Shown here: piece after piece, positions 1-64,000 of the stretch | Position numbering within the stretch: the stretch's first letter is position 1 | Layout: every line of letters starts with the position of its first letter | Source: Anaerobacillus sp. CMMVII | GTDB lineage: Bacteria; Bacillota; Bacilli; Bacillales; Anaerobacillaceae | DNA: 64,000 bases | Assembly (NCBI RefSeq): GCF_025377685.1 | Contig: NZ_JACEHK010000015.1 | Span: 1-64,000, forward strand | Reading direction: 5' to 3' | Notes under the pieces: generated by a model | Database searches by the model: none | What the model was told of the DNA's origin: nothing | The model's input: the letters and a program-made list of their open reading frames with translations, nothing else | Made by a program: the position numbers and the translations under genes

Positions 1-410
1 AGGATTATATCGAAGAGTCAAATGATTGAGTAACGTCTTGAAGGGCTCTCTCTTAGTCGAATAGCACTAAATTTAGTAAGAATGATAGTGTTATAAGCTC
101 GGCAAGAAGGCGTGAGAATTTATCGTAACAGTTCGGCTGCCGAAAGCCTACCCGAGGGGGTGGTGTAAATCATGATGCTTGAGTTGAATGAATATGGTGA
201 GAATGCTAAATAATCTACGAAAAAGGATTAAACTGACGAACTTCTGAATGTACGGGTCTAAACGCTTACTACATAGAAATGTGTATATCACCAAATTGTG
301 AAGTTAGCAGTGGATAAGTAAGACTAGCTAATATGAAAGTCCATGATATGTTACAGGCATATAAACGGCTAACAGGCTTACAGGAAGCACCTAAGTTCAT
401 TCTATAATAG
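1..410 (+). mobile_element. Probable 5' fragment of a group II intron (no reverse transcriptase)
   Basis: The stretch has no long open frame but reads like the domain I region of bacterial group II introns: a 'ttcggctgccgaaa' stem, 'ctgaatgtacgggtctaaac' near 245-265, and 'cttacaggaagcacctaag' near the end. The GUGYG 5' end would lie before the window. No reverse transcriptase or domain V/VI follows; AT-rich coding-like DNA begins at about 420, so this would be a truncated relic. The call rests on remembered family sequence features, not on folding or a search. Confidence 0.4.
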
Positions 411-429
411 ATATAATTCAAGAATTGTA

Positions 430-750
430 TTGCCGATAGTAAATTCAGTTGTTTACCTTTTTTATCGAAATACTATTAATGTAACTCCAGATTTTGATTA
501 TTTTTGGGGTAGTTTTACCCTCTTTATTATAATTGGTTGCTTTGGCGCAGTTATAAACTCATATACTAATGATAGATTTTATAAGAAGTTGTTAATTATA
601 ATCATTAGTTATTCAATTGTGAATATAGTTATTTTAATTGCAATTAATACACTGACTACAATTTTTGAAACAATGTTTTACTTAATTTCTATAATTTTTT
701 ATTGTGCTTTAATTATTTTATCTTTTTATCGCATGTTCAAAATTAACTAA
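430..750 (+). CDS. Small hydrophobic membrane protein, unknown function
   Basis: A frame of 106 codons opens with TTG and encodes three to four hydrophobic segments (roughly residues 25-45, 50-75 and 80-103). No strong ribosome site precedes it and it abuts the putative intron fragment, so it may be the 3' part of a longer gene that was interrupted. I do not recognise the family. Strong AT richness fits a weakly conserved accessory gene or a remnant. Confidence 0.35.
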   Translation: MPIVNSVVYLFYRNTINVTPDFDYFWGSFTLFIIIGCFGAVINSYTNDRFYKKLLIIIISYSIVNIVILIAINTLTTIFETMFYLISIIFYCALIILSFYRMFKIN

Positions 751-864
751 AATCCTTCTTCAACTAAAGATAATCTTTACTAGAACAGCAGCAGTGACGG
801 ACGGTTTTGTTTATATATTGAGGATAGTTTTAAGGTGCAAAAATTAGGAGGGGAATTATTTGTT

Positions 865-1217
865 ATGAATAAGGAAACTGTTGTTTTGTTCTTATTCTTA
901 TTATTAATAGGAATAGGAACAGGTTGTTCGCAAAAATTACCTTATGCAGTATCAGAGGAACAATATAAAATCTTTTATATTGCACCAGAAATTAAAGATG
1001 ATAAATTCTGGGACTATTTTCAATGGGTTACAGAATTTCACCAAGATAATCAGAAGTAGGATTGCTTGTGTATGATTTACATTTAACGCAGCAAACATAT
1101 CCATCACTAAATGCAAAAGAAGCACCATACTTTTATATATTAGACCAAAAGAGAATTCTTATCGAAACAACAGATTTTGACGAAATAAAGGAATTTTTAA
1201 TAGAAAATATTGAATAG
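865..1217 (+). pseudogene. Frameshifted small lipoprotein with thioredoxin-like C-terminal half
   Basis: ATG at 865 follows an AGGAGGGG ribosome site. The protein starts with a hydrophobic signal and a lipobox ending GTGC, so it would be a membrane-anchored lipoprotein. The frame stops at 1057-1059, but the -1 frame continues coherently as EVGLLVYDLHLTQQ... to a stop at 1215-1217, giving about 118 residues if repaired. The second half, with APYFYILDQ and a closing DFDEIKEFL helix, resembles the end of a thioredoxin fold (inference). It is similar in layout to the lipoprotein at 7582-7917. Either a decayed gene or a one-base sequence error. Confidence 0.55.
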
Positions 1218-1460
1218 GTTATTGAACTAAAGTAGGCGTTTGTGCAGCAATAAGAATATTTAAAAAATGTCTCGCTTCAAATTGAACTGTCCATGTTATC
1301 TATATTATTAAATAGTCGTAAATCACAGCGCCAATTTAGTGACAATTGTATCTCAGTTTTAATGTAATTTATGATTTTGCGATAGGATACGGACCAGTTA
1401 TCATTCGAATTTGTTTTTTATCGCACTTTTCTAAAAGATTGTTGCTAATAGCTTTTAGGT
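1218..1460. other. Intergenic DNA, no gene seen
   Basis: About 240 bases without a supported frame, RNA gene or terminator between the broken lipoprotein and the hairpin-rich region at 1461-1650. Confidence 0.5.
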
Positions 1461-1506
1461 CGTAACCATGCGAATGCTTGGATCTTCACGCGTTACGTGA
1501 AGCTTT
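1461..1506. repeat. Dispersed hairpin repeat, copy A
   Basis: Contains the stem cttcacg/cgtgaag with a 5-base loop (1484-1502), preceded by 'cgtaaccatgcgaatgcttgg'-like sequence. A related block lies at 36356-36399 with the same order of elements (cgta-ccaagc, gcttgg, cttcac...gtgaag), so this looks like one member of a small dispersed intergenic repeat. Confidence 0.45.
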
Positions 1507-1508
1507 TA

Positions 1509-1550
1509 AATAAGCCAATGGGACAAAGGAATTTGTCCCATTGGCTTATT
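1509..1550. terminator. Perfect 19-bp hairpin, possible terminator
   Basis: Arms 1509-1527 and 1532-1550 are perfectly complementary around a 4-base loop (ggaa). There is no U-run on either side, so termination is uncertain; it may be part of a mobile or regulatory repeat. Confidence 0.4.
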
Positions 1551-1601
1551 CATTCACAAAAGACGATCTAAAAGCAAGAAAGTTTAAGAAACAGCCTTTT
1601 T

Positions 1602-1648
1602 AATTTGAAAAGGAGAGCACATCTTTTGAGTGTGCTCTCCTTTCAAAT
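1602..1648 (-). terminator. Terminator after the polyamine gene pair
   Basis: Stem ggagagcac/gtgctctcc extended by aatttgaa/ttcaaat lies just beyond the stop of the minus-strand gene at 1655. The U-tract is weak (TTTT within the stem), but position and stem length support a terminator. Confidence 0.6.
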
Positions 1649-1654
1649 ATCAAA

Positions 1655-2782
1655 TTAAGCTAGTCTCATTTTAAAGTCTTGATAGCCAAATTGGTGAACA
1701 ATATAACAATCTCCATCTTTCGCTTTAACAGCAATTGATGGTAATGGCATCCCGTTAAACGTGGTGTTCTTTACCATTGAGTAGATCGCCATATCACCAA
1801 AAACTAATCGATCGCCAATTTGTAATGGTTGGTCAAAGGAAAAGTCTCCAATGACATCTCCAGCCATACATGTTGGTCCGCCAAGTCGATATGTAAATGG
1901 TTTCTCACCTGCTTCACCTGACCCAAAAAGAGGAGGGCGATACGGCATTTCAAGCACATCAGGCATATGACATGATGCAGAAGTATCTAAAATAGCAATC
2001 TCAATCCCATTTTGAAGCGTATCAAGTACTGTCGTAACAAGATAGCCTGCATTAAGAGCAACAGCTTCTCCGGGCTCAAGATAAACCTGTAAGTTGTATT
2101 TATCTTGCATTCGTTTAATACACTTCTCTAATAATGGGATATCATAATCTTCTCTTGTTATATGATGTCCGCCACCAAAATTAATCCATTCCATTTGCGA
2201 TAGCCATGGTCCAAACTTTTCTTCAACCGCATCAAGTGTTTTTTCTAAGTCGTCTGAGTTCTGCTGACATAGAGTGTGGAAATGTAACCCCGAAACACCA
2301 TTAAGCAAATCTGGTCGAAAGTTTTCAATGGTTACCCCGAATCTTGAACCAATTGAACAAGGGTCATAAATGTCATGTCCACCTTGTGTGGAGCATTCTG
2401 GGTTAATCCGAAGCCCTACTTTTTTCCCTGCTTGAAGTACTTTATCTTTAAACTTTTCTAATTGAGAGAAAGAATTAAAGATGATGTGATCGCAGATTGA
2501 AATGATTTCATCCATTTCCTCATCACGATAGGCCGGGGCAAAGACATGATTTTCTTTGCCCATTTCCTCGTGGCCAAGGCGAGCCTCGTATAGTCCGCTC
2601 GCGGTTGTGCCATTTAAGTATTTGCCAATGAGAGGGTACATGGCAAACATGGAAAATGCTTTTTGTGCCAAAATGATTTTACAACCTGTTCGTTCCATGA
2701 CGCCATTTAGGACTTTAAGGTTTTTTTCTAGAAGAGCTTCATCTACTACATAACTCGGTGTTGGTAAATCTTCAAAGCGCAT
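1655..2782 (-). CDS. nspC: Carboxynorspermidine decarboxylase (NspC/CASDC)
   Basis: The 375-residue product is a PLP-dependent fold-III decarboxylase of the alanine-racemase/DAP-decarboxylase class that removes CO2 from carboxy(nor)spermidine to give spermidine or norspermidine. Near the start it carries KIILAQKAFSM, with the lysine expected to bind PLP, followed by a barrel with LHFHTLCQQ and INFGGGHHIT phosphate/substrate loops. The C-terminal part has GPTCMAGDVIGDF, the conserved cysteine motif contributed across the dimer. It lies one base after the stop of the synthase gene, so the two form an operon. Length and motifs fit the family well. A terminator follows. Confidence 0.9.
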   Translation of the reverse strand: MRFEDLPTPSYVVDEALLEKNLKVLNGVMERTGCKIILAQKAFSMFAMYPLIGKYLNGTTASGLYEARLGHEEMGKENHVFAPAYRDEEMDEIISICDHIIFNSFSQLEKFKDKVLQAGKKVGLRINPECSTQGGHDIYDPCSIGSRFGVTIENFRPDLLNGVSGLHFHTLCQQNSDDLEKTLDAVEEKFGPWLSQMEWINFGGGHHITREDYDIPLLEKCIKRMQDKYNLQVYLEPGEAVALNAGYLVTTVLDTLQNGIEIAILDTSASCHMPDVLEMPYRPPLFGSGEAGEKPFTYRLGGPTCMAGDVIGDFSFDQPLQIGDRLVFGDMAIYSMVKNTTFNGMPLPSIAVKAKDGDCYIVHQFGYQDFKMRLA

Positions 2783-2783
2783 C

Positions 2784-4025
2784 TTAACGAACGAACTCCA
2801 AGTCTATTTTTTTCGCAGATTCTTCTGAATCTACTAGCACTGGATTAAAATCTTCTTTCCATGGTAGACCCCATTTGTTCAATGCATCCATGAATGGATC
2901 TGGATCGAATTCTTCGATATTGAATACGCCTGGTTTATTCCATAATCCCTTCATGATCATCATTGCACCAATCATTGCAGGAACACCTGTTGTGTAAGAA
3001 ATGGCCTGTGAACCAACTTCACGGTAGCATTCTTGATGATCACAAACATTATATACATAATACGTTTTCTCTTTACCGTCTTTTTTTCCTTTAAAGATAC
3101 ATCCAATGTTGGTTTTACCCACAGTTCTTGGTCCTAGAGAAGCAGGATCAGGTAGAACAGCCTTCAAGAATTGAAGCGGAATGATTTGCTTACCTTCGTA
3201 TTCAATCGGTTCAATCGAAGTCATTCCAACATTTTCAAGACACTTTAGGTGCGTCAGGTAACTTTGGCCAAACGTCATGAAGAAACGGATGCGCTTAACG
3301 CCTGGAATGTTTACAGCAAGAGATTCAAGTTCTTCATGGTACAACAAGTACATATCTTTTTCGCCAACTTCAGGGAAGTTGTATACACGTTTGATTTCCA
3401 TTGGATTTGTTTCAACCCACTTACCATTTTCATAGTAACGACCATTTGCAGAAACCTCACGAATATTGATTTCAGGGTTAAAATTCGTTGCAAACGGATA
3501 GCCGTGATCGCCACCATTACAATCTAGAATATCGATATATTCAATTTCATCAAAGTGATGCTTAAGAGCATAAGCGGAAAATACTCCTGTAACACCTGGA
3601 TCGAAGCCGCTACCTAAAAGTGCAGTAATTCCAGCTTTTTCAAAACGTTCGCGGTATTCCCATTGCCATTTATATTCAAATTTCGCCGTATCTTCTGGCT
3701 CGTAATTTGCCGTGTCTAAATAATGAGTTTTAGTTGCAAGACAAGCATCCATAATTGTTAAATCTTGATAAGGTAAAGCTAAGTTCATGACGATATCCGG
3801 TTTTACCTCTTCGATTAAAGCGATTAACTCGTCCACATTATTAGCGTCAACTTGTGCAGTTGTAATTTTCGTTTTACCACCATCTAATTTTGCTTTTAGA
3901 TCATCACATTTTGATTTAGTACGACTAGCAATACAGATTTCTTCAAATACCTCGCTATTTTGTACGCATTTTTGGATGGCTACTGCTGCCACTCCACCAC
4001 AACCAATAATAAGTGCTTTTCCCAT
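2784..4025 (-). CDS. Carboxynorspermidine synthase (saccharopine dehydrogenase family)
   Basis: The 413-residue protein starts MGKALIIGCGGVAAVAIQK, a Rossmann NAD(P) motif, and continues with the saccharopine-dehydrogenase-like segments DIVMNLALPYQD and GSGFDPGVTGVFSAYA. In this pathway it condenses aspartate semialdehyde with putrescine or diaminopropane and reduces the product to carboxy(nor)spermidine, the substrate of the downstream decarboxylase. The ATG at 4025 has an upstream GGGGAGATAAG ribosome site on the minus strand. Together the pair is the alternative, S-adenosylmethionine-independent route to spermidine. A strong hairpin terminator lies about 130 bases upstream, suggesting a regulated leader. 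Confidence 0.88.
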   Translation of the reverse strand: MGKALIIGCGGVAAVAIQKCVQNSEVFEEICIASRTKSKCDDLKAKLDGGKTKITTAQVDANNVDELIALIEEVKPDIVMNLALPYQDLTIMDACLATKTHYLDTANYEPEDTAKFEYKWQWEYRERFEKAGITALLGSGFDPGVTGVFSAYALKHHFDEIEYIDILDCNGGDHGYPFATNFNPEINIREVSANGRYYENGKWVETNPMEIKRVYNFPEVGEKDMYLLYHEELESLAVNIPGVKRIRFFMTFGQSYLTHLKCLENVGMTSIEPIEYEGKQIIPLQFLKAVLPDPASLGPRTVGKTNIGCIFKGKKDGKEKTYYVYNVCDHQECYREVGSQAISYTTGVPAMIGAMMIMKGLWNKPGVFNIEEFDPDPFMDALNKWGLPWKEDFNPVLVDSEESAKKIDLEFVR

Positions 4026-4152
4026 ACTTATCTCCCCTTACCAAATAGATTTTGAATAATTAAGTAGTACATAAGTCTAACTAATGGCATAACAACTTGT
4101 AAGTAAATCTTTTTAGGTATGAATTCTTAACATATCCTCTAAAAATTTTTTA

Positions 4153-4200
4153 AAACAAAAAAAGCAAGTGCAAACGCATAATTGCGCACAACACTTGCTT
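4153..4200 (-). terminator. Strong minus-strand hairpin in the leader of the polyamine operon
   Basis: On the minus strand agcaagtg (rc of 4192-4199) pairs with cacttgct, an inner GUGC/GCAC stem extends it, and TTTTTTTG follows. It sits between hemY and the carboxynorspermidine synthase start at 4025, so it is either an attenuator of that operon or the end of a small transcript beginning near 4560. Confidence 0.6.
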
Positions 4201-4712
4201 TCGATATCATTTCAAAATTAAAAAGCATCAATATAGTTATGAAAAAATCATAAGTATATGAACACACGAAAGTCCTAGACTTTTGCTTGGAGGCTCTTAA
4301 ATATTCAAAATATATCATTACGAGATCAGAGTCTATATAGCAAATAAATACTTTTATCACTCTTATTGATCGTTTCACAAGTTGTGTGCATATGCACTGG
4401 TTGTAAAGTAACCAACTTATAAAATTTGAGCTTCTAACTCAATCAATAAGGCAACTAAGTTGCCAGTCGGCATTTGACCCGGCTGTCCGTATGGCCTTAA
4501 CTTCTTTATGGAAGTGGTCAAAATCTGCTTGGAAATACATGATATATTGAATAGTTGTTTTCCAAAGAATGCATTATTAGATTAACACATATAATTGAGA
4601 TTTCAATAGTTTAAATAAAAAAAATAAAAAAAATTAAGCTGGAAAAATAATCAACCTCTTTGTAGCTGTTATTAATTGACTTATAGATAGTAGTGAGTTT
4701 AGGGAATTCAGC
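4201..4712 (-). promoter_or_regulatory. Candidate leader RNA or small remnant upstream of the polyamine operon
   Basis: About 500 bases without a convincing gene. The piece 4440-4545 is noticeably richer in G+C than its surroundings, and short stop-free runs exist in several frames of both strands (for example minus-strand MPTGNLVALLIELEAQIL ending at 4417), none with a ribosome site. A palindrome gtgcatatgcac lies at 4386-4397. Together with the terminator at 4153-4200 this could be a structured leader; I could not match it to a known riboswitch class. Confidence 0.25.
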
Positions 4713-6119
4713 CTATCCTAAGTACTCAAACACTTTTTTTACTGCAGTTTCTCCTTGGTCTATACAGTCTGGGATTCCAACACCTTCGTAAGAGCCTCCT
4801 GCTAGATATACACCCGGTAGTTCCGTTGCAAGAGAGTTCTTAACGTTGCTCATCCGTTCAATATGACCAACATTATATTGTGGCATTGATTTTTTCCATC
4901 TTGTTATAACATGAAATAGTGGTTTTTCATTTATGTTCATCGTTTTATTTAAATCTCGTAAGGCAATATTCATAATGTCCTCATCTGATAAGTCAACAAT
5001 AGCTTGATCATTCGGTTTTCCAACATAACAACGCAATAAAGCCATATCATTTGGGGTAGTATCCGGCCACTTTTTATGTGTCCATGTGCAAGCTGTAATT
5101 CTAAAGTCGCTATTTCTCGATACTAAAAATCCAGTTCCATCAATATCCTTTTTGATCGCAGACTTAGGAAAAGCCATTGCGACGTTGGCAACTGAATAGG
5201 ACAGCATATCATCAAAGGCATTCATGAAAGAATAGTCAGAAAGCATCCGTTGTGCATGGAAATGTTCTGTTGCAATCACAATACTGTCTGCTTCTTCTAC
5301 GGTTCCATTTGATAATGTAAGCGTGTATTTATTTTGTACTCTCACAATTTTATCAATGGGTGCTTCCTTTACAGCAGTACCTTCATCTAAACGAGATACT
5401 AACTCCTCAACTAGAGTCTCAAGGCCTGATGATAAGGAAATGAACATCCCTTTTTTAGAAGGTTCTTTTTTAGCGGATTTTGGTGGTGCTGGCATCGCCT
5501 TTTTTAATCCTAGAACTAAGCTTCTATGTTTTTGCTCCATATGATAGAACATTGGAAACAACGACATTAAGCTTAGTCGATCAATATCGCCTGCATAAAT
5601 GCCGGATAGTAATGGGTCGATTAAATTGTCAACGACTTCGTTACCTAATCTTCTCCTAAAGAACTCTCCAAGTGATTGATCATCCTTTTCTTCTCCTTTT
5701 GGTAAAATAAAGTCTCCAGCAGCTCTCAGTTTTCCTAACGGAGAAAAGAGGCCAGAAAGTGCAAACGGAGTAACCTGAGTAGGGATTCCCATGAATGATC
5801 CCTCAGGCATCGTATGGATTTTACCTCTAGCATAGATATAGGATTTACCAGCTGTATTCGAAACAATCTTATCTTCAAGACCAACTTCTTTTATTAATTT
5901 TAGTGCACTGGTCTTACGCGCAAGAATGGAATCCGGTCCTTTTTCAACGATAAAACCATCTTTTTTAACTGTGTTAATCATACCGCCAAAACGATTACTT
6001 GCTTCAAACAACTTCACTTCAAGGGGTAACCCTTTTTCCTTTATTTCCTTTTGTAAATAATAAGCTGCAGATAAACCTGTGATCCCGCCACCAATAATGA
6101 CTACTTTCTTTTTCTCCAT
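4713..6119 (-). CDS. hemY: HemY-type protoporphyrinogen/coproporphyrinogen III oxidase
   Basis: The product (468 residues from the ATG at 6119) is an FAD flavoenzyme of haem synthesis; in Firmicutes this enzyme oxidises coproporphyrinogen III to coproporphyrin III. It opens with the dinucleotide motif KKVVIIGGGITGLSAAYYL, then FEASNRFGGMINT and EKGPDSILARK, typical of HemY, and ends with the FAD-binding LAGGSYEGVGIPDCIDQG. An upstream in-frame GTG at 6128 is possible, but AGGTG six bases before the 6119 ATG favours the shorter form. It stands alone here, away from hemE/hemH, which is unusual compared with B. subtilis. Confidence 0.92.
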   Translation of the reverse strand: MEKKKVVIIGGGITGLSAAYYLQKEIKEKGLPLEVKLFEASNRFGGMINTVKKDGFIVEKGPDSILARKTSALKLIKEVGLEDKIVSNTAGKSYIYARGKIHTMPEGSFMGIPTQVTPFALSGLFSPLGKLRAAGDFILPKGEEKDDQSLGEFFRRRLGNEVVDNLIDPLLSGIYAGDIDRLSLMSLFPMFYHMEQKHRSLVLGLKKAMPAPPKSAKKEPSKKGMFISLSSGLETLVEELVSRLDEGTAVKEAPIDKIVRVQNKYTLTLSNGTVEEADSIVIATEHFHAQRMLSDYSFMNAFDDMLSYSVANVAMAFPKSAIKKDIDGTGFLVSRNSDFRITACTWTHKKWPDTTPNDMALLRCYVGKPNDQAIVDLSDEDIMNIALRDLNKTMNINEKPLFHVITRWKKSMPQYNVGHIERMSNVKNSLATELPGVYLAGGSYEGVGIPDCIDQGETAVKKVFEYLG

Positions 6120-6568
6120 CTTCGTCACCTACTCTATAGAATGTTAGTACTAAAGCAAATTCAAAAAGATTGTTAAAGTTTTCACAAATGAAACGTTTTA
6201 TTGAGGAGAAAGATTAGCCTTTCTCCTTATAGGACCATTTTATCTTATATCGTAAAAAAAAATCTAATAATTGAAAACTTGTTAGAAAAAGTTCACGAAA
6301 CTTAGAACCTTCAACGAGCGGTCAACCTCTTATTCAAGACAGTTTGAAATGTAGTAGCTTAGTTTTGATTTTCTTAGTTAAATAAGTCAATTTCATCAAT
6401 ACCTTAATCCAGAGCTTTATCAAACTATAAAGTAGTTGCGAATGGTTTCTACGTAACTACATTTATAACTTAGTAGCGGAAATAACGAATGAAAAATGTT
6501 CTAAAACAAACATTAAGGATGGAATGAAAATCAAGAGAGGTTTAGGAATATAAGCAAGGAGGGGTCAA
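6120..6568. other. Intergenic region between hemY and a membrane-protein cassette
   Basis: Divergent promoter space of about 450 bases. No gene or strong hairpin terminator was seen. It contains one copy of a short repeat at 6412-6466. Confidence 0.5.
6412..6466. repeat. Short repeat flanking a membrane-protein cassette, left copy
   Basis: The block starts gagctttatcaaac and contains gtagttgcg...ttctacg. It matches 8073-8125 over about 53 bases with few differences. The pair flanks the genes 6569-7917. Internal complementarity (tagttgcg.../cgtaacta) suggests a hairpin. Confidence 0.5.
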
Positions 6569-7051
6569 ATGGCTTTACCATTCTCCATCACAATAATGTT
6601 GGTAATTTTCTATATTACATTTTTTATTATAAAAAAGCTTTCATTCTTACATAATTCAATTGTATTTATGCTAATGACGATCGTTTCAGCAAATTTTATG
6701 ACAATCGCGACGTTGCAATTAAACCTTCTTAAAATATCCGAGGTTCCATGGTTATATTTGTACTTAATCATAGACAGAAGTATCTTGACTCCTCTACTAA
6801 TCGTTATCTACTTAAATTTACGTTTGCAAATGGCAACAGGAAGTAAAAAAGTACTCGTTTTGATAACTACGATAGGAGTTATGCAAGGATTGGACGTTTT
6901 GATGAATTATTTTGGAGCTATTCAATTTATTGATTGGAATTTATTTTATTCTTTTCTAAAAAACGTTAGTTTTCTAATGATAGGTTTGGGAATTAGTAAG
7001 TTATTAGTAATCTTAGAAAGGAAAGGAGAAGCATATGACGGTTATTTATGA
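6569..7051 (+). CDS. Integral membrane protein (CBO0543-like), unknown function
   Basis: The 160-residue protein has about five membrane segments and almost no soluble domain. ATG at 6569 follows CAAGGAGGGG. It overlaps the next gene by 17 bases, and the downstream start carries its own AAAGGAG within this gene, so the two are translated together. The pair resembles small membrane proteins that recur in Bacillaceae with no assigned role; family naming is tentative. Confidence 0.65.
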   Translation: MALPFSITIMLVIFYITFFIIKKLSFLHNSIVFMLMTIVSANFMTIATLQLNLLKISEVPWLYLYLIIDRSILTPLLIVIYLNLRLQMATGSKKVLVLITTIGVMQGLDVLMNYFGAIQFIDWNLFYSFLKNVSFLMIGLGISKLLVILERKGEAYDGYL

Positions 7052-7550
7052 AAACTCCTTTAATTGGAATGAGTGGTTCGTAATAATTAGCTTAGTTGGA
7101 TCTTCAATCCTTATATGGAGTACTCCTAAAATATTTCCGCTACTAGAAGGGATTGCTTATTACATTTTTGGAATAGCTTATGGAATGTTCTATGATCATA
7201 CGATTAGTACAAAACCATGGGATTTCTATGATGTAAATGACAATTCATCTTATCAAATCATTGATTTCTTTAGCTACGTAATGTACGGGGCATATAGTTA
7301 TTTTTTTTTATATTTGTATGAAAAATTAAAAATTAAGGGAATTTGGCATTTGTATTATGTACTTATATGGAGTTGTTTTTCATTACTGATGGAATGGATA
7401 GGGCTGAAAATTGGTTTGTTCCATTTTGATAAGGGGTATAAGATGTATTGGTCTTTTCCAATTTACATTATCGCACAAAGTATGCTAATCATTTTTTACC
7501 AAATAGTTAAGAGTAAATCCCTGAATAGTAAAATCAAAGAGAACATTTAA
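7035..7550 (+). CDS. Integral membrane protein (CBO0543-like), unknown function
   Basis: The 171-residue protein starts at an ATG seven bases after GGAAAGGAG. It has about five membrane helices. A conserved-looking central segment has many aromatic residues and acids (KPWDFYDVNDNS at about residue 56-67). It overlaps the preceding membrane gene and is followed by a lipoprotein gene 32 bases downstream, forming a three-gene cassette closed by the terminator at 7976. Confidence 0.65.
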   Translation: MTVIYENSFNWNEWFVIISLVGSSILIWSTPKIFPLLEGIAYYIFGIAYGMFYDHTISTKPWDFYDVNDNSSYQIIDFFSYVMYGAYSYFFLYLYEKLKIKGIWHLYYVLIWSCFSLLMEWIGLKIGLFHFDKGYKMYWSFPIYIIAQSMLIIFYQIVKSKSLNSKIKENI

Positions 7551-7581
7551 TCTCAAGGAAACTAAAGTGGAGGTTTCTAAT

Positions 7582-7917
7582 TTGAATAAAATATTGGCCA
7601 TAATCTTGTTGTTTATTACTTTGTTAAGTGGTTGTTCATTAACTAACCAGCAAGATTATTATGTTTTAGTTGTCGAAGGTGAAGAAAATCTAATAAAAAC
7701 ATTTGAGAACTATATAAGTGTTAGAAAACCAGTCATTGAAATTGATTATTATAAAAGTGACAAGGTTGCCAAAAAGCAGTTTCCTGAGTATGAAATTGAA
7801 GGAACTCCGCTTGTATTTATATTTAAAATTAAAGAAGGTAAGAAGAAGCTATTATTAAGAACGAATAATATGCATGAGTCATATGCATTTCTCCGCTCTA
7901 TAAAAGAAGATAAATAG
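7582..7917 (+). CDS. Small lipoprotein, unknown function
   Basis: The TTG at 7582 is preferred because GTGGAGG at 7567-7573, which could be read as an earlier start, is the ribosome site. The product of about 111 residues has a signal peptide with lipobox LLSGC. The mature part reads YYVLVVEGEENLIKTFENY and later EIEGTPLVFIF, whose GTP step resembles the cis-proline loop of thioredoxin folds (inference). It lies in a cassette with two membrane proteins and resembles the broken lipoprotein at 865-1217 in layout. Confidence 0.6.
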   Translation: MNKILAIILLFITLLSGCSLTNQQDYYVLVVEGEENLIKTFENYISVRKPVIEIDYYKSDKVAKKQFPEYEIEGTPLVFIFKIKEGKKKLLLRTNNMHESYAFLRSIKEDK

Positions 7918-7975
7918 CAGTATATTGTATTGGACAGGTCGTCAGAGATTGGTAAGAAGGAAGTTAAATAATGGG

Positions 7976-8018
7976 AAAATCCTTACGAACAGTGGTAGCA
8001 GATCGTAAGGATTTTTTA
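7976..8018 (+). terminator. Terminator of the membrane-protein cassette
   Basis: Stem aatccttacga/tcgtaaggatt followed by TTTTTTA. Confidence 0.8.
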
Positions 8019-8072
8019 TCTTTCAGTTGGTAGAAGGCTACAAACGCATAAAGTCGCTAAATTATTTTAGTC

Positions 8073-8125
8073 GAGCTTTATCAAACCAAATGTAGTTGCG
8101 GTTGGCTTCTACGCAAATACAATGG
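8073..8125. repeat. Short repeat flanking a membrane-protein cassette, right copy
   Basis: Begins gagctttatcaaac and contains tgtagttgcg...ttctacgcaaataca; partner of 6412-6466. The remaining intergenic DNA to 8314 shows nothing else recognisable. Confidence 0.5.
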
Positions 8126-8314
8126 ACCTCTTTTCTAAAAGGTTATTGTTATAAGCAATAATAAAACCTCCATGTATATATAGCTGAAATCTTTTTTTTA
8201 AATAGTAATTGACGATGGGGCTATGCGGTGATAGATTTGCAATAGATATGTGGATATTTTTGGAATTTAATAATATGTAGATAGTGTTAATGCATAATAA
8301 AAACAGGTGATCAT

Positions 8315-8674
8315 ATGCAAAAAGTTACAGTTAAATTAGCGATTGCAGCAGCGGTAACAGGCCTAATCCTTTTCGTACCTTTTGGAGATATTAAATGGCA
8401 ATTTTATTCAGTTATTTTAATGGTTCATATTCTACTTGGAATTACGCTTGCTGTCTTCCTTGTTGGTATCGTAACAACCCATGTTCGGACAGAATTATTT
8501 AACCCATTTAGACAAGGGTATAAAAAATGGAACGGATTTAAATTATTTCTCTATCTATTTTTAGCTATTTTCTCCGGAATAGTGATGATGTTTTTTTCAA
8601 TTCCTTGGCTTACCTATTTTCATGGATTTATTGGTTTATGGGCATTATTAGTCAGTTGGAAACATACAAAGTGA
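8315..8674 (+). CDS. Small four-helix membrane protein, unknown function
   Basis: The 119-residue product has four predicted membrane helices (about 7-24, 31-53, 72-93, 97-113). Histidines in the second and fourth helix regions (MVHILLG, TYFHGFIG) are reminiscent of small cytochrome-b-like or DUF4405-type proteins, but this is only suggestive. ATG at 8315 follows CAGGTGATC. It appears to be a single gene. Confidence 0.55.
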   Translation: MQKVTVKLAIAAAVTGLILFVPFGDIKWQFYSVILMVHILLGITLAVFLVGIVTTHVRTELFNPFRQGYKKWNGFKLFLYLFLAIFSGIVMMFFSIPWLTYFHGFIGLWALLVSWKHTK

Positions 8675-8728
8675 TGCTATAAATAGGAGGAGACGGTCAA
8701 AATCTATCTAGTAGAATTCATAAAAAAT

Positions 8729-8755
8729 AGGCTGTTGAGACTTTCTCAACAGCCT
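8729..8755 (-). terminator. Terminator of the gene at 8764-9378
   Basis: 12-bp perfect stem aggctgttgaga/tctcaacagcct with a 3-base loop; on the minus strand ATTTTTTATG follows. The plus-strand gene ending at 8674 may share it. Confidence 0.85.
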
Positions 8756-8763
8756 GAATCCTT

Positions 8764-9378
8764 CTAAGAAGGGTTCTTTTCATCTTCAATATCTTTATTA
8801 ACTAACTCAATGTTTTTATTTATATAGGATATTACATGACGTTTATAAGCCGAGGTCTCTTTGCCTTCTGCATGGTAGGAGTAGCCCCAATCAATCTTGC
8901 TTCCATTCAAGGACCGATCCAAATCATGGATAATTCGGTGAGTGTATAATAATCCGTTAAGGTCTTTTTTTAGGTTGGCGATTTGAAGAATAGTTAGTGC
9001 GTTTTCTAAATCTATGTTCACTTTTTCCATAGAGCTAGATGTTGAACTTCGTGCTTGTTCCAACAAATTAAACGTGTCTAAATAAAATGTATGATACGTT
9101 GAACTTTCAAAGTCTACTTTTTGATCTCTGCCATACCCAAGTAAAGAGTTTAGTTTATGATGAGCTGAAGAAATTTCCCCTTTGTAATCTAACTCTTTTG
9201 AAGCAACAACTGGTGTTGCAGGTTCTTGATTAGCAGTTTCATTTATACTCACACTGACACTAGTATCCTCTTTAATGGTTTGGCCTTTAGGATCTTTATC
9301 AATGGTCAGTAAAACAAAAGCGATAAATGCAAATCCAAAAATTGAAAATATTATTGTACTGCGATTAATATTTTTCAT
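8764..9378 (-). CDS. Membrane-anchored extracytoplasmic protein, unknown function
   Basis: A 204-residue protein with one N-terminal membrane helix (about residues 8-25) and a mainly helical, charged outside domain. A low-complexity linker rich in S, T, V and E (about 35-60) separates them. ATG at 9378 follows AAAGGAG. No enzymatic motif or known family is recognised. It is a single-gene unit with its own terminator. Confidence 0.6.
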   Translation of the reverse strand: MKNINRSTIIFSIFGFAFIAFVLLTIDKDPKGQTIKEDTSVSVSINETANQEPATPVVASKELDYKGEISSAHHKLNSLLGYGRDQKVDFESSTYHTFYLDTFNLLEQARSSTSSSMEKVNIDLENALTILQIANLKKDLNGLLYTHRIIHDLDRSLNGSKIDWGYSYHAEGKETSAYKRHVISYINKNIELVNKDIEDEKNPS

Positions 9379-9657
9379 CTAAAATCTCCTTTAATCCATT
9401 TCATAAATTATATGATCTAGGCAGTTAGTTTAGTTTTTGATTATATTCTCAATAGAATTCCTTTTGATGATAGTAAAGTATCTCTCTGAATTACTTCAAT
9501 TTATTCTTAAAATCCAAAAAAAATTATAAAAGATAATTGTTTTTATTCCATTTTCTAAAATCTTTAGTAATATTTTCTATCTGAAAGGCTGTTATTCCTT
9601 CTTTTGAGGTCAAAACAACAACTGTTATACATTGAAACAATTAATTTTTAAACAGAA
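9379..9657. other. Intergenic DNA, nothing recognised
   Basis: Roughly 280 AT-rich bases upstream of the gene at 8764-9378; presumably holds its promoter, but no confident -35/-10 pair was identified. Confidence 0.4.
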
Positions 9658-9696
9658 AAAAATCCCTACGCTAGTGTGTACTACCGCAAGGATTTT
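9658..9696 (-). terminator. Terminator of the OmpR-type two-component operon
   Basis: On the minus strand aatccttgcg pairs (with G-U) with cgtagggatt and is followed by TTTTTTC. Confidence 0.75.
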
Positions 9697-9702
9697 CATT
9701 TG

Positions 9703-10392
9703 CTATAATTTAAACCGATACCCAGCACCCCAAATGGTTTCAATCATTCTCGGATTGGAAGGTTCAAGCTCTACTTTTTCTCTTAGTTTTCGGATATGAA
9801 CAGTTACTGTTGAGGTGTCTCCATAAGCGTCAAACCCCCAAATCTTTTCAAAAAGTTGCTCTTTACTGAAAACTCGATTAGGGTTCGTTGCAAGGAATAC
9901 TAGTAAATCATATTCTTTGGCGGTCATGATCATTTCTTCTCCATGGGCATAAATACGATGATCCTCTTGATCAATCTTGATATGTCCAATGGTTACGGTC
10001 CTTGTCTCTTGCTGTTTTGTTCCTATCAGACGATCATACCGGGCAAGATGTGCCTTTACTCTTGCGACTAGTTCACTTGGGCTAAATGGTTTGACCATGT
10101 AATCATCGGCACCTAAACCGAGAGCGCGAATTTTATCAAAGTCTTCTTTTTTGGCAGAGACAATCATGATTGGCGTTTCCTTCACTTTTCGAAGTTTTCG
10201 ACATATCTCAAATCCACTTTGCTTTGGCAGCATTAGATCTAAAATGATGAAGTCGTAATGCTCATTTAAAGCACGTTGCAAACCTTTTTCACCATCATCT
10301 TCTATTTCTACGATAAATTCTTCGATTTCCAGATAATCGCGCTGTAATTCGGCGATGCTTTGGTCGTCTTCAATAATTAATATTTTTTTCAT
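9703..10392 (-). CDS. OmpR-family response regulator
   Basis: The 229-residue protein has an N-terminal receiver domain with acidic pocket E8/D9/D10, phosphoacceptor D52 (FIILDLMLP) and lysine in MVKPF, and a C-terminal winged-helix DNA-binding domain (about 130-229) ending IETIWGAGYRFKL. Its start overlaps the stop of the kinase gene by 4 bases (ATGA), although the kinase lies upstream, so the two are co-translated. The target genes are not known; the adjacent CcdC-like gene could be one. Confidence 0.9.
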   Translation of the reverse strand: MKKILIIEDDQSIAELQRDYLEIEEFIVEIEDDGEKGLQRALNEHYDFIILDLMLPKQSGFEICRKLRKVKETPIMIVSAKKEDFDKIRALGLGADDYMVKPFSPSELVARVKAHLARYDRLIGTKQQETRTVTIGHIKIDQEDHRIYAHGEEMIMTAKEYDLLVFLATNPNRVFSKEQLFEKIWGFDAYGDTSTVTVHIRKLREKVELEPSNPRMIETIWGAGYRFKL

Positions 10393-11849
10393 AACGTATC
10401 ACCGTTAGTTTCTAGTAATTTTAACGAAAACTTGATAGCAGTTCCCATCCCTTTTGTACTCTCAGCCCAAATAGAACCACCATGCGCTTCAATAATTTGT
10501 TTGGAGATAGCCAGACCAAGACCAGTTCCACCGGTTTTACTATTCCGAGACTTGTCTGCCCTATAAAAGCTTTCAAATACAGAAGGGAGATCGTCGCTAT
10601 CAATGCCAGATCCGTTATCTTCAACCGTCACGAATAACAAATCTTCAGCCTTGTGTAAAGTGATCGTAATTTGTCCTGGATCTTTATCTATATACTTTAT
10701 ACTATTTTGAATAATATTGTTAAAAACACGCATTAACTTTTCAGGATCTGCTGTCACTAGAACCGAAGAGGCATATGGATTTTGAAACTTGATTTGCACT
10801 CCACTTTTCTCGAGACCATAAGATAAATCGTCAATACACTCCTGAATAAAATGAACGATGTTTAATTTTTCAAAGTGGAAAGAAGCACGGTTTAAGTCTA
10901 GAGTTGAGAATAAAAACAATTCATCGATGAGAGCATCTAATTCATTAGCTTTTCTATAGATCGTACTAACATATTTTTGTTGCTTCTCTTTTGTATTGGC
11001 AACGCCATCTCGTAGGCCCTCTACATAACCTTTAATGGAAGTAATTGGTGTCTTTAAGTCATGGGATATGTTAGAGATTAGTAATTTTCGATTTTCCTCG
11101 TATAGCTGCTGAACTTCAATCGAGTGTTTTAGCTTTTGCCGCATACTTTCAAAGTCTCTTGTAAGATGACCAATCTCATCTTTTCTTTTTTCTTCAATTT
11201 TAAAATCAAGGTTACCACTTTTAATATTCTCCGTCGCTTGTTGCAACGTTTTTAATGGCTTTACGATACTTCTTGAAACGAGATAGGAAAGTGTTCCGTT
11301 CGTAAGTACGATGATCACAATGAGTAAAACTAATAAAATAGGTAAATATTCTGCTGTAAATTGCTCTAGAGGACTTGTTTCCTTGATGAAAAAGATACTT
11401 GCCTCACGTTGATCTGGTAAATAAAAGTCATGCTGCTCAAATTTAAAGGCTTGTGAGCCGATGACAACAGAGTTATGAACATGATTAACAAATTGTCCAA
11501 AGGGAGTCAGGTAATTCTTAATTGGCAAGTCACTAAACAAGTTTGAGGAAAACGTAATATCATCATCAATTCTGATCAGTAAGGCTATATTTAGCTCTTC
11601 AAGTTCACGTGCCTTCTCAGATAAATAATTCTCATCATAAAAAGAGGTAGGGGTAGAAGTGGTCAATAATTTCAGTTCTGAAAATATGGTGTTTTTCTTT
11701 TCGATATTTTGTAATTGGTAACTAGAATTCATGACTCCGTCTGTTCCAGAAAAAGTAATAAACAGAAAAAAGAGTGCGACAGTAAATAAAATACAAGGAA
11801 TCACGATCATTGCCATGAACGATAAATTAAGTCTTTTTTGAAGTGACAT
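10389..11849 (-). CDS. Membrane sensor histidine kinase
   Basis: 486 residues: a first helix (about 9-31), an extracytoplasmic sensing region, a second helix (about 170-190), a HAMP linker, a HisKA dimerisation domain with H263 (ISHDLKTPITSIKG) and a HATPase domain with N, G1 and G2 boxes (NIIQNSIKY, DNGSGID, GTGLGLAISK). It would phosphorylate the overlapping OmpR regulator. Signal unknown. Confidence 0.9.
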   Translation of the reverse strand: MSLQKRLNLSFMAMIVIPCILFTVALFFLFITFSGTDGVMNSSYQLQNIEKKNTIFSELKLLTTSTPTSFYDENYLSEKARELEELNIALLIRIDDDITFSSNLFSDLPIKNYLTPFGQFVNHVHNSVVIGSQAFKFEQHDFYLPDQREASIFFIKETSPLEQFTAEYLPILLVLLIVIIVLTNGTLSYLVSRSIVKPLKTLQQATENIKSGNLDFKIEEKRKDEIGHLTRDFESMRQKLKHSIEVQQLYEENRKLLISNISHDLKTPITSIKGYVEGLRDGVANTKEKQQKYVSTIYRKANELDALIDELFLFSTLDLNRASFHFEKLNIVHFIQECIDDLSYGLEKSGVQIKFQNPYASSVLVTADPEKLMRVFNNIIQNSIKYIDKDPGQITITLHKAEDLLFVTVEDNGSGIDSDDLPSVFESFYRADKSRNSKTGGTGLGLAISKQIIEAHGGSIWAESTKGMGTAIKFSLKLLETNGDTL

Positions 11850-11883
11850 CAGGTCACCACCTATCTCCGTTTTTCAAATCTGC

Positions 11884-12378
11884 TCATCCTTTGGCAGCTA
11901 AAAATGTTGTTTCATCTGAATTTATTAGTCGTCTTTTTACTTTTTTAAAAGAGAAATACATCGCAATCCTCCAAGGAATAATCATACCATACGCAAGTAG
12001 AAAGAACATGCCGGCTAATACTTCAATTTTTATTGAGTCGCCAAAAGCAAATTTAACTATCAACCGTGTCACTAACAAACCGACTAAAATAAAGATAAAC
12101 GCTTTTGAACGTTTTAAATAGATGAAATCTTTCTTGATCTCAAATGTTGACGTCTTAATTAAGAGTAGAGAAAAGAGGATACCAACCAAGAGTGTTGCGA
12201 AAACTTGTATTGGTTCAAGTCTAGTCGGTTCATAAAGAAACATTAATAAACCAGTAGACATAAATAGAGGAGGTAAAATAATCTTTTTAACTGTTGCTGG
12301 CTTTTGGATCGCTCTTAAACGAATAACAATTGCAAGAGATGCCATTACGATGGTGGCAAATATAAGGTTCATAATCAT
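11884..12378 (-). CDS. CcdC-like membrane protein (DUF1453)
   Basis: The 164-residue product has about five membrane helices and the segment VKKIILPPLFMSTGLLMFL, characteristic of the CcdC/YneJ group. In B. subtilis ccdC lies with cytochrome c maturation genes, though its role is unclear. Here it stands upstream of a two-component system on the same strand with a gap of about 35 bases, so it may be the first gene of that transcript. ATG at 12378 (MIMNLIF) has AAGGGAGGG upstream. Confidence 0.75.
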   Translation of the reverse strand: MIMNLIFATIVMASLAIVIRLRAIQKPATVKKIILPPLFMSTGLLMFLYEPTRLEPIQVFATLLVGILFSLLLIKTSTFEIKKDFIYLKRSKAFIFILVGLLVTRLIVKFAFGDSIKIEVLAGMFFLLAYGMIIPWRIAMYFSFKKVKRRLINSDETTFLAAKG

Positions 12379-12411
12379 GCACCCTCCCTTGATTTTGTAA
12401 AAGGCTATTTT

Positions 12412-12556
12412 CGCAAAGTTTGTTGCTTAAATAAACACTAAGATATCACTACTAATTTAGTAAGCATTGCTCTTTTCTTACTTATTCTACTAGGTGAATT
12501 CTTCAACTAGGGGATTTTATTAATTATTTTAGGTTAAAAAACAACAAGTTTTTTTG
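12412..12556. repeat. About 150-bp imperfect direct repeat, copy 1
   Basis: Starts cgcaaagtttgttgctt, passes actactaatttagtaagca and ctcttttct, and ends ttttaggttaaaaa. The same order of blocks recurs at 12601-12769. No coding frame spans either copy. Confidence 0.6.
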
Positions 12557-12600
12557 TGCGACGAGTAACCGCAGGAGCAATGTTTAAGAAAGTTTGTTTT

Positions 12601-12769
12601 CGTAAAGTTTGTTGCTTTCGTAAAAATCCCAAAAGCCGGATTTTTACACAAATATACTAGAATTTCACTACTTATTTAGTAAGTAGTGCTCTTTTCTACT
12701 AAATTTATTAGGTGATATCTCCATATAAAGAATTTTTTTTCATTTTAGGTTAAGAAGCAAAAAGGTTTT
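12601..12769. repeat. About 150-bp imperfect direct repeat, copy 2
   Basis: Starts cgtaaagtttgttgctt and contains a perfect 9-bp stem cactactta/taagtagtg, then ctcttttct, attaggtga and ttttaggttaagaa. It matches copy 1 block by block, with an extra aaaatcc...ggattttt hairpin insertion near its start. Confidence 0.6.
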
Positions 12770-12798
12770 AGAAAAGAGCCTTAAGAAAAGAGCCTTGT

Positions 12799-12838
12799 AA
12801 ACACAAATAGGGGCAATTCATGCGCCCTATTTGTGTTT
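12799..12838 (-). terminator. Terminator after the gene at 12844-13731
   Basis: 14-bp stem aaacacaaataggg/ccctatttgtgttt; the minus-strand 3' side is followed by TTTACAAGG, so the U-run is short. Confidence 0.7.
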
Positions 12839-12843
12839 AATTA

Positions 12844-13731
12844 TTAGTGATACTTATGGAACTGTTTTAATTCAATGGTTTCTAATTTCTTACCATCAAG
12901 GTTTAGTGGTGTAACACTTATCTCGTTGATGTTTTCGAAGTTAACATTGAACTGAATGGTGATTGTGTGTGATTGTCCTTCATGATCTTTTCCTGACATT
13001 TTTACGAAGGCTTGTTGACGTTTCAGCATTCCTGCTTCTGTTAATTGTACATCAAGCGTAACTTCATCAAAGGAAATCTCTGTCGTTAACGCTGGAAGTA
13101 CTTGCTGGTAAGTACTCGGTAGAAATGGATAGTCGTCTGTATTTAATTCAATATTTGCATGATGCTCGAAACTCTTTTTGACCATAAATGTTCCCATCGC
13201 ATGAATGACTGTAGGAATTTCTTCATTCGTGATATTAAAAGAGATCGAGTTGTCTGAACCCATTACAAAACTATCGTGAAGCGGGCTCGTTAAACTATCA
13301 ACTACAAGCTCAGCAATTTTTAATAGTTCCTTGTTATGGTATTTCGCGTGTTTTTCCTTTACTTCGGCAGGATCTCTCTTGCTTTCAATCACGTAAGTCG
13401 TATCATCTTGACCATTTTCAATATAAGTAAGGTTTTTCTCGTTATTCATTATTAACTGTAATTTCTCTTCTAGTGTAGTTAGAGCAATATTTGTTAAACT
13501 ACGTTGTTCTTCAAGGTTATATGCGTTTTGCATCGTAAGTTCTTGAAGTAACTCGCCATTATTGGAAATGCTCATATCAATACTGACAACACCACTTTTC
13601 ATTTTATGAGTTTCAATAAACGCCTCTTTATACGCATCATAGCCTGAACTACTAGCTAATACGGTATAAAATCCAACCCCTAACAATAAACCAGTCAACA
13701 CAACAGTTAAGGACAATAGTTTCTTTTTCAT
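12844..13731 (-). CDS. Secreted or membrane-anchored protein, unknown function
   Basis: The 295-residue protein begins with a signal peptide or anchor (about residues 4-27, ending near LASSSGY). The remainder alternates beta-rich segments without known motifs (for example VVSIDMSISNNGELLQEL). The layout recalls lipoprotein-like outer-face proteins (DUF6583/DUF6612-like), but I cannot assign a family. GAGGAGG precedes the start. It may be co-transcribed with the upstream membrane gene at 13810-14217. Confidence 0.6.
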   Translation of the reverse strand: MKKKLLSLTVVLTGLLLGVGFYTVLASSSGYDAYKEAFIETHKMKSGVVSIDMSISNNGELLQELTMQNAYNLEEQRSLTNIALTTLEEKLQLIMNNEKNLTYIENGQDDTTYVIESKRDPAEVKEKHAKYHNKELLKIAELVVDSLTSPLHDSFVMGSDNSISFNITNEEIPTVIHAMGTFMVKKSFEHHANIELNTDDYPFLPSTYQQVLPALTTEISFDEVTLDVQLTEAGMLKRQQAFVKMSGKDHEGQSHTITIQFNVNFENINEISVTPLNLDGKKLETIELKQFHKYH

Positions 13732-13809
13732 CGTGAACCTCCTCGATTTATATTGCTATCTTAAAATTTTGGACGAAATTCTTAGTATCCAAAAATAAAC
13801 GACCATGAT

Positions 13810-14217
13810 CTAGAATTGGTACCAGTGACTCATAAAGCCAAAAATTATAACAATTACACCGATATAGCTAAAACCTAAAATGGAAATACGTTGTAACAGG
13901 TTCAATCGTGAACTTTGATCACCTGTAAGGATGTATTGCTTCAATTGTTTCGAAAGAACTCCTAATAATCCACCGATGGCTAGTGTTAAAACAATGGCTA
14001 CCCATGTACGGATCGAGCTAAAGAACGGATAAAGTGTAATTCCTGAAATTAATACAACTACTAAGCCAAGGTTTGTAATTCGAATGATATTTAACCAAAT
14101 CACTGCAGATCCCAATTCAGTTTTCTTGCGTCTTTTTACTAATGAAACAAAAGGTAGGGGAATAAGTAGTAGAAATAAGAGTGCCAATACTCTATGTAGA
14201 AAATAAGCTGTTAGCAT
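13810..14217 (-). CDS. Four-helix membrane protein, unknown function
   Basis: 135 residues with four predicted helices, an N-terminal histidine (AYFLHRVLALLF) and basic loops (VKRRKKTE). The start is preceded by AAGGAGG on the minus strand. It lies about 80 bases upstream of the secreted protein gene on the same strand. No family recognised. Confidence 0.6.
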   Translation of the reverse strand: MLTAYFLHRVLALLFLLLIPLPFVSLVKRRKKTELGSAVIWLNIIRITNLGLVVVLISGITLYPFFSSIRTWVAIVLTLAIGGLLGVLSKQLKQYILTGDQSSRLNLLQRISILGFSYIGVIVIIFGFMSHWYQF

Positions 14218-14417
14218 TTGGTAATGCCTCCTTGATCATTTGATACTTATAATGTACCTAGTAAATATAAACAGGTACTTAACGAAGTCTTAAATAATTC
14301 TTAAATTTGTTTCCTTGTTCTCTGATTTGCTTAAAGATATCTAGATTAAAAACAAGATGGGAAATCGGCACAGCCTTAAAGCAATATCTAAATCGATCTG
14401 CTTGAGAGAGGTAGCAA

Positions 14418-14450
14418 TAAAAAAAGCGCCTGCATCATTTTGATACAGGC
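14418..14450 (-). terminator. Terminator following a LysM gene remnant
   Basis: On the minus strand gcctgtatca pairs with tgatgcaggc and is followed by CGCTTTTTTT. It is positioned to end the vestigial LysM gene at 14467-14586. Confidence 0.85.
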
Positions 14451-14466
14451 ACTCCTAAATAGTCTG

Positions 14467-14586
14467 CTAGTTTAGTGGAATAACGATCTTGGAACCTATG
14501 GTCAGTTCATAAGGATCTTCATTTGGATTCGCTTCTTGTAAGTCTTCTACACTTACCCATCATAGACATTTGCAATTTCATAAAAA
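14467..14586 (-). pseudogene. Remnant of a LysM-domain protein (3' end)
   Basis: Translating the minus strand gives VSVEDLQEANPNEDPYELT then IGSKIVIPLN and a stop, the second half of a LysM peptidoglycan-binding repeat. Just upstream, in a frame offset by one base, FYEIANVYDG supplies the middle of the motif. Nothing upstream resembles the rest of a gene. A complete terminator follows. This is a decayed cell-wall protein gene whose 5' part is lost. Confidence 0.65.
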
Positions 14587-14632
14587 GAACAGAATGCAAA
14601 GGGACTAAAATGGTAAACTATAAACCAAAAAT

Positions 14633-14663
14633 GAAGTGCGAATTAGTAGCTAATTCGCACTTC
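14633..14663 (-). terminator. Terminator of the lplA-like solute-binding gene
   Basis: Perfect 13-bp stem gaagtgcgaatta/taattcgcacttc; the minus strand continues ATTTTTGG. Confidence 0.85.
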
Positions 14664-14681
14664 AAATGTTTTTATTAATGA

Positions 14682-16283
14682 CTAGTTTGGCTTCTGAACA
14701 CCGTTGTTTTCGTTATATCGTTTCGTTGATTCTTCGATTGCTTGGCGTCCGCCTTTGTTTAACCATTCTTCAACAATTTTGTCATGATACTCGATTGGCT
14801 CTTGACCAAGGATAATTCTTGCAGCACCACTCATCCAAACACTTGATGGAATATCACTACCTGGACGGATATCTGGGTTACTTTGTAATGCTTCAATTGG
14901 TGGATCATAATGAATGCTATCGCGACCTTCATTTGCTAAGATATCATCGAAGATCCTAATTAGTTCTTGCCCATCTTCAGTTAGCTCAAGAATTCCTTTT
15001 GTATACGTCGCATCTTTCACTAACCATAACCAGTAAGAGCGGTAACGTTGTTCATTAAGGCCATTAGAATCTTCTGGAATTTCATAATTAACATTTCCAT
15101 TAGCATCTAAAGTATAAGTTTCTCCTTCAACACCGTATGTGAAAAACATTTCTGCTTCATCTGATACTTGCCAATCAAAATATTGAATTAAACGTTCAAC
15201 ATCAACCTTTGTTTTTGAATTAATTAAGAAAGAGCGAATAACGCTGTTATATAAGTAGTGACCACCGTGGCCATCTGGACCAACAGGTGAAGGAATAATA
15301 GCTACTCTAGCTTCTGGTACGTTTTGTTGAATTTCAGATTCCCATGCTAGAACTTCTTCAGCGTTCATTGACCACATACCAGCTTTACCAGCAATAATAT
15401 TACTTCTGTATTCAGGTTGTGGGGTTGTTAAAAACTCTTGGTGAATTAAACCTTCTTGGTAAAGGACTCTATGGTATTCAAGAGCATCTTTAATTTTATC
15501 GCCAGCCATAAATTTAGGAACAACTTCTCCGTTATAATATTCCCATTGGTAAGGGAAGGCATCGAAGGCGCCAAAGAATGTATCCGCGTATTTGAAACTT
15601 TCACGACCTTGGAATGGATTTTCAACACCTAATTGTTTAAAAGCACGTAATACATCTAAATACTCATCGGTCGTTTTTGGAATACCTAATCCAGTTTGTT
15701 CAAGAAGATCCATTCGAATTGCTGTACCACGACGTGATCTGTTTGCTAGATAATCAGGAATAGCATAAATTTTTCCGTCGTAGGTTACTTGATCCCATGC
15801 TTCTTGAGGGATTACTTTAAGTAAGTTTTGCCCATGTTCTTTTAATAAGTCATCTAAAGGCATAAACACACCGGCTTCAACAGCACCTGCTAATTCTGGT
15901 CCTAATACACCGCCCGACGCTTGCACAACATCTGGAATATCTCCTGACGCTAGCATTAAGGTCATTCTTTCGACATATTCACGATGGGGGATTAGTCGGA
16001 TCGTCATATCAGTATTTGTCATTTCTTCTAAACTCTTCACCCATTTGTCTTCATTAATATCTGGGTGACTTTCAACATACGCTGTTGCAAGTGTTCTCAT
16101 CGAGATAGAGAACTTTAATGGATCTAATTTTACCTCTTCGTTATCCTTTGGATCTGTTTCTGTAGTATTTTCATTTTGGTTGTTCTCTGGCGTAGGTTGT
16201 GTCGTTTCCTTAGTGGAACAGGCTGCTAAGAGTAATGCTAAAATGAATATTAATGCTGTAATACCTAAATGTTTTCTGTTCAT
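14682..16283 (-). CDS. LplA/YtcQ-type ABC carbohydrate solute-binding lipoprotein
   Basis: 533 residues with a signal peptide and lipobox (LLLAACS) followed by an acidic linker and a family-1 extracellular binding domain (LMLASGDIPDVVQASGG, YDGKIYAIPDY). The size and the W/Y-rich C-terminal half match LplA-type receptors that bind oligosaccharides for CUT1 importers. AAGGAGG precedes the ATG. It lies 3' of the two permease genes on the same strand, separated by about 200 bases with a cre-like site, so it may have its own promoter. Given the neighbouring uronate genes, an oligouronide is the likely ligand (inference). Confidence 0.9.
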   Translation of the reverse strand: MNRKHLGITALIFILALLLAACSTKETTQPTPENNQNENTTETDPKDNEEVKLDPLKFSISMRTLATAYVESHPDINEDKWVKSLEEMTNTDMTIRLIPHREYVERMTLMLASGDIPDVVQASGGVLGPELAGAVEAGVFMPLDDLLKEHGQNLLKVIPQEAWDQVTYDGKIYAIPDYLANRSRRGTAIRMDLLEQTGLGIPKTTDEYLDVLRAFKQLGVENPFQGRESFKYADTFFGAFDAFPYQWEYYNGEVVPKFMAGDKIKDALEYHRVLYQEGLIHQEFLTTPQPEYRSNIIAGKAGMWSMNAEEVLAWESEIQQNVPEARVAIIPSPVGPDGHGGHYLYNSVIRSFLINSKTKVDVERLIQYFDWQVSDEAEMFFTYGVEGETYTLDANGNVNYEIPEDSNGLNEQRYRSYWLWLVKDATYTKGILELTEDGQELIRIFDDILANEGRDSIHYDPPIEALQSNPDIRPGSDIPSSVWMSGAARIILGQEPIEYHDKIVEEWLNKGGRQAIEESTKRYNENNGVQKPN

Positions 16284-16320
16284 TAGTTGGCCTCCTTGGT
16301 ATTTTGAATATTAAGAAAAA

Positions 16321-16334
16321 TGAAAGTGCTTACA
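16321..16334 (-). promoter_or_regulatory. cre-like site upstream of the solute-binding gene
   Basis: TGAAAGTGCTTACA differs from the CcpA consensus TGWAANCGNTNWCA mainly in the central CG. It lies 38-51 bases before the start codon, where CcpA could repress transcription. Confidence 0.35.
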
Positions 16335-16486
16335 TTTATTAAATTAACAGTCAAATTGAACTTTTAAAATTGTCTGTTTTTAGATTGGATTGTTCTTTTT
16401 TTAGTTTTAAATAAAAATCAATTCAATTTTCATAGATTATAACAGTTTTTATAGAGAAAATGTTTATTTTCAAGACAAACATATTA

Positions 16487-17368
16487 CTAGTCTTTCATAC
16501 TTCCTAACAAGAAGCCTTTGATGAAAAAGCGTTGCAAAAATGGATAAACCATTAAAATAGGGATGGTTGCGACAATGATTGTTGCCATTTTTATTCCTTC
16601 TGGGGACGTTGATAACATTGTGGTAAAAACGTCAGATGTTGGGTCAGCAACTAAAGAGTCATCAACGATCATTTCTCTTAGCTTTACTTGTAAAGGATAT
16701 AATCTTCTATTTTCAATATACATTAAGGCATTGAAATAGGTATTCCAATGAAAAACGGCATAAAAAATTCCTAAAGTAGCAAGAGCTGGTTTCGACAAAG
16801 GTAAAACAATTTGAAATAAAATTCGTAGTTCTCCACAGCCGTCAATTCTGCTAGAGTCGATTAACTCTTGCGGAATATTTAAAAAGAATGACCTCATTAC
16901 GAAAAAGTTAAAAGCACTAATCGCAGTAGGGATGATTAAAGCCGATAATGAATTTAACATGCCGAGCTTTTGAACTAGTAAATACGTAGGAATTAACGGT
17001 GCTGAGAAAATCATCGTAAAGAGAACCATAAATAATAGAAATTTTCTCCCTATAAACTCTTGTCTTGAGAGTGGATATGCTAAAGTTGCGGTAGCAATAA
17101 GGTTAAAGATCGTTCCAACGATCGTAATGAAAACAGTAACCCCAAACGCTCTCCAGATACTCATATCCTGAAAAACATAATTGTAATTAGCAAAAGTTAA
17201 TTCTACTGGCCAAAAAATGACTTCACCGCGGTCAATAGCACCTGAACTACTAAACGATTGTGCTAGGACGTGTAGAAATGGGAGTAACATGATCAATGAA
17301 AAAATAATGAGTATTCCTAAGTTAATTTTTAAAAATGCTTTCCTGGAAGGACTTTCTTTTAAAGGCAT
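16487..17368 (-). CDS. LplC/YtcP-type ABC sugar permease
   Basis: 293 residues and six membrane helices. The inner-membrane permease signature reads RIDGCGELRILFQIVLPLSKP (about residues 180-200), the EAA loop that contacts the ATPase. The YtcP-type C-terminus ends QRFFIKGFLLGSMKD. It follows the LplB-like permease by 15 bases. No ATPase gene is present in the locus; importers of this type usually share a general ATPase such as MsmX encoded elsewhere. Confidence 0.92.
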   Translation of the reverse strand: MPLKESPSRKAFLKINLGILIIFSLIMLLPFLHVLAQSFSSSGAIDRGEVIFWPVELTFANYNYVFQDMSIWRAFGVTVFITIVGTIFNLIATATLAYPLSRQEFIGRKFLLFMVLFTMIFSAPLIPTYLLVQKLGMLNSLSALIIPTAISAFNFFVMRSFFLNIPQELIDSSRIDGCGELRILFQIVLPLSKPALATLGIFYAVFHWNTYFNALMYIENRRLYPLQVKLREMIVDDSLVADPTSDVFTTMLSTSPEGIKMATIIVATIPILMVYPFLQRFFIKGFLLGSMKD

Positions 17369-17383
17369 GCTCGTTTCTCCTTT

Positions 17384-18295
17384 CTAATATAAACTGTTAC
17401 CTGTCGCTCTTCGGCTTAGCCAGTTTGCACCAACTAAAAGTACCAAACCTACGATAGATTTAAATATGCCAATGGCAGTTGTATAACTAAATTGATTTTG
17501 TAATAAACCAACTTGATAAATATACGTATCGAAAATCTCACCATTTACCCGATTGAGTGGATTTAGAAATACATAGACTCTTTCAAAACCAAAGTCTAAG
17601 AAATTACCAATTTGCAGTAAAAATAAGATTGTGATTGTTGGTAATAAACACGGAAGAGTAATGTTCCACATTTTTTGCCAATGATTAGCTCCGTCAACAT
17701 CGGCCGCTTCATATAAAGCAGGATTAATTCCAGCTAGTGCTGCAAGGTAAATAATCGTTCCCCAGCCTGTATCTCTCCAAATTCCAGAACCAACTATAAT
17801 TGACCGGATATAACTATCGTCACCGAGGAAATAAATAGGTTCATACCCTAAAGATTGAATAAAATTATTAATAAGACCTGAAGAAGGTGATAATACGCCA
17901 ATAAATATCCCACTTATAATGACCCAAGACAAAAAGTGGGGCATATAAACAATGGTTTGAATGAGCCGCTTGGCAACAACCTTACGTACTTCATTCAGCA
18001 TTAGAGCTAAGACAATCGGTGCTGTAAAAGCAAAAAGAATATCATAGAGATTAATTAGTAGAGTATTTTTTAAAATTCTAATGAATTCTGGATAACTAAA
18101 CATTTTTTCGAAATGGGCTAGACCAACCCAGGAACTACCTGTTACCCCATGGAATATATTATAGTTTTGAAAGGCAATGACGGACCCCATTAAGGGAACA
18201 TATTTAAAGAGAATAAAATATGCAATCCCTGGTAGGGCAATTAAATATAGCGCTTTGAACTTCCACATCGTTCGTAAATTTTGCTTTAGCATCAT
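17384..18295 (-). CDS. LplB-type ABC sugar permease
   Basis: The start is set at 18295 because AAGGAGG lies seven bases before this ATG; an upstream in-frame start at 18331 would put the ribosome site inside the gene. The 303-residue product has six helices and the EAA loop AADVDGANHWQKMWNITLP. First gene of the importer operon, divergent from yesN. Partner of the LplC-type permease. Confidence 0.92.
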   Translation of the reverse strand: MMLKQNLRTMWKFKALYLIALPGIAYFILFKYVPLMGSVIAFQNYNIFHGVTGSSWVGLAHFEKMFSYPEFIRILKNTLLINLYDILFAFTAPIVLALMLNEVRKVVAKRLIQTIVYMPHFLSWVIISGIFIGVLSPSSGLINNFIQSLGYEPIYFLGDDSYIRSIIVGSGIWRDTGWGTIIYLAALAGINPALYEAADVDGANHWQKMWNITLPCLLPTITILFLLQIGNFLDFGFERVYVFLNPLNRVNGEIFDTYIYQVGLLQNQFSYTTAIGIFKSIVGLVLLVGANWLSRRATGNSLY

Positions 18296-18430
18296 TTTTG
18301 CTTCCTCCTTGTAATAATGTAGCTTAATCATATGTTGTGAAAGGGCTTACAACAATAGAGTAGGTTTTGTAGTATTTGTGTTTTTTTTAGTATCAATTTT
18401 TAAAATATGTCAATTTTCCGAAAATTTATG

Positions 18431-18436
18431 TATAAT
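18431..18436 (+). promoter_or_regulatory. -10 element of the yesN promoter
   Basis: TATAAT at 18431-18436 precedes the yesN start by 35 bases. A clear -35 is not seen (tgtcaa at 18408), which would fit an activated promoter. Confidence 0.45.
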
Positions 18437-18445
18437 AAAAAAAAC

Positions 18446-18459
18446 TGAAAGCGCTTCAA
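18446..18459 (+). promoter_or_regulatory. cre-like site between the yesN promoter and start
   Basis: TGAAAGCGCTTCAA matches the core of the CcpA operator but is one base short of the full palindrome. It lies between the -10 and the ribosome site, a roadblock position. Suggests carbon catabolite control of the sensor system. Confidence 0.45.
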
Positions 18460-18471
18460 AGGGGTGTCGAC

Positions 18472-19512
18472 ATGAGAATTCTAGTTGTTGAGGATGAACC
18501 ATTAATCAGAAGAGGTTTAGTTAGACTATTAAGTCAAATTGAAGTAGAGGGACTTGAGAAATTAGTAATAACTGACGTAGAAAGTGCAGAGGAAGCGGAT
18601 CAACATTTACAAGAGCATGAGTACGACATCATTTTCACCGACATTGAGATGGGGGAGATAAATGGGCTTTCTTTAATAGAAAAATGGCAGAAACCAAAAT
18701 TAAAAACACAATGGGTGATTGTATCTGGTTATGATAAATTTGAATTTGCTCAAAAGGCCATTACATTTGGTGTAAAAGAATATCTATTAAAACCAGTAAC
18801 CAAAAAGAAACTTACCGATACACTACTAAACTGTCTTCAAAATGTAAGTAATAGTCAAAAAGATTTTATAGGTGCTGATAAAATTGAGCAGGTTATAAAC
18901 AAATTTGAGCAAGCAATTTGGGAGATTAACCAAGGTTTGTTAAAAGAAGAGTTTAATCAATGGGAGGAAATGATTGAAGATAAATCGATTTCCCTCGATT
19001 ATTATTGTGAGTTGCTATCTCATATGTTAGAAGTTCTTTTCCACCGCTTAAAAAATAGAGGAAGCCAGATTACTCAAGCTGTTCAATGGGACATTTCTAA
19101 GGAAACAATGGCTTTAGCAAATAAACAATTTCTTGAGAAGTGTCATGAAATGATAAAAATTATCGAGCAAAATCGAAAAGGTAACGAAGTAGATCCAATC
19201 GAAGTCGCAAAAGATTATATAAATAAGCATATTGCTCAAGAAGTAAGTTTAGATGAGGTCGCTAATAGGCTTGGCTTAAATTCATCCTACTTTAGTCAAT
19301 TGTTCAAAAAAGAAACAGGTGAAACATTTGTGAAATATCGAATTCGACTAAGAATGGAGTTTGCTAAAAATTTACTGCTTAAAAAGGATATAAGAGTAAT
19401 TGATATTCCAAGCTTAATAGGCTTAAATGACCATCCACATTTTACAAAGACATTTAAAAAATATACGGGTATTACACCTTCGGAATTTAGGGCAAAAATG
19501 GGGATCGATTAA
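18472..19512 (+). CDS. yesN: YesN-type AraC-family response regulator
   Basis: 346 residues: receiver domain with phosphoacceptor D57 (IIFTDIEMG) and an AraC DNA-binding domain at the C-terminus (about 245-346; SLDEVANRLGLNSSYFSQLF). It would activate the divergent importer and probably the downstream uronate genes. The kinase gene starts within its stop codon (TAATG). The closest relatives by layout are YesN/YtdP-type regulators of pectin-related operons. Confidence 0.9.
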   Translation: MRILVVEDEPLIRRGLVRLLSQIEVEGLEKLVITDVESAEEADQHLQEHEYDIIFTDIEMGEINGLSLIEKWQKPKLKTQWVIVSGYDKFEFAQKAITFGVKEYLLKPVTKKKLTDTLLNCLQNVSNSQKDFIGADKIEQVINKFEQAIWEINQGLLKEEFNQWEEMIEDKSISLDYYCELLSHMLEVLFHRLKNRGSQITQAVQWDISKETMALANKQFLEKCHEMIKIIEQNRKGNEVDPIEVAKDYINKHIAQEVSLDEVANRLGLNSSYFSQLFKKETGETFVKYRIRLRMEFAKNLLLKKDIRVIDIPSLIGLNDHPHFTKTFKKYTGITPSEFRAKMGID

Positions 19513-21317
19513 TGCGGAAATTTATTTATAAATTAAACATCATGCAGCAACTTTTGCTTTATTTTTCTATTGTTATCTTTGTGGCTATAGCCCTTGTCAC
19601 ATGGCTAATCTATTATCAAGCTGAAAATGAAATGAAAGATCAAGCGAAAAAACATTTGGAATATATCGTTGAAAATACTAGCTATCAAACCGATCGCTAT
19701 ATCCGAGATTTAGAACTAGCTACCTTGCCTCTTCTTACCGATGTAAACATAAAATATTTTCTAGATTTACATACAAATCAATCATTAGCTTCTTATAACC
19801 TTTACACTGAAATTAAAAAGAAAATGTCACATTTGTCGATACAACATCCTGATATCAACTTAATTTATTTAATAGGGGAGAACGGGAGATATGTTCTTTC
19901 TGAGGATAGAATCTTTGAGGGAAGTGAGTCTATACCTTCGAAAAGTGTTTATGATAGACTTCTAGAAACAACCTCGGAAAGTGGGAGTATCAGTATACTA
20001 ATGAGCCCGGGCTTGCACAACCATCAACACGTCGTGACGATCAAACGTAGAGTTAGAGGGCTAACCTCATTTATTCCTAAAGGGATCTTGGGTCTTGAGA
20101 TCAATGCTTCTTCATTAGACAAGCTTTGGAATATCGCCCAATTACCTAATGGGACTACTTTTGGGATTGTAGATTCTAATGGTTCGATTGTTTATAGTCT
20201 TGATGAAAGTTGGTTAGGTAAACCTTTGCCAGAAAATATATGGGACAAATTCCGCGGGCATAAAAAAGGGACATTTACTACTGAATGGGAAAAAGAAGAG
20301 ACGATTTTTTATTACACACATTCCACGGAAACTGATTGGACCTTAGTAGCAATGACACCTGAGAAGATAGTGTTGGAGCCTGTTTCAGGTATGAAAAGAA
20401 ATGCAATTTTTGCAGCGACCGTTGCCTTATTATTTGCGCTTATTATATCAATATTTTTTACGAGAAGCATTGTTATTCCGTTAAGAAGAGTGCAAACCGG
20501 CATGAAGAAGATGGAACAGGGAGAATGGGAAAGAATTAAAGCATTACATGGGGAAGATGAAATTAGTAGTGTTGTTAAGAGTTATAACAAAATGGTCGAA
20601 AGAGTATCTAATTTAATCGAAGACCTCTACAAGTCGCAATTGAAAAATAAAACTGTTCAAATCGAAAAACAGAGAATTGAGCTTCAAGCACTTCAATCGC
20701 AAATAAATCCACACTTTCTCCATAATACGTTGGAAACAATGAATGCTTATGCCATTCTAAATGAAGCTGACGAGATCTCAGAGATGACAGAAGCCCTTTC
20801 GCAAATGTTTCGTTATTCGGTACGTAATTTTGAAGTGGTTACACTAGAAGATGAACTTAAGCACATAAGAAATTTTCTTATTGTTCAAGAACATCGCTTT
20901 CAAAGAAAAATTGACGTTGTATTTGATATATCACATGATTTGTATAAAGAAGACGTTGTTAAATTATCTTTGCAGCCACTTGTTGAAAATGCCATTCATC
21001 ACGGCTTAAGAAAAAAACGTTATGAAGGAAAAATCATCATTAATGCTGAGCTAGGAGAACTACAATTAATTGTAAAAGTAATTGATGATGGTTCAGGAAT
21101 ATCTGTTGAGCGTTTAGCAGAAATTAACGCAAATTTGTCTTCAAGTAGTGAAGAAAGTACAGATCTAAAAATGGGAATTGGCGTAAGTAATGTCCATAGA
21201 AGAATCCAATTAATATTTGGAAAACAGTATGGATTAAGGGTACATTCTGAAGAAGGAAACGGAACAACTGTGGAAATGAATCTTCCTAGGAATGTCTTGA
21301 TTGAAAAAATAAGTTAA
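19512..21317 (+). CDS. yesM: YesM-type sensor histidine kinase
   Basis: 601 residues: N-terminal helix (about 13-34), a large extracellular sensing region, a second helix near 295-315, HAMP, and a His_kinase domain with INPHFLHNTLETMNAYA carrying the phosphorylated histidine, then an ATPase domain (VENAIHHGLR, DDGSGIS). Overlaps yesN by one base. It senses an extracellular sugar or polysaccharide fragment, probably through the neighbouring binding protein (inference). Confidence 0.92.
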   Translation: MRKFIYKLNIMQQLLLYFSIVIFVAIALVTWLIYYQAENEMKDQAKKHLEYIVENTSYQTDRYIRDLELATLPLLTDVNIKYFLDLHTNQSLASYNLYTEIKKKMSHLSIQHPDINLIYLIGENGRYVLSEDRIFEGSESIPSKSVYDRLLETTSESGSISILMSPGLHNHQHVVTIKRRVRGLTSFIPKGILGLEINASSLDKLWNIAQLPNGTTFGIVDSNGSIVYSLDESWLGKPLPENIWDKFRGHKKGTFTTEWEKEETIFYYTHSTETDWTLVAMTPEKIVLEPVSGMKRNAIFAATVALLFALIISIFFTRSIVIPLRRVQTGMKKMEQGEWERIKALHGEDEISSVVKSYNKMVERVSNLIEDLYKSQLKNKTVQIEKQRIELQALQSQINPHFLHNTLETMNAYAILNEADEISEMTEALSQMFRYSVRNFEVVTLEDELKHIRNFLIVQEHRFQRKIDVVFDISHDLYKEDVVKLSLQPLVENAIHHGLRKKRYEGKIIINAELGELQLIVKVIDDGSGISVERLAEINANLSSSSEESTDLKMGIGVSNVHRRIQLIFGKQYGLRVHSEEGNGTTVEMNLPRNVLIEKIS

Positions 21318-21434
21318 ATAGTGAATTTAACTAAACTAAAAATAAACAAACTGCGTATAAAAAAGCACCAATCATATCCTCCTTTTTCTTTGATACTATG
21401 AAAATAGAATGTTAAAGAGAAAGGAGTTTTAATA

Positions 21435-21746
21435 TTGATTGGACAATGGGAACAAGCAGAGCCAGGTGTAAAAAGGAAAGTATTCTCTCCTGGAGAACAA
21501 TTAATGATGATGGAAGTTCATTTTGAAAAAGGTGCAGAAGGTTATGAACATAGTCATCCACATGAGCAGTTAACATACTGTAAAGAAGGTCGTTTCCAAT
21601 TTACAATTGACGGAGTAAAACACATCATTAAAGCCGGTGAAACTTTAGTTATTCCTAGTAATAAAAAACATGGAGCGATTGCGTTAGAAGCGGGAGTCCT
21701 AATTGATACTTTCACACCATTACGTGAGGATTTACTAAAGCGATAG
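21435..21746 (+). CDS. kdgF: KdgF-type cupin, unsaturated uronate linearisation
   Basis: 103 residues forming a single small cupin with metal-binding histidines in EHSHPHEQLTYCKEGRF and a second motif near IPSNKKHGAIA, ending DTFTPLREDLL as in KdgF proteins. KdgF speeds opening of the 4,5-unsaturated uronate ring released by polysaccharide lyases to the linear 5-keto-4-deoxyuronate. Start is TTG at 21435 after AAAGGAG. It has its own terminator at 21765. Confidence 0.85.
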   Translation: MIGQWEQAEPGVKRKVFSPGEQLMMMEVHFEKGAEGYEHSHPHEQLTYCKEGRFQFTIDGVKHIIKAGETLVIPSNKKHGAIALEAGVLIDTFTPLREDLLKR

Positions 21747-21764
21747 AGTATATATGTGCAAAAG

Positions 21765-21798
21765 CAAAGTTGATTTAATCATCAACTTTGTTTTTTTT
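21765..21798 (+). terminator. Terminator after kdgF
   Basis: 10-bp stem caaagttgat/atcaactttg followed by eight T residues. Confidence 0.9.
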
Positions 21799-21913
21799 AC
21801 TCTATTCCACTTGAATCTAAAAAAAAACAACTGCAAAACAAAGAATGCCAATAGTTTGAATTTTTGTGTTGATGCTAAACTATTCCTGTGAAGTTTGATA
21901 AGGGAGGTTTAAA

Positions 21914-22744
21914 ATGGAAAATCGTTATGCAACCAATCCACAAGAAGCAAAGAGCTATACTACAGAAAAGTTAAGAGATGAATATTTAATTCAACAACTA
22001 TTCGTCAAAGACGAGTTGAGACTTACTTACTCTCACGAAGATCGAGTCGTTATTGGTGGAGCTTTTCCAATAAAAGGAGCTATTAAACTAGCTGCAGGTG
22101 ACTTTTTAAAGACAGATTACTTCTTAGAAAGAAGAGAAATTGGAATTATTAATATTGGTGGTCATGGAGTAGTTAAGGTATCAGGAGAAGCTTACGAACT
22201 CTCAAATAAGGATGGTCTTTATGTTGGGAAAGGAATAGAGGAAGTGACATTTGAGTCGATAGATCCTTCGCTTCCGGCTAAATTTTATCTCGTGTCTACA
22301 CTAGCCCATACGAACTACCCAACAGAAAAGATCAGTATTGAGCAAGCGGAACCCGTTCGTTTAGGTGATGATAGTCAATCTAATAAAAGAACGATCTACA
22401 AGTACATTCATGCAGATGGAGCAAAAAGCTGTCAATTAATGTTGGGTATGACATTGTTAGAGCCAAACAATATGTGGAATACAATGCCAGCGCATATTCA
22501 TGATCGAAGAATGGAAGTCTACCTATATTTTGACTTGGGTGAGGACAATCGAGTGTTTCATTTTATGGGCCAACCACATGAAACAAGGCATCTTGTCGTA
22601 AGCAATGAGCAAGCTGTTATTTCACCTAGCTGGTCAATCCACTCAGGGGTAGGGACAGGAAATTATACATTTATTTGGGCTATGGCAGGAGAAAACTATA
22701 CGTTTACTGATATGGAGTTTATTGAGATGAAAGACTTGAAGTAG
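21914..22744 (+). CDS. kduI: 5-keto-4-deoxyuronate isomerase KduI
   Basis: 276 residues, the normal length of KduI. It isomerises 5-keto-4-deoxyuronate to 3-deoxy-D-glycero-2,5-hexodiulosonate. Metal-site motifs are present in NTMPAHIHDRRMEVYLYFDL, and the C-terminal SWSIHSGVGTGNYTFIWAM is typical. AGGGAGG precedes the ATG. Followed by a tandem repeat and kduD. Confidence 0.95.
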   Translation: MENRYATNPQEAKSYTTEKLRDEYLIQQLFVKDELRLTYSHEDRVVIGGAFPIKGAIKLAAGDFLKTDYFLERREIGIINIGGHGVVKVSGEAYELSNKDGLYVGKGIEEVTFESIDPSLPAKFYLVSTLAHTNYPTEKISIEQAEPVRLGDDSQSNKRTIYKYIHADGAKSCQLMLGMTLLEPNNMWNTMPAHIHDRRMEVYLYFDLGEDNRVFHFMGQPHETRHLVVSNEQAVISPSWSIHSGVGTGNYTFIWAMAGENYTFTDMEFIEMKDLK

Positions 22745-22794
22745 TTTTGAGTTTTGAGTTTTGAGTTTTGAGTTTTGAGTTTTGAGTTTTGAGT
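22744..22794 (+). repeat. Perfect 7-bp tandem repeat, seven copies
   Basis: The unit gttttga is repeated seven times head to tail from the last base of the kduI stop to about 40 bases before the kduD start. Copy number could change by replication slippage. Confidence 0.95.
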
Positions 22795-22832
22795 CGCATG
22801 TGAGATGTTCACAATCTTTAAGGAGGAAGACT

Positions 22833-23585
22833 ATGTCTAATTTGTTTTCTTTAGAAGGAAGAACGGCACTAGTTACTGGAGCGGGACGGGGAATTGGTCA
22901 GGCAATAGCAATTGCATTTGCAGAGGCGGGAGCAGATCTTGTGTTAGTTGGTTCTTCTCCTATGGAAGAAACGGAAAAAAGGATTGCTGAGCTGGGAAGA
23001 ACCTCGACTTCTTATCTTGTCGATTTATTAGATGTACCAAATATCACTCAAAGTTTTCAAAAGATTGTCTCTGAAAATACAATTGATATTGTTTTAAACA
23101 ATGCAGGTATTATCCGCCGAGAGCCAGCAATAGAACATACTCTTGAAAATTGGCAGTCGGTTATTGATATTAATTTAAGTGCTGTATTTATAGTTTCACA
23201 ACAAGTTGCAAAACAAATGCTAGAACGTGGGTCTGGAAAGATTATTAATATCGCATCGCTTCTTTCATTTCAGGGGGGAATCACTGTTCCAGGTTATGCT
23301 GCAAGCAAACATGGTGTTGCTGGAATTACAAAAGCTTTTGCTAATGAATGGGCAAACAAAGGTGTGCAAATAAATGCGATAGCACCTGGATATATCTCAA
23401 CAGCAAATACAGCAGCGCTAAGGGAAGATGAAGCGAGAAGTACCGCAATTTTAGAGAGAATCCCTGCAGGTCGTTGGGGGCAAGTCAGTGATTTAGTAGG
23501 TGCTGCAGTATTTCTAGCATCAACCGCCTCGGATTATGTCAATGGACACGTGTTAGTCGTGGATGGTGGTTGGATGTCGCGATGA
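22833..23585 (+). CDS. kduD: KduD, 2-keto-3-deoxygluconate dehydrogenase (SDR)
   Basis: The start is set at 22833, eight or nine bases after AAGGAGG; an in-frame start upstream would lie inside the tandem repeat. The 250-residue SDR has the cofactor motif TGAGRGIGQAIA, the NNAG motif, and catalytic Y-x3-K in YAASKHG. It reduces 3-deoxy-hexodiulosonate to 2-keto-3-deoxygluconate, the step after KduI. The final codons contain the start of kdgA. Confidence 0.92.
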   Translation: MSNLFSLEGRTALVTGAGRGIGQAIAIAFAEAGADLVLVGSSPMEETEKRIAELGRTSTSYLVDLLDVPNITQSFQKIVSENTIDIVLNNAGIIRREPAIEHTLENWQSVIDINLSAVFIVSQQVAKQMLERGSGKIINIASLLSFQGGITVPGYAASKHGVAGITKAFANEWANKGVQINAIAPGYISTANTAALREDEARSTAILERIPAGRWGQVSDLVGAAVFLASTASDYVNGHVLVVDGGWMSR

Positions 23586-24223
23586 TAAAGCAAGCAGTTC
23601 TAAGAGAATTTGAGGCACTCGGTGTTATAGCTGTTTTACGAAAAGTTCCTTACGATCATTTTCTTCCTTTAGCTGAAACTTTAGTTAAAGCTGGTATTCA
23701 TTTGTTAGAGATTACAGTGGATTCAGATCAGGGAATAAAAATGATTGAAGATGCAGTAAAACATTTTAAGGAAGAGGCTGTTATTGGGGCAGGAACCGTT
23801 GTCAGTGGTATAGCTACACGAGAGGTTATTCGAGCAGGTGCAAGCTTTGTATTTAGTCCAATTTTTTCGAAGGAAGTGGTTGAAGTAGCGAGAGACCATA
23901 AAACTCTTGTTGCACCTGGGGTAATGACACCTACCGAAATTTATCATGCTATTGAAGCTGGTGCCGATGCAGTGAAAATTTTCCCTGCTGCAACACTTGG
24001 ACCTTCTTTTATCAAGGATGTTCAAGGTCCACTAGGTAAAATCCCGATAATCACAACGGGAGGGGTTTCAGTCGACAACGCATGTGAGTATATTCGTGCC
24101 GGAGCCATTGCAGTTGGAGTAGGTGGTTCACTAGTTGATTTAGCCGCAATGCATGAGAAGAAATATGATGTTATTTACGATAGGGCTATTCGAATCGTAG
24201 AAAAGGTTCAATCTTCAAAGTGA
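23582..24223 (+). CDS. kdgA: KDPG aldolase (KdgA/Eda)
   Basis: About 213 residues from the ATG at 23582, which overlaps the kduD stop (ATGA); an ATG at 23570 in frame is also possible. A class I aldolase with the Schiff-base lysine in ADAVKIFPA, the acid residue in LLEITVDSD and GIxTTGG phosphate loop (PIITTGGVS). Cleaves 2-keto-3-deoxy-6-phosphogluconate to pyruvate and glyceraldehyde-3-phosphate, ending the pathway. Confidence 0.93.
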   Translation: MIKQAVLREFEALGVIAVLRKVPYDHFLPLAETLVKAGIHLLEITVDSDQGIKMIEDAVKHFKEEAVIGAGTVVSGIATREVIRAGASFVFSPIFSKEVVEVARDHKTLVAPGVMTPTEIYHAIEAGADAVKIFPAATLGPSFIKDVQGPLGKIPIITTGGVSVDNACEYIRAGAIAVGVGGSLVDLAAMHEKKYDVIYDRAIRIVEKVQSSK

Positions 24224-24237
24224 GTGGAGGTGTTCAT

Positions 24238-24867
24238 GTGGTAGATGGAATGATGAGCCGTTTTACACAAATAAGTGAGTGGATTTACTTTTTGTTTATT
24301 GTTCAGTTGTGTTGGTTATTAGGGGTTGCCATTGGTCTTGGTGTTTTAGGGATTAGCCCTGCAACGTACGCTGTTTTTGAAGTGATAAGAAAGCGTTTAC
24401 AAGGTGAAGAAAATAATGTAGGAAAGCGCTTTTGGCAACATTACCGAAAATATTTGAAAAAACAGTGGTTTAGCTTTTTATGGATTATTACCGGTCTATT
24501 TTTGTATTATGATGTTCGACTTCTATTTAGTTATGACCACTTACTAACCGTAATTTTAGGGGCTTTATTTGTTAGTTTACTAATTTTGTATTTATTATGC
24601 TCAATGGTTATTATCCCTATTTTTACTCACTTCGAAATGAAGTGGCCTGATCGCATCCGTTTAGCTTTAACTGTTGTGGTTACCCAGCCGCATATATCTT
24701 TAGGGTTGTGTTTAAGTACTTTAGGATTGTATTTGATTTTGATTTACATTCCAATCATCTATTTTTTGATTGGTATTAGTGTCACAGCTTTACTATATAC
24801 CAAATTATCACTATTTGCATTCAAGAGAATAGAGGAAAAAGGTTTTGTGAGAATGAGTTTAACCTAA
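24238..24867 (+). CDS. YesL family membrane protein (DUF624)
   Basis: The GTG at 24238 is chosen since GGAGGT lies six bases upstream; an earlier GTG at 24220 overlaps the aldolase stop. The 209-residue protein has about five helices and the YesL-like N-terminal MxSRFTQISEWIYFLFIVQLC. YesL proteins recur in pectin and other polysaccharide operons of Bacillus; their exact role is unknown. Confidence 0.8.
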   Translation: MVDGMMSRFTQISEWIYFLFIVQLCWLLGVAIGLGVLGISPATYAVFEVIRKRLQGEENNVGKRFWQHYRKYLKKQWFSFLWIITGLFLYYDVRLLFSYDHLLTVILGALFVSLLILYLLCSMVIIPIFTHFEMKWPDRIRLALTVVVTQPHISLGLCLSTLGLYLILIYIPIIYFLIGISVTALLYTKLSLFAFKRIEEKGFVRMSLT

Positions 24868-24914
24868 CAAGTAATTTGAATAAATAAATTGAAAGTAACT
24901 AAGGAGATTTGACA

Positions 24915-25868
24915 ATGGATCTGATTACTATTGGAGAAACTATGGTCTGTTTCTCATCTCGGCAAATGGGTCAGCTAGAAGCTTTTCCAGACTTAAGTAA
25001 ATCAATTGGTGGTGCTGAGACTAATACAGCAATAGGCTTAGCGAGGTTAGGTAAAGAGGTAGGGTGGATTAGCAAATTGGGCGATGATCCATTCGGAAAT
25101 CAAATTTTGAAAACAGTCCGTGGAGAAGGTGTTGATGTATCCCAAGTACAACTTTCTACCGAATCTCCTACTGGAATCATGTTTAAAGAGATTTTAAGTA
25201 AAGAACAGGTTCATGTTTATTATTACCGCCGAAATTCTGCAGCCTCTACATTAACAATTAAAGAAATTCCATTTCAATATATAAAAAAAGCGAAACGGAT
25301 CCATCTAACAGGGATCACGCCAGCTTTAGGGGAAACCTCTTTAAAGACTGTTCTAGAGGTAATGAAGTTTTGTAAGCAAGAAGGCATAGTAATTAGTTTT
25401 GATATCAACATGCGTTTGAAGTTGTGGTCAGAAGTAGATGCTAGATTAGCATTTACAAAGCTATATCAATATATAGATATCTTATTCTTATCTGAAGATG
25501 AGGCGAAAATATGCGCTAATAGCCGAGATATCTCTGCCTCGATAACTGCATTAAAAAAGAAGTTACCTGAAAAAACAATGTTGGTTGTAAAAAAAGGTGA
25601 AAGAGGAGCATCAGCGCTTTGCGGAAATAAAACTTATAACTCCAAAGCTTTAAAAAATGTTTTTGTAGTTGATACTGTAGGGGCTGGAGATGCTTTTAAT
25701 GCTGGATTTTTATACGGTCAAATGGAAGGTCTCTCAATAGAAGAAAGTCTGACGATTGGTAATTGGTGTGGTGCGAGTGTGGTAGCACAGTTAGGTGACT
25801 ATCACGGGGCACCTAGTATTAAAGAATTGAATGCTTACCAAAATAATGATAAAACGATCGAAAGGTGA
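24915..25868 (+). CDS. kdgK: 2-keto-3-deoxygluconate kinase (PfkB family)
   Basis: 317 residues from ATG 24915 with AAGGAG eight bases before. A ribokinase/PfkB fold: N-terminal TIGETMVCFSS, GGAETNTAIGLARLG, and the C-terminal signature VDTVGAGDAFNAGFLYG with catalytic aspartate. Phosphorylates KDG for the aldolase. Gene order places it between yesL and the second SDR, all same strand with short gaps. Confidence 0.93.
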   Translation: MDLITIGETMVCFSSRQMGQLEAFPDLSKSIGGAETNTAIGLARLGKEVGWISKLGDDPFGNQILKTVRGEGVDVSQVQLSTESPTGIMFKEILSKEQVHVYYYRRNSAASTLTIKEIPFQYIKKAKRIHLTGITPALGETSLKTVLEVMKFCKQEGIVISFDINMRLKLWSEVDARLAFTKLYQYIDILFLSEDEAKICANSRDISASITALKKKLPEKTMLVVKKGERGASALCGNKTYNSKALKNVFVVDTVGAGDAFNAGFLYGQMEGLSIEESLTIGNWCGASVVAQLGDYHGAPSIKELNAYQNNDKTIER

Positions 25869-25876
25869 GATGTAAG

Positions 25877-26638
25877 ATGATAGATTTACAAGGCAAAAAG
25901 GCACTAGTAACAGGTGGAGGTACCGGTATTGGAAGGGGGATTGCTCTAGCTTTAGCCAAAGCAGGAGCGGATGTTGTCGTTCATTATGGTAGCAATGCAA
26001 AAGGAGCTGAGGAAGTTGTGCGGCTTATTGAAGATATGGGGCGGCAATCTTTGGCTGTTCAAGGAGATGTCCTAAAAAAGGATGATATAACTGCATTTAT
26101 GAAGGAGACAGCTGCTTTTTTTAATCATGAATTAGATATTTTAGTAAATAATGCAGGGCATTTAGTGCAAAGAGCTCCTGTGGAGGAAATGAGTGAGGAG
26201 CTTTGGCATAGGATCATGGATGTCAATGTAACTAGTACATTTTTGGTCTCACAGCAAGCCATTCCACTAATGAAAACGACGAAAGGGAAAATTGTCAATA
26301 TGACTTCGATTGCTGCTCATAATGGTGGAGGACCAGGGGCAGCAGCATATGCAGCTTCCAAAGCTGCTGTATTAACATTTTCAAAAGCGTTGGCTAAGGA
26401 ATTAGCGCCACACTCGATAACCGTCAATGCCGTATCCCCAGGGTTTATTGGACAAACGCCTTTCCATGATACGTTTACGACTTCTGAAGGTAGAGTAAAT
26501 ACAGTCAATAGTATTCCTCTTAAGAGGGAAGGAAACCCAGATGATGTTGCGGGCGCTGTGTTATATCTTGTTTCGGATTTAGCAAATTATTTAACGGGAG
26601 AAACGATTGAAATAAACGGCGGAATGTACATGCGCTAA
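25877..26638 (+). CDS. SDR-family oxidoreductase, possible uronate (DEH) reductase
   Basis: 253 residues from ATG 25877 after AAAGGTG. It has TGGGTGIGRGIA, NNAG and YAASKAAV, so it is an active-type classical SDR distinct from KduD. In alginate degraders a similar SDR reduces 4-deoxy-L-erythro-5-hexoseulose uronate directly to KDG; that role here is an inference from context. Could also act on another sugar acid. Confidence 0.8.
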   Translation: MIDLQGKKALVTGGGTGIGRGIALALAKAGADVVVHYGSNAKGAEEVVRLIEDMGRQSLAVQGDVLKKDDITAFMKETAAFFNHELDILVNNAGHLVQRAPVEEMSEELWHRIMDVNVTSTFLVSQQAIPLMKTTKGKIVNMTSIAAHNGGGPGAAAYAASKAAVLTFSKALAKELAPHSITVNAVSPGFIGQTPFHDTFTTSEGRVNTVNSIPLKREGNPDDVAGAVLYLVSDLANYLTGETIEINGGMYMR

Positions 26639-26663
26639 ACTAATAAAAGCAGGAGGTGTCTTT

Positions 26664-28975
26664 GTGAATCATACTCTAATTGACTTATATCAACCTGAAA
26701 GTGGCAAGTTAAATGTTCCATATCAGCCTGTAGAAACGACTGAGATCATCGAAAATCCACCACGATTTACGTGGATGCCAGCAAAGTTAGATGGTGAAGT
26801 ATATGTGCTAGAGGTTTCATCATCTCAAGTTTTTGAACTCGAATTTACTAGAGTTTATCAGCCTATCAACTTAAATTTTTTACTCCTAATCACTCATATT
26901 CTCCTGGAACGTATTATTGGCGATACGCACTTTTAGATGAAATTGACCAAGAAACGAGGATAAGTAGTTGGAGCGAAATAAGGTCCTTTCAAATTGACGA
27001 TCAGTTACCAGAAACACCTTTACCTAGTAGAAATGCTCGCTACGAAAAAGCTAACTTAGGTCGGCCAAGATTATGGTTTTCCGAAAATGAATTGCTTGAT
27101 TTTCGTTTTAATGTAAGCCAACAGCCTGAATACTGCCAGTGGTCAACTTTTTATGAAAAATCTGTTCAGCCTTATATACAGCTACCATTAATTGATGAGC
27201 CGGCACCGTATCCTGGGAATAAACGGGTGGCTAAGCTTTGGAGACAAATGTATTTAGATTGCCAAGAAGCACTTTATGCAGTTAGGCACTTGAGTGTAGC
27301 AGGGGTAGTGTTAAATGACAGTGAACTGATCGCCAAAGCAAAGGAATGGCTATTACACGTTACTAGCTGGGATACCGAAGGAACTACGTCGAGAGATTAT
27401 AATGATGAGGCAGCTTTCAGAATTGCTGGTGCTTTGGCTTGGGGATATGATTGGTTAAATGAGCATTTGTCTAAAGAGGAGAAACAACAAGTACGCTCGA
27501 AGTTATTCCGTCGCACAGAACAAGTCGCGTTTCATGTGATGGAGCGCTCAAAAATTCACCATGTACCATATGATAGTCATGCTGTTCGTTCATTATCTTC
27601 AGTTTTAGTTCCATGTTGTATTGCCTTGTTTGATGAAGTCCCAGAGGCAAGGGAATGGTTAGATTATACATTAGAGTATTATAGCGGCCTTTATACACCA
27701 TGGGGCGGAGCAGATGGTGGTTGGGCTGAAGGTGCACACTACTGGATGACAGGAATGGCATACGTGATTGATGCGTTAAACCTGGTGAAGAAGTTCAATG
27801 GCTTAGACTATTATCAGCGACCATTCTTCCAAAAAACAGGGGATTTTCCTCTATACGTATACTCACCTGATACAAAGCGGGCGAGCTTTGGCGATATTGC
27901 TAGTCTCGGAGAATTGACAAGTTTAAAGGTTGGTTATAATATTCGTCAGTTTGCAGGTGTTACTGGTAATCCATATTACCAATGGTTCTATGAGGAGACG
28001 AAGAAATATAATGTCGGTACTGAAGAGGAATTTTACAATAAAGGTTGGTGGGACTTTTACTTTGATGAGATGATGTATCTCCACGATTTTCCAGTCATTG
28101 AATCAAAAGTTCCAACGAATTTACCAAAAGTAAAATGGTTTAAAGATGTAGACTGGGTGGCCATGCATCACCGCATGGATGATCCTAATGAACATATTAT
28201 GTACTTAACAAAAAGTAGTCAGTATGGTTCGATAAGTCATAGTCATGGTGATCAAAATGCCTTTATGTTACATGCATTTGGCGAGCCATTGGCTATTCAC
28301 AGTGGATATTATGTTGCTTTTAATAGTACGATGCATATGAACTGGAGGCGCCAAACCATATCAAAAAATGCCATTTTAATTGATGGAAAAGGTCAATTTG
28401 CTGACAAGGATAAATTTATTGCTATGGAGGCAAATGGAAAAATTGAAGCAGTTGAAGACCATGAAAATTATGCATATATTCGTTCGAATGCAACAAATGC
28501 CTATCAATATCACGTGCCTTACTTAAAGAAATTTGTTCGTGAAACATATTTTGTAAATAACTCCTATTTTGTGCTGATTGATACGATTGATCTAGAGCAG
28601 CCAGGAAAGGTAGATTGGTTGCTACATTCGTTACATGAAATGAAAATTAAACATCAGTCATTTTTACTAGAAGGTGAGAAAGCTACTTTAGAGGGGAAAT
28701 TTGTCTACTGCTCTAGTGGAGAGTTGGAAGTAAATCAATACAACGATTATCCTGGTGTTGATTTACGTGAAATAGAAGGACTTCCAATTCATTGGCGTCT
28801 TCAAGCTCAAACAAACAAAGCTACACGTCATCGAATTGTCACGCTCCTTCATCCAATGAAGAAGCAACAACCGAAATACGTTTCTTACTTTATGGATGAT
28901 CAAGATCATGGACTACAGTTCTATTTTACAGAAAATAATAAAACCTTTCGCATTGAAGTAGCAAAAGTATATTAA
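26664..28975 (+). pseudogene. Heparinase II/III-family polysaccharide lyase with DUF4962 domain, frameshifted
   Basis: The start at 26664 follows GGAGG and opens with the DUF4962-type segment ENPPRFTWMP. The frame breaks in the T-run 26876-26881; adding one T restores FFTPNHSYSPGTYYWRYALL and an open frame to 28975 (about 770 residues). The rest is the alpha/alpha toroid with HHVPYDSHAVRSL, GGWAEGAHYW, and the beta-sandwich region HSHGDQNAFMLHAFGEPL. Such lyases cleave uronic-acid polysaccharides (alginate, hyaluronan/chondroitin, heparosan types) by beta-elimination. No signal peptide is seen, so it likely acts inside on imported oligosaccharides. Decay or sequence error. Confidence 0.8.
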
Positions 28976-28982
28976 TAGCTGA

Positions 28983-29012
28983 GAGTCTCTTAAAAAGAGG
29001 CTCTTTCTTTAC
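28983..29012 (+). terminator. Terminator after the lyase gene
   Basis: Stem gagtctct/agaggctc (one G-U) followed by TTTCTTT. Confidence 0.75.
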
Positions 29013-29051
29013 AAAGAGAATCAAAAATGGAGGCTAAAAGAAGGGAGATAA

Positions 29052-30284
29052 ATGATTACCTATAAAAGAAGTTTGAAACAAATTCCTATTCCATTATGGA
29101 TTTTATTTGTAAATTCATTCACGATGGCACTCGGTTTTTTTATGTTAATTCCACTGTTAGCGGTTTATTTATTAGATCAGTTGCTGCTGTCGGCAACTTT
29201 AGTGGGGATCATCGTTGGCATACGAAGTTTTTGTCAACAAGGTCTGATGATATTTGGTGGGTTTATATCTGACCGGCTAAGCTATAAAAATGTCATTTGT
29301 CTGGGTGTATTCATTCGAGCGATCGGGTTTATCAGTTTTGGCTTTGCTAGTACTATGACCGGCTTAGTAGTTGCAGCCATTCTGTCGGGGCTTGGTGGAG
29401 CGTTATTTCACCCATCTAGTTATGCGTATTATACAGTATTATCGACTTCCGAGAATCGAGCTACCGTTTATGCTATTCGGGAAATGCTAAGTAATGTGGG
29501 CTTTATTTTCGGTCCAGTTATTGGTGCATTTTTGCTGGGGTTTAACTTCCAATGGGTTTGTATAACTGCAGGAGTGATGTTCCTAATCGTCTTCCTAATC
29601 AGCTATTTTGGGATGCCTAAGCTTACCTCAAACAATGAAGCTACCAAACCATTTGTAGAAAATGTACGGGAAATATCATCTAATCGTAAATACCTGAAGT
29701 TTTGTGCGCTGATACTATTTGTTTGGTTTCTTGTCGTACAGCTGTACGTGGCAGTCCCCGTAAAACTGCAGTCCTTGCAATTGTTGGATGTAAATGTAGG
29801 GATGATTTATAGTGCAGGGGCTTTAATCATTGTATTTCTTCAGGTTCCGCTGATTAATCGCTTAAGTTCTAGATTTTCACCAACTTATTTAATAGGGTTG
29901 GGGAGCTCCTGTGTGACACTTGGTTTGATTATTCTAGGATTTAGTAGCAATCTAGTAGGAATTTATTGTTCCGTTATTGTTTTTACTTTTGGTCAAATGT
30001 TTATCCAACCTATGATTAGTAAACAGATTGCTGACATTGCACCACAAACCTTAATAGCTTCCTATTTTGGCTTTAATGGGTTAGCGTTAGCCATTGGTGG
30101 TATGGTAGGGAATTTATTAGGTGGGATGTTATATGATCTTGGAAGAGATATTCATATAAATATACCTTGGGTAATATTTTCGATCGTTGGTGTGACTGTT
30201 AGCTTTATTATTCTAAGTACAGAAATAAGAAGTAGGAAGGCTCAGCAGTCAAAAAACGATGTAAGGGTAAAAAAATCTATATAG
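29052..30284 (+). CDS. MFS transporter, drug-efflux type
   Basis: 410 residues, about 12 helices. The loop between helices 2 and 3 reads GGFISDRLSYKN, the MFS motif A, and helix 5 has IGP-like FIFGPVIGAFLLG (motif C of antiporters). AGGGAGAT precedes the ATG. It lies after the lyase terminator, so it is probably not part of the uronate operon; a multidrug pump like MdtH/YfmI is likely. Confidence 0.8.
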   Translation: MITYKRSLKQIPIPLWILFVNSFTMALGFFMLIPLLAVYLLDQLLLSATLVGIIVGIRSFCQQGLMIFGGFISDRLSYKNVICLGVFIRAIGFISFGFASTMTGLVVAAILSGLGGALFHPSSYAYYTVLSTSENRATVYAIREMLSNVGFIFGPVIGAFLLGFNFQWVCITAGVMFLIVFLISYFGMPKLTSNNEATKPFVENVREISSNRKYLKFCALILFVWFLVVQLYVAVPVKLQSLQLLDVNVGMIYSAGALIIVFLQVPLINRLSSRFSPTYLIGLGSSCVTLGLIILGFSSNLVGIYCSVIVFTFGQMFIQPMISKQIADIAPQTLIASYFGFNGLALAIGGMVGNLLGGMLYDLGRDIHINIPWVIFSIVGVTVSFIILSTEIRSRKAQQSKNDVRVKKSI

Positions 30285-30289
30285 ATCCT

Positions 30290-30318
30290 CCCCTCACCAG
30301 CGAAGTTTGTGTGAGGGG
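30290..30318 (+). terminator. Terminator after the MFS gene
   Basis: 8-bp G/C-rich stem cccctcac/gtgagggg; followed by ctatattt, weak U-run. Confidence 0.65.
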
Positions 30319-30428
30319 CTATATTTAGTTTCAAAGAAAGTTATAATAGATTTAAGGAAAAAAGTTCGGTGATACATACTTCGTACTATTGGTTAGTAGG
30401 TCAGTACATAAATAAGGAGTTTTCGATA

Positions 30429-31345
30429 ATGGGAGAAGATGCAATATTAGAAGTTATTAATCTTTCTAAGACACTCGGGAAAGCGACGATTATTGATGAT
30501 GTCTCTTTTCAGCTTAAGAGAGGAGAAATTAAAGGCTTATTAGGCCCAAACGGTTCAGGGAAAACAACCATGTTAAAATTGATAGTTGGATTATTAAAGC
30601 CAACAAAAGGTAGAGTTAGCATTGGTGGTTACGATATTCAGGCGGACTATGAAAAAGCGATTGGGAAGTTAGGGGCAGTTGTTGAAAATCCCGAGTTGTA
30701 TGAATATCTTTCGGGTTACGATAATTTGCAGCAATATCGGAGGATGACTCCAGGTGTATCAGAAGCGAGACTTGAAGAAGTGGTAGAACTATTAGGAATG
30801 TCTGATTATATCGATGACAAGGTAGCTACCTATTCACTGGGGATGTTACAAAGACTTGGTTTGGCCCAAGCACTGCTTCATCAGCCTGACATACTATTGT
30901 TGGATGAACCGACAAATGGGTTAGATCCATCGGGTATTCAGGATCTTAGGAAGCATTTAAAGCTTTTGTCTAATCAAGGAATAGCTATTCTCATTTCTAG
31001 TCATATTTTAGCTGAAATCGAGATGATTTGTGATAGCATTTTAATGATTGACCAAGGGGAAATTATCGCGCAGGGGGAAATTGATCAATTTCGAGAAGAT
31101 GAACATCAGAATAGCCTATATACGTTTAGACTGTTAGAGCCCGGTTCTCTTCATGCTGTATTAGCAACCTATCCTCTAAAAGAACATGTGGTTGAGGTTG
31201 GTAGCGATTTTTTTCGATCCGCTTAGCTGAACTTGATGTGGCATTATTAACTAAATTCTTGGTGGAAAAAAATATGAATGTTATCGGAATAGAAAAAGCT
31301 CGCGCTTCACTCGAAGAAGCATTTTTAGCAAGGGTAAAGGGGTAA
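30429..31345 (+). pseudogene. ABC transporter ATP-binding protein, frameshifted near its end
   Basis: ATG 30429 follows AAGGAG. Walker A GPNGSGKTT, signature YSLGMLQRLGLAQALL, Walker B ILLLDEPTNGLDPSG and H-loop SSHIL are intact. The frame stops at 31226, but one missing T in the run 31208-31214 would extend it as IRLAELDVALLTKFL to a stop at 31343-31345, giving 305 residues with the C-terminal domain usual for antibiotic-resistance type ATPases. The permease gene follows after three bases. Confidence 0.8.
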
Positions 31346-31348
31346 TCT

Positions 31349-32115
31349 ATGAACTACTTTTTTGATCTAGTTTATAACGAACAGGTGAAAATTTATAAAC
31401 GTCCAAGAGGACTGGTGTTACTAGGCTTGTTAATTTTCATAAATCTTACAGTTGCGGTAGTGATGAGATACATTTTTGCGGATACCAATTTTACATTTTG
31501 GGATCATTTAAATATCAGCACGTACCTTATCTTCGTGTTAAATTTTTTTTGTATTATCATTGCAGGAGATATTGTTTCTAGTGAATATTCTTCAGGAACG
31601 ATTAAGCTACTATTAATTCGACCGGCTAATCGTATAAAAATATTACTAGCTAAGTATGTAGCTGTGATCATCTTCGCAGTATTGGTCGTAAGTATTCATC
31701 TCGCTTCATCGGTAATTTTTGGGTCACTCTTCTTTTATTCAAGTATCTTTGTTTTGGATAGTAGCTTTATCGCGAATATTTTAGCAAACTATCTTTTCGG
31801 CTTTTTTGAAATTGTTGCGATTGGAACTTTCGCCATGATGTTGTCGGTCATAACGCGAAGTAGTGTTTTTCAGTTTCAGTACCAATATTCCTACTAATGT
31901 CCTTTAAAGTAATTTTGGAAGTCCTTAGCCATTACAATATAAATCAAGGCAAGTATATCTTTTTTGCAAATACGAACCTTTCTCAACATTTTACCGGTAG
32001 GCCTTTATTTGAGGGAATGTCACTTAATTTTTCATTGTTGAATGTTAGTACATACCTGATCATTTTCTTTGTGACATCCGCGCTAGTATTTTCAAGAAGG
32101 GATATCAACGTTTAG
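31349..32115 (+). pseudogene. ABC-2 type permease, frameshifted
   Basis: The first frame (to 31897) encodes an ABC-2 permease with helices and the typical GDIVSSEYSSGTIKLLLIRP loop. It breaks near 31866-31880; the -1 frame resumes SVPIFLLMSFKVILEVLSHY and ends with a final helix and FSRRDINV at 32115. Repaired length is about 255 residues. With the preceding ATPase it would form a YxlF/YxlG-like exporter. Confidence 0.75.
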
Positions 32116-32126
32116 TTAAGTTAGGA

Positions 32127-32155
32127 AGTCTTGCTGTTTAGAAGCAAGGCTTTTT
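32127..32155 (+). terminator. Terminator after the ABC pair
   Basis: Stem agtcttgc/gcaaggct (G-U tolerated) then TTTTTC. Confidence 0.75.
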
Positions 32156-32766
32156 CATATGTATCCTTCCTGATCTTTTGAGGTGTCAAAAAAGTAGTGT
32201 AAGGCTGGTAAAGAATGAGTTTAATATAAGAAAAAACGACAGTATTAATCGAATAAATTGCTCATCACTTCACAAACTATCTACAGACTTTATTCTTCAA
32301 ACAGAGTACGATAATAGATGATATACAAATGGTTCCATAAAGTGTAAAAAAAGGAGGGGGGTAAAGATAATGCCTAAAACAATTTTTACCGCGTCTGCCC
32401 ATTTACAAGAAGGTGTGCAAGTGTTGGCAAAGTCTAGAAACTTTGAGATTACAATTGATGAGCCAAAGAGTTTAGGTGGGACAGATACGGGAATGAATCC
32501 AGTTGAGGTTGTGCTAGCTGCATTAGGTGCTTGCCAAGCGATAGTCGCGCGCGTGTATGCGAAGAAGTTCAAAATTGAGTTTGATCATTTGTGGGGTGAG
32601 CTTGAAGGTGACTTGGATACGGATGGATTTATCATTTTTGGCCAGAAGACCCCCACTTCAAGGAGTTTACGAGTAAGTGGGGGATGAATGGCTACTTTCT
32701 TTTAAAAAAACAGAACGTACGATCTTGTTTCGTGGTATAATATGGTTAGAGCGTGAGGTGAAAAAT

Positions 32767-33939
32767 ATGGTTGTAAAGAAAGCCTATAAATTTCGTATCT
32801 ACCCAACAAAGTCACAAATAGATCTCATCAATAAAACCATTGGATGTGCGCGTTTCGTGTTTAACTTCTTCCTTGCGAAGCAAAAACAGAAAGATGCCTA
32901 TTGGTACATCGTGGAAGAAATGAAGCAATCGGGGCAGCTCCATACAAATGCTTGGAAAGGTGAATTCTTTAATAAATACGACTCGGTAAAAGGGGTTCGT
33001 TTGTTAAAGAAACAGTACCCATTTCTAAAAGAAGTTGATAGTATTTCTCTCCAAAAATCCGTAGAAAACTTAAGTGATGCGTATGCTCGCTACTACAAAA
33101 AACAAGCCAATGCGCCTCGGTTTAAGTCAAAGAAGAACAAGGTTCAGTCGTACACCACAAAACAGACCAATGGGAACATCATGGTTTTGGAACGTTATAT
33201 CAAGTTACCAAAACTAGGACTAGTTCGTTTTACGAAAAGTCGTGAAGTGAACGGTCGTATTACGAATGCGACGATTCGGCGCAGTCCAAGCGGTAAATAC
33301 TTCATTAGTATTTTAGTAGAAACAAAGGTCGAAAAACTTCCTGAAACCCATTCATCTGTCGGTGTCGATGTCGGTCTCAGAGATTTTGCGACTCTTTCGG
33401 ATGGTACTGTCTATCAAAATCCGAGGTGGTTTCATTTTCTTGAACAAAAGTTAGTAAGGGCTCAACAAATTCTTTCCAGACGAACGATCGGTTCATCCAA
33501 CTGGTACAAACAACGAAAAAAGGTCGCTCTGATTCATGAAAAGATTACGAACGCTCGTACAGACTTCTTACACAAACTTTCAACTAATCTTGTCAAAAAC
33601 CACGACATCATTGGGATGGAAGATCTTTCGGTTCAAAACATGGCAAAGAATAAGAACCTTGCCAAGGCCATTAGTGAAGCTTCTTGGTATCGATTTCGTC
33701 AAATGCTTGAATACAAAGCAAGGTGGTATGGCAAACAAGTAGTAGTAGTCGCTAAAAACTTCCCAAGTAGTCAGCTGTGTTCGTGTTGTGGCTACAAGAA
33801 TAAAGACGTGAAACATCTAGCGTTACGTGAATGGGAATGTCCTTCATGTAAGAGCTATCACCAAAGAGATGTAAACGCAGGAATGAATCTTCGTAATGAA
33901 GCATTACGATTAACTGTCGGGACGACAGGGATCGCCTAA
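32767..33939 (+). CDS. tnpB: TnpB RNA-guided endonuclease (IS605 OrfB)
   Basis: 390 residues from ATG 32767 with GAGGTGA upstream; in-frame codons further upstream run into the left-end hairpin. It has the N-terminal [12 protein letters not shown], RuvC-like catalytic residues D201 ([10 protein letters not shown]), E285 (GMEDLSV) and D368 (RDVNAGMN), and a zinc ribbon C338-x2-C341 ... C358-x2-C361. All key residues are present, so the nuclease is probably active. TnpB uses an RNA from the right end of its element to cut target sites next to the insertion motif. Confidence 0.95.
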
Positions 33940-34022
33940 TCAACTAGATACCATTAGGTATCTTTACTTAGGAAGCCCCCACTTCAAATTTTCGTTAGAA
34001 AACTAAGTGGAGGGTAGTTCAC
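33850..34022 (+). ncRNA. Candidate TnpB guide RNA (omega RNA) scaffold
   Basis: In this family the guide RNA overlaps the 3' end of tnpB and the right-end hairpin, and its guide is read from the flanking DNA. Here the scaffold would end at 34022 and the guide would start at 34023 with GAATATATCAGATG, which is osmC sequence. The 5' limit is a guess. Confidence 0.4.
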
Positions 34023-34238
34023 GAATATATCAGATGTTCGAAGAGGATTTTCGGAAATTCGCTACAACATCCATATTCAAACAGATGCGCCGAGGGAAAA
34101 GGTGTCTGAATTTGTTAGATTTATTGAAAAAACCTGTCCGGTAGGGGATACAATTGCAAATCCAGTGACATTAAAATTAAACGAGATTGTCATAGAAGGA
34201 AAAGAAGTAGAAGTTTAAATTAATAAGCGAAAAGATAG

Positions 34239-34277
34239 AAAGTCCTAACTAACAGTACGTACTGGTAGTTAGGGCTT
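34239..34277 (+). terminator. Terminator of the osmC locus
   Basis: 12-bp stem aaagtcctaact/agttagggcttt, followed by CTTTTG. No other element was seen up to the BCCT gene. Confidence 0.8.
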
Positions 34278-34533
34278 TCTTTTGTGAAGGCAGCCTTTAG
34301 AAAAGACCGTTTAAAAAAGAAAGGAATCGGAAGAAATAGACCTTATTCTAGAGCATTAATAAAGATTTTATAGTTAATTATCGCTTATTCCTTTGTATCC
34401 CAAAATACCCTGAAATATCAGCTAGTATGCCTTTTCACTTTATTTTCGAATTATGTTTTAATTAAATAAGAAACTGTACGTACAGAATAAACTGTACAAC
34501 GGGTATTAAAAAAACGAAAGGAAGTGTTATGGT

Positions 34534-36069
34534 ATGGATAAAAGTGACAGGTCGATTTTCAAAATTTCTGTTAGTATTGCCGTTGTCTTTGTTTTAATTG
34601 GGATCCTGATCCCTAATCAATTAGGTGAAGCGATGGTTGTAGCACAAGGGTTTATGCTAGAGTCCTTTGGCTGGTTTTATCAACTAGTCGCAACATTTTT
34701 CCTTGGATTTGCTATCTTTATGATCTTTAGTAAATATGGAAAAATGAAGCTAGGAAAGGATGATTCCAAACCTGAATATAGTCGTCCAACTTGGTTTGCG
34801 ATGTTATTTTCTGCCGGGATGGGAATAGGACTACTTTTTTATGGAGTTTCAGAACCAATTTCTCATTTTGTCTCGCCACCAATGGGAGAGGGAGGAACCG
34901 AACAGTCTGCAATTATCGGGATGCGTTACACTTGGCTTCATTGGGGGTTACATGCATGGGCGATTTATGCAATTGTCGCGTTAGCTCTTGCCTATCAAAA
35001 GTTTAGAAAAGATGCTCCAGGCCTAATGAGCGCAACGCTCTATCCTGTGCTTGGTGAAAAGGTGAAAGGTCCAATCGGTCGAACAGTTGATGTTGTTGCC
35101 GTTTTTGCCACTTTATTTGGAGTTGCGGCCTCTTTAGGGCTTGGCTCACAACAAATAAATGCTGGCCTTGAATACTTAATCGGTATTCCAAATAACTTCG
35201 TGGTACAAATGATCATCATGGGTATCATTACAGTTCTTTTCATCATCTCAGCAAACACAGGTATTTCACGAGGTATTAAGTATTTAAGTAATATAAACAT
35301 GTCATTAGCGACATTACTATTATTTGCAATGCTAATTCTTGGTCCTACATTGTTTCTACTTAACATGTTTACAACAAGTTTAGGTAGCTATATACAAAAT
35401 GTAGCGTTAATGGGCTTACGATTATCTCCTTTTGATGGAAATGAAGCGTCCTTTACTCAAGGCTGGACTGTATTTTATTGGGCTTGGTGGATTTCGTGGA
35501 CCCCATTTGTCGGAATGTTCATTGCACGAGTTTCTAAGGGTAGAACGATCCGTGAGTTCACAATAGCAGTTTTACTCGTGCCAACGGTAGTTTGTGGTCT
35601 CTGGTTTACGATTTTTGGTGGAACAGGAATATATCTAGAATTAATTCAAGGTGTAAATGTATCAGGTCAAGGACTTGAGACGGCCTTGTTCTATGTTTAT
35701 CAGCATTTACCATTTGGGATTATTCTTTCTATTTTGACGGTTGCTTTAATTACAACGTTCTTTGTTACATCGGCGGATTCAGCAACGTTTGTGTTAGGGA
35801 TGCTGACGACTGGTGGGAATTTAAACCCATCTAATCGAGTAAAAGTAACGTGGGGACTTATTCTTGTTGCTTCTACATTGGTCCTTCTGGCTTCAGGTGG
35901 TCTGGTTGGATTACAAACAGCGATTATTGTTAGTGCTCTACCTCTAACACTTATTGTTTTAGTCATGTGCTATGGATTAGTCAAAGCACTTAATCAAGAC
36001 TTAAAAGAGACGAAGAATGAGATTGCTATAAAAAAAGAGAAAAAGTTAGCTGGAAAATCTGCCAGTTAA
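34534..36069 (+). CDS. BCCT-family compatible-solute transporter (OpuD/BetL-like)
   Basis: 511 residues and 12 helices. The family signature is present: the tryptophan-rich TVFYWAWWISWTPFVGMFIA and RVSKGRTIREF. GMGIGLLFYGVSEPI is the conserved glycine stretch of helix 3. It takes up glycine betaine, choline or a similar osmolyte with sodium. AAAGGAAG precedes ATG 34534. Single gene with its own terminator; fits a salt-tolerant Bacillus. Confidence 0.92.
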   Translation: MDKSDRSIFKISVSIAVVFVLIGILIPNQLGEAMVVAQGFMLESFGWFYQLVATFFLGFAIFMIFSKYGKMKLGKDDSKPEYSRPTWFAMLFSAGMGIGLLFYGVSEPISHFVSPPMGEGGTEQSAIIGMRYTWLHWGLHAWAIYAIVALALAYQKFRKDAPGLMSATLYPVLGEKVKGPIGRTVDVVAVFATLFGVAASLGLGSQQINAGLEYLIGIPNNFVVQMIIMGIITVLFIISANTGISRGIKYLSNINMSLATLLLFAMLILGPTLFLLNMFTTSLGSYIQNVALMGLRLSPFDGNEASFTQGWTVFYWAWWISWTPFVGMFIARVSKGRTIREFTIAVLLVPTVVCGLWFTIFGGTGIYLELIQGVNVSGQGLETALFYVYQHLPFGIILSILTVALITTFFVTSADSATFVLGMLTTGGNLNPSNRVKVTWGLILVASTLVLLASGGLVGLQTAIIVSALPLTLIVLVMCYGLVKALNQDLKETKNEIAIKKEKKLAGKSAS

Positions 36070-36123
36070 CCTGTAAAAATATAAATAATCAAAAACTAAC
36101 AATAGTGTTAGTATTAGTTAGTT

Positions 36124-36152
36124 CAGGCTGTCGAGAAACTCTCGACAGCCTG
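36124..36152 (+). terminator. Terminator after the BCCT gene
   Basis: 13-bp stem caggctgtcgaga/tctcgacagcctg with 3-base loop, then ATTTTATC. Confidence 0.9.
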
Positions 36153-36508
36153 ATTTTATCACAAAGCTCTTTTCGGAAACTTACTTTGTTGTTATTTAAT
36201 AGCTTAATGTGTTGGATCAGATAGCTTGCCTTACTTAGCCGAAGGGCAAGTTAGAAAAGATCCCCGCCAAACACGGTGTAATTCCCTATGCTGAATTATT
36301 TAAAACAACAATCTATGCGAAAACACCCTTATCAAATTACCATTTGCATTATGACCGTAGCCAAGCAAAGCTTGGCTCTTCACGGATAGCGTGAAGTTCG
36401 TAAACTGCAAATGTTTAAATACATTATTGATTAATAGTCATAATGTTTACGAAAAGCTCCTTTGGTAAAGCTAGATAACAGTAACTTTTGGCTGAGAGGA
36501 GGGAATGT
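36153..36508. other. Intergenic region before the DUF2254 gene
   Basis: About 355 bases with no gene. Holds the second copy of a dispersed hairpin repeat (36356-36399). Confidence 0.5.
36356..36399. repeat. Dispersed hairpin repeat, copy B
   Basis: Two adjacent hairpins: agccaagc/gcttggct (36359-36377, loop aaa) and cttcac/gtgaag (36378-36396). Related to 1461-1506. Confidence 0.45.
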
Positions 36509-37813
36509 ATGGGGAAGAAATTACTTTTAAAAATAAAGGAAAGTGTTTGGATTATTCCTAGTATCTATTGTGTCATCTCGTTCTTTATTGCTATTTTAAT
36601 TGTCTATGTAGATAGCTCGTTACATGAGTATGTCCATAAATACCTTCCGGACTTTTTAATGACGAGTGTAGATTTAGCACAAACCACACTTGGAACAATC
36701 GCTGGAGCTTTATTAACGATGACCACAATCACTTTTTCAACGATTATGGTTGTATTAACGACCTATACATCCCAGTTTTCTCCGAGAACATTAAAGGATT
36801 TTCTTACGGATGCTTCAACAATGAGAGTATTGGGAGTATTCTTAGGGGGATTTATCTATTCAATTGTTTCCTTACTATTTATGAGGAATACAACCATTGA
36901 CCACGAAGTCATTTCTGCAACTGTAGGTGTACTAGTTGCATTTGTTTGTATCGCTTTTTTTGCTTATTTCATACATAACGTGGCAACCTCAATCCAAGTT
37001 AATAATTTAATAAACAAATTAGCAGTTGATACGTTACAAACAATTAAAGATGATAGGAAAGTGTTGAAAAATTGTACAATGGACGAGGTTGATAAGCAAC
37101 CTCAAATCCCAACAGAATATTCTCAAAAACAAGAAATGACAGGTGAGCAATTTGGGTATATTCAACTTATTGATTACCAAGGTCTTTATGAACTGGCTAA
37201 AGAAAAAAACTATTTGATTGAAGTCAACCAATATATAGGACATTATATAACTAGTGAAAGTAAGCTTTTAACCATCTATCATCATGGAAAAAATGTTAAG
37301 TTTAAGATTAATGACTATTTAACCATAGGAGATGATCGAACTTCACTTCAGGACGTTGAATTTAATTTGATAAAAATGGTTGAAATTGCGCTAAGGGCCA
37401 TTTCACCGGGAATAAATGATCCGAATACGGCGATTGATTGTATTCGTTTTTTACGAGTTCCTTTACTAGAGGCCTTGAGTGGGCGTGGCAGGTTTAGCGT
37501 CTATTACGATAACGAAAAAAAGCTACGTTTAATAAAGAGAAAAGAGAGTCCTGAGCAATTACTATATACGACGTTTTATCAGCTTAGTCATTATGGTAGA
37601 GAAGATATATCAATTCTCTTAGCAATCCTAGATACACTCATTCATATTGCTAAAAATAGTAGTGACAACATCAAACATGAAATTAAAACATTTGCAATCT
37701 ACGTGATTCGAAAATTTGAAAAAGAACGATTAGAGGAATTAGATCGCAAACAATTAAAGCATAAGCAAACAGAGTTAGAAACCTTTGTGGGTCCAATAGT
37801 ATTATCTCCGTGA
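36509..37813 (+). CDS. DUF2254 membrane protein
   Basis: 434 residues from ATG 36509, preceded by GAGGAGGG. Four N-terminal helices, including the DUF2254-typical MTTITFSTIMVVLTTYTSQFSPR between helices 2 and 3, and a large soluble C-terminal half with RAISPGINDPNTAIDCI. The family's role is unknown; it is widespread in bacteria. Single gene with terminator. Confidence 0.88.
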   Translation: MGKKLLLKIKESVWIIPSIYCVISFFIAILIVYVDSSLHEYVHKYLPDFLMTSVDLAQTTLGTIAGALLTMTTITFSTIMVVLTTYTSQFSPRTLKDFLTDASTMRVLGVFLGGFIYSIVSLLFMRNTTIDHEVISATVGVLVAFVCIAFFAYFIHNVATSIQVNNLINKLAVDTLQTIKDDRKVLKNCTMDEVDKQPQIPTEYSQKQEMTGEQFGYIQLIDYQGLYELAKEKNYLIEVNQYIGHYITSESKLLTIYHHGKNVKFKINDYLTIGDDRTSLQDVEFNLIKMVEIALRAISPGINDPNTAIDCIRFLRVPLLEALSGRGRFSVYYDNEKKLRLIKRKESPEQLLYTTFYQLSHYGREDISILLAILDTLIHIAKNSSDNIKHEIKTFAIYVIRKFEKERLEELDRKQLKHKQTELETFVGPIVLSP

Positions 37814-37847
37814 ACTAAGAGTTGTTTTTTGGGTGTATTTAAACTAG

Positions 37848-37898
37848 AAATGAGCAATTAGAAGCAAAGTAATATTGTTTCTAACTGCTCATTTTTTT
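37848..37898 (+). terminator. Terminator after the DUF2254 gene
   Basis: Long stem aaatgagcaattagaa/ttctaactgctcattt (one mismatch) followed by TTTTTTTAC. Confidence 0.85.
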
Positions 37899-38021
37899 AC
37901 GTTGAGCGTTGTGATCCAAGCGATTTTTCCGAGAAATGAAATGTTAATGTTAGTTAATTCAAAACCACTTCAATGTCACTAATTGTTAATGAATGGTTGG
38001 CTTTTTGCCTCTAAATAGCTA

Positions 38022-38064
38022 TAAAGAGCCATTTACGCAAATGACGAATTGTATGTACGATAAA
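38022..38064 (+). promoter_or_regulatory. Promoter block shared with nosD, copy 1
   Basis: 34 of 43 positions match 46740-46782 without gaps, including the first 15 bases (taaagagccatttac) and tatgtacgataa. A plausible -35 (TTACGC) and -10 (TACGAT) are 17 bases apart, with AGAGCCA just upstream as a likely regulator site. Confidence 0.6.
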
Positions 38065-38130
38065 GGGGATCATAAAGGAATTTGTAGTTGCAGAAGTAAT
38101 GAAAATAACCGAAAAAGGATGTGAGAAGCA

Positions 38131-38610
38131 TTGAGAAAAATTCATCTCTTGTTACTAATAATAATTGGATTAAATATTCATGTCAGTACAGTAACTGCTT
38201 CGACTTATGATAATAATTCACCAGAAGTCAAAGAAATTGCTGAACAGTTTTCTATGCAAGGGCATGCTGATCATGATATTTCAACGTGTCAAACGATGCA
38301 AATGTACTATCAAGAAATAGTCGAATTATTAAACGAAGGTCAAAAAAAAGAGGAAATTATTGATTATTATTATAGTATGTATGGTGAAGAAGGAATGAGA
38401 GTGCCGAAAAAATCAGGATTCAGCCTATTGGCATGGACGACACCTTTCGTCGTTTTAGGTGTAGCGGGAGTAGGTTTGTTTATAGGCGTAAATAGAATGA
38501 CTAATAGATTTAGTCAAAATAATGATCATGAAAATGTAAGTGAACGAGAAATGGTAGAATCAGAAATAACGAAAGCAATGATAGATGAAGAACGCAAGAA
38601 GTTCTTCTAA
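38131..38610 (+). CDS. CcmH/NrfF-like cytochrome c maturation protein, lacking the first cysteine
   Basis: 159 residues from a TTG start after AAAAAGGATGTGAG. Signal peptide (1-24), a helical CcmH-like domain (STCQTMQMYYQEIVELLNEG, then EIIDYYYSMYGEEGMRVPK) and one C-terminal helix with SLLAWTTPFVVLGV, in the order of CcmH. CcmH normally has LxCxxCQ; here only the second cysteine remains (DISTCQ), so reduction of apocytochromes as usually described is doubtful. It precedes a rhodanese lipoprotein by 16 bases. Confidence 0.7.
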   Translation: MRKIHLLLLIIIGLNIHVSTVTASTYDNNSPEVKEIAEQFSMQGHADHDISTCQTMQMYYQEIVELLNEGQKKEEIIDYYYSMYGEEGMRVPKKSGFSLLAWTTPFVVLGVAGVGLFIGVNRMTNRFSQNNDHENVSEREMVESEITKAMIDEERKKFF

Positions 38611-38626
38611 GATAGGGGGATAACTA

Positions 38627-39070
38627 ATGAAAAAGACTCAATGTTCACTTTTCATTTTATTAATTCCTTTCGTAGTTTTAATCCTAGGGTTAGCAGCTTG
38701 TAGCAGCTCATCTGAAACTAGAGCTATTAGTGAGCTACCGGAGAAAAGTAGTGAGGAAATAGAAGAAAATCTGGATATGATTTCTGCTGAAGATTTTATT
38801 GAAGCAATACAACTGAATTCTCTTTTCCTATTAGATATTCGTTACGCCAATGATTTTCTTGAGTCTCATTTGGAGAGATCAGTAAACATACCTTTTTCTG
38901 AAGTGGCAGAGAGATATGATGAACTGCCTTTCGATCAGGAAATTGCGATTATCTGCTACGGAGGAAGTACTTCTATACAGATAGCAGAAGAACTTAGAGA
39001 CGCGGGCTTCCATCCAGTTGTTGTAACTGGTGGATATAAAGCTATTGAAGAAGTGAGTAGCGAAAATTAA
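38627..39070 (+). CDS. Rhodanese-domain lipoprotein
   Basis: 147 residues: signal peptide with lipobox LAAC, a short acidic linker and one rhodanese domain (about 50-145) with LLDIRYANDFLESHLERSVNIP and active-site cysteine in IICYGGSTS. Located on the outer face of the membrane. Rhodaneses transfer sulfane sulfur; this may supply or remove sulfur for a redox enzyme. Co-transcribed with the CcmH-like gene. Confidence 0.85.
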   Translation: MKKTQCSLFILLIPFVVLILGLAACSSSSETRAISELPEKSSEEIEENLDMISAEDFIEAIQLNSLFLLDIRYANDFLESHLERSVNIPFSEVAERYDELPFDQEIAIICYGGSTSIQIAEELRDAGFHPVVVTGGYKAIEEVSSEN

Positions 39071-39100
39071 GGTCGCTTTAGACGTATATATGGAATAAAT

Positions 39101-39136
39101 AAAGGGCTGGCACCTTGCGATGGTGTCAGCCCTTTA
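39101..39136. terminator. Bidirectional terminator
   Basis: Stem aaagggctggcacc/ggtgtcagcccttt between convergent genes, with A/T-rich flanks on both sides. Confidence 0.85.
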
Positions 39137-39146
39137 CTATGTAGTC

Positions 39147-39575
39147 TTACATGTTCATTTCACCGTTGTCATAATTCAGTTGCCAAATAGTCCCGAATTT
39201 ATCCGTTACTTGTCCATAGCATTTGCTCCAGAACGTTTCTTGTAATTCCATGCCAACAGTACCACCGCTTTTTAGTTTATCAAAGGCATTCTTAATTTCA
39301 TCCATGTTCTTACTTACGATGGCTAAGCTAATATTGTTTCCAACCTGATAGGACATACCAGGGAAAACATCAGAAAACATGACATTACTGCCGCTAATCG
39401 TAAGTCTTGTATGCATGACCAAGTTTTTTGCTTCTTCAGGCAATGGAAATTCTGGGTTAGGTGGTGTTTCTCCAAACGTCATAATTAGTGGTTTTTCTGT
39501 ACCAAATACATCTGCGTAAAACTCCACTGCTTCACGGCAGTTTCCATTAAAATTTAGGTAAACATCAACAGCCAT
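39147..39575 (-). CDS. VOC-family (PhnB/glyoxalase-like) protein
   Basis: 142 residues starting MAVDVYLNFNGNCREAVEF at 39575, with GGAGTG six bases upstream; a longer TTG start at 39593 would absorb the ribosome site. The sequence FGETPPNPEFPLPEEAKN and the C-terminal LQETFWSKCYGQVTDKFGTI are typical of PhnB-type vicinal-oxygen-chelate proteins. No defined substrate. Confidence 0.85.
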   Translation of the reverse strand: MAVDVYLNFNGNCREAVEFYADVFGTEKPLIMTFGETPPNPEFPLPEEAKNLVMHTRLTISGSNVMFSDVFPGMSYQVGNNISLAIVSKNMDEIKNAFDKLKSGGTVGMELQETFWSKCYGQVTDKFGTIWQLNYDNGEMNM

Positions 39576-39645
39576 TACTTTCACTCCATCCAATTCAATT
39601 AGTAAGAACGATTAAAGTTTAACAAACAGTCTTGTAAAAAACAAA

Positions 39646-40896
39646 TTACACTTGTGCTGGAATCGTAAGAGTAAAAGTTGTCCCAACTCCTTTTTCACTT
39701 TCTACATCAATTTTTGCGTTGAGCTTATTGATTGTGTTATAAACCATAAGCATTCCTAGCCCAGTGCCTTCAGCCTTAGTAGAGTAATAGGGCTTTCCTA
39801 AACGTGAGATTTCTTCTTGAGTCATTCCAATTCCAGTATCGCTAATTTTAATGATAATGTTGTTTCTTTTTGATAAAACATCAACACGTAAGGTGCCACC
39901 TAGGTCTTTCATTGCCTCAATTCCATTTTTGTATAAATTAAGTAAACACTGTTGGAATTGGTTTCTATCAAGCTTTTTAAAAAGCGTATTACTGAAATTA
40001 AATTCTAAACTGACTTCGTGCAAATTTGCATAGGGAGTAATAATATTTTTTACATAAATGGTTTCCTCTTCTAAGTTGGAAGATACCATATTAACTGATT
40101 GTGGCTTACCAAAAGCGAGGAAATCACTGACAATTTTTTCGGCACGGTTTAACTCTCTTAACGATAAATCAATGTACCACTTTTCCTCGGATGTTAAGGA
40201 CGTTGATTTGTTGAGAAGTTGTAAGAAACCACTGGTAACGGTTAAAGGATTCCTTATTTCATGAGAAACACTAGCAGATAAATCATTGATGATATTCATT
40301 TGTTCTAACTGAATTAACTCTTCCCGTTTTTTCATGTTATGATAGATTTTCTCTACTAGGATCATGATAAAAACAATACAAATAACGTAGATTGATAAAG
40401 AGTTAATGGATATAATCCAAAACTCTCGATTTAGTGTTTCATAATACATGGTTAATGTTGAAAGATAGAATATGATGATCCCACCTGCAACCATTGCTGC
40501 GCACCAAACCTTCTTGGTCGAGCTCAATTTAACGAATTTCTTATGTAATAGTGGCACTAAAATAAAGAAAAGAATTGATAATAAGATCGATTGAATAGTT
40601 CCATTCCCACCTACAATAATACGGTAACCAATGACTACTAAAATCAATGGGAAGCCAAGCTTATATCCCCCATAAAGTGAGGCAATGATAAAAGGGAAAT
40701 AACGTAGATCAAACGTAAACCCTAATTCAAGTCTAATTGGGTAGCTCATACAAAGGATGGTTGTGATAGCTCCAAGTAGTATCAGAAACTTTGTATTATA
40801 AAAAGTAGTTTTGTTTTCAAGGAAAATTAAATAGATTAGTACCGGTAGAAGTAGAATAAGGAAGTTTATGAGTAAGGTTTCAGTCAAAAGGAACAC
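39646..40896 (-). CDS. Sensor histidine kinase with 5TM-LYT sensor
   Basis: 416 residues: six or so helices in the N-terminal 195 residues resembling the 5TMR-LYT domain (FDLRYFPFIIASLYGGYKLG), then HisKA with H212 (SVSHEIRNPLTVTSGFL) and an ATPase domain (GTGLGMLMVYN). No regulator is encoded next to it, so it may be an orphan kinase like the KinA-E/KinB sporulation kinases. Confidence 0.88.
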   Translation of the reverse strand: MFLLTETLLINFLILLLPVLIYLIFLENKTTFYNTKFLILLGAITTILCMSYPIRLELGFTFDLRYFPFIIASLYGGYKLGFPLILVVIGYRIIVGGNGTIQSILLSILFFILVPLLHKKFVKLSSTKKVWCAAMVAGGIIIFYLSTLTMYYETLNREFWIISINSLSIYVICIVFIMILVEKIYHNMKKREELIQLEQMNIINDLSASVSHEIRNPLTVTSGFLQLLNKSTSLTSEEKWYIDLSLRELNRAEKIVSDFLAFGKPQSVNMVSSNLEEETIYVKNIITPYANLHEVSLEFNFSNTLFKKLDRNQFQQCLLNLYKNGIEAMKDLGGTLRVDVLSKRNNIIIKISDTGIGMTQEEISRLGKPYYSTKAEGTGLGMLMVYNTINKLNAKIDVESEKGVGTTFTLTIPAQV

Positions 40897-41406
40897 CTCT
40901 CTTGCAATTGAATTAAGTTGAGAACACTGCTAGTTTTCTTAATATTACTACAAATGACCTATTCTTGTTACAAAAAATTATAAATTTTGACAAAAAAATC
41001 ACTTTACAAATTATGCTATCAACCACCAAGCTACGATGGATAAAAACAAAATCCTCTTTTGTTTGTCCAAAGGACCAAAGTAGGGATTTGTTATTTGTCC
41101 TAACATGTCATTTTTGGTTAGACACACCGTGGGTAATTAGAACTAATATATTTTGCGAGCAAAACGAAGTGTTTAAGACTTTGTCGATGATTGTTGGAAG
41201 AATTCAATATTATAAATATAGAAATAATATAAACTTTTAATTATCAGACAATTCTTATTTTTTGAGTTATAAAGTAACGTCTGATTTCAGGAAATCGTCG
41301 TCTCGGGGGTGAACGAGTAAAAAATTGTTGATTGGGATGTTTTTTGCAAGTAAAAGGGTAGAGTGTTTTGATCTTAAAAATTAAACAATAGGAAGGGAAA
41401 TGTTGA
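40897..41406. other. Intergenic region before the protease gene
   Basis: About 510 AT-rich bases. A 91-codon frame at 40965-41240 lacks a ribosome site and protein-like composition and is not accepted. No hairpin terminator for the minus or plus side was found. Confidence 0.4.
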
Positions 41407-44400
41407 ATGAGGGGAAAGAAATTTAGAAAAGTCTTTAATAGTTTATTAATATTTACAATCATTTTCACAATGCTATTCCCAGCGTATGGATTTGCTACAA
41501 ATGAAGGGCCCTCGTTAAAAGATCAGTTAAGCAATGAAGCACTATCCCAAATGAAGGACATAATTGCACAACAAAAAGCAGCATTAAGTGCAGACCCTGT
41601 ATTACATCCTGATTTACAAAATCTTACAGGCGATGAAGAAATATCAGTCATTGTTCAGTTATCGGAAGCTCCAGTGGCTTTGGAAAAAGGTAAAAGCAAG
41701 ATTGCTGGTAAAGGATTTTCAAAAGCAGATGAAAAGAGAGTCAAGGATAAAGTAAAGGCTCAACACGATAAATTTGAAAATGAACTAGGGAAAAAAGGAC
41801 TAAAGGCAAAAAAAGGCTTTACTTACAGCAATGCCATCAATGGTATGGCACTAACCATCAAAGCTAGCGAAGTAGAGAAATTACTAGAATTAGAAGGTGT
41901 ACTTTTAGTTGAACCAGATTTAGAGGTAGTTGCGCTTTCTAACCCTACTGCGAGTGGCGAAGCAGGAACTAAACAATACATTGAAAGTGTGACTCACTTA
42001 GATGTACCTGCCGTTTGGGATTTAGGCTATGAAGGGCAAAAAGTCAAAGTAGCGGTTTTAGATACTGGTATTGACTATCACCATCCAGATTTTGAAGGTG
42101 TATATAAGGGTGGATTCAACTTTGTTCCTCATACAATCGGGGGTTCAAGTGGATATGCACGAGCAAGAGATTTTGATGATCCATATGAAACATCTCCGTT
42201 AGATCGACCATCAAATAGAGCTGAATTTAACTCTAATGGGAGCTCGTTCTACACAACACATGGAACTCATGTAGCTGGAACGATTGCTGCACAAGGGAAA
42301 AATCCTTACGGAATGATTGGACTTGCTCCAAAAATAGAGTTATATGCATATAGAGTACTAGGTGCATATGGTAGTGGAGCGACTTCTGGAATTATTGCCG
42401 GTATCGATAAGTCTGTTGAAGAAGGCATGGACATTATTAATCTATCACTTGGTGGAAGTAGCAATAGCCAAACCGCTTCTGACGCTATAGCGATTAACAA
42501 TGCTGCACTTGCTGGTGTAACAGCGGTAATTGCAACAGGTAACAGTGGTTCTGGTCGAGGTACAATTGGGAATCCTGCAACAGCGGCATTTGCAATCTCA
42601 GTTGGGAATACGACCGTTCCTGAAGATGTGATTAAAGCTCAAGGGACAACCGTTGTTGGTACATCTAATGTTACTAGTAACTTAAACCTGATGGGGTGGA
42701 AGTTTGGAGAAAAAGCTGAAGATGTTCTTCAAGGTACTTTAGACCTAGTTGCCATTGGCGGTTGGGGTGAACCAAAAGATTATGTCGGCAAAGATGTTGA
42801 AGGAAAAATAGCAGTAGTAACTCGTGGGCAAACACCTTTTGTAGATAAAATTGCTGCGGCTAAAGCAGAAGGTGCTATAGGAATTATTATTTATAATAAT
42901 GCAGCAGGACATATTAATATCGGACTTGGTGATTCGTTTGACTTCATTCCGGCATTTGATATGACGCGTGAAGAAGGGTTAGCATTAGTAAGTGCTCTGA
43001 ACGGTAATGGGGGCCAAGGCCAAGTAAGTTTCGATAATTATACTTATACGAAAACATCTGGTGATGAGGTTAACAACTCAAGCTCACGTGGACCGGCAAA
43101 TCCTGTATTTGATATTAAACCAGATGTCACAGCTCCTGGAACAAATATTTTATCAACAGTTCCATCATATGGTAAAGACTATCCAGATGCAGATTATTCA
43201 AAGGCATTCGATCGCTACACAGGAACAAGTATGGCGACTCCACACGTTGCTGGTATCGCTGCATTACTTAAATCACAGCATCCAGAATGGACACCATTTG
43301 ATCTGAAAGTAGCAATCTCGAATACTGCTAAACAATTAGATACAGCAAGGTTCGATGTGTTTGCCCAAGGACCTGGACGTGTTCAACCGCTAAAAGCAGC
43401 AACAACAGAAGCGTTAGCCTACGCATATGATAAGACAACATTCTCAAACAGAACGTATGATAATGTCAAAGGAACAATTACGTTTGGAAATGTTCCGACA
43501 GGTTCAGCGACGACTGTTACAAGAGATGTAGTTTTGAAGAATCTATCTGGTAATGTAAGTGATTATAATGTCTCGGTTCAGGTGACAAAGGCGGCATCTG
43601 GTTCACTAGCTAGTACTAACGTCACAGTTGACCAGTCTAGCTTTACCTTAGCAGATGAAAAAACATTAAAAGTGACATTAAATATTCCTGCAGGTAGTGG
43701 TTCAAATGGAAATGAAATCTTAGGTTATGTCCACATCACAAACGGGACAACGAACTTAATTCTTCCATTTGCAGCGAATTTTGCTCCACCAACAGGACTT
43801 AAGAGCTTAACGTTAGATCACTACGACATTTCACCAAACGGTGATGGACTGTTAGATAGTACAATAATTCGCTATGATTTCTGGACTGCTCAACGAAGAA
43901 CGTACATTGAGCTCTGGGATGCGTCTAACCCCGATGGTGGATTATATGGAGACGGCTATATCGGCTGGCTAGTAAATCAAGCTTCAACATCAGTTGGACC
44001 AAAAACGTATAATTTTAATGGAATGTATACGCCGTGGGGCTCTTCAACACAGCAAAAGGTACCTGAGGGTGTTTACACAGTTGATATCACTACATTAAAC
44101 CTTCTAGGAACAGCAATCGTTGCCTTTGGTTGGACTGGGCCGGTTTATGTTAAGTACTCTGCTCCAGAAATCTTTACCGATGAAGAATATAGAATGAGTG
44201 GCACAAGCTATAACTTTGCTGGCTCTATTACTGACAAGTACATCGATTTTGCCCCAACAGTCAGAAATGTCTTTGGTTTAGACTATGATGTAAATGATAA
44301 GCTAACGGCTAGCTATGACCTTACAAATAGTGAAGGTGATTTTGTAGGGAACTTCCCTATTACTTTAAATCAAGATGGGACATTCGAAGCTTCTGTTGAC

Positions 44401-45108
44401 GAGTTATCCCTAGGGGACAATACGGTAAAATTAATTGTTGTTGATGAAGCGCAAAACCGTGCTGAAAAAGAAATTACTATTACAAGATTAGATACAGATG
44501 CACCGGTAACGAATGCTTCTGTTGACGGTCAAGAAGGTACAAATGGATGGTACACTGCTGATGTAACGGTTACCCTTACTGCAACAGATGATGAGTCTGA
44601 TATCAGTGAAACTATGTACCGAGTAAACGAAGGCGAATGGCAGACATATTCGAGTGCCTTTGAGGTGACAGAAGAAGGAACGAACAAAATTGAGTTTTAT
44701 AGTGTGGATAGTGCTGGTAACGAAGAAGATATTCAATCATTAGAGGTGAGAGTTGATAAAACTGCACCTACGTTAGCTGTTACCGTAGATAAATCAATAT
44801 TTAACGTACCAAACAACAAGCTAGAAGATATAAAAGTGACACTAGTTGAAAATGATTCTGTATCTGGAATTGCCACTGTACATCTTACATCGATTACAGT
44901 GAATGAGTCTTACGGAAATGAAGATGTCCAAGGGGCAGAATTTGATACAAGGGATACAGAATTCAGTGTACGAACATCTAGAAATGGTAATGGTAAAGGT
45001 AGGGTTTATACGGTTACCTATGTAGCCACTGACAATGCTGGAAATACTGTTGAAGCTACAGCGACAATTACAGTTGCTCATGACCAAAGGGAAAATAATG
45101 GGAAATAG
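41407..45108 (+). CDS. Secreted subtilisin-like serine protease (Vpr type)
   Basis: 1233 residues: signal peptide (1-31), inhibitor-I9-type propeptide (about 75-180), and an S8 domain with D219 (AVLDTGIDYHHPDF), H285 (THGTHVAGT) and S608 (GTSMATPHVAG). A PA (protease-associated) domain is inserted between H and S (about 430-540), as in Vpr. The C-terminal region contains an Fn3-like segment, a FlgD-like part (YDISPNGDGLLDST) and an Ig-like repeat pair (DTDAPVTNASVDGQEGTNGW). No cell-wall anchor is visible. GGAAGGGAAATG region supplies the ribosome site. Confidence 0.94.
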   Translation: MRGKKFRKVFNSLLIFTIIFTMLFPAYGFATNEGPSLKDQLSNEALSQMKDIIAQQKAALSADPVLHPDLQNLTGDEEISVIVQLSEAPVALEKGKSKIAGKGFSKADEKRVKDKVKAQHDKFENELGKKGLKAKKGFTYSNAINGMALTIKASEVEKLLELEGVLLVEPDLEVVALSNPTASGEAGTKQYIESVTHLDVPAVWDLGYEGQKVKVAVLDTGIDYHHPDFEGVYKGGFNFVPHTIGGSSGYARARDFDDPYETSPLDRPSNRAEFNSNGSSFYTTHGTHVAGTIAAQGKNPYGMIGLAPKIELYAYRVLGAYGSGATSGIIAGIDKSVEEGMDIINLSLGGSSNSQTASDAIAINNAALAGVTAVIATGNSGSGRGTIGNPATAAFAISVGNTTVPEDVIKAQGTTVVGTSNVTSNLNLMGWKFGEKAEDVLQGTLDLVAIGGWGEPKDYVGKDVEGKIAVVTRGQTPFVDKIAAAKAEGAIGIIIYNNAAGHINIGLGDSFDFIPAFDMTREEGLALVSALNGNGGQGQVSFDNYTYTKTSGDEVNNSSSRGPANPVFDIKPDVTAPGTNILSTVPSYGKDYPDADYSKAFDRYTGTSMATPHVAGIAALLKSQHPEWTPFDLKVAISNTAKQLDTARFDVFAQGPGRVQPLKAATTEALAYAYDKTTFSNRTYDNVKGTITFGNVPTGSATTVTRDVVLKNLSGNVSDYNVSVQVTKAASGSLASTNVTVDQSSFTLADEKTLKVTLNIPAGSGSNGNEILGYVHITNGTTNLILPFAANFAPPTGLKSLTLDHYDISPNGDGLLDSTIIRYDFWTAQRRTYIELWDASNPDGGLYGDGYIGWLVNQASTSVGPKTYNFNGMYTPWGSSTQQKVPEGVYTVDITTLNLLGTAIVAFGWTGPVYVKYSAPEIFTDEEYRMSGTSYNFAGSITDKYIDFAPTVRNVFGLDYDVNDKLTASYDLTNSEGDFVGNFPITLNQDGTFEASVDELSLGDNTVKLIVVDEAQNRAEKEITITRLDTDAPVTNASVDGQEGTNGWYTADVTVTLTATDDESDISETMYRVNEGEWQTYSSAFEVTEEGTNKIEFYSVDSAGNEEDIQSLEVRVDKTAPTLAVTVDKSIFNVPNNKLEDIKVTLVENDSVSGIATVHLTSITVNESYGNEDVQGAEFDTRDTEFSVRTSRNGNGKGRVYTVTYVATDNAGNTVEATATITVAHDQRENNGK

Positions 45109-45135
45109 AACTGACAATTAAAGACCTAGTTAATC

Positions 45136-45170
45136 AAAGAACCTCACTGCTTTTGGTAGTGAGGTTCTTT
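45136..45170. terminator. Bidirectional terminator
   Basis: 15-bp stem aaagaacctcactgc/gtagtgaggttcttt (one mismatch) between convergent protease and regulator genes. Confidence 0.9.
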
Positions 45171-45211
45171 CTATAGTTTTGTATGGAAAGCTATTTGATA
45201 TAAAATTTTAA

Positions 45212-45859
45212 CTATTCAACCCAGCCTTTTTCATATGCGTACCTTGTAATTTGAACGCGATTTTCTAAATGGAGCTTGTGCATGATGTTTTTTAGATGGT
45301 TTTTTACGGTGTGTTCTGAAATAGAGAGATCTACTGAGATTTGTTTATTTGTATGTCCTTTGGCTACTAGCTCAAGAACTTCTTGTTCTCGTTTAGACAA
45401 GGGGTTTTTCGTCATTTGTTTTTCTTTTTGAGAAGTAAACTCCTGAAGTAGTTTGAATGCAAGCTCTTCTGACATTGGAATTTCATCATCTGCAATCGCT
45501 TGTAAATATTCATACCAAGCAGTGGGATTGATATTTTTTAGTAAATATCCTTGGGCCCCTTTTTTTATCGCTTCAAAAAGATTAGTGACCTCATCAGAAA
45601 CAGTAACAATGATCACTTTGATATATGGGTACTTTGTTTTGATAATTTTCGTAGCTGAAAGCCCGTCCATATGTGGCATGTTAATATCCATCAAGATAAT
45701 ATCAGGCATCAGCTCCTCAGTTAAAAAAATCGCTTCTTCTCCGTTTGTTGCCTCACCGACGATCACAAAGTTTTCGTAGGAACCGACAATCTCTCGGATT
45801 GCTTCTCTTGCATGGTCATGGTCATCAACAATTATTACGCGAAATGGTTGTTTCATCAT
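45212..45859 (-). CDS. NarL/LuxR-family response regulator
   Basis: 215 residues: receiver domain with phosphoacceptor D58 (PDIILMDINMP) and a C-terminal LuxR-type HTH (SKREQEVLELVAKGHTNKQI). A second ATG at 45856 has better spacing to AAAGGGG. It overlaps the kinase gene by 35 bases. Divergent from nosDLYF, which makes it the best local candidate for the nos regulator. Confidence 0.9.
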   Translation of the reverse strand: MMKQPFRVIIVDDHDHAREAIREIVGSYENFVIVGEATNGEEAIFLTEELMPDIILMDINMPHMDGLSATKIIKTKYPYIKVIIVTVSDEVTNLFEAIKKGAQGYLLKNINPTAWYEYLQAIADDEIPMSEELAFKLLQEFTSQKEKQMTKNPLSKREQEVLELVAKGHTNKQISVDLSISEHTVKNHLKNIMHKLHLENRVQITRYAYEKGWVE

Positions 45860-46493
45860 AATTCCCCTTTCGGATAATCACTTGTGTTTTTTCATCGTTT
45901 CGTTCGAGTGAAAAGTTCCACCCCATCGAATTTGTACGGTCTTTCATGATCTCTAAACCGTACCCTTTTGCTGAGCTTTTTCCATTTCTAATATATAAGC
46001 CATCGTCTTCAATTTTACAAATCCAGCCATTTGGTAGTGTCCTTGCTGAGATCCAGACATTTTCACACTTTGCATGTTTTCTTATGTTCATTAATGCCTC
46101 TTTTATACAAGCGTAAAGCTCAATCTTTTCTTTTGCTGAAAAGATTGATTCGTCGATCTCCCAATTAACATTAACAGTTTTTTTACTTTCTTCTTTGAAA
46201 TTTGCGATTAATGTATTTAATGATGATCTCCAGTGAAAGGACTCCTCATGTGTTGCATTTCGTAAATTAAAGATAGCTTGTCTAACATCTGTATGAATGT
46301 GTTGTATCGTCTTTTTTATCTTTTGATAAACCTCATTATCGTTAAGCTGTGGTTCTTTTAATTCTAGTTGATTGAATTTTACTGAAACAAGAAAAAGTGA
46401 CTGAGCAATTCCATCATGTAATTCACGGGACAGCTTTTCTCTTTCTTCTAAAATTGACTTCTGTGCTTTTTCTTTTTCTAAGTCTTCCTTCAT
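45825..46493 (-). CDS. HisKA_3 sensor histidine kinase, cytoplasmic part
   Basis: 222 residues: coiled-coil, H26 in SRELHDGIAQSLFLVS, and an HATPase domain (EALMNIRKHAKC, DDGLYIRNGK, GYGLEIMKDR). It starts in the stop codon region of the small membrane gene (ATGA). One extra base in the A-run would fuse both into a single 285-residue membrane kinase, so this may be one gene split by a deletion or error. Confidence 0.85.
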   Translation of the reverse strand: MKEDLEKEKAQKSILEEREKLSRELHDGIAQSLFLVSVKFNQLELKEPQLNDNEVYQKIKKTIQHIHTDVRQAIFNLRNATHEESFHWRSSLNTLIANFKEESKKTVNVNWEIDESIFSAKEKIELYACIKEALMNIRKHAKCENVWISARTLPNGWICKIEDDGLYIRNGKSSAKGYGLEIMKDRTNSMGWNFSLERNDEKTQVIIRKGNYDETTISRNNC

Positions 46494-46681
46494 TTCTTCA
46501 AAATGTTAAACAACCTTAGGAGGAAAACCATAGTTACTAAAAATACAATGATAGGTGCTAAAAGATTTCCAAGTTCCATTGATAGGTAAGGAAGTAAAAA
46601 TTCGTGACGGACATATTCCCATAGGCCAATGATAATGGTAGGGATTAATAATATTAGCCATTTTATCTGTTTGTAGGACAT
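46490..46681 (-). CDS. Two-helix membrane protein, probably N-terminal part of the kinase
   Basis: 63 residues, two membrane helices (about 8-23 and 38-58) and little else; ends FNILKK just where the kinase begins MKEDLEKEKAQKS. Inserting one base in the junction gives a continuous two-helix sensor kinase. If the frames are correct it is a separate subunit translated in coupling with the kinase. Confidence 0.6.
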   Translation of the reverse strand: MSYKQIKWLILLIPTIIIGLWEYVRHEFLLPYLSMELGNLLAPIIVFLVTMVFLLRLFNILKK

Positions 46682-46739
46682 GTGTATTCTCCTTTAGATT
46701 GATGCTCTATTTTCAGAACGTCTAGAGTTTATATGACCC

Positions 46740-46782
46740 TAAAGAGCCATTTACAAAATTAATTCATTTTATGTACGATAAC
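46740..46782 (+). promoter_or_regulatory. nosD promoter block shared with the CcmH-like gene, copy 2
   Basis: Same 43-base layout as 38022-38064. -35 TTACAA and -10 TACGAT with 17-base spacing; taaagagccat precedes the -35. The nosD start is 17 bases beyond the block. Confidence 0.6.
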
Positions 46783-46798
46783 ATGGATTGGTGGTGTA

Positions 46799-48124
46799 AT
46801 GATTATGTTTTATTCATGGAAGATTTATTTAATCTTTTGCTTATTATTTAGTAGCTTCTATTTATGTTTTTCTGGTTCTTCTTCTGCTCATGGGACGATA
46901 CAGGATTTGATTGACCAAGCTGAGCACGGGGAGGAGATTATTCTTCCAGAAGGAATATATGAAGAAGTCATTACTATTACGAAATCGTTAAAGATTATTG
47001 GTGAAGGCGCAATTATAAAAAATACAGCGGATAAGGTGGCCATTCATATCCAGTCCGACGAAGTATCTTTAACGGGATTAACGGTTTTTCAACTAAATAA
47101 GCAGACTGAACATCCAGCGATCCTCATCGAAGGAACCGACAATACTCTTAGTAATTTAAAAATAAGTAGTCAATCGACAGGTGTTCAATTAAATAATTCT
47201 ATTCGAAATACGATAGAAGGTCTACACATTGAACGAGAACAGCCACTTGATTTGGCGCAAACGAATATGGGAAATCGCCAAGGAAATGGGATTGATCTAT
47301 TTTTTTCAAATGAAAATGTACTTAAAGGCAATACAATGGTTAATCAATTAGATGGAATATATGTAGAAAGTAGTTCGGGAAATATTATTGAAAATAATCA
47401 TGTAATTAGATCGCGTTACGGCTATCATTTAATGTTTGCTGAAAGTACAACAATGCAGAACAATTATGCAAGTCTAAACATTACTGGTGCAATGATTATG
47501 GGGTCATCTAACCTTACGATAACAAATAATACCTTTACTAGGCAATCTTATCATGTACATTCCCAAGGACTCCTTCTCTACGATGTTCATGATTCGACTG
47601 TAAGTAAGAATTTCCTATCTGAAAATCTAATCGGTCTTTACATTGAGCGATCAAGTCAGAATTTTATACAGGAAAATCAGATCTCTGCTAACTTTGTTGG
47701 AATCCAGTTAAAAAGAGTGTCTAATCATGATATATTCCATAATGATTTCAACACGAATGTCATTCAAGCAAGAGTGACAGACAGTGACATGAATGATGTA
47801 AGAGAAAATTATTGGGATAGTCATACAGGTCTTGATTTTACGGGGGATGGGAAGAGTGAAATTCAGTTTCAGTCGGATCCGATCTTCCTTTCCTTAGTTG
47901 AGCGAAAACCATCATTTCAAGTTTTAGCTCAATCACCTGGTTTATTATTTTTGAATTTATTATTTGATATGAATGAAGAAGCCATTTTAAAGGATACTGC
48001 GCCACTTCTTAAGCCTAATTTAGAAACAGTCATGGATGATAAAAAATCATTCGAAGATCTCTTTATTTATCTGGGGTTAATGTTGGGATCAGTCGCAATT
48101 ATTTTAGGAGGTAGAAGAAAATGA
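46799..48124 (+). CDS. nosD: NosD, periplasmic-type assembly protein for nitrous oxide reductase
   Basis: 441 residues with a signal peptide (about 1-30), a right-handed beta-helix of parallel repeats (about 80-340; NGIDLFFSNENVLKGNT, IYVESSSGNIIENNHVI) and a C-terminal membrane helix (residues about 420-436). NosD works with NosF and NosY in building the copper CuZ site of N2O reductase. It is the first gene of nosDLYF; the next gene overlaps by 4 bases. No nosZ is found in the window. Confidence 0.92.
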   Translation: MIMFYSWKIYLIFCLLFSSFYLCFSGSSSAHGTIQDLIDQAEHGEEIILPEGIYEEVITITKSLKIIGEGAIIKNTADKVAIHIQSDEVSLTGLTVFQLNKQTEHPAILIEGTDNTLSNLKISSQSTGVQLNNSIRNTIEGLHIEREQPLDLAQTNMGNRQGNGIDLFFSNENVLKGNTMVNQLDGIYVESSSGNIIENNHVIRSRYGYHLMFAESTTMQNNYASLNITGAMIMGSSNLTITNNTFTRQSYHVHSQGLLLYDVHDSTVSKNFLSENLIGLYIERSSQNFIQENQISANFVGIQLKRVSNHDIFHNDFNTNVIQARVTDSDMNDVRENYWDSHTGLDFTGDGKSEIQFQSDPIFLSLVERKPSFQVLAQSPGLLFLNLLFDMNEEAILKDTAPLLKPNLETVMDDKKSFEDLFIYLGLMLGSVAIILGGRRK

Positions 48125-48687
48125 AGAATAGTTTGATTACATTAGTGTTAATGGTACTTTTAACAGGAATCGTCGCATGCGGTACAAAAGATGCTGTTTA
48201 TCCAGCTGCAAATGTCCAAGGTGGAGTGGATCGTTGCGAACACTGTAATATGTTAGTACCTGATGATTTAAATGCTACTCAGTTAATTTTAGCGGATGGC
48301 CGTTCGTTAATGTTTGATGATATCGGTTGTATGGTTGAGTGGGTAAATGATCATGGAATGGACGATGTAAATGTTCGTTATGTAAGAGACTACCATAGTG
48401 AAGATTGGATTGTGATGGAGGAAGCTACATTTGTTTATCATAAAGAATTTCGAACTCCTATGGCCTACGGAGTTTACTCGTTTTCTTCAAAAGTCGATGC
48501 TGAAGCATTTGTAGTCGAACAAGGCATGGGAGAAATTATTTCTTACCCAGAGCTTGAAGGTCATACTTGGGAAAGAGATATGGAAATGATGAAGAAAATG
48601 AAAGAAGAAATGGGCAAGCACCATCATGGTGACGCCGGAGATAATGAAGAAGCTGAAGAAGAAACAAAGTCAGGACATGGCCATTAA
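48121..48687 (+). CDS. nosL: NosL copper chaperone lipoprotein
   Basis: 188 residues: lipobox IVACG, then VDRCEHCNMLVPDDLNATQL and FDDIGCMVEW, the NosL copper-binding motifs. The C-terminus is histidine-rich (GKHHHGDAG...KSGHGH), an added metal-binding tail. Delivers copper to apo-NosZ. Overlaps nosD by 4 bases. Confidence 0.92.
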   Translation: MKNSLITLVLMVLLTGIVACGTKDAVYPAANVQGGVDRCEHCNMLVPDDLNATQLILADGRSLMFDDIGCMVEWVNDHGMDDVNVRYVRDYHSEDWIVMEEATFVYHKEFRTPMAYGVYSFSSKVDAEAFVVEQGMGEIISYPELEGHTWERDMEMMKKMKEEMGKHHHGDAGDNEEAEEETKSGHGH

Positions 48688-48704
48688 TTAATTGAATTAG
48701 GTAT

Positions 48705-48763
48705 TGAAAGTTCACTTTTAGGAGAGGAATGATGTTCCTATTTCTTTTGAGGGTGAACTTTCA
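48705..48763 (+). promoter_or_regulatory. Structured inverted repeat between nosL and nosY
   Basis: Arms tgaaagttcac (48705-48715) and gtgaactttca (48753-48763) enclose a smaller hairpin (aggaa/ttcct). No U-run follows, so a processing site or attenuator is more likely than a terminator. Confidence 0.45.
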
Positions 48764-48823
48764 TTTGTCACTGAATGCCGTTTTATTTGTAGGCGCTTTC
48801 TGATACTAAAGGAGTTGGCTGGG

Positions 48824-49648
48824 TTGAATATCATTACGATAGCAAGAAAAGAGATTAAACTAGGTTTTCGAAATCCATGGTCCTATACATTCCTAATTAC
48901 TTTTTCGTTATTTTCATTAGCACTGTTATTCATTCATGCTGATGCGCAAGCGGGCATTGGGAAGTATACAACAATGACAGGTACAATGATGAATTTATTG
49001 CTTTATTTTTTGCCGTTAATGACACTCATGTTGGGGTCTTTCTCCGTTACAACTGAAAAGGAAGATGGTAATTGGCAACTGCTGTTGTCCTATCCACTAT
49101 CAAGCTCCCATTGGCTAATTGGAAAATATATCGGTATCTATATTGTCATTACTGCGATTGTTTCATTTGGATTTGGACTAGCCGGTATAGTGGGGATGTT
49201 TTTTGGAGCCAAACTTCCAAGCGGGACAGGTCTCTTTTTACTGACCTTTTCGTTATTGCTCTCTTTTATTTTCCTAGCATTAGCCATTTTTATAGGTACT
49301 GTTTCTAAAAACCGTTGGCAAGCGCTCACGGCTAGCGTTAGTATCTGGATTTTTTTGGTTTTAGCATGGCCAATTATGATGATCTCAACGCTAAGTTCAC
49401 TGAACTATCAAGTATTAAAGTCAACCATTGAAATTGTTACATTGTTAAACCCTGCTGAATTTACAAGGATTTATATGATCATAAAACTAGGCGGTGGTGC
49501 GGTATTCGGTCCGGAATACATTCATTGGGTTGGTTGGGCTGGCTCTAGCCTAGGTACGGCGTATTTCATTGTTCTATGTATCGTATGGGTCTATTTTTTG
49601 ATGACGACTGCCATTTATATCATTGAGCGGGGGAGAAGACATGGATAA
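48824..49648 (+). CDS. nosY: NosY ABC permease
   Basis: TTG start at 48824, nine bases after AAAGGAG. About 274 residues with six membrane helices and the ABC-2 motif TTEKEDGNWQLLLSYPLSSS. Forms the NosFY ABC transporter used for NosZ maturation, possibly exporting a sulfur species to the outer side. Its last codons contain the nosF start. Confidence 0.88.
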   Translation: MNIITIARKEIKLGFRNPWSYTFLITFSLFSLALLFIHADAQAGIGKYTTMTGTMMNLLLYFLPLMTLMLGSFSVTTEKEDGNWQLLLSYPLSSSHWLIGKYIGIYIVITAIVSFGFGLAGIVGMFFGAKLPSGTGLFLLTFSLLLSFIFLALAIFIGTVSKNRWQALTASVSIWIFLVLAWPIMMISTLSSLNYQVLKSTIEIVTLLNPAEFTRIYMIIKLGGGAVFGPEYIHWVGWAGSSLGTAYFIVLCIVWVYFLMTTAIYIIERGRRHG

Positions 49649-50342
49649 TCAAGTTCTGTTAAAAATTGAAAATGTCAGTAAAGTTTATGCAGATAACCAA
49701 GTCGTCTCGCCTTTCGATTTTTCAATGAATAAGCCCGAAGTTATCGCTCTGTGTGGTGGCAATGGTGCAGGGAAAAGTACAATTATTAAAATGGTAACAG
49801 GACAAACACGAGCAACAACCGGTAAGATAACAATAAATGGAGTAGATTGGCACAAAAATCGAATGGCATATGCAAAACAAATAGGTTACATGCCAGATGA
49901 TTTTCATCTTCAACAACCATTGTCAGTTATTGAATTTATTAGTTTCTTTGCTTCATTGAAAAAAGCCGATAAACATGTTACAGAGACACTGGCTAAAGTT
50001 GGACTGTTAGAAAAAAAAGATCAACTTATTTCAAAGCTATCAAAAGGGATGAGGCAACGCCTATTATTAGCTCAAGCCCTTGTATCAAAACCAAAACTTA
50101 TCTTACTTGATGAGCCAACAAATGGTTTAGATCCTCAATGGGTAAAAACATTTATAGAAATTCTTTTGGATTTAAAGAAAAATGGACAAGGGATTCTTTT
50201 TTCGACTCATAATCTTGCAGTTGCTGAAGAGGTAGCTGATCAGGTCATTTTCTTGAAAAACGGGATAATTAAAGAAAGAATTCATTTTGAGGAAAACGTA
50301 CCGAGAGATTTGTCGCAATATTATAAGGAAGTATTTGCTTAA
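49641..50342 (+). CDS. nosF: NosF ABC ATPase
   Basis: 233 residues from ATG 49641 after GGGGGAG. Walker A GGNGAGKSTIIK, signature LSKGMRQRLLLAQAL, Walker B LILLDEPTNGLDPQ, H-loop STHN. Energises NosY. Overlaps nosY by 8 bases. Ends the nos operon at the terminator 50354. Confidence 0.93.
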   Translation: MDNQVLLKIENVSKVYADNQVVSPFDFSMNKPEVIALCGGNGAGKSTIIKMVTGQTRATTGKITINGVDWHKNRMAYAKQIGYMPDDFHLQQPLSVIEFISFFASLKKADKHVTETLAKVGLLEKKDQLISKLSKGMRQRLLLAQALVSKPKLILLDEPTNGLDPQWVKTFIEILLDLKKNGQGILFSTHNLAVAEEVADQVIFLKNGIIKERIHFEENVPRDLSQYYKEVFA

Positions 50343-50353
50343 CTGTAAAAAAT

Positions 50354-50394
50354 AAAAGAGCGATAAGACAGTTGAAATGTATTATCGCTCTTTT
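50354..50394. terminator. Bidirectional terminator between nosF and modA
   Basis: 12-bp stem aaaagagcgata/tatcgctctttt followed by CCTTTT on the plus strand. Confidence 0.85.
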
Positions 50395-50398
50395 CCTT

Positions 50399-51166
50399 TT
50401 ATTGAGTAGGGACTATGAAGCCGTAGCTTTCCATGATGGGTTTACCGATTGGTCCCAAAATAAAATTGATAAAGTCCAGAGCAGCTTGTTCTTGGTTAGT
50501 TCGATTAATGACGGCAATAGATTGTTCAAGTGGAGCATGCAAATCTTCATCAATTAAGTGAAAATTTACTTTTTCTTTATTATAAAGGGACAAAGCGACT
50601 ATCCCTGCTTCTACATTCCCTGTTTCAATAAAGGTAAGGGTTTCAGAAATGTTCTTGCCATAAACGAGCTTTTCTTCAATTTGCTCCCAAAGTCCAAGAG
50701 TCTCTAATGCTTGCTTGGCAGCTAATCCATAAGGAGCGTGGTCAGGATTGGCGATAGCAATCTTTATCACTTCTGGTTTTGCCAAGTCTTCCAATGTTTC
50801 AATATTAAGTGGGCTGTCAAGTAAGGTTGTGAGACCAATTCTACCAAAGGCATAAGTCATTTGAGTTTCTGGATTAACCAAACCCTTCTCGCGTAAGTTG
50901 TCAACAAATGAAATATTCGCAGCTGCAAATACATCAAAAGGGGCACCATGTTCAATTTGATCAGCAAGCTGGCCAGTAGAACCAAAAGAAAACGTTATCT
51001 TTATTCCGGTTTCCTGCTCGAAGATTTCTCCAACTTCCGTAAAAGCCAAAGATAAGTCAGAAGCAGCAGCAACCGTGATTTCTATTTCTTCACTTTTAGG
51101 GCCGCAACCACTAATAATAGAAAAAAACAAAGTAATCAAAATAAAAAAGCGTAGTGTTCGTCCCAT
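50399..51166 (-). CDS. modA: ModA molybdate-binding lipoprotein
   Basis: 255 residues, lipobox IISGCG, and ModA motifs VAAASDLSLAFTEVGEIFEQ, TFSFGSTGQLADQIEHGAPF and FDVFAAANISFVDNL. Binds molybdate (or tungstate) for a ModBC importer, needed for molybdopterin enzymes such as nitrate reductase. No modB or modC follows, which is atypical; they must lie elsewhere. AGGAGA precedes the start. Confidence 0.92.
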   Translation of the reverse strand: MGRTLRFFILITLFFSIISGCGPKSEEIEITVAAASDLSLAFTEVGEIFEQETGIKITFSFGSTGQLADQIEHGAPFDVFAAANISFVDNLREKGLVNPETQMTYAFGRIGLTTLLDSPLNIETLEDLAKPEVIKIAIANPDHAPYGLAAKQALETLGLWEQIEEKLVYGKNISETLTFIETGNVEAGIVALSLYNKEKVNFHLIDEDLHAPLEQSIAVINRTNQEQAALDFINFILGPIGKPIMESYGFIVPTQ

Positions 51167-51297
51167 GAAAATTCTCCTCGTTCATAATTATTAGGCTAAC
51201 TTTCATTATATCTGTCTTGTCCTCATATCACAATAATTGAAGGAATAGGATACATGACTACTGGAGGGAAGGGACTTTATGAGTCAGAGAAGTGAGC

Positions 51298-51871
51298 TGT
51301 CACAATCTGTTCGCAGGCTGGTAACAATTTCGTCAAACTTTGCTCAGTTATTCACAAAAGTGTGTCGTATAATGAAAGTAAGTTAAGTTAGCAATCACTA
51401 ACTAACAAAAATCAAAGGAGTGAAGGACTTATGTTTATGAATTTTTTAAGAAATAATGTATATGCATCAGGAATTTTAACTGTTTTAAGAGTATATCTTG
51501 GTTGGAAGTGGTTAACTGGAGGTTGGGGTAAGATTACAGGTGAACCTTTCAATGCAGGTGGATATCTAAATGGAGCTATAAATAATCCAGTAATGAGTGG
51601 AGAAAATCTTGTTTACCCAACGTATGTATCGTTTTTAGAGAATATTGCGATACCAAATGCAGGAGTATTTAGCTTTATGGTAGCATGGGGAGAATTCTTA
51701 GTAGGTCTTGGTTTAATCCTAGGAATTTTAACAACTGCAGCAGCATTTTTCGGAGTAGTCATGAACTTCTCATTCATATTTGCTGGAACTATTTCAACAA
51801 ACCCTTGGATGATCCTTATCGCAATGTTTGTTTTAGCAGCAGGAGCTAACGCAGGTAAATTCGGTGGCGAC
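51298..51871 (+). repeat. Long direct repeat, copy 1 (promoter plus most of DoxX)
   Basis: Colinear without gaps with 57438-58011, offset 6140 bases. Covers 130 bases of upstream DNA and about 147 codons. Similarity falls sharply after the GGTGGCGAC at its end. Confidence 0.92.
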
Positions 51872-51946
51872 TATTATGTACTTCCTTATCTTAAACAACT
51901 GATTTCAGGAAAAAAAGCAATAACTCACCAAAACAAAGCGGCCTAA
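51431..51946 (+). CDS. DoxX-family membrane protein, copy 1
   Basis: 171 residues, four helices, with the DoxX core GILTVLRVYLGWKWLTGGW and a WGEFLVGLGLILGILT helix. DoxX/DoxD proteins belong to quinone-linked sulfur or oxidative-stress membrane systems. AAAGGAGTGAAGG precedes ATG. The upstream sequence is shared with copy 2, including TATAAT at 51368 and a small gttag/ctaac hairpin in the leader. Confidence 0.85.
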   Translation: MFMNFLRNNVYASGILTVLRVYLGWKWLTGGWGKITGEPFNAGGYLNGAINNPVMSGENLVYPTYVSFLENIAIPNAGVFSFMVAWGEFLVGLGLILGILTTAAAFFGVVMNFSFIFAGTISTNPWMILIAMFVLAAGANAGKFGGDYYVLPYLKQLISGKKAITHQNKAA

Positions 51947-51960
51947 TTAAATAGAGTACA

Positions 51961-51994
51961 AAAAGACTTTCCCTTGTTGGGAAAGTCTTTTTTT
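51961..51994 (+). terminator. Terminator after DoxX copy 1
   Basis: 13-bp stem aaaagactttccc/gggaaagtctttt then TTTT. Confidence 0.92.
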
Positions 51995-52126
51995 GATAGA
52001 TAACCGTTTTTAGTACTTGATGTCTAGCGCAAGCAGTCCAGCAAGCCTAGTTTCAAGTTACATATTACGAATACTAGTCTCATATTATTAATAAATGTAT
52101 TTTTAGTAATATGTGGAGGTAGTTCA

Positions 52127-52642
52127 ATGGAAACTTTTCTGATGTATACGGTTATCATTCTCATAGTCACGCAGGCAATCAGTTTTATTTTAATTTTGCG
52201 CCTGCGAAAGGGTGTTACAACAGCCGAATTATCACTAGGGACAGCAATCCCCTCTATAAAGGCTTTTTCGTTTACCCATAACAAACAGGTTGTTGTTAAA
52301 AAACTGATTAGGAAGCCTACACTTATTGTGTTTGTGACACCTCATTCAAGGGCATGCCGGAAACTATTAGAAGAATGCCGTTTAAGCTATAACCAAAACG
52401 AGGGTATGCTTGATCTAATATCAATAGTTATTGGTGGAGAACCTGAAGGAAGAAAGCTACTAAAGGATGTAATGATGCCAGGTGAGCACTTATGGGATCC
52501 TACTAAAGAAGTCTTTCATCAATTTGGGGTACAGATAGTTCCCTACGCTTTTGCCGTGAATAAAAATGGCGTGATTGAAGACAAAGGGGTATGTGGTACC
52601 AAGGAACAAATTGATATTTTGACAGAACCTCTTTTTCAGTAA
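52127..52642 (+). CDS. MauD/TlpA-like membrane thioredoxin-fold protein, one active cysteine lost
   Basis: 171 residues: one N-terminal helix (5-25) and a thioredoxin-like domain (about 45-165). The active site position reads TPHSRACRKLL where MauD-type proteins have C-x2-C, so only the second cysteine is kept; IVPYAFAVNKNG gives the cis-proline. GTGGAGG precedes the ATG. Without the first cysteine normal dithiol exchange is unlikely. Confidence 0.75.
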   Translation: METFLMYTVIILIVTQAISFILILRLRKGVTTAELSLGTAIPSIKAFSFTHNKQVVVKKLIRKPTLIVFVTPHSRACRKLLEECRLSYNQNEGMLDLISIVIGGEPEGRKLLKDVMMPGEHLWDPTKEVFHQFGVQIVPYAFAVNKNGVIEDKGVCGTKEQIDILTEPLFQ

Positions 52643-52668
52643 AATTAATGGTAATACTCCCAAGTACC

Positions 52669-52905
52669 TCAAAATTCTTCCACTAATTCATTAAGTGTCT
52701 TTAAATGATTAGGCTTACCTAGTATTTTATATCCATTTAGATATTCTTCACAGCACCATTTTTTATAAATTGTTGCTAGCTGTGTCAGCCTTTCTAAATT
52801 CTCATTTTGTTTTTCAAATGCTAGAAGTTCATTGCCTCTCTAACAGTTCCTTTCTTAGTTCGCATTTATCATCTGACAGGAATTTGCCTTTCAGAGGTGA
52901 GCTGC
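52669..52905 (-). pseudogene. Possible coding remnant
   Basis: The minus strand translates to LLAFEKQNENLERLTQLA and on to LNELVEEF and a stop (52669-52671), protein-like in composition. Upstream a run GKFLSDDKCELRKELLERQ lies in another frame. No start or ribosome site was found. It may be the tail of a lost gene after the ArsR gene. Confidence 0.3.
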
Positions 52906-52920
52906 ACCTTGCACTTTTCC

Positions 52921-53493
52921 TTAAACCGGCCACATTTCCTCAGGGTTTAACTCATACTGTCCATCTTGGCGATACATAAACTGGCACATGATAAACTCCC
53001 TTCTGATCGTAGCAAAGTCATCATGAAATTTTTTAATATGCTCATTAATTTCCTTTTCACTATACTGCTTTCCTTTTTCTAAGCCTTTTACAATATGTTC
53101 TAAAACAACAAGCCGTTTTTTACGTTGTGATGGAATGGTTTTAAGTCTCCCATCATTTTGGAGAAAGTTTTTAAGGATCGCATATTTTTCATCCATATTC
53201 AGATCTCCCATCATTTTCTCATCAGTGGCCCCGAGTTTCAAAATAGCCCCGGCTTTAAACGCAAGCTTTTTTTCATCGAGATAAAAATAAATGGTATTCT
53301 TTTCGCGCCGTTCATAAATAATCCCAACTTCTCGTAGCTTTGTAATATGGTGTGAGATGGTTGGTGCCGTTAAACCAAGCTTTCCGGCAATTGCTTGACC
53401 GTGCAACGGCCCGTCTCTGAGCAATGAGATTATTTGAATTCTGGTTTTATCACCAAGTGTTTTATGAAAGTTAACCAAACGATCCAATTGCAT
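52921..53493 (-). CDS. ArsR-family regulator with DUF2087 domain
   Basis: 190 residues: N-terminal winged helix (KTLGDKTRIQIISLLRDG, LTAPTISHHITKLREVGI) and a C-terminal DUF2087 segment (LKTIPSQRKKRLVVLEHIV). Lacks the metal-binding CVC of classic ArsR, so the effector is unknown. AGGAGG precedes ATG. A palindrome at 53517-53544 lies just upstream and may be its operator. Confidence 0.88.
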   Translation of the reverse strand: MQLDRLVNFHKTLGDKTRIQIISLLRDGPLHGQAIAGKLGLTAPTISHHITKLREVGIIYERREKNTIYFYLDEKKLAFKAGAILKLGATDEKMMGDLNMDEKYAILKNFLQNDGRLKTIPSQRKKRLVVLEHIVKGLEKGKQYSEKEINEHIKKFHDDFATIRREFIMCQFMYRQDGQYELNPEEMWPV

Positions 53494-53516
53494 AAATGAT
53501 TCCTCCTAACACACTA

Positions 53517-53544
53517 ATCTAATTTGATTATAATCTAATTAGAT
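53517..53544. promoter_or_regulatory. 28-bp near-perfect palindrome, putative ArsR operator
   Basis: atctaattTgattataatcTaattagat, with only one unmatched pair at the capital letters. It lies 24 bases upstream of the ArsR-type start and may also control the divergent yhcYZ operon. Confidence 0.55.
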
Positions 53545-53647
53545 ACATATCGCAACACTTGATCCGATGAAGCAGGATTTTCAATAAAAAAGTTGAATTA
53601 TTCTATCAAAACGGTCTGATATTGAACGGTTGAAAGGAGAAAGAATT

Positions 53648-54772
53648 TTGATAGATGATCTCAAAATCAAAAAGCTACATACATTAAAAGTCATTGCTGA
53701 GAGACTAAATGAAGCTAATGATTTACAAATAATGCTTCAGGAAGTAATGAACGAATTACTACCTCTGATTGGAATGGAAACTGGGTGGATTTTCTTAATT
53801 GATCAGGATGGGGCTTTTCAGTTAGTGGTCGATATTAATCTTCCCCCGGCTTTGACTTGGAACCATAAAAAGCCGATGTGCGAAGGGGAATGCTGGTGTG
53901 TAAACCGGTATAATGATGGTCGTTTAAAAGGTGCAGTTAATATTATCGAATGTAAAAGAATTGAGGATGTCATACAGCAGCAACGAGGAGAGACAAATCA
54001 AATCACCCACCACGCAACCGTACCACTTAAAGCAGGAAATGAAAATTTTGGATTGTTAAATGTAGCCTCTGCTAATAAAACACATTTTCATAACGAAGAG
54101 CTAGCATTATTAGAAGCGGTAGCTTATCAAATTGGAACAGCGATAAAGAGAATTAAATTGGTTGAGAATGAACAGAACATGGCATTAATAGCTGAACGAA
54201 ATCGCCTTGCAAGAGACTTGCATGATTCTGTGAGCCAGCTTCTTTTTTCCCTACTGTTAACTGTTAGGGGCACAAAAGAAATGACTAAAGATGAGCAGCT
54301 GAAGGAAATGCTCACTTACATTCAGGATCTATCACAAGAGGCCTTAAGCGAAATGAAAGCACTCATTTGGCAGTTACGCCCTCATGGTTTAGAAAATGGA
54401 ATAGTTAGTGCAATTAAAAACTACGGGAAAGTATTAGGTTTAAAAGTAGAGGTTGAAGTACCCAGCCAGCAAGACTTACCTGTGAAAATTGAAGAAGTTC
54501 TGTGGCGAATTGGTCAGGAAGCTTTAAATAATTGTAAGAAGCATGCAAATACAAAAACAGCATTCGTAAAAATCCTTACTGACGAAAAATATATTGTAAT
54601 GGAAATTCGTGATCATGGTTGTGGTTTTAATTATGAAGCTGACGCGAGCCTGCCTTCTCTTGGTTTATTAAGCATGAAGGAACGTGCAGAAATACTAGGT
54701 GGAACATTTCAATTACAAAGTGAGCCAGGTAAAGGCTCAAAAATTGTAGTCTCTATTCCAAACAAGGAGTGA
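53648..54772 (+). CDS. yhcY: YhcY/AirS-like GAF sensor histidine kinase
   Basis: TTG at 53648 follows AAAGGAG. 374 residues: GAF domain (about 15-180), HisKA_3 with H192 (LARDLHDSVSQLLFSL) and HATPase (DHGCGFNYE). The GAF carries C78, C82, C84 and C102 (MCEGECWCV, IIECKRI), the set that binds an oxygen/redox-sensitive Fe-S cluster in AirS of Staphylococcus. No membrane helix, so it senses inside the cell. Operon with yhcZ and azoreductase, as in B. subtilis. Confidence 0.85.
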   Translation: MIDDLKIKKLHTLKVIAERLNEANDLQIMLQEVMNELLPLIGMETGWIFLIDQDGAFQLVVDINLPPALTWNHKKPMCEGECWCVNRYNDGRLKGAVNIIECKRIEDVIQQQRGETNQITHHATVPLKAGNENFGLLNVASANKTHFHNEELALLEAVAYQIGTAIKRIKLVENEQNMALIAERNRLARDLHDSVSQLLFSLLLTVRGTKEMTKDEQLKEMLTYIQDLSQEALSEMKALIWQLRPHGLENGIVSAIKNYGKVLGLKVEVEVPSQQDLPVKIEEVLWRIGQEALNNCKKHANTKTAFVKILTDEKYIVMEIRDHGCGFNYEADASLPSLGLLSMKERAEILGGTFQLQSEPGKGSKIVVSIPNKE

Positions 54773-54778
54773 TGCCGA

Positions 54779-55414
54779 GTGACCATAAAAATAGTAATTG
54801 CTGATGATCATCATGTAGTGCGAAAAGGGTTGGTATTTTTTCTGAAAACGCAAGAGGATTTGGTCATTGTTGGAGAGGCTCAGAATGGTTTGGAGGCGAT
54901 TAAACTAGCTGATGAGCTATTACCCGATATAATCTTGATGGATGTCATGATGCCAGAGATGGATGGCATTGAAGCGACAAAGAGGATAAAAGAAACGCAC
55001 CCAGAAATGAAAATCCTAATCTTAACAAGTATGTCTGATCAGGGCTATGTGATACCAGCAATCCGTGCCGGAGCAAACGGGTACCAGCTAAAAGATGTTG
55101 AGCCTGATGAACTTGTCCGTTCAATTCGAGGTGTAGCAAACGGGGAAAGCCAGCTGAGTGCAAAAGTAACTTCTCAAATGATGACTTTTATAAGCGGTGA
55201 GAGTAAGGGGACAGAAAAACCTCTAAGTCACTTAACAAAGCGAGAGAAAGACGTTTTAGCAGAAATAGCTAAAGGCAAAAGCAATAAAGAAATAGCTGTA
55301 AGTCTATTTATTACAGAAAAAACAGTAAAGACCCATGTATCAAATATCCTAGCTAAGTTAGAGCTTCATGACCGAACTCAAGCAGCATTGTATGCGGTTA
55401 AGCACGGGCTTTAG
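54779..55414 (+). CDS. yhcZ: YhcZ-type NarL-family response regulator
   Basis: GTG start at 54779 after AAGGAG. 211 residues: receiver with D55 (ILMDVMMPEMDG), and LuxR-type HTH (TKREKDVLAEIAKGKSNKEI). Partner of YhcY. Confidence 0.9.
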   Translation: MTIKIVIADDHHVVRKGLVFFLKTQEDLVIVGEAQNGLEAIKLADELLPDIILMDVMMPEMDGIEATKRIKETHPEMKILILTSMSDQGYVIPAIRAGANGYQLKDVEPDELVRSIRGVANGESQLSAKVTSQMMTFISGESKGTEKPLSHLTKREKDVLAEIAKGKSNKEIAVSLFITEKTVKTHVSNILAKLELHDRTQAALYAVKHGL

Positions 55415-55555
55415 CCTCTCTACACCTTAAGTCTGATTTTATCTGGCAGAATGTACATCTATTTATGGATTAGAAGTTCAAACTATGCTCCGATTTAAGA
55501 AAAGTATGAAACTTCTATACTAACATTAGAAACATTCATAAAGGAGAGATTTCAG

Positions 55556-56098
55556 ATGAAGTTAGTAATCATTAGTGGGAGTCCAAGAAGTTTTGGTCGT
55601 ACCAAAATAGTTGGAGCTTTTATTTCAAATAAGTATGGAATTGAAATGTTTGATTTAAGTAAAGGAACGATCCCTTTATATAATGGGACGGCTGAACAAT
55701 ACGAATTTGCGGCTGTTAAGGAAATACGAGCATTAGTTAAAGAATCCGATGGAATAATTATAGCTACCCCTGAGTACCATAACGGAATCAGTGGATCCCT
55801 AAAAAATACGTTAGATTTTTTAGGAAGTGAGCAATTTTTCAATAAACCTGTTGCGATGCTAGCAGTGGCAGGTGGGGGCAAAGGCGGAATTAACGCCCTA
55901 AACAATTTGAGAATTGTCCTCCGCGGCCTGTATGCGAATGTTATCCCAAAGCAAATCGTATTAGATCCAGAAAACTTTGATCGTGAAAACGAAACATTAT
56001 CTAAGGAAAGTGCTCTCTTGGTTGATGAGCAAATTGACCAATTGAAGCTATATGCAAAAGCCTGGAGCTATTTAAAGCAGGAGCATTCGGTTTCATGA
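55556..56098 (+). CDS. azr: NADPH-dependent FMN reductase / azoreductase (YhdA-like)
   Basis: 180 residues, flavodoxin fold: ISGSPRSFGRTK at the N-terminus binds FMN phosphate and TPEYHNGISGSLKNTLDF is the family signature. Reduces quinones or azo compounds with NADPH. GGAGAG precedes the ATG. It follows yhcYZ after 140 bases, the same order as yhcY-yhcZ-yhdA. Overlaps the MFS gene by 4 bases. Confidence 0.9.
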   Translation: MKLVIISGSPRSFGRTKIVGAFISNKYGIEMFDLSKGTIPLYNGTAEQYEFAAVKEIRALVKESDGIIIATPEYHNGISGSLKNTLDFLGSEQFFNKPVAMLAVAGGGKGGINALNNLRIVLRGLYANVIPKQIVLDPENFDRENETLSKESALLVDEQIDQLKLYAKAWSYLKQEHSVS

Positions 56099-57327
56099 GC
56101 AGCTTGAGACATGACTCCCGCCTCTATAAGTTGATCTTAGCTAATACCTTATCGTCGATGGGGTCAGGGATAACCATGATTGCTATCCCTTGGCTTTTCA
56201 TTACTAAAGACGGTGGCGATGTTCTATTAGGGTATATCACCTTATTTTCTACGTTTTGTTTGTTTGTGATTACACCATATGTTGGGGTATTAATTGACCA
56301 ATTTTCACGAAAGAATATACTGATTTATGGAGAACTAGTAGGCTTCGTAGTCATTGTTTCGTTTGTAATAATTGGATTTTTAGGTTTTGACTACAAAACA
56401 TGGCATTTAAGTGTCATCTATATTTCAGGTGCCTTTTATTACAACCTTTTTTATCCAACGATATTTGCCTTCACTCAAGAGATTTTTGAGAGAACACAAT
56501 ACAAATCGTTAAACGGCATTATGGAAGTACAAGGTCAAATAGCTTCAGTTGTTGCTGGTGGCATGGCGGCTCTTTTATTACCCGTATTGGAGATAAAATG
56601 GATCCTATTAATAGATGCATGTACCTATATCATAGCGCTTAGCTTATTTTTAACCATTCCATATCGGAAAAGGTTTAAAAAGGAACAACAAAGAGAAAGT
56701 TTTTGGCTGAAATTAACGGAGGGCTTTCGTTATATGAAACAGTACCCAAGATTGTTTCTCTTTCTTTTTGCTTCCTTTATGCCGTTTCTAGTCATCATGG
56801 TTACAAATTACACGTTTCCTATCTATATAGAAGCAGTCCTAGAAGCTGATGCTTCAGTCTTTGGAATGAAAAGTATGGTATATGGAATAGGGGCAGCATT
56901 AGCTGGACTCGTATTGCCCATTTGGTTAACGAGGTTTGGGAACGAACAAGTGATCATTTGGACGATGCTTCTTTTTACCCTTGCCATAGCAATGTTTATT
57001 TTCTTTCCGTACATCATAGTGTTTTATGTACTTACACTCTTAATCGCAATTGGAGCTGCTGGAACAAGAGTCGCAAGGAATTCACTTATGATGGAAGTTA
57101 TCCCAAATGATAAGATAGGTAGGGTCGACAGCTTGTTTCGTGTCGTTGGGTTAAGTATCAGATTATGTCTACTCGTCGCGTTTACTCAAATGGTTGCCAA
57201 TCAAGGTGTTGTAAACTCCTTTCATGTATTAAGTGTGATGATGGTTGCTTCATTTGTTATCATTATTCTAACCTATAAAGCACTTGCCAAAAGAAGACCA
57301 AATTTACAGCCAGCTAAGGCAATGTGA
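56095..57327 (+). CDS. MFS transporter (efflux type)
   Basis: 410 residues and about 12 helices; begins LILANTLSSMGSGITMIAIP and has VGVLIDQFSRKN in the motif A loop. The overall layout fits MFS_3/enterobactin-exporter-like efflux proteins of Bacillus. Overlap with azr implies a joint transcript and perhaps a joint role in detoxification. Confidence 0.85.
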   Translation: MSSLRHDSRLYKLILANTLSSMGSGITMIAIPWLFITKDGGDVLLGYITLFSTFCLFVITPYVGVLIDQFSRKNILIYGELVGFVVIVSFVIIGFLGFDYKTWHLSVIYISGAFYYNLFYPTIFAFTQEIFERTQYKSLNGIMEVQGQIASVVAGGMAALLLPVLEIKWILLIDACTYIIALSLFLTIPYRKRFKKEQQRESFWLKLTEGFRYMKQYPRLFLFLFASFMPFLVIMVTNYTFPIYIEAVLEADASVFGMKSMVYGIGAALAGLVLPIWLTRFGNEQVIIWTMLLFTLAIAMFIFFPYIIVFYVLTLLIAIGAAGTRVARNSLMMEVIPNDKIGRVDSLFRVVGLSIRLCLLVAFTQMVANQGVVNSFHVLSVMMVASFVIIILTYKALAKRRPNLQPAKAM

Positions 57328-57356
57328 AACTAGATTTCGTGTTCACGATGATTTAT

Positions 57357-57396
57357 AGCCGTTGAGACAAATTCAATTGTCTCAACGGCTTCTTTT
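57357..57396 (+). terminator. Terminator after the MFS gene
   Basis: 14-bp stem agccgttgagacaa/ttgtctcaacggct followed by TCTTTTC. Confidence 0.9.
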
Positions 57397-57437
57397 CGTA
57401 AGCTTTTTTCATGTTACTACCTATTGCGGTTTCATCT

Positions 57438-58011
57438 TGTCACAATCTGTTCGCAGTCTGGTAACAATTTCGTCAAACTTTGCTCAGTTATTCACAAAAT
57501 CATATCGTATAATGGAAGTAAGTTAAGTTAGCAATCACTAACTAACAAAAATCAAAGGAGTGAAGGACTTATGTTTATGAATTTTTTAAGAAATAATGTA
57601 TATGCATCAGGAATTTTAACTGTTTTAAGAGTATATCTTGGTTGGAAGTGGTTAACTGGAGGTTGGGGTAAGATTACAGGTGAACCGTTCAATGCAGGTG
57701 GGTATTTAAATGGAGCTGTTAATAATCCAGTAATGAGTGGTGAAAATCTTGTTTACCCAACTTATGTATCGTTTTTAGAGAATATTGCGATACCAAATGC
57801 AGGAGTATTTAGCGTAATGGTTGCATGGGGAGAATTCTTAGTAGGTCTTGGTTTAATCCTAGGAATTTTAACAACTGCAGCAGCATTTTTCGGAGTAGTC
57901 ATGAACTTCTCATTCATGTTTGCGGGAACTATCTCAACAAATCCTTGGATGATCCTTATCGCAATGTTCGTTTTAGCAGCAGGAGCGAACGCAGGGAAAT
58001 TCGGTGGCGAC
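57438..58011 (+). repeat. Long direct repeat, copy 2
   Basis: Partner of 51298-51871; see that entry. Differences are mostly silent or lie in the region upstream of TATAAT. Confidence 0.92.
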
Positions 58012-58086
58012 CGTTGGGTATTACCGTATATCAAACAAATGGTTTTCAAAGGCAATAAAGGAATAGTTGAAAAAAAGGTAGCATAA
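57571..58086 (+). CDS. DoxX-family membrane protein, copy 2
   Basis: 171 residues, nearly identical to copy 1 for the first 145 or so residues (INNP to VNNP, SFMV to SVMV changes), then different: DRWVLPYIKQMVFKGNKG. Same ribosome site and promoter. The equal lengths with different tails suggest gene conversion of the 5' part between older paralogues. Confidence 0.85.
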   Translation: MFMNFLRNNVYASGILTVLRVYLGWKWLTGGWGKITGEPFNAGGYLNGAVNNPVMSGENLVYPTYVSFLENIAIPNAGVFSVMVAWGEFLVGLGLILGILTTAAAFFGVVMNFSFMFAGTISTNPWMILIAMFVLAAGANAGKFGGDRWVLPYIKQMVFKGNKGIVEKKVA

Positions 58087-58106
58087 TTTTAGTAAATAGA
58101 AACTAG

Positions 58107-58148
58107 AGTCGAGTAGATAATCGTAAGATTATTTACTCGACTTGTTTT
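58107..58148 (+). terminator. Terminator after DoxX copy 2
   Basis: Long stem agtcgagtagataatc/gattatttactcgact followed by TGTTTTTG. Confidence 0.9.
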
Positions 58149-58260
58149 TGTCTTTGGATAAGTACATTATCCTTTTTCCTAGAGAGCTTTGTTTTTCTTA
58201 AGAATTTTGTCCAGCTACGAAAGAGCTATTGACAGAGACTGGGAAAGAAACTAAAATGCA

Positions 58261-58278
58261 AATAACAACGTTGTTATT
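58261..58278. promoter_or_regulatory. 18-bp perfect palindrome, possible operator
   Basis: aataacaacgttgttatt lies 43 bases before the MATE-like gene. Perfect dyad symmetry with a central AACGTT is typical of LacI/TetR-type operators. Confidence 0.4.
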
Positions 58279-58320
58279 AATGCGCGTTGTAGTTTAAAAA
58301 ATGGTAGTAAAGAAAGAAGC

Positions 58321-59653
58321 GTGGGAGAGATGGTAGAAAAAGAAACCCTTACAACAAAAAGAATCCTAATGTTTTTTATTCCATTAGGGCTATCTGCGAG
58401 TTTAGTAATTTTATCTCATATTATTATCAATGGAACATTAACTAGGGGAGACAATCCAGAAGTCATTATTGCTAGCTATGTTATCGCTATAAGTTTATTT
58501 AGTATTACAGAAAGATTAGGTGTTTTACTACGGCACACATGCTCGGCATTAGTTAGAGATAGGGTATCGTTTAAAGCGATGGCAATGGTCGGATGTTATG
58601 TGATTGTAGCTTTAATGGCTGTCTCAACGATTATTGCTTATACACCTATTGGAATCTGGATTTTTACAGTTTTATATGGGGTAAAGGAAAACGTCATTGA
58701 TCAAATCGTTGATGTTTATCAAATTCTCATTATTGTTATTCTTTTCTCTGCTGTTCGTTGTTTATTTCAAGGCGTGATCATCTTAAACCGCCAAACAAAG
58801 TGGTTAACGATTGGGATGATTATTCGATTAATAGCAATGTATTTATTGTCCCTATATTTTATCCACACAGGAAATATTACGGCCAAAACAGGAGCCTATA
58901 TTTTCCTTGCAGGTATGGTCATTGAAAGCATTATAAGCTTTATTGAAGGCCGTCAATTAGTAAAAAAAATGGTCAATAAGGATCAAAATCATACAGTTAC
59001 AACGAAAACTCAAATATTTCGTTTTTATAAGCCGCTCATTTTCTCTTCACTAATTATTGTATTGGTTGCTCCCCTAATTAATGTTTTTTTGGGAAAGACA
59101 AATGATATCGAGCTTGCGATAGCATCCTATGCGATTGCTTTGAGCATTACACAGCTGATCCTAAGTTTCTTTACGTATACGCATCAAATTGTGCTGACGT
59201 TTATCAAGACCATCCAAAAAAAGTGAAAAACTTTACGCTAATTATTGGAGTTATTCCCACTGTTATATTGGCTTTATTTTGTTTTACTCCACTTGGACCA
59301 TTGTTCATTGAGCATGTAATTGGTGCTAATGAACGACTGCTAGAAGCAAGTATGCAAAGTTTAAAAATATTTTACTGATGACGATCGTTTTTCCGTTTCT
59401 TGACTTTGGGAATGGATTACTATTACTTAGAAATCAAACGAAGGTCATGGTATTTTCCCAAGGGACAAACGTTGTTTTTACGTTAGTCGTATTAGTGGTT
59501 ACAGCTACGATTTTCCCGCACTGGAATGGAATGATTGGTGCATTAGCTCAATCAGTTGGTTTGCTAGTTGAATTGTGTGTTGTCGCTCTGTTAATTCTAA
59601 AAAGTAGTAAAGATGTTGAGCGACCAGTTTTGGAAGTAAGAAAGACAGGATGA
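58321..59653 (+). pseudogene. MATE/ANK-like multidrug or polysaccharide flippase-type membrane protein, two frameshifts
   Basis: The first frame (GTG 58321 to 59226) encodes about eight helices (ILMFFIPLGLSASLVILSH). One missing base in the A-run near 59216 restores HPKKVKNFTLIIGVIP; a second near 59372 (T-run) joins the frame LLMTIVFPFLDFGNGLLLL to the stop at 59653. Repaired length is about 444 residues, fitting a MATE/MOP-superfamily protein, possibly progressive-ankylosis-like. Both shifts are -1 in homopolymers. Confidence 0.65.
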
Positions 59654-59784
59654 TTAGATTATTCTCCTGCACCTTTGTTATAACTTATTGTAATTACATT
59701 CATTATAAAAAGTTATATACTTTTTATTGGAAATCCTTTATCATAAAAATAGTGTATAACTTCTTAGTAAAGGCAAGTGATACC

Positions 59785-61065
59785 ATGAAGGCAATTTCTG
59801 TGGCTGTTATAGGTGCTGGTAATAGAGGGGATTTATATGGTGAATTTGCCAGGCTACATCCAGAAAAAGTAAAGATAGTCGCTGTTGCGGAACCAAATAA
59901 TGAGCGGAGAGAGCAATTTATAATGAAGCACAATATTCAGATTGAGAATATTTTTCACACGTACGAAGAGTTGTTTGAAAAAGATACGTTGTGTGATGCA
60001 GTTATAGTTACGACACAAGACCATGATCATTTTCGACCAGTCATGCTGGCGTTAGAAAAAAATTATCATGTCCTGGTAGAAAAACCAATGAGCCCGAGTC
60101 CTGTTGAATGTATTGAAATGGTAAAAAAGGCAAAGCAGACTAATAAACTACTGCTCCTTGCATATGTGCTTCGATACACACCATTTTTTCAAGAGATTAA
60201 GAGATTAATAAGTGATGGTTCAATTGGGAATGTTCGTCATATCTCGATTGATATGAATGTTGCTTATTGGCACCAGGCTCATAGCTTTGTTAGAGGAAAT
60301 TGGCGGAGCAGTACCGAGTCCTCTCCAATGATTTTAGCGAAGTCATGTCATGATTTTGATATTGTTCATTTTTTACTTGATAGTCCTTGTATAGCGATTT
60401 CGTCGTTTGGAAGTTTGGTTCATTTCAAAAAAGAGAACGCTCCGATTGGTTCAGCGGAACGCTGTTTAAGTGGCTGTGAAGTTGAACAAAGTTGCCCTTA
60501 CTCAGCTAAGAAGATTTACTTGCAAGATGACATCGGGTGGCCTGTCTCAACAATTTCTTCTGATCTATCATTAACCGGGAGAAAAAAGGTGCTTGAAACC
60601 GGGCCATATGGGCGCTGTGTCTATCACTGTGATAATGATGTTGTTGACCATCAAGTTGTAACGATGGAATTTGAGACACAGGCAACTGCAACAATTACGA
60701 TGAGTGGTTTTACTGAAAAGTTACAACGTCAAGTTCGAGTCTTAGGCACACATGGTGAGCTAGCTGGAGAAATGTCTTCAAATAAAATTACCACTAAGCG
60801 ATTTGGCAAGAGCGAAAAAACATTTCATGTTAAGCCTTCTTTATTTGGAATGCACGCTGGTGGGGATTTTGGGTTAATGGAAAACTTTTGGCACACCTTA
60901 TCAGAGAATTCGCTAAAATCAACTGATAGTGAGGATACGATCGTAAGTCACCTTTATGCCCATGCAGCAGAGGTTTCAAGGCTTGAGGGCAGGACGATCG
61001 ATGCTCGAGAATTCGTGACAAAATTTCCTGGGGGTAATAGGATTCGTAAAGCTATATTAAAGTAG
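59785..61065 (+). CDS. Gfo/Idh/MocA-family oxidoreductase
   Basis: 426 residues from ATG 59785 (MKAISVAVIGAGNRGDLYG); an in-frame start further upstream would add a poor leader. N-terminal Rossmann domain with VEKPMSP, C-terminal alpha/beta domain. The middle carries clustered cysteines (RCLSGCEVEQSC and GRCVYHC), seen in a subgroup and perhaps binding metal. It would oxidise or reduce a sugar or inositol-like substrate brought in by the downstream importer. No exact substrate can be inferred. Confidence 0.85.
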   Translation: MKAISVAVIGAGNRGDLYGEFARLHPEKVKIVAVAEPNNERREQFIMKHNIQIENIFHTYEELFEKDTLCDAVIVTTQDHDHFRPVMLALEKNYHVLVEKPMSPSPVECIEMVKKAKQTNKLLLLAYVLRYTPFFQEIKRLISDGSIGNVRHISIDMNVAYWHQAHSFVRGNWRSSTESSPMILAKSCHDFDIVHFLLDSPCIAISSFGSLVHFKKENAPIGSAERCLSGCEVEQSCPYSAKKIYLQDDIGWPVSTISSDLSLTGRKKVLETGPYGRCVYHCDNDVVDHQVVTMEFETQATATITMSGFTEKLQRQVRVLGTHGELAGEMSSNKITTKRFGKSEKTFHVKPSLFGMHAGGDFGLMENFWHTLSENSLKSTDSEDTIVSHLYAHAAEVSRLEGRTIDAREFVTKFPGGNRIRKAILK

Positions 61066-61120
61066 TTTTGCGACCTAACTCTATACATTTACTACACAGA
61101 AAAAAGGGGATGGAGAAAGA

Positions 61121-62380
61121 ATGAAAAAACTTTGGCTACTATTATTGAGTCTAAGTGTTTTAGTTATCTTCACAGCATGTGCTGATACAGAAAAAACAAC
61201 AGAGACCGCTAAAACGGACGAAGAATCGGTAACAATAAAAGCGTGGGTGATGGGAACCGATGAGTATTGGAGAAATTACCATGACGACTTAGTTGAACGA
61301 TTTAAGGATGAGTATCCAACGATAAACGTTGAATTAGATTACATACCTTGGGGCGAAGGCGAGAACAAACTGATTACTTCAGCTGCAAATAATACCTTAC
61401 CGGATGTTTCTACAATTGCGGGTCGCTGGACAGCACAAATGGTAGCGATGAATGTCGTAGAACCACTTGATGAATATTTTAACGAGGGCTTTAGCGAAGA
61501 GTTTGTTGATGCTGCATGGAATACAACGCAATATCAAGAGCAAACCTGGGGATTACCTGTAGGCTTTACAACTACTGGTCTATTTTATCGGGCTGATTGG
61601 TTGGAGGAAGCAGGATATAATGAACCGCCAGCAACATGGGATGAGTTTCTAGATGTAGCTAAGTCATTCACAAAAGAAGGTAAATATGGATTTGGTTTAG
61701 TTGGTGATAACAGTATGGAAACGACTATGTTTTGGGCGCCTTTTCTCTGGGGCAATGGTGGGGATATTCTGACTGAAGATATGTCAAAAGCTATTTTTAA
61801 CTCGCCTGAAGGAATAGAAGCATTAGAGTTTTATACCAACTTGTACAAGGAAGCAGCTCCTGAAGGAAGCATTAATAATAAACGAGGAGATTCTCAAAAC
61901 CTATTCTTAACAGGATCTGTAGGTATGACAACGGTTGGACCTTGGTTCCCTAAGTTTATAGAAAATGACGCTCCAGATATTAAGTATGGTATTGCTCCAT
62001 ATCCTATTAAACAACGTCCAATTAGCTTGGGAACTGCAGACCATATTGTCATGTTTAATACATCAAAGCAGAAAGAGGCAGCTTGGAAATTTACGGAGTT
62101 CTTTACAAATCAAGAGAATGATCTGAAATGGGCAAAATATCAAGGGTTTATCCCTTATCGTCAAGCGAATTTGAGTGATCCTGAGTACTTAAACAATGAA
62201 GCTATGGCGTTCTTTTTAAACGAAGCTAAACACGCGGTATCATATCCAACATTGCCGGAGTGGCCTCAAATTGATCAAGCAATTGCTGATGCCATACAAC
62301 AAGCTCTAATCGGTGCGAAAACACCTGAAGAAGCATTAAATGAAGCAGCCGAAAAAGTAAATTCTCTTTTAGGGAATTAA
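61121..62380 (+). CDS. ABC sugar solute-binding lipoprotein (family 1)
   Basis: 419 residues, lipobox FTACA, then an extracellular binding domain (KAWVMGTDEYWRNYHDDL, SAANNTLPDVSTIAGRW). AAAGGGGATGG precedes the ATG. First gene of a CUT1 importer with the two permeases downstream. A hairpin after it may let it be made in excess. Confidence 0.9.
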   Translation: MKKLWLLLLSLSVLVIFTACADTEKTTETAKTDEESVTIKAWVMGTDEYWRNYHDDLVERFKDEYPTINVELDYIPWGEGENKLITSAANNTLPDVSTIAGRWTAQMVAMNVVEPLDEYFNEGFSEEFVDAAWNTTQYQEQTWGLPVGFTTTGLFYRADWLEEAGYNEPPATWDEFLDVAKSFTKEGKYGFGLVGDNSMETTMFWAPFLWGNGGDILTEDMSKAIFNSPEGIEALEFYTNLYKEAAPEGSINNKRGDSQNLFLTGSVGMTTVGPWFPKFIENDAPDIKYGIAPYPIKQRPISLGTADHIVMFNTSKQKEAAWKFTEFFTNQENDLKWAKYQGFIPYRQANLSDPEYLNNEAMAFFLNEAKHAVSYPTLPEWPQIDQAIADAIQQALIGAKTPEEALNEAAEKVNSLLGN

Positions 62381-62395
62381 TCGGAACATCTATGG

Positions 62396-62420
62396 TCGTG
62401 CCCAGAATTATTGGGCACGA
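62396..62420 (+). terminator. Intercistronic hairpin after the binding protein
   Basis: 9-bp stem tcgtgccca/tgggcacga with a 7-base loop and a weak U-rich tail (TCTTCTATTT): partial terminator. Confidence 0.6.
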
Positions 62421-62505
62421 TCTTCTATTTACTTCCAGATTGGTTTTGAGATAAACTATTTACTAGTTTACCAAATAAATACAGATTATTAAAAGTGGTG
62501 GGGAA

Positions 62506-63384
62506 ATGAGGCAAAGAGAAAATTTAACAGGATTTCTATTTATACTTCCAGCGTTATTTGTTCTGTCTATTGTTGTTTTTTATCCATTAACCTGGACGTT
62601 TTGGCTAAGTCTTCATGAAAAAATATTAATTGCTCCACAACGAGATCAGTTTCTCGGGTTCACTCATTATCAAGAGTTATTTGGTGACAACGAGCTCTGG
62701 AAATTTCTATTGATTACAGTCATTTTTACACTTTCTTCGGTATCCATAAAGATTATTTTTGGAATGATAGGTGCATTGTTATTGCATCAAAATCATCCTG
62801 GCACAAAGTTTTACTGGTCACTTTTTACAATTCCCTGGCTCATCCCTTCTGTGGTAGCAGCATTAATCTGGCGCTGGATGCTCCATGAACAATTCGGTAT
62901 TATTAATCAAGTTTTGGTTTCAGTGGGAATATTAGAGATGCCTATCCCTTGGTTAAGTAGGGAGCTATTAGCACTAATCTCAGTCATTGTGGTTGATGCT
63001 TGGGTAGGCTTACCTTTTATGATCGTTGTCTGTTTAGCTGGATTAAAGACAATTCCAACACAGTGGTATGAGGCAGCGATGGTCGACGGTGCAAACTGGC
63101 TACAACAGTTCATTTATATTACGCTACCGAGCATGAAGACAATTTTACTAGTCATGGGAACGTTGAGCTTCATTGGTACTTTTAATAGCTTTAATATCAT
63201 TTATACTATGACTGGTGGCGGGCCAGTAAATGCGACCAATACGTTAGTCATCCATATTTACCGAACAGCCTTTACCCAATACAATTTTGGCTTGTCCTCT
63301 GCAATAGCAGTTGTTACATTTCTAATCATTTCGTGTTTTGTCATCTATTATCGAAGATTGCTAGATAAGGAGGGTGAATTTTAA
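62506..63384 (+). CDS. ABC sugar permease (MalF/UgpA-like)
   Basis: 292 residues, six helices; EAA loop EAAMVDGANWLQQFIYITLP. Partner of the next permease, whose start overlaps its stop by one base (TAATG). Confidence 0.92.
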   Translation: MRQRENLTGFLFILPALFVLSIVVFYPLTWTFWLSLHEKILIAPQRDQFLGFTHYQELFGDNELWKFLLITVIFTLSSVSIKIIFGMIGALLLHQNHPGTKFYWSLFTIPWLIPSVVAALIWRWMLHEQFGIINQVLVSVGILEMPIPWLSRELLALISVIVVDAWVGLPFMIVVCLAGLKTIPTQWYEAAMVDGANWLQQFIYITLPSMKTILLVMGTLSFIGTFNSFNIIYTMTGGGPVNATNTLVIHIYRTAFTQYNFGLSSAIAVVTFLIISCFVIYYRRLLDKEGEF

Positions 63385-64000
63385 TGAAAAGGGTATTCTG
63401 GTATATCGCCATCTCAGTCTATGCACTTATCATGATTTTTCCATTACTGTGGATGTTTTCTACAGCATTTAAGTCATCAAATGAAATTTTCTCATTAACA
63501 CCTTCTTTTATACCAGAAAAATTCACCTTCCAAGCTTTTAAGGACGTCCTAATGATGGATGCTTATCGGAGGTATTTAGGCAATAGCTTGTTTGTGGCAA
63601 CTTGCTCGACATTGATATCAGTGGTCCTTTCGTCACTAGCAGGCTATGGGTTTTCGCGTTTTTACTTTCGAGGTAGAAAACGCATGTTACACTTGTTTTT
63701 AAGTGCTCAAATGATCCCTGGAGTCCTGTTACTTATGCCAATATTTTTTATCATGACAAAGTTTAAATTAATTGATAGTTATTTAGGACTAATCCTCGCT
63801 TATGTTACATTCTCGTTGCCTTTTTCGACTTGGATTATGACAGGGTTTTATAAGGGTATTCCTCGGGAGCTTGAAGAAGCAGCGATGATTGATGGTGCTT
63901 CTCGTTTTCAAGCCTTTCTGAAAATTATTGTCCCTCTAGCGGTTCCAGGAATGATTTCTACCGGAATATTTTCCTTCCTAGTTGCTTGGGATGAGTTTTT
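63384..64000 (+). CDS. ABC sugar permease (MalG/UgpE-like), cut by window end
   Basis: ATG at 63384 after GGAGGGTG. The first 205 residues are present: MKRVFWYIAISVYALIMIF, a gap of helices, and the EAA loop ELEEAAMIDGASRFQAF near residue 170. The frame is open to the window edge, so the gene is incomplete here rather than broken. Confidence 0.92.
   Translation, partial: MKRVFWYIAISVYALIMIFPLLWMFSTAFKSSNEIFSLTPSFIPEKFTFQAFKDVLMMDAYRRYLGNSLFVATCSTLISVVLSSLAGYGFSRFYFRGRKRMLHLFLSAQMIPGVLLLMPIFFIMTKFKLIDSYLGLILAYVTFSLPFSTWIMTGFYKGIPRELEEAAMIDGASRFQAFLKIIVPLAVPGMISTGIFSFLVAWDEF

Follow-up and report, generated by a model that had tools for sequence, protein, structure and literature searches.

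Two separate units of Anaerobacillus sp. CMMVII, a nosDLYF operon and a unit headed by a single-cysteine ccmH paralogue, carry the same rare block of sequence upstream. The block is conserved at orthologous positions in sister genomes, and NosZ was not detected in any of the seven genomes of the genus that were searched. Judged from its sequence pattern, the block is likely to be a sigma-A-type promoter at which one putative activator would co-induce a NosZ-independent copper module and the single-cysteine ccmH unit. Promoter activity, a bound activator, its signal and the client of the two units are what we infer.

Two copies of the block in the window

The window is the whole 64,000-nucleotide stretch that was analyzed. 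The earlier note had aligned positions 38,022–38,064 and 46,740–46,782 without gaps, and this alignment was confirmed: 34 of 43 positions are identical, including the first 15 bases and the 12-base tatgtacgataa, which are equally spaced in the two copies. The spacer columns differ while these cores are identical. Likeness ends at the block edges, with identities of 11/30 in the upstream and 10/30 in the downstream flank. The chance expectation per window is ~0.003 for a 34/43 match and ~9e-7 for the 27 core columns, and the best matches in two dinucleotide shuffles of the window reached 31 and 32. Direct self-comparison of the window at ≥33/43 returned three clusters, namely the block pair, a duplicated doxX-like gene (51,431–51,946 and 57,571–58,086, with identical runs of at least 43 bases) and an imperfect direct repeat between ORFs at 12,437 and 12,656 (36/43 identical). 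An ORF resembling the doxX-like gene adjoins the regulator in sister genome G004 (L010 11,957–12,469).

The same note had proposed a search of the whole genome. In the 4.87-Mb genome (21 contigs), a search for the 27 core bases that tolerated as many as 3 mismatches returned the two window sites and no others, and the same two sites were the only ones in all seven genomes of the genus. Rfam gave no match at either block. Elsewhere in the window, it gave a group II intron match at the window edge (RF02004, positions 4–191, + strand, 101 bits) and a match to the Streptococcus sRNA family SpF59 between ORFs (RF02440, positions 4,467–4,520, − strand, 74.5 bits). The open-access literature search found no paper describing the block, which does not prove that none has been published.

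Conservation of the block in the genus

The genus sample comprised seven genomes, from the strain's own (G000) to G006, with a completeness of 80% for G003 and 62% for G005. NosD was present in three of them (G000 and the single-contig genomes G004 and G006), with no match in G001, G002, G003 and G005, the last two being the incomplete ones. Both sister genomes with a NosD match have a version of the block ahead of nosD (TAAAGAGCCATTAC-N19-TAAAAT in G004 and TAAAGAGCTATTAC-N19-TATAAT in G006), and one of them has another upstream of the relocated ccmH (AAAAGAGCCATTTAC-N19-TACGAT in G004). The two block-bearing units of G004 are ~1.96 Mb apart. The idea that one promoter block is common to two separate units is supported, and the block has been retained at orthologous promoters of sister genomes. 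We conclude from these sequences that the block is probably a conserved promoter of the two units that has persisted in G004 despite the distance between them.

In a held-out test, only the two window sites served as query against 14 loci (220,814 bases, both strands). The G004 ccmH site ranked first (26/34) and the G004 nosD site second (25/33), with the best background match at 24/33. The G006 site, at 22/33, ties with or falls below background, and it is assigned by where it lies and by its box being intact. The first and second ranks, together with the core-column expectation given above, argue against a chance resemblance of AT-rich promoters. The upstream box alone does behave as such a resemblance would, since with up to one mismatch it occurred at background level (12 places in the seven genomes vs 16 for the reversed control); in the strain's own genome, the same search returned only the two exact sites. 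We regard chance as a very remote explanation of the block as a whole.

A profile built from the five sites (R1) was run over the seven genomes, where it scored 150 of roughly 900–1,900 candidate places per genome, so that weak sites may be missed. It recovered its five training sites at E ≤ 6.8e-8, as it must, and everything else at E 0.015 and worse. The next-best match (E 0.015) lies in G006 inside a gene read as GntR-type. The profile picks only its training sites, and therefore the visible regulon consists of two units. Over 20 nosD loci of other Bacilli, R1 found no match, and locus L125, searched in addition, gave a single weak one (E 0.22). The exact pattern matched 16 times in a wider contig collection, once in a Bacillales record and 15 times in other groups; the Bacillales match lies inside an ORF unlike nos or ccm. 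A search for related loci with the NosD alignment returned no relative.

Putative promoter elements within the block

The block of the ccmH-like unit spans positions 38,015–38,064 (+ strand), with the upstream box at 38,022–38,036 and a TACGAT −10 element at 38,056–38,061. That of the nosDLYF unit spans 46,733–46,783 (+ strand), with the box at 46,740–46,754, a −35-like TTTACA at 46,750–46,755 and TACGAT at 46,774–46,779. All five sites from the three genomes read AAAGAGCYATT, then AC, 19 bases and TAnnAT, and the invariant parts of their alignment are AAAGAGC, ATT, AC and GTAnnAT. A TAnnAT −10 element ahead of a gene and at a constant distance from the upstream element, as sigma-A promoters would have it, was thus found in 5/5 sites (AC-N19-TAnnAT). 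The only indel among the sites falls between the box and AC and points to an upstream module beside a core promoter. Such a pattern would be expected of a sigma-A −10 element combined with an activator box in the −35 region.

Activator-dependent sigma-A promoters of Bacilli in which the activator site touches the −35 region have the class II arrangement. The sites share with such promoters a good −10, a weak −35 and, at fixed spacing, a conserved site immediately upstream; they differ in that the box matched no motif that we could name. We propose that the block is a sigma-A-type promoter. Its upstream part reads ATRRCnnWAAAGAGCYATT(T)AC, with G at the second R in one site, and would be an activator site at the −35 region; the TAnnAT lying 19 bases past it would be the −10 element.

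The 17-base spacing that the earlier note gave for a −35/−10 pair inside both copies is corrected here. At the nosD block, a hexamer scan gave TTTACA-18-TACGAT (9/12), one of 2 pairs found there vs 1.9 in shuffles, and inside the ccmH block no pair reached the threshold. The 17-base spacing is obtained only with the weaker −35 reading TTACnn.

The nosDLYF unit and the N2O reductase

The genes downstream of the 46,740 copy are all on the + strand. They are a nosD-like gene (46,799–48,124; PF05048; TIGR04247 at 248 bits, cut-off 300), a nosL-like gene (48,121–48,687; PF05573, 1.3e-12), a nosY-like ABC permease gene (48,815–49,648) and a nosF-like ABC ATPase gene (49,623–50,342). By their Pfam matches, nosD, nosL, nosY and nosF are adjacent on one strand, and the order is the same in G004 (L010) and G006 (L011).

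The shared block had been read as a sign of one regulator controlling N2O-reductase assembly. NosZ (TIGR04246) exceeded the cut-off in none of the seven genomes of the genus, where weaker matches spanned only the C-terminal cupredoxin part; as a positive control, the same model was over cut-off in 21/398 Bacilli. NosD matches were found in 120 of these 398, and of the 58 genomes with NosD above 200 bits, 57 were without NosZ by a hand count of two lists. In a tree of 42 NosD proteins (16 nosZ-linked and 26 unlinked), linked and unlinked proteins parted with one change (support 99/96, 100% of 200 bootstrap trees), and the window NosD was on the unlinked side; the unlinked proteins had been picked mainly by similarity to the window protein, which favors such a split. 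Four unlinked copies from nosZ-bearing genomes, only 28–31% identical to the window NosD, were still on the unlinked side. The N2O-reductase reading fails because NosZ is undetected throughout the genus sample and the window NosD groups with NosDs that are not nosZ-linked. In the proposed mechanism, the nosDLYF unit would be a copper-delivery module independent of NosZ.

Such clusters have been described. Published examples are nosD-L-Y-F clusters without nosZ in Bacillus azotoformans (nosD4 and nosD5; PMC3475470) and a Parageobacillus NosL/NosDFY locus without nosZ, for which a copper nitrite reductase was proposed as client (PMC13068155). Both resemble the present operon in having nos assembly genes without nosZ. 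The operon differs from these clusters in that a relocated ccmH paralogue has the same promoter block.

The relocated ccmH paralogue

The second block precedes a gene for a CcmH-like protein (38,131–38,610, + strand; PF03918, 4.3e-12, cut-off passed) that lies outside the ccm operon and, by alignment, has a single cysteine. It is followed by a gene for a rhodanese-domain protein (38,627–39,070, + strand; PF00581, 5.7e-13) with what we read as a lipoprotein-like start. CcmH/NrfF subunits have paired active-site cysteines in an LRCxxC motif. The window protein is like this family in matching the Pfam CcmH model and differs from it in having one cysteine in place of the pair. The CcmH-like protein of the earlier note is similar to the family in sequence and lacks the cysteine cluster that its in-operon paralogue has.

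Protein searches found two CcmH-like proteins in G000, G001, G004, G005 and G006, and one in G002 and G003. Their coordinates show a tandem pair in G001, G005 and G006; the two members are apart in G000 (on different contigs) and G004 (by ~976 kb). The G006 tandem lies among ccm-type genes, with what we read as a pentahaem-nitrite-reductase-like gene nearby. The first paralogue of G000 has the same kind of neighbors, the nitrite-reductase gene there being Cytochrom_C552. In G000, G004 and G006, the second paralogue contains a single cysteine and lacks the cysteine cluster of the in-operon paralogue, and in all three aligned copies (38,131–38,610; L031 7,865–8,389; L034 7,579–8,067) it keeps H-x2-H-x4-C. 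Cysteine loss thus preceded relocation, because the second paralogue is single-cysteine in G006 as well as in G000 and G004. The orphan ccmH is followed by the rhodanese-domain gene in G000, whereas in G004 the next ORF of at least 100 aa is on the opposite strand.

The genomes in which ccmH has left its operon, G000 and G004, are precisely those with a block at the orphan copy. This would also be seen if the copies were alike through a past promoter duplication or capture at the move of ccmH, with no common activator at present. Such an origin sits poorly with two window copies whose likeness stops at the block edges and whose spacers differ around identical cores. The upstream box has moreover been kept at both units of G004 and at nosD of G006, and continuing selection is therefore needed. 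We consider a bare remnant of duplication improbable.

The NarL-type regulator

A NarL/LuxR-type response regulator gene (45,212–45,859, − strand), a candidate only, lies next to a split sensor gene. The kinase part of the latter (HisKA_3, HATPase_c) is a 222-aa ORF at 45,825–46,493 (− strand), and its membrane part (63 aa) is at 46,490–46,681 (− strand), with a stop that overlaps the kinase ORF start. The sensor kinase is a single 274-aa ORF in L010 and L125, and its split in the window may reflect a sequencing error, decay or a coupled two-part kinase.

The earlier note had tentatively nominated this regulator as the one controlling both units. Recast without the N2O reductase, with the regulator binding the box and activating both units, the proposal is a possible one, although the evidence leans against it. 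In G000 and G004, the regulator and kinase genes are oriented divergently from nosD, and related regulators (49.5–59% identity, where the window's other NarL-type regulator reaches only 42%) lie near nosD in 3/20 distant loci, L074, L078 and L080, from three families. However, G006 has kept the block and nosD with no regulator orthologue (E ≤ 1e-60), G002 has the regulator with an intact kinase but no NosD match and no block, and the partner kinase gene in the window is split.

Comparison with DegU was similarly divided. The DegU consensus is GNCATTTA (PMC2245950), and it occurs inside 3/5 sites. The likeness to DegU sites consists of GCCATTTA inside these three and of the 45,212 regulator belonging to the same broad NarL family. 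The difference is that two of the five sites break GNCATTTA and no repeat arrangement is common to the sites: the three have one copy each, and a second copy, inverted and matching at 7/8 by eye, is present only at 38,022.

Candidate clients

The NirK model TIGR02376 was run on 80 genomes: the 7 of the genus, 40 others with NosD (38 of the 57 others above 200 bits, plus G102 and G261 at ~180 bits) and 33 without a listed NosD match, 13 of which were deduced from absence in the NosD match list. None of the 80 exceeded the curated cut-off. At E ≤ 1e-10, matches within the genus were found in 3/3 nosD-bearing genomes vs 0/4 others (p 0.029; two of the four are 80% and 62% complete), and outside the genus in 27/40 genomes with NosD vs 13/33 without (two-sided p 0.020). 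In the NirK-like band (≥180 bits), the numbers were 9/40 and 4/33 (p 0.36). These matches are consistent with copper delivery by nosDLYF without proving it.

The matching protein of G000 is, by our labels, a two-domain, copper-nitrite-reductase-like lipoprotein (195 bits vs a cut-off of 296), and those of G004 and G006 are three-domain multicopper oxidases. The copper-nitrite-reductase-like gene of the strain's own genome, below the family cut-off, is located outside the window (L169 6,594–7,583). No client is singled out, because different genomes have different NirK-model proteins and the block is found at none of them.

Implications

In the mechanism that we favor, one putative activator would co-induce the NosZ-independent copper-delivery module and the relocated single-cysteine ccmH paralogue, next to which the rhodanese gene lies here. 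The output would probably be maturation of an exported copper or redox protein, and the signal perhaps low oxygen or nitrogen oxides. A more specific and rather unlikely version has the two units, as one regulon, maturing exported copper enzymes in the absence of N2O reductase: nosDLYF would supply copper, and the CcmH paralogue without the cysteine cluster (with the rhodanese here) would have been recruited as a partner to serve the same client. Examples of such a client would be the copper-nitrite-reductase-like lipoprotein of G000 or the multicopper oxidases of the sister genomes.

The presence of nos assembly genes is frequently taken to indicate N2O reduction. That reading would be wrong here, where they are present but no N2O reductase is detectable, as is also the case in many of the sampled Bacilli. 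The shared promoter offers a handle on the NosZ-independent module, as its regulator, partner and client should appear under the same condition.
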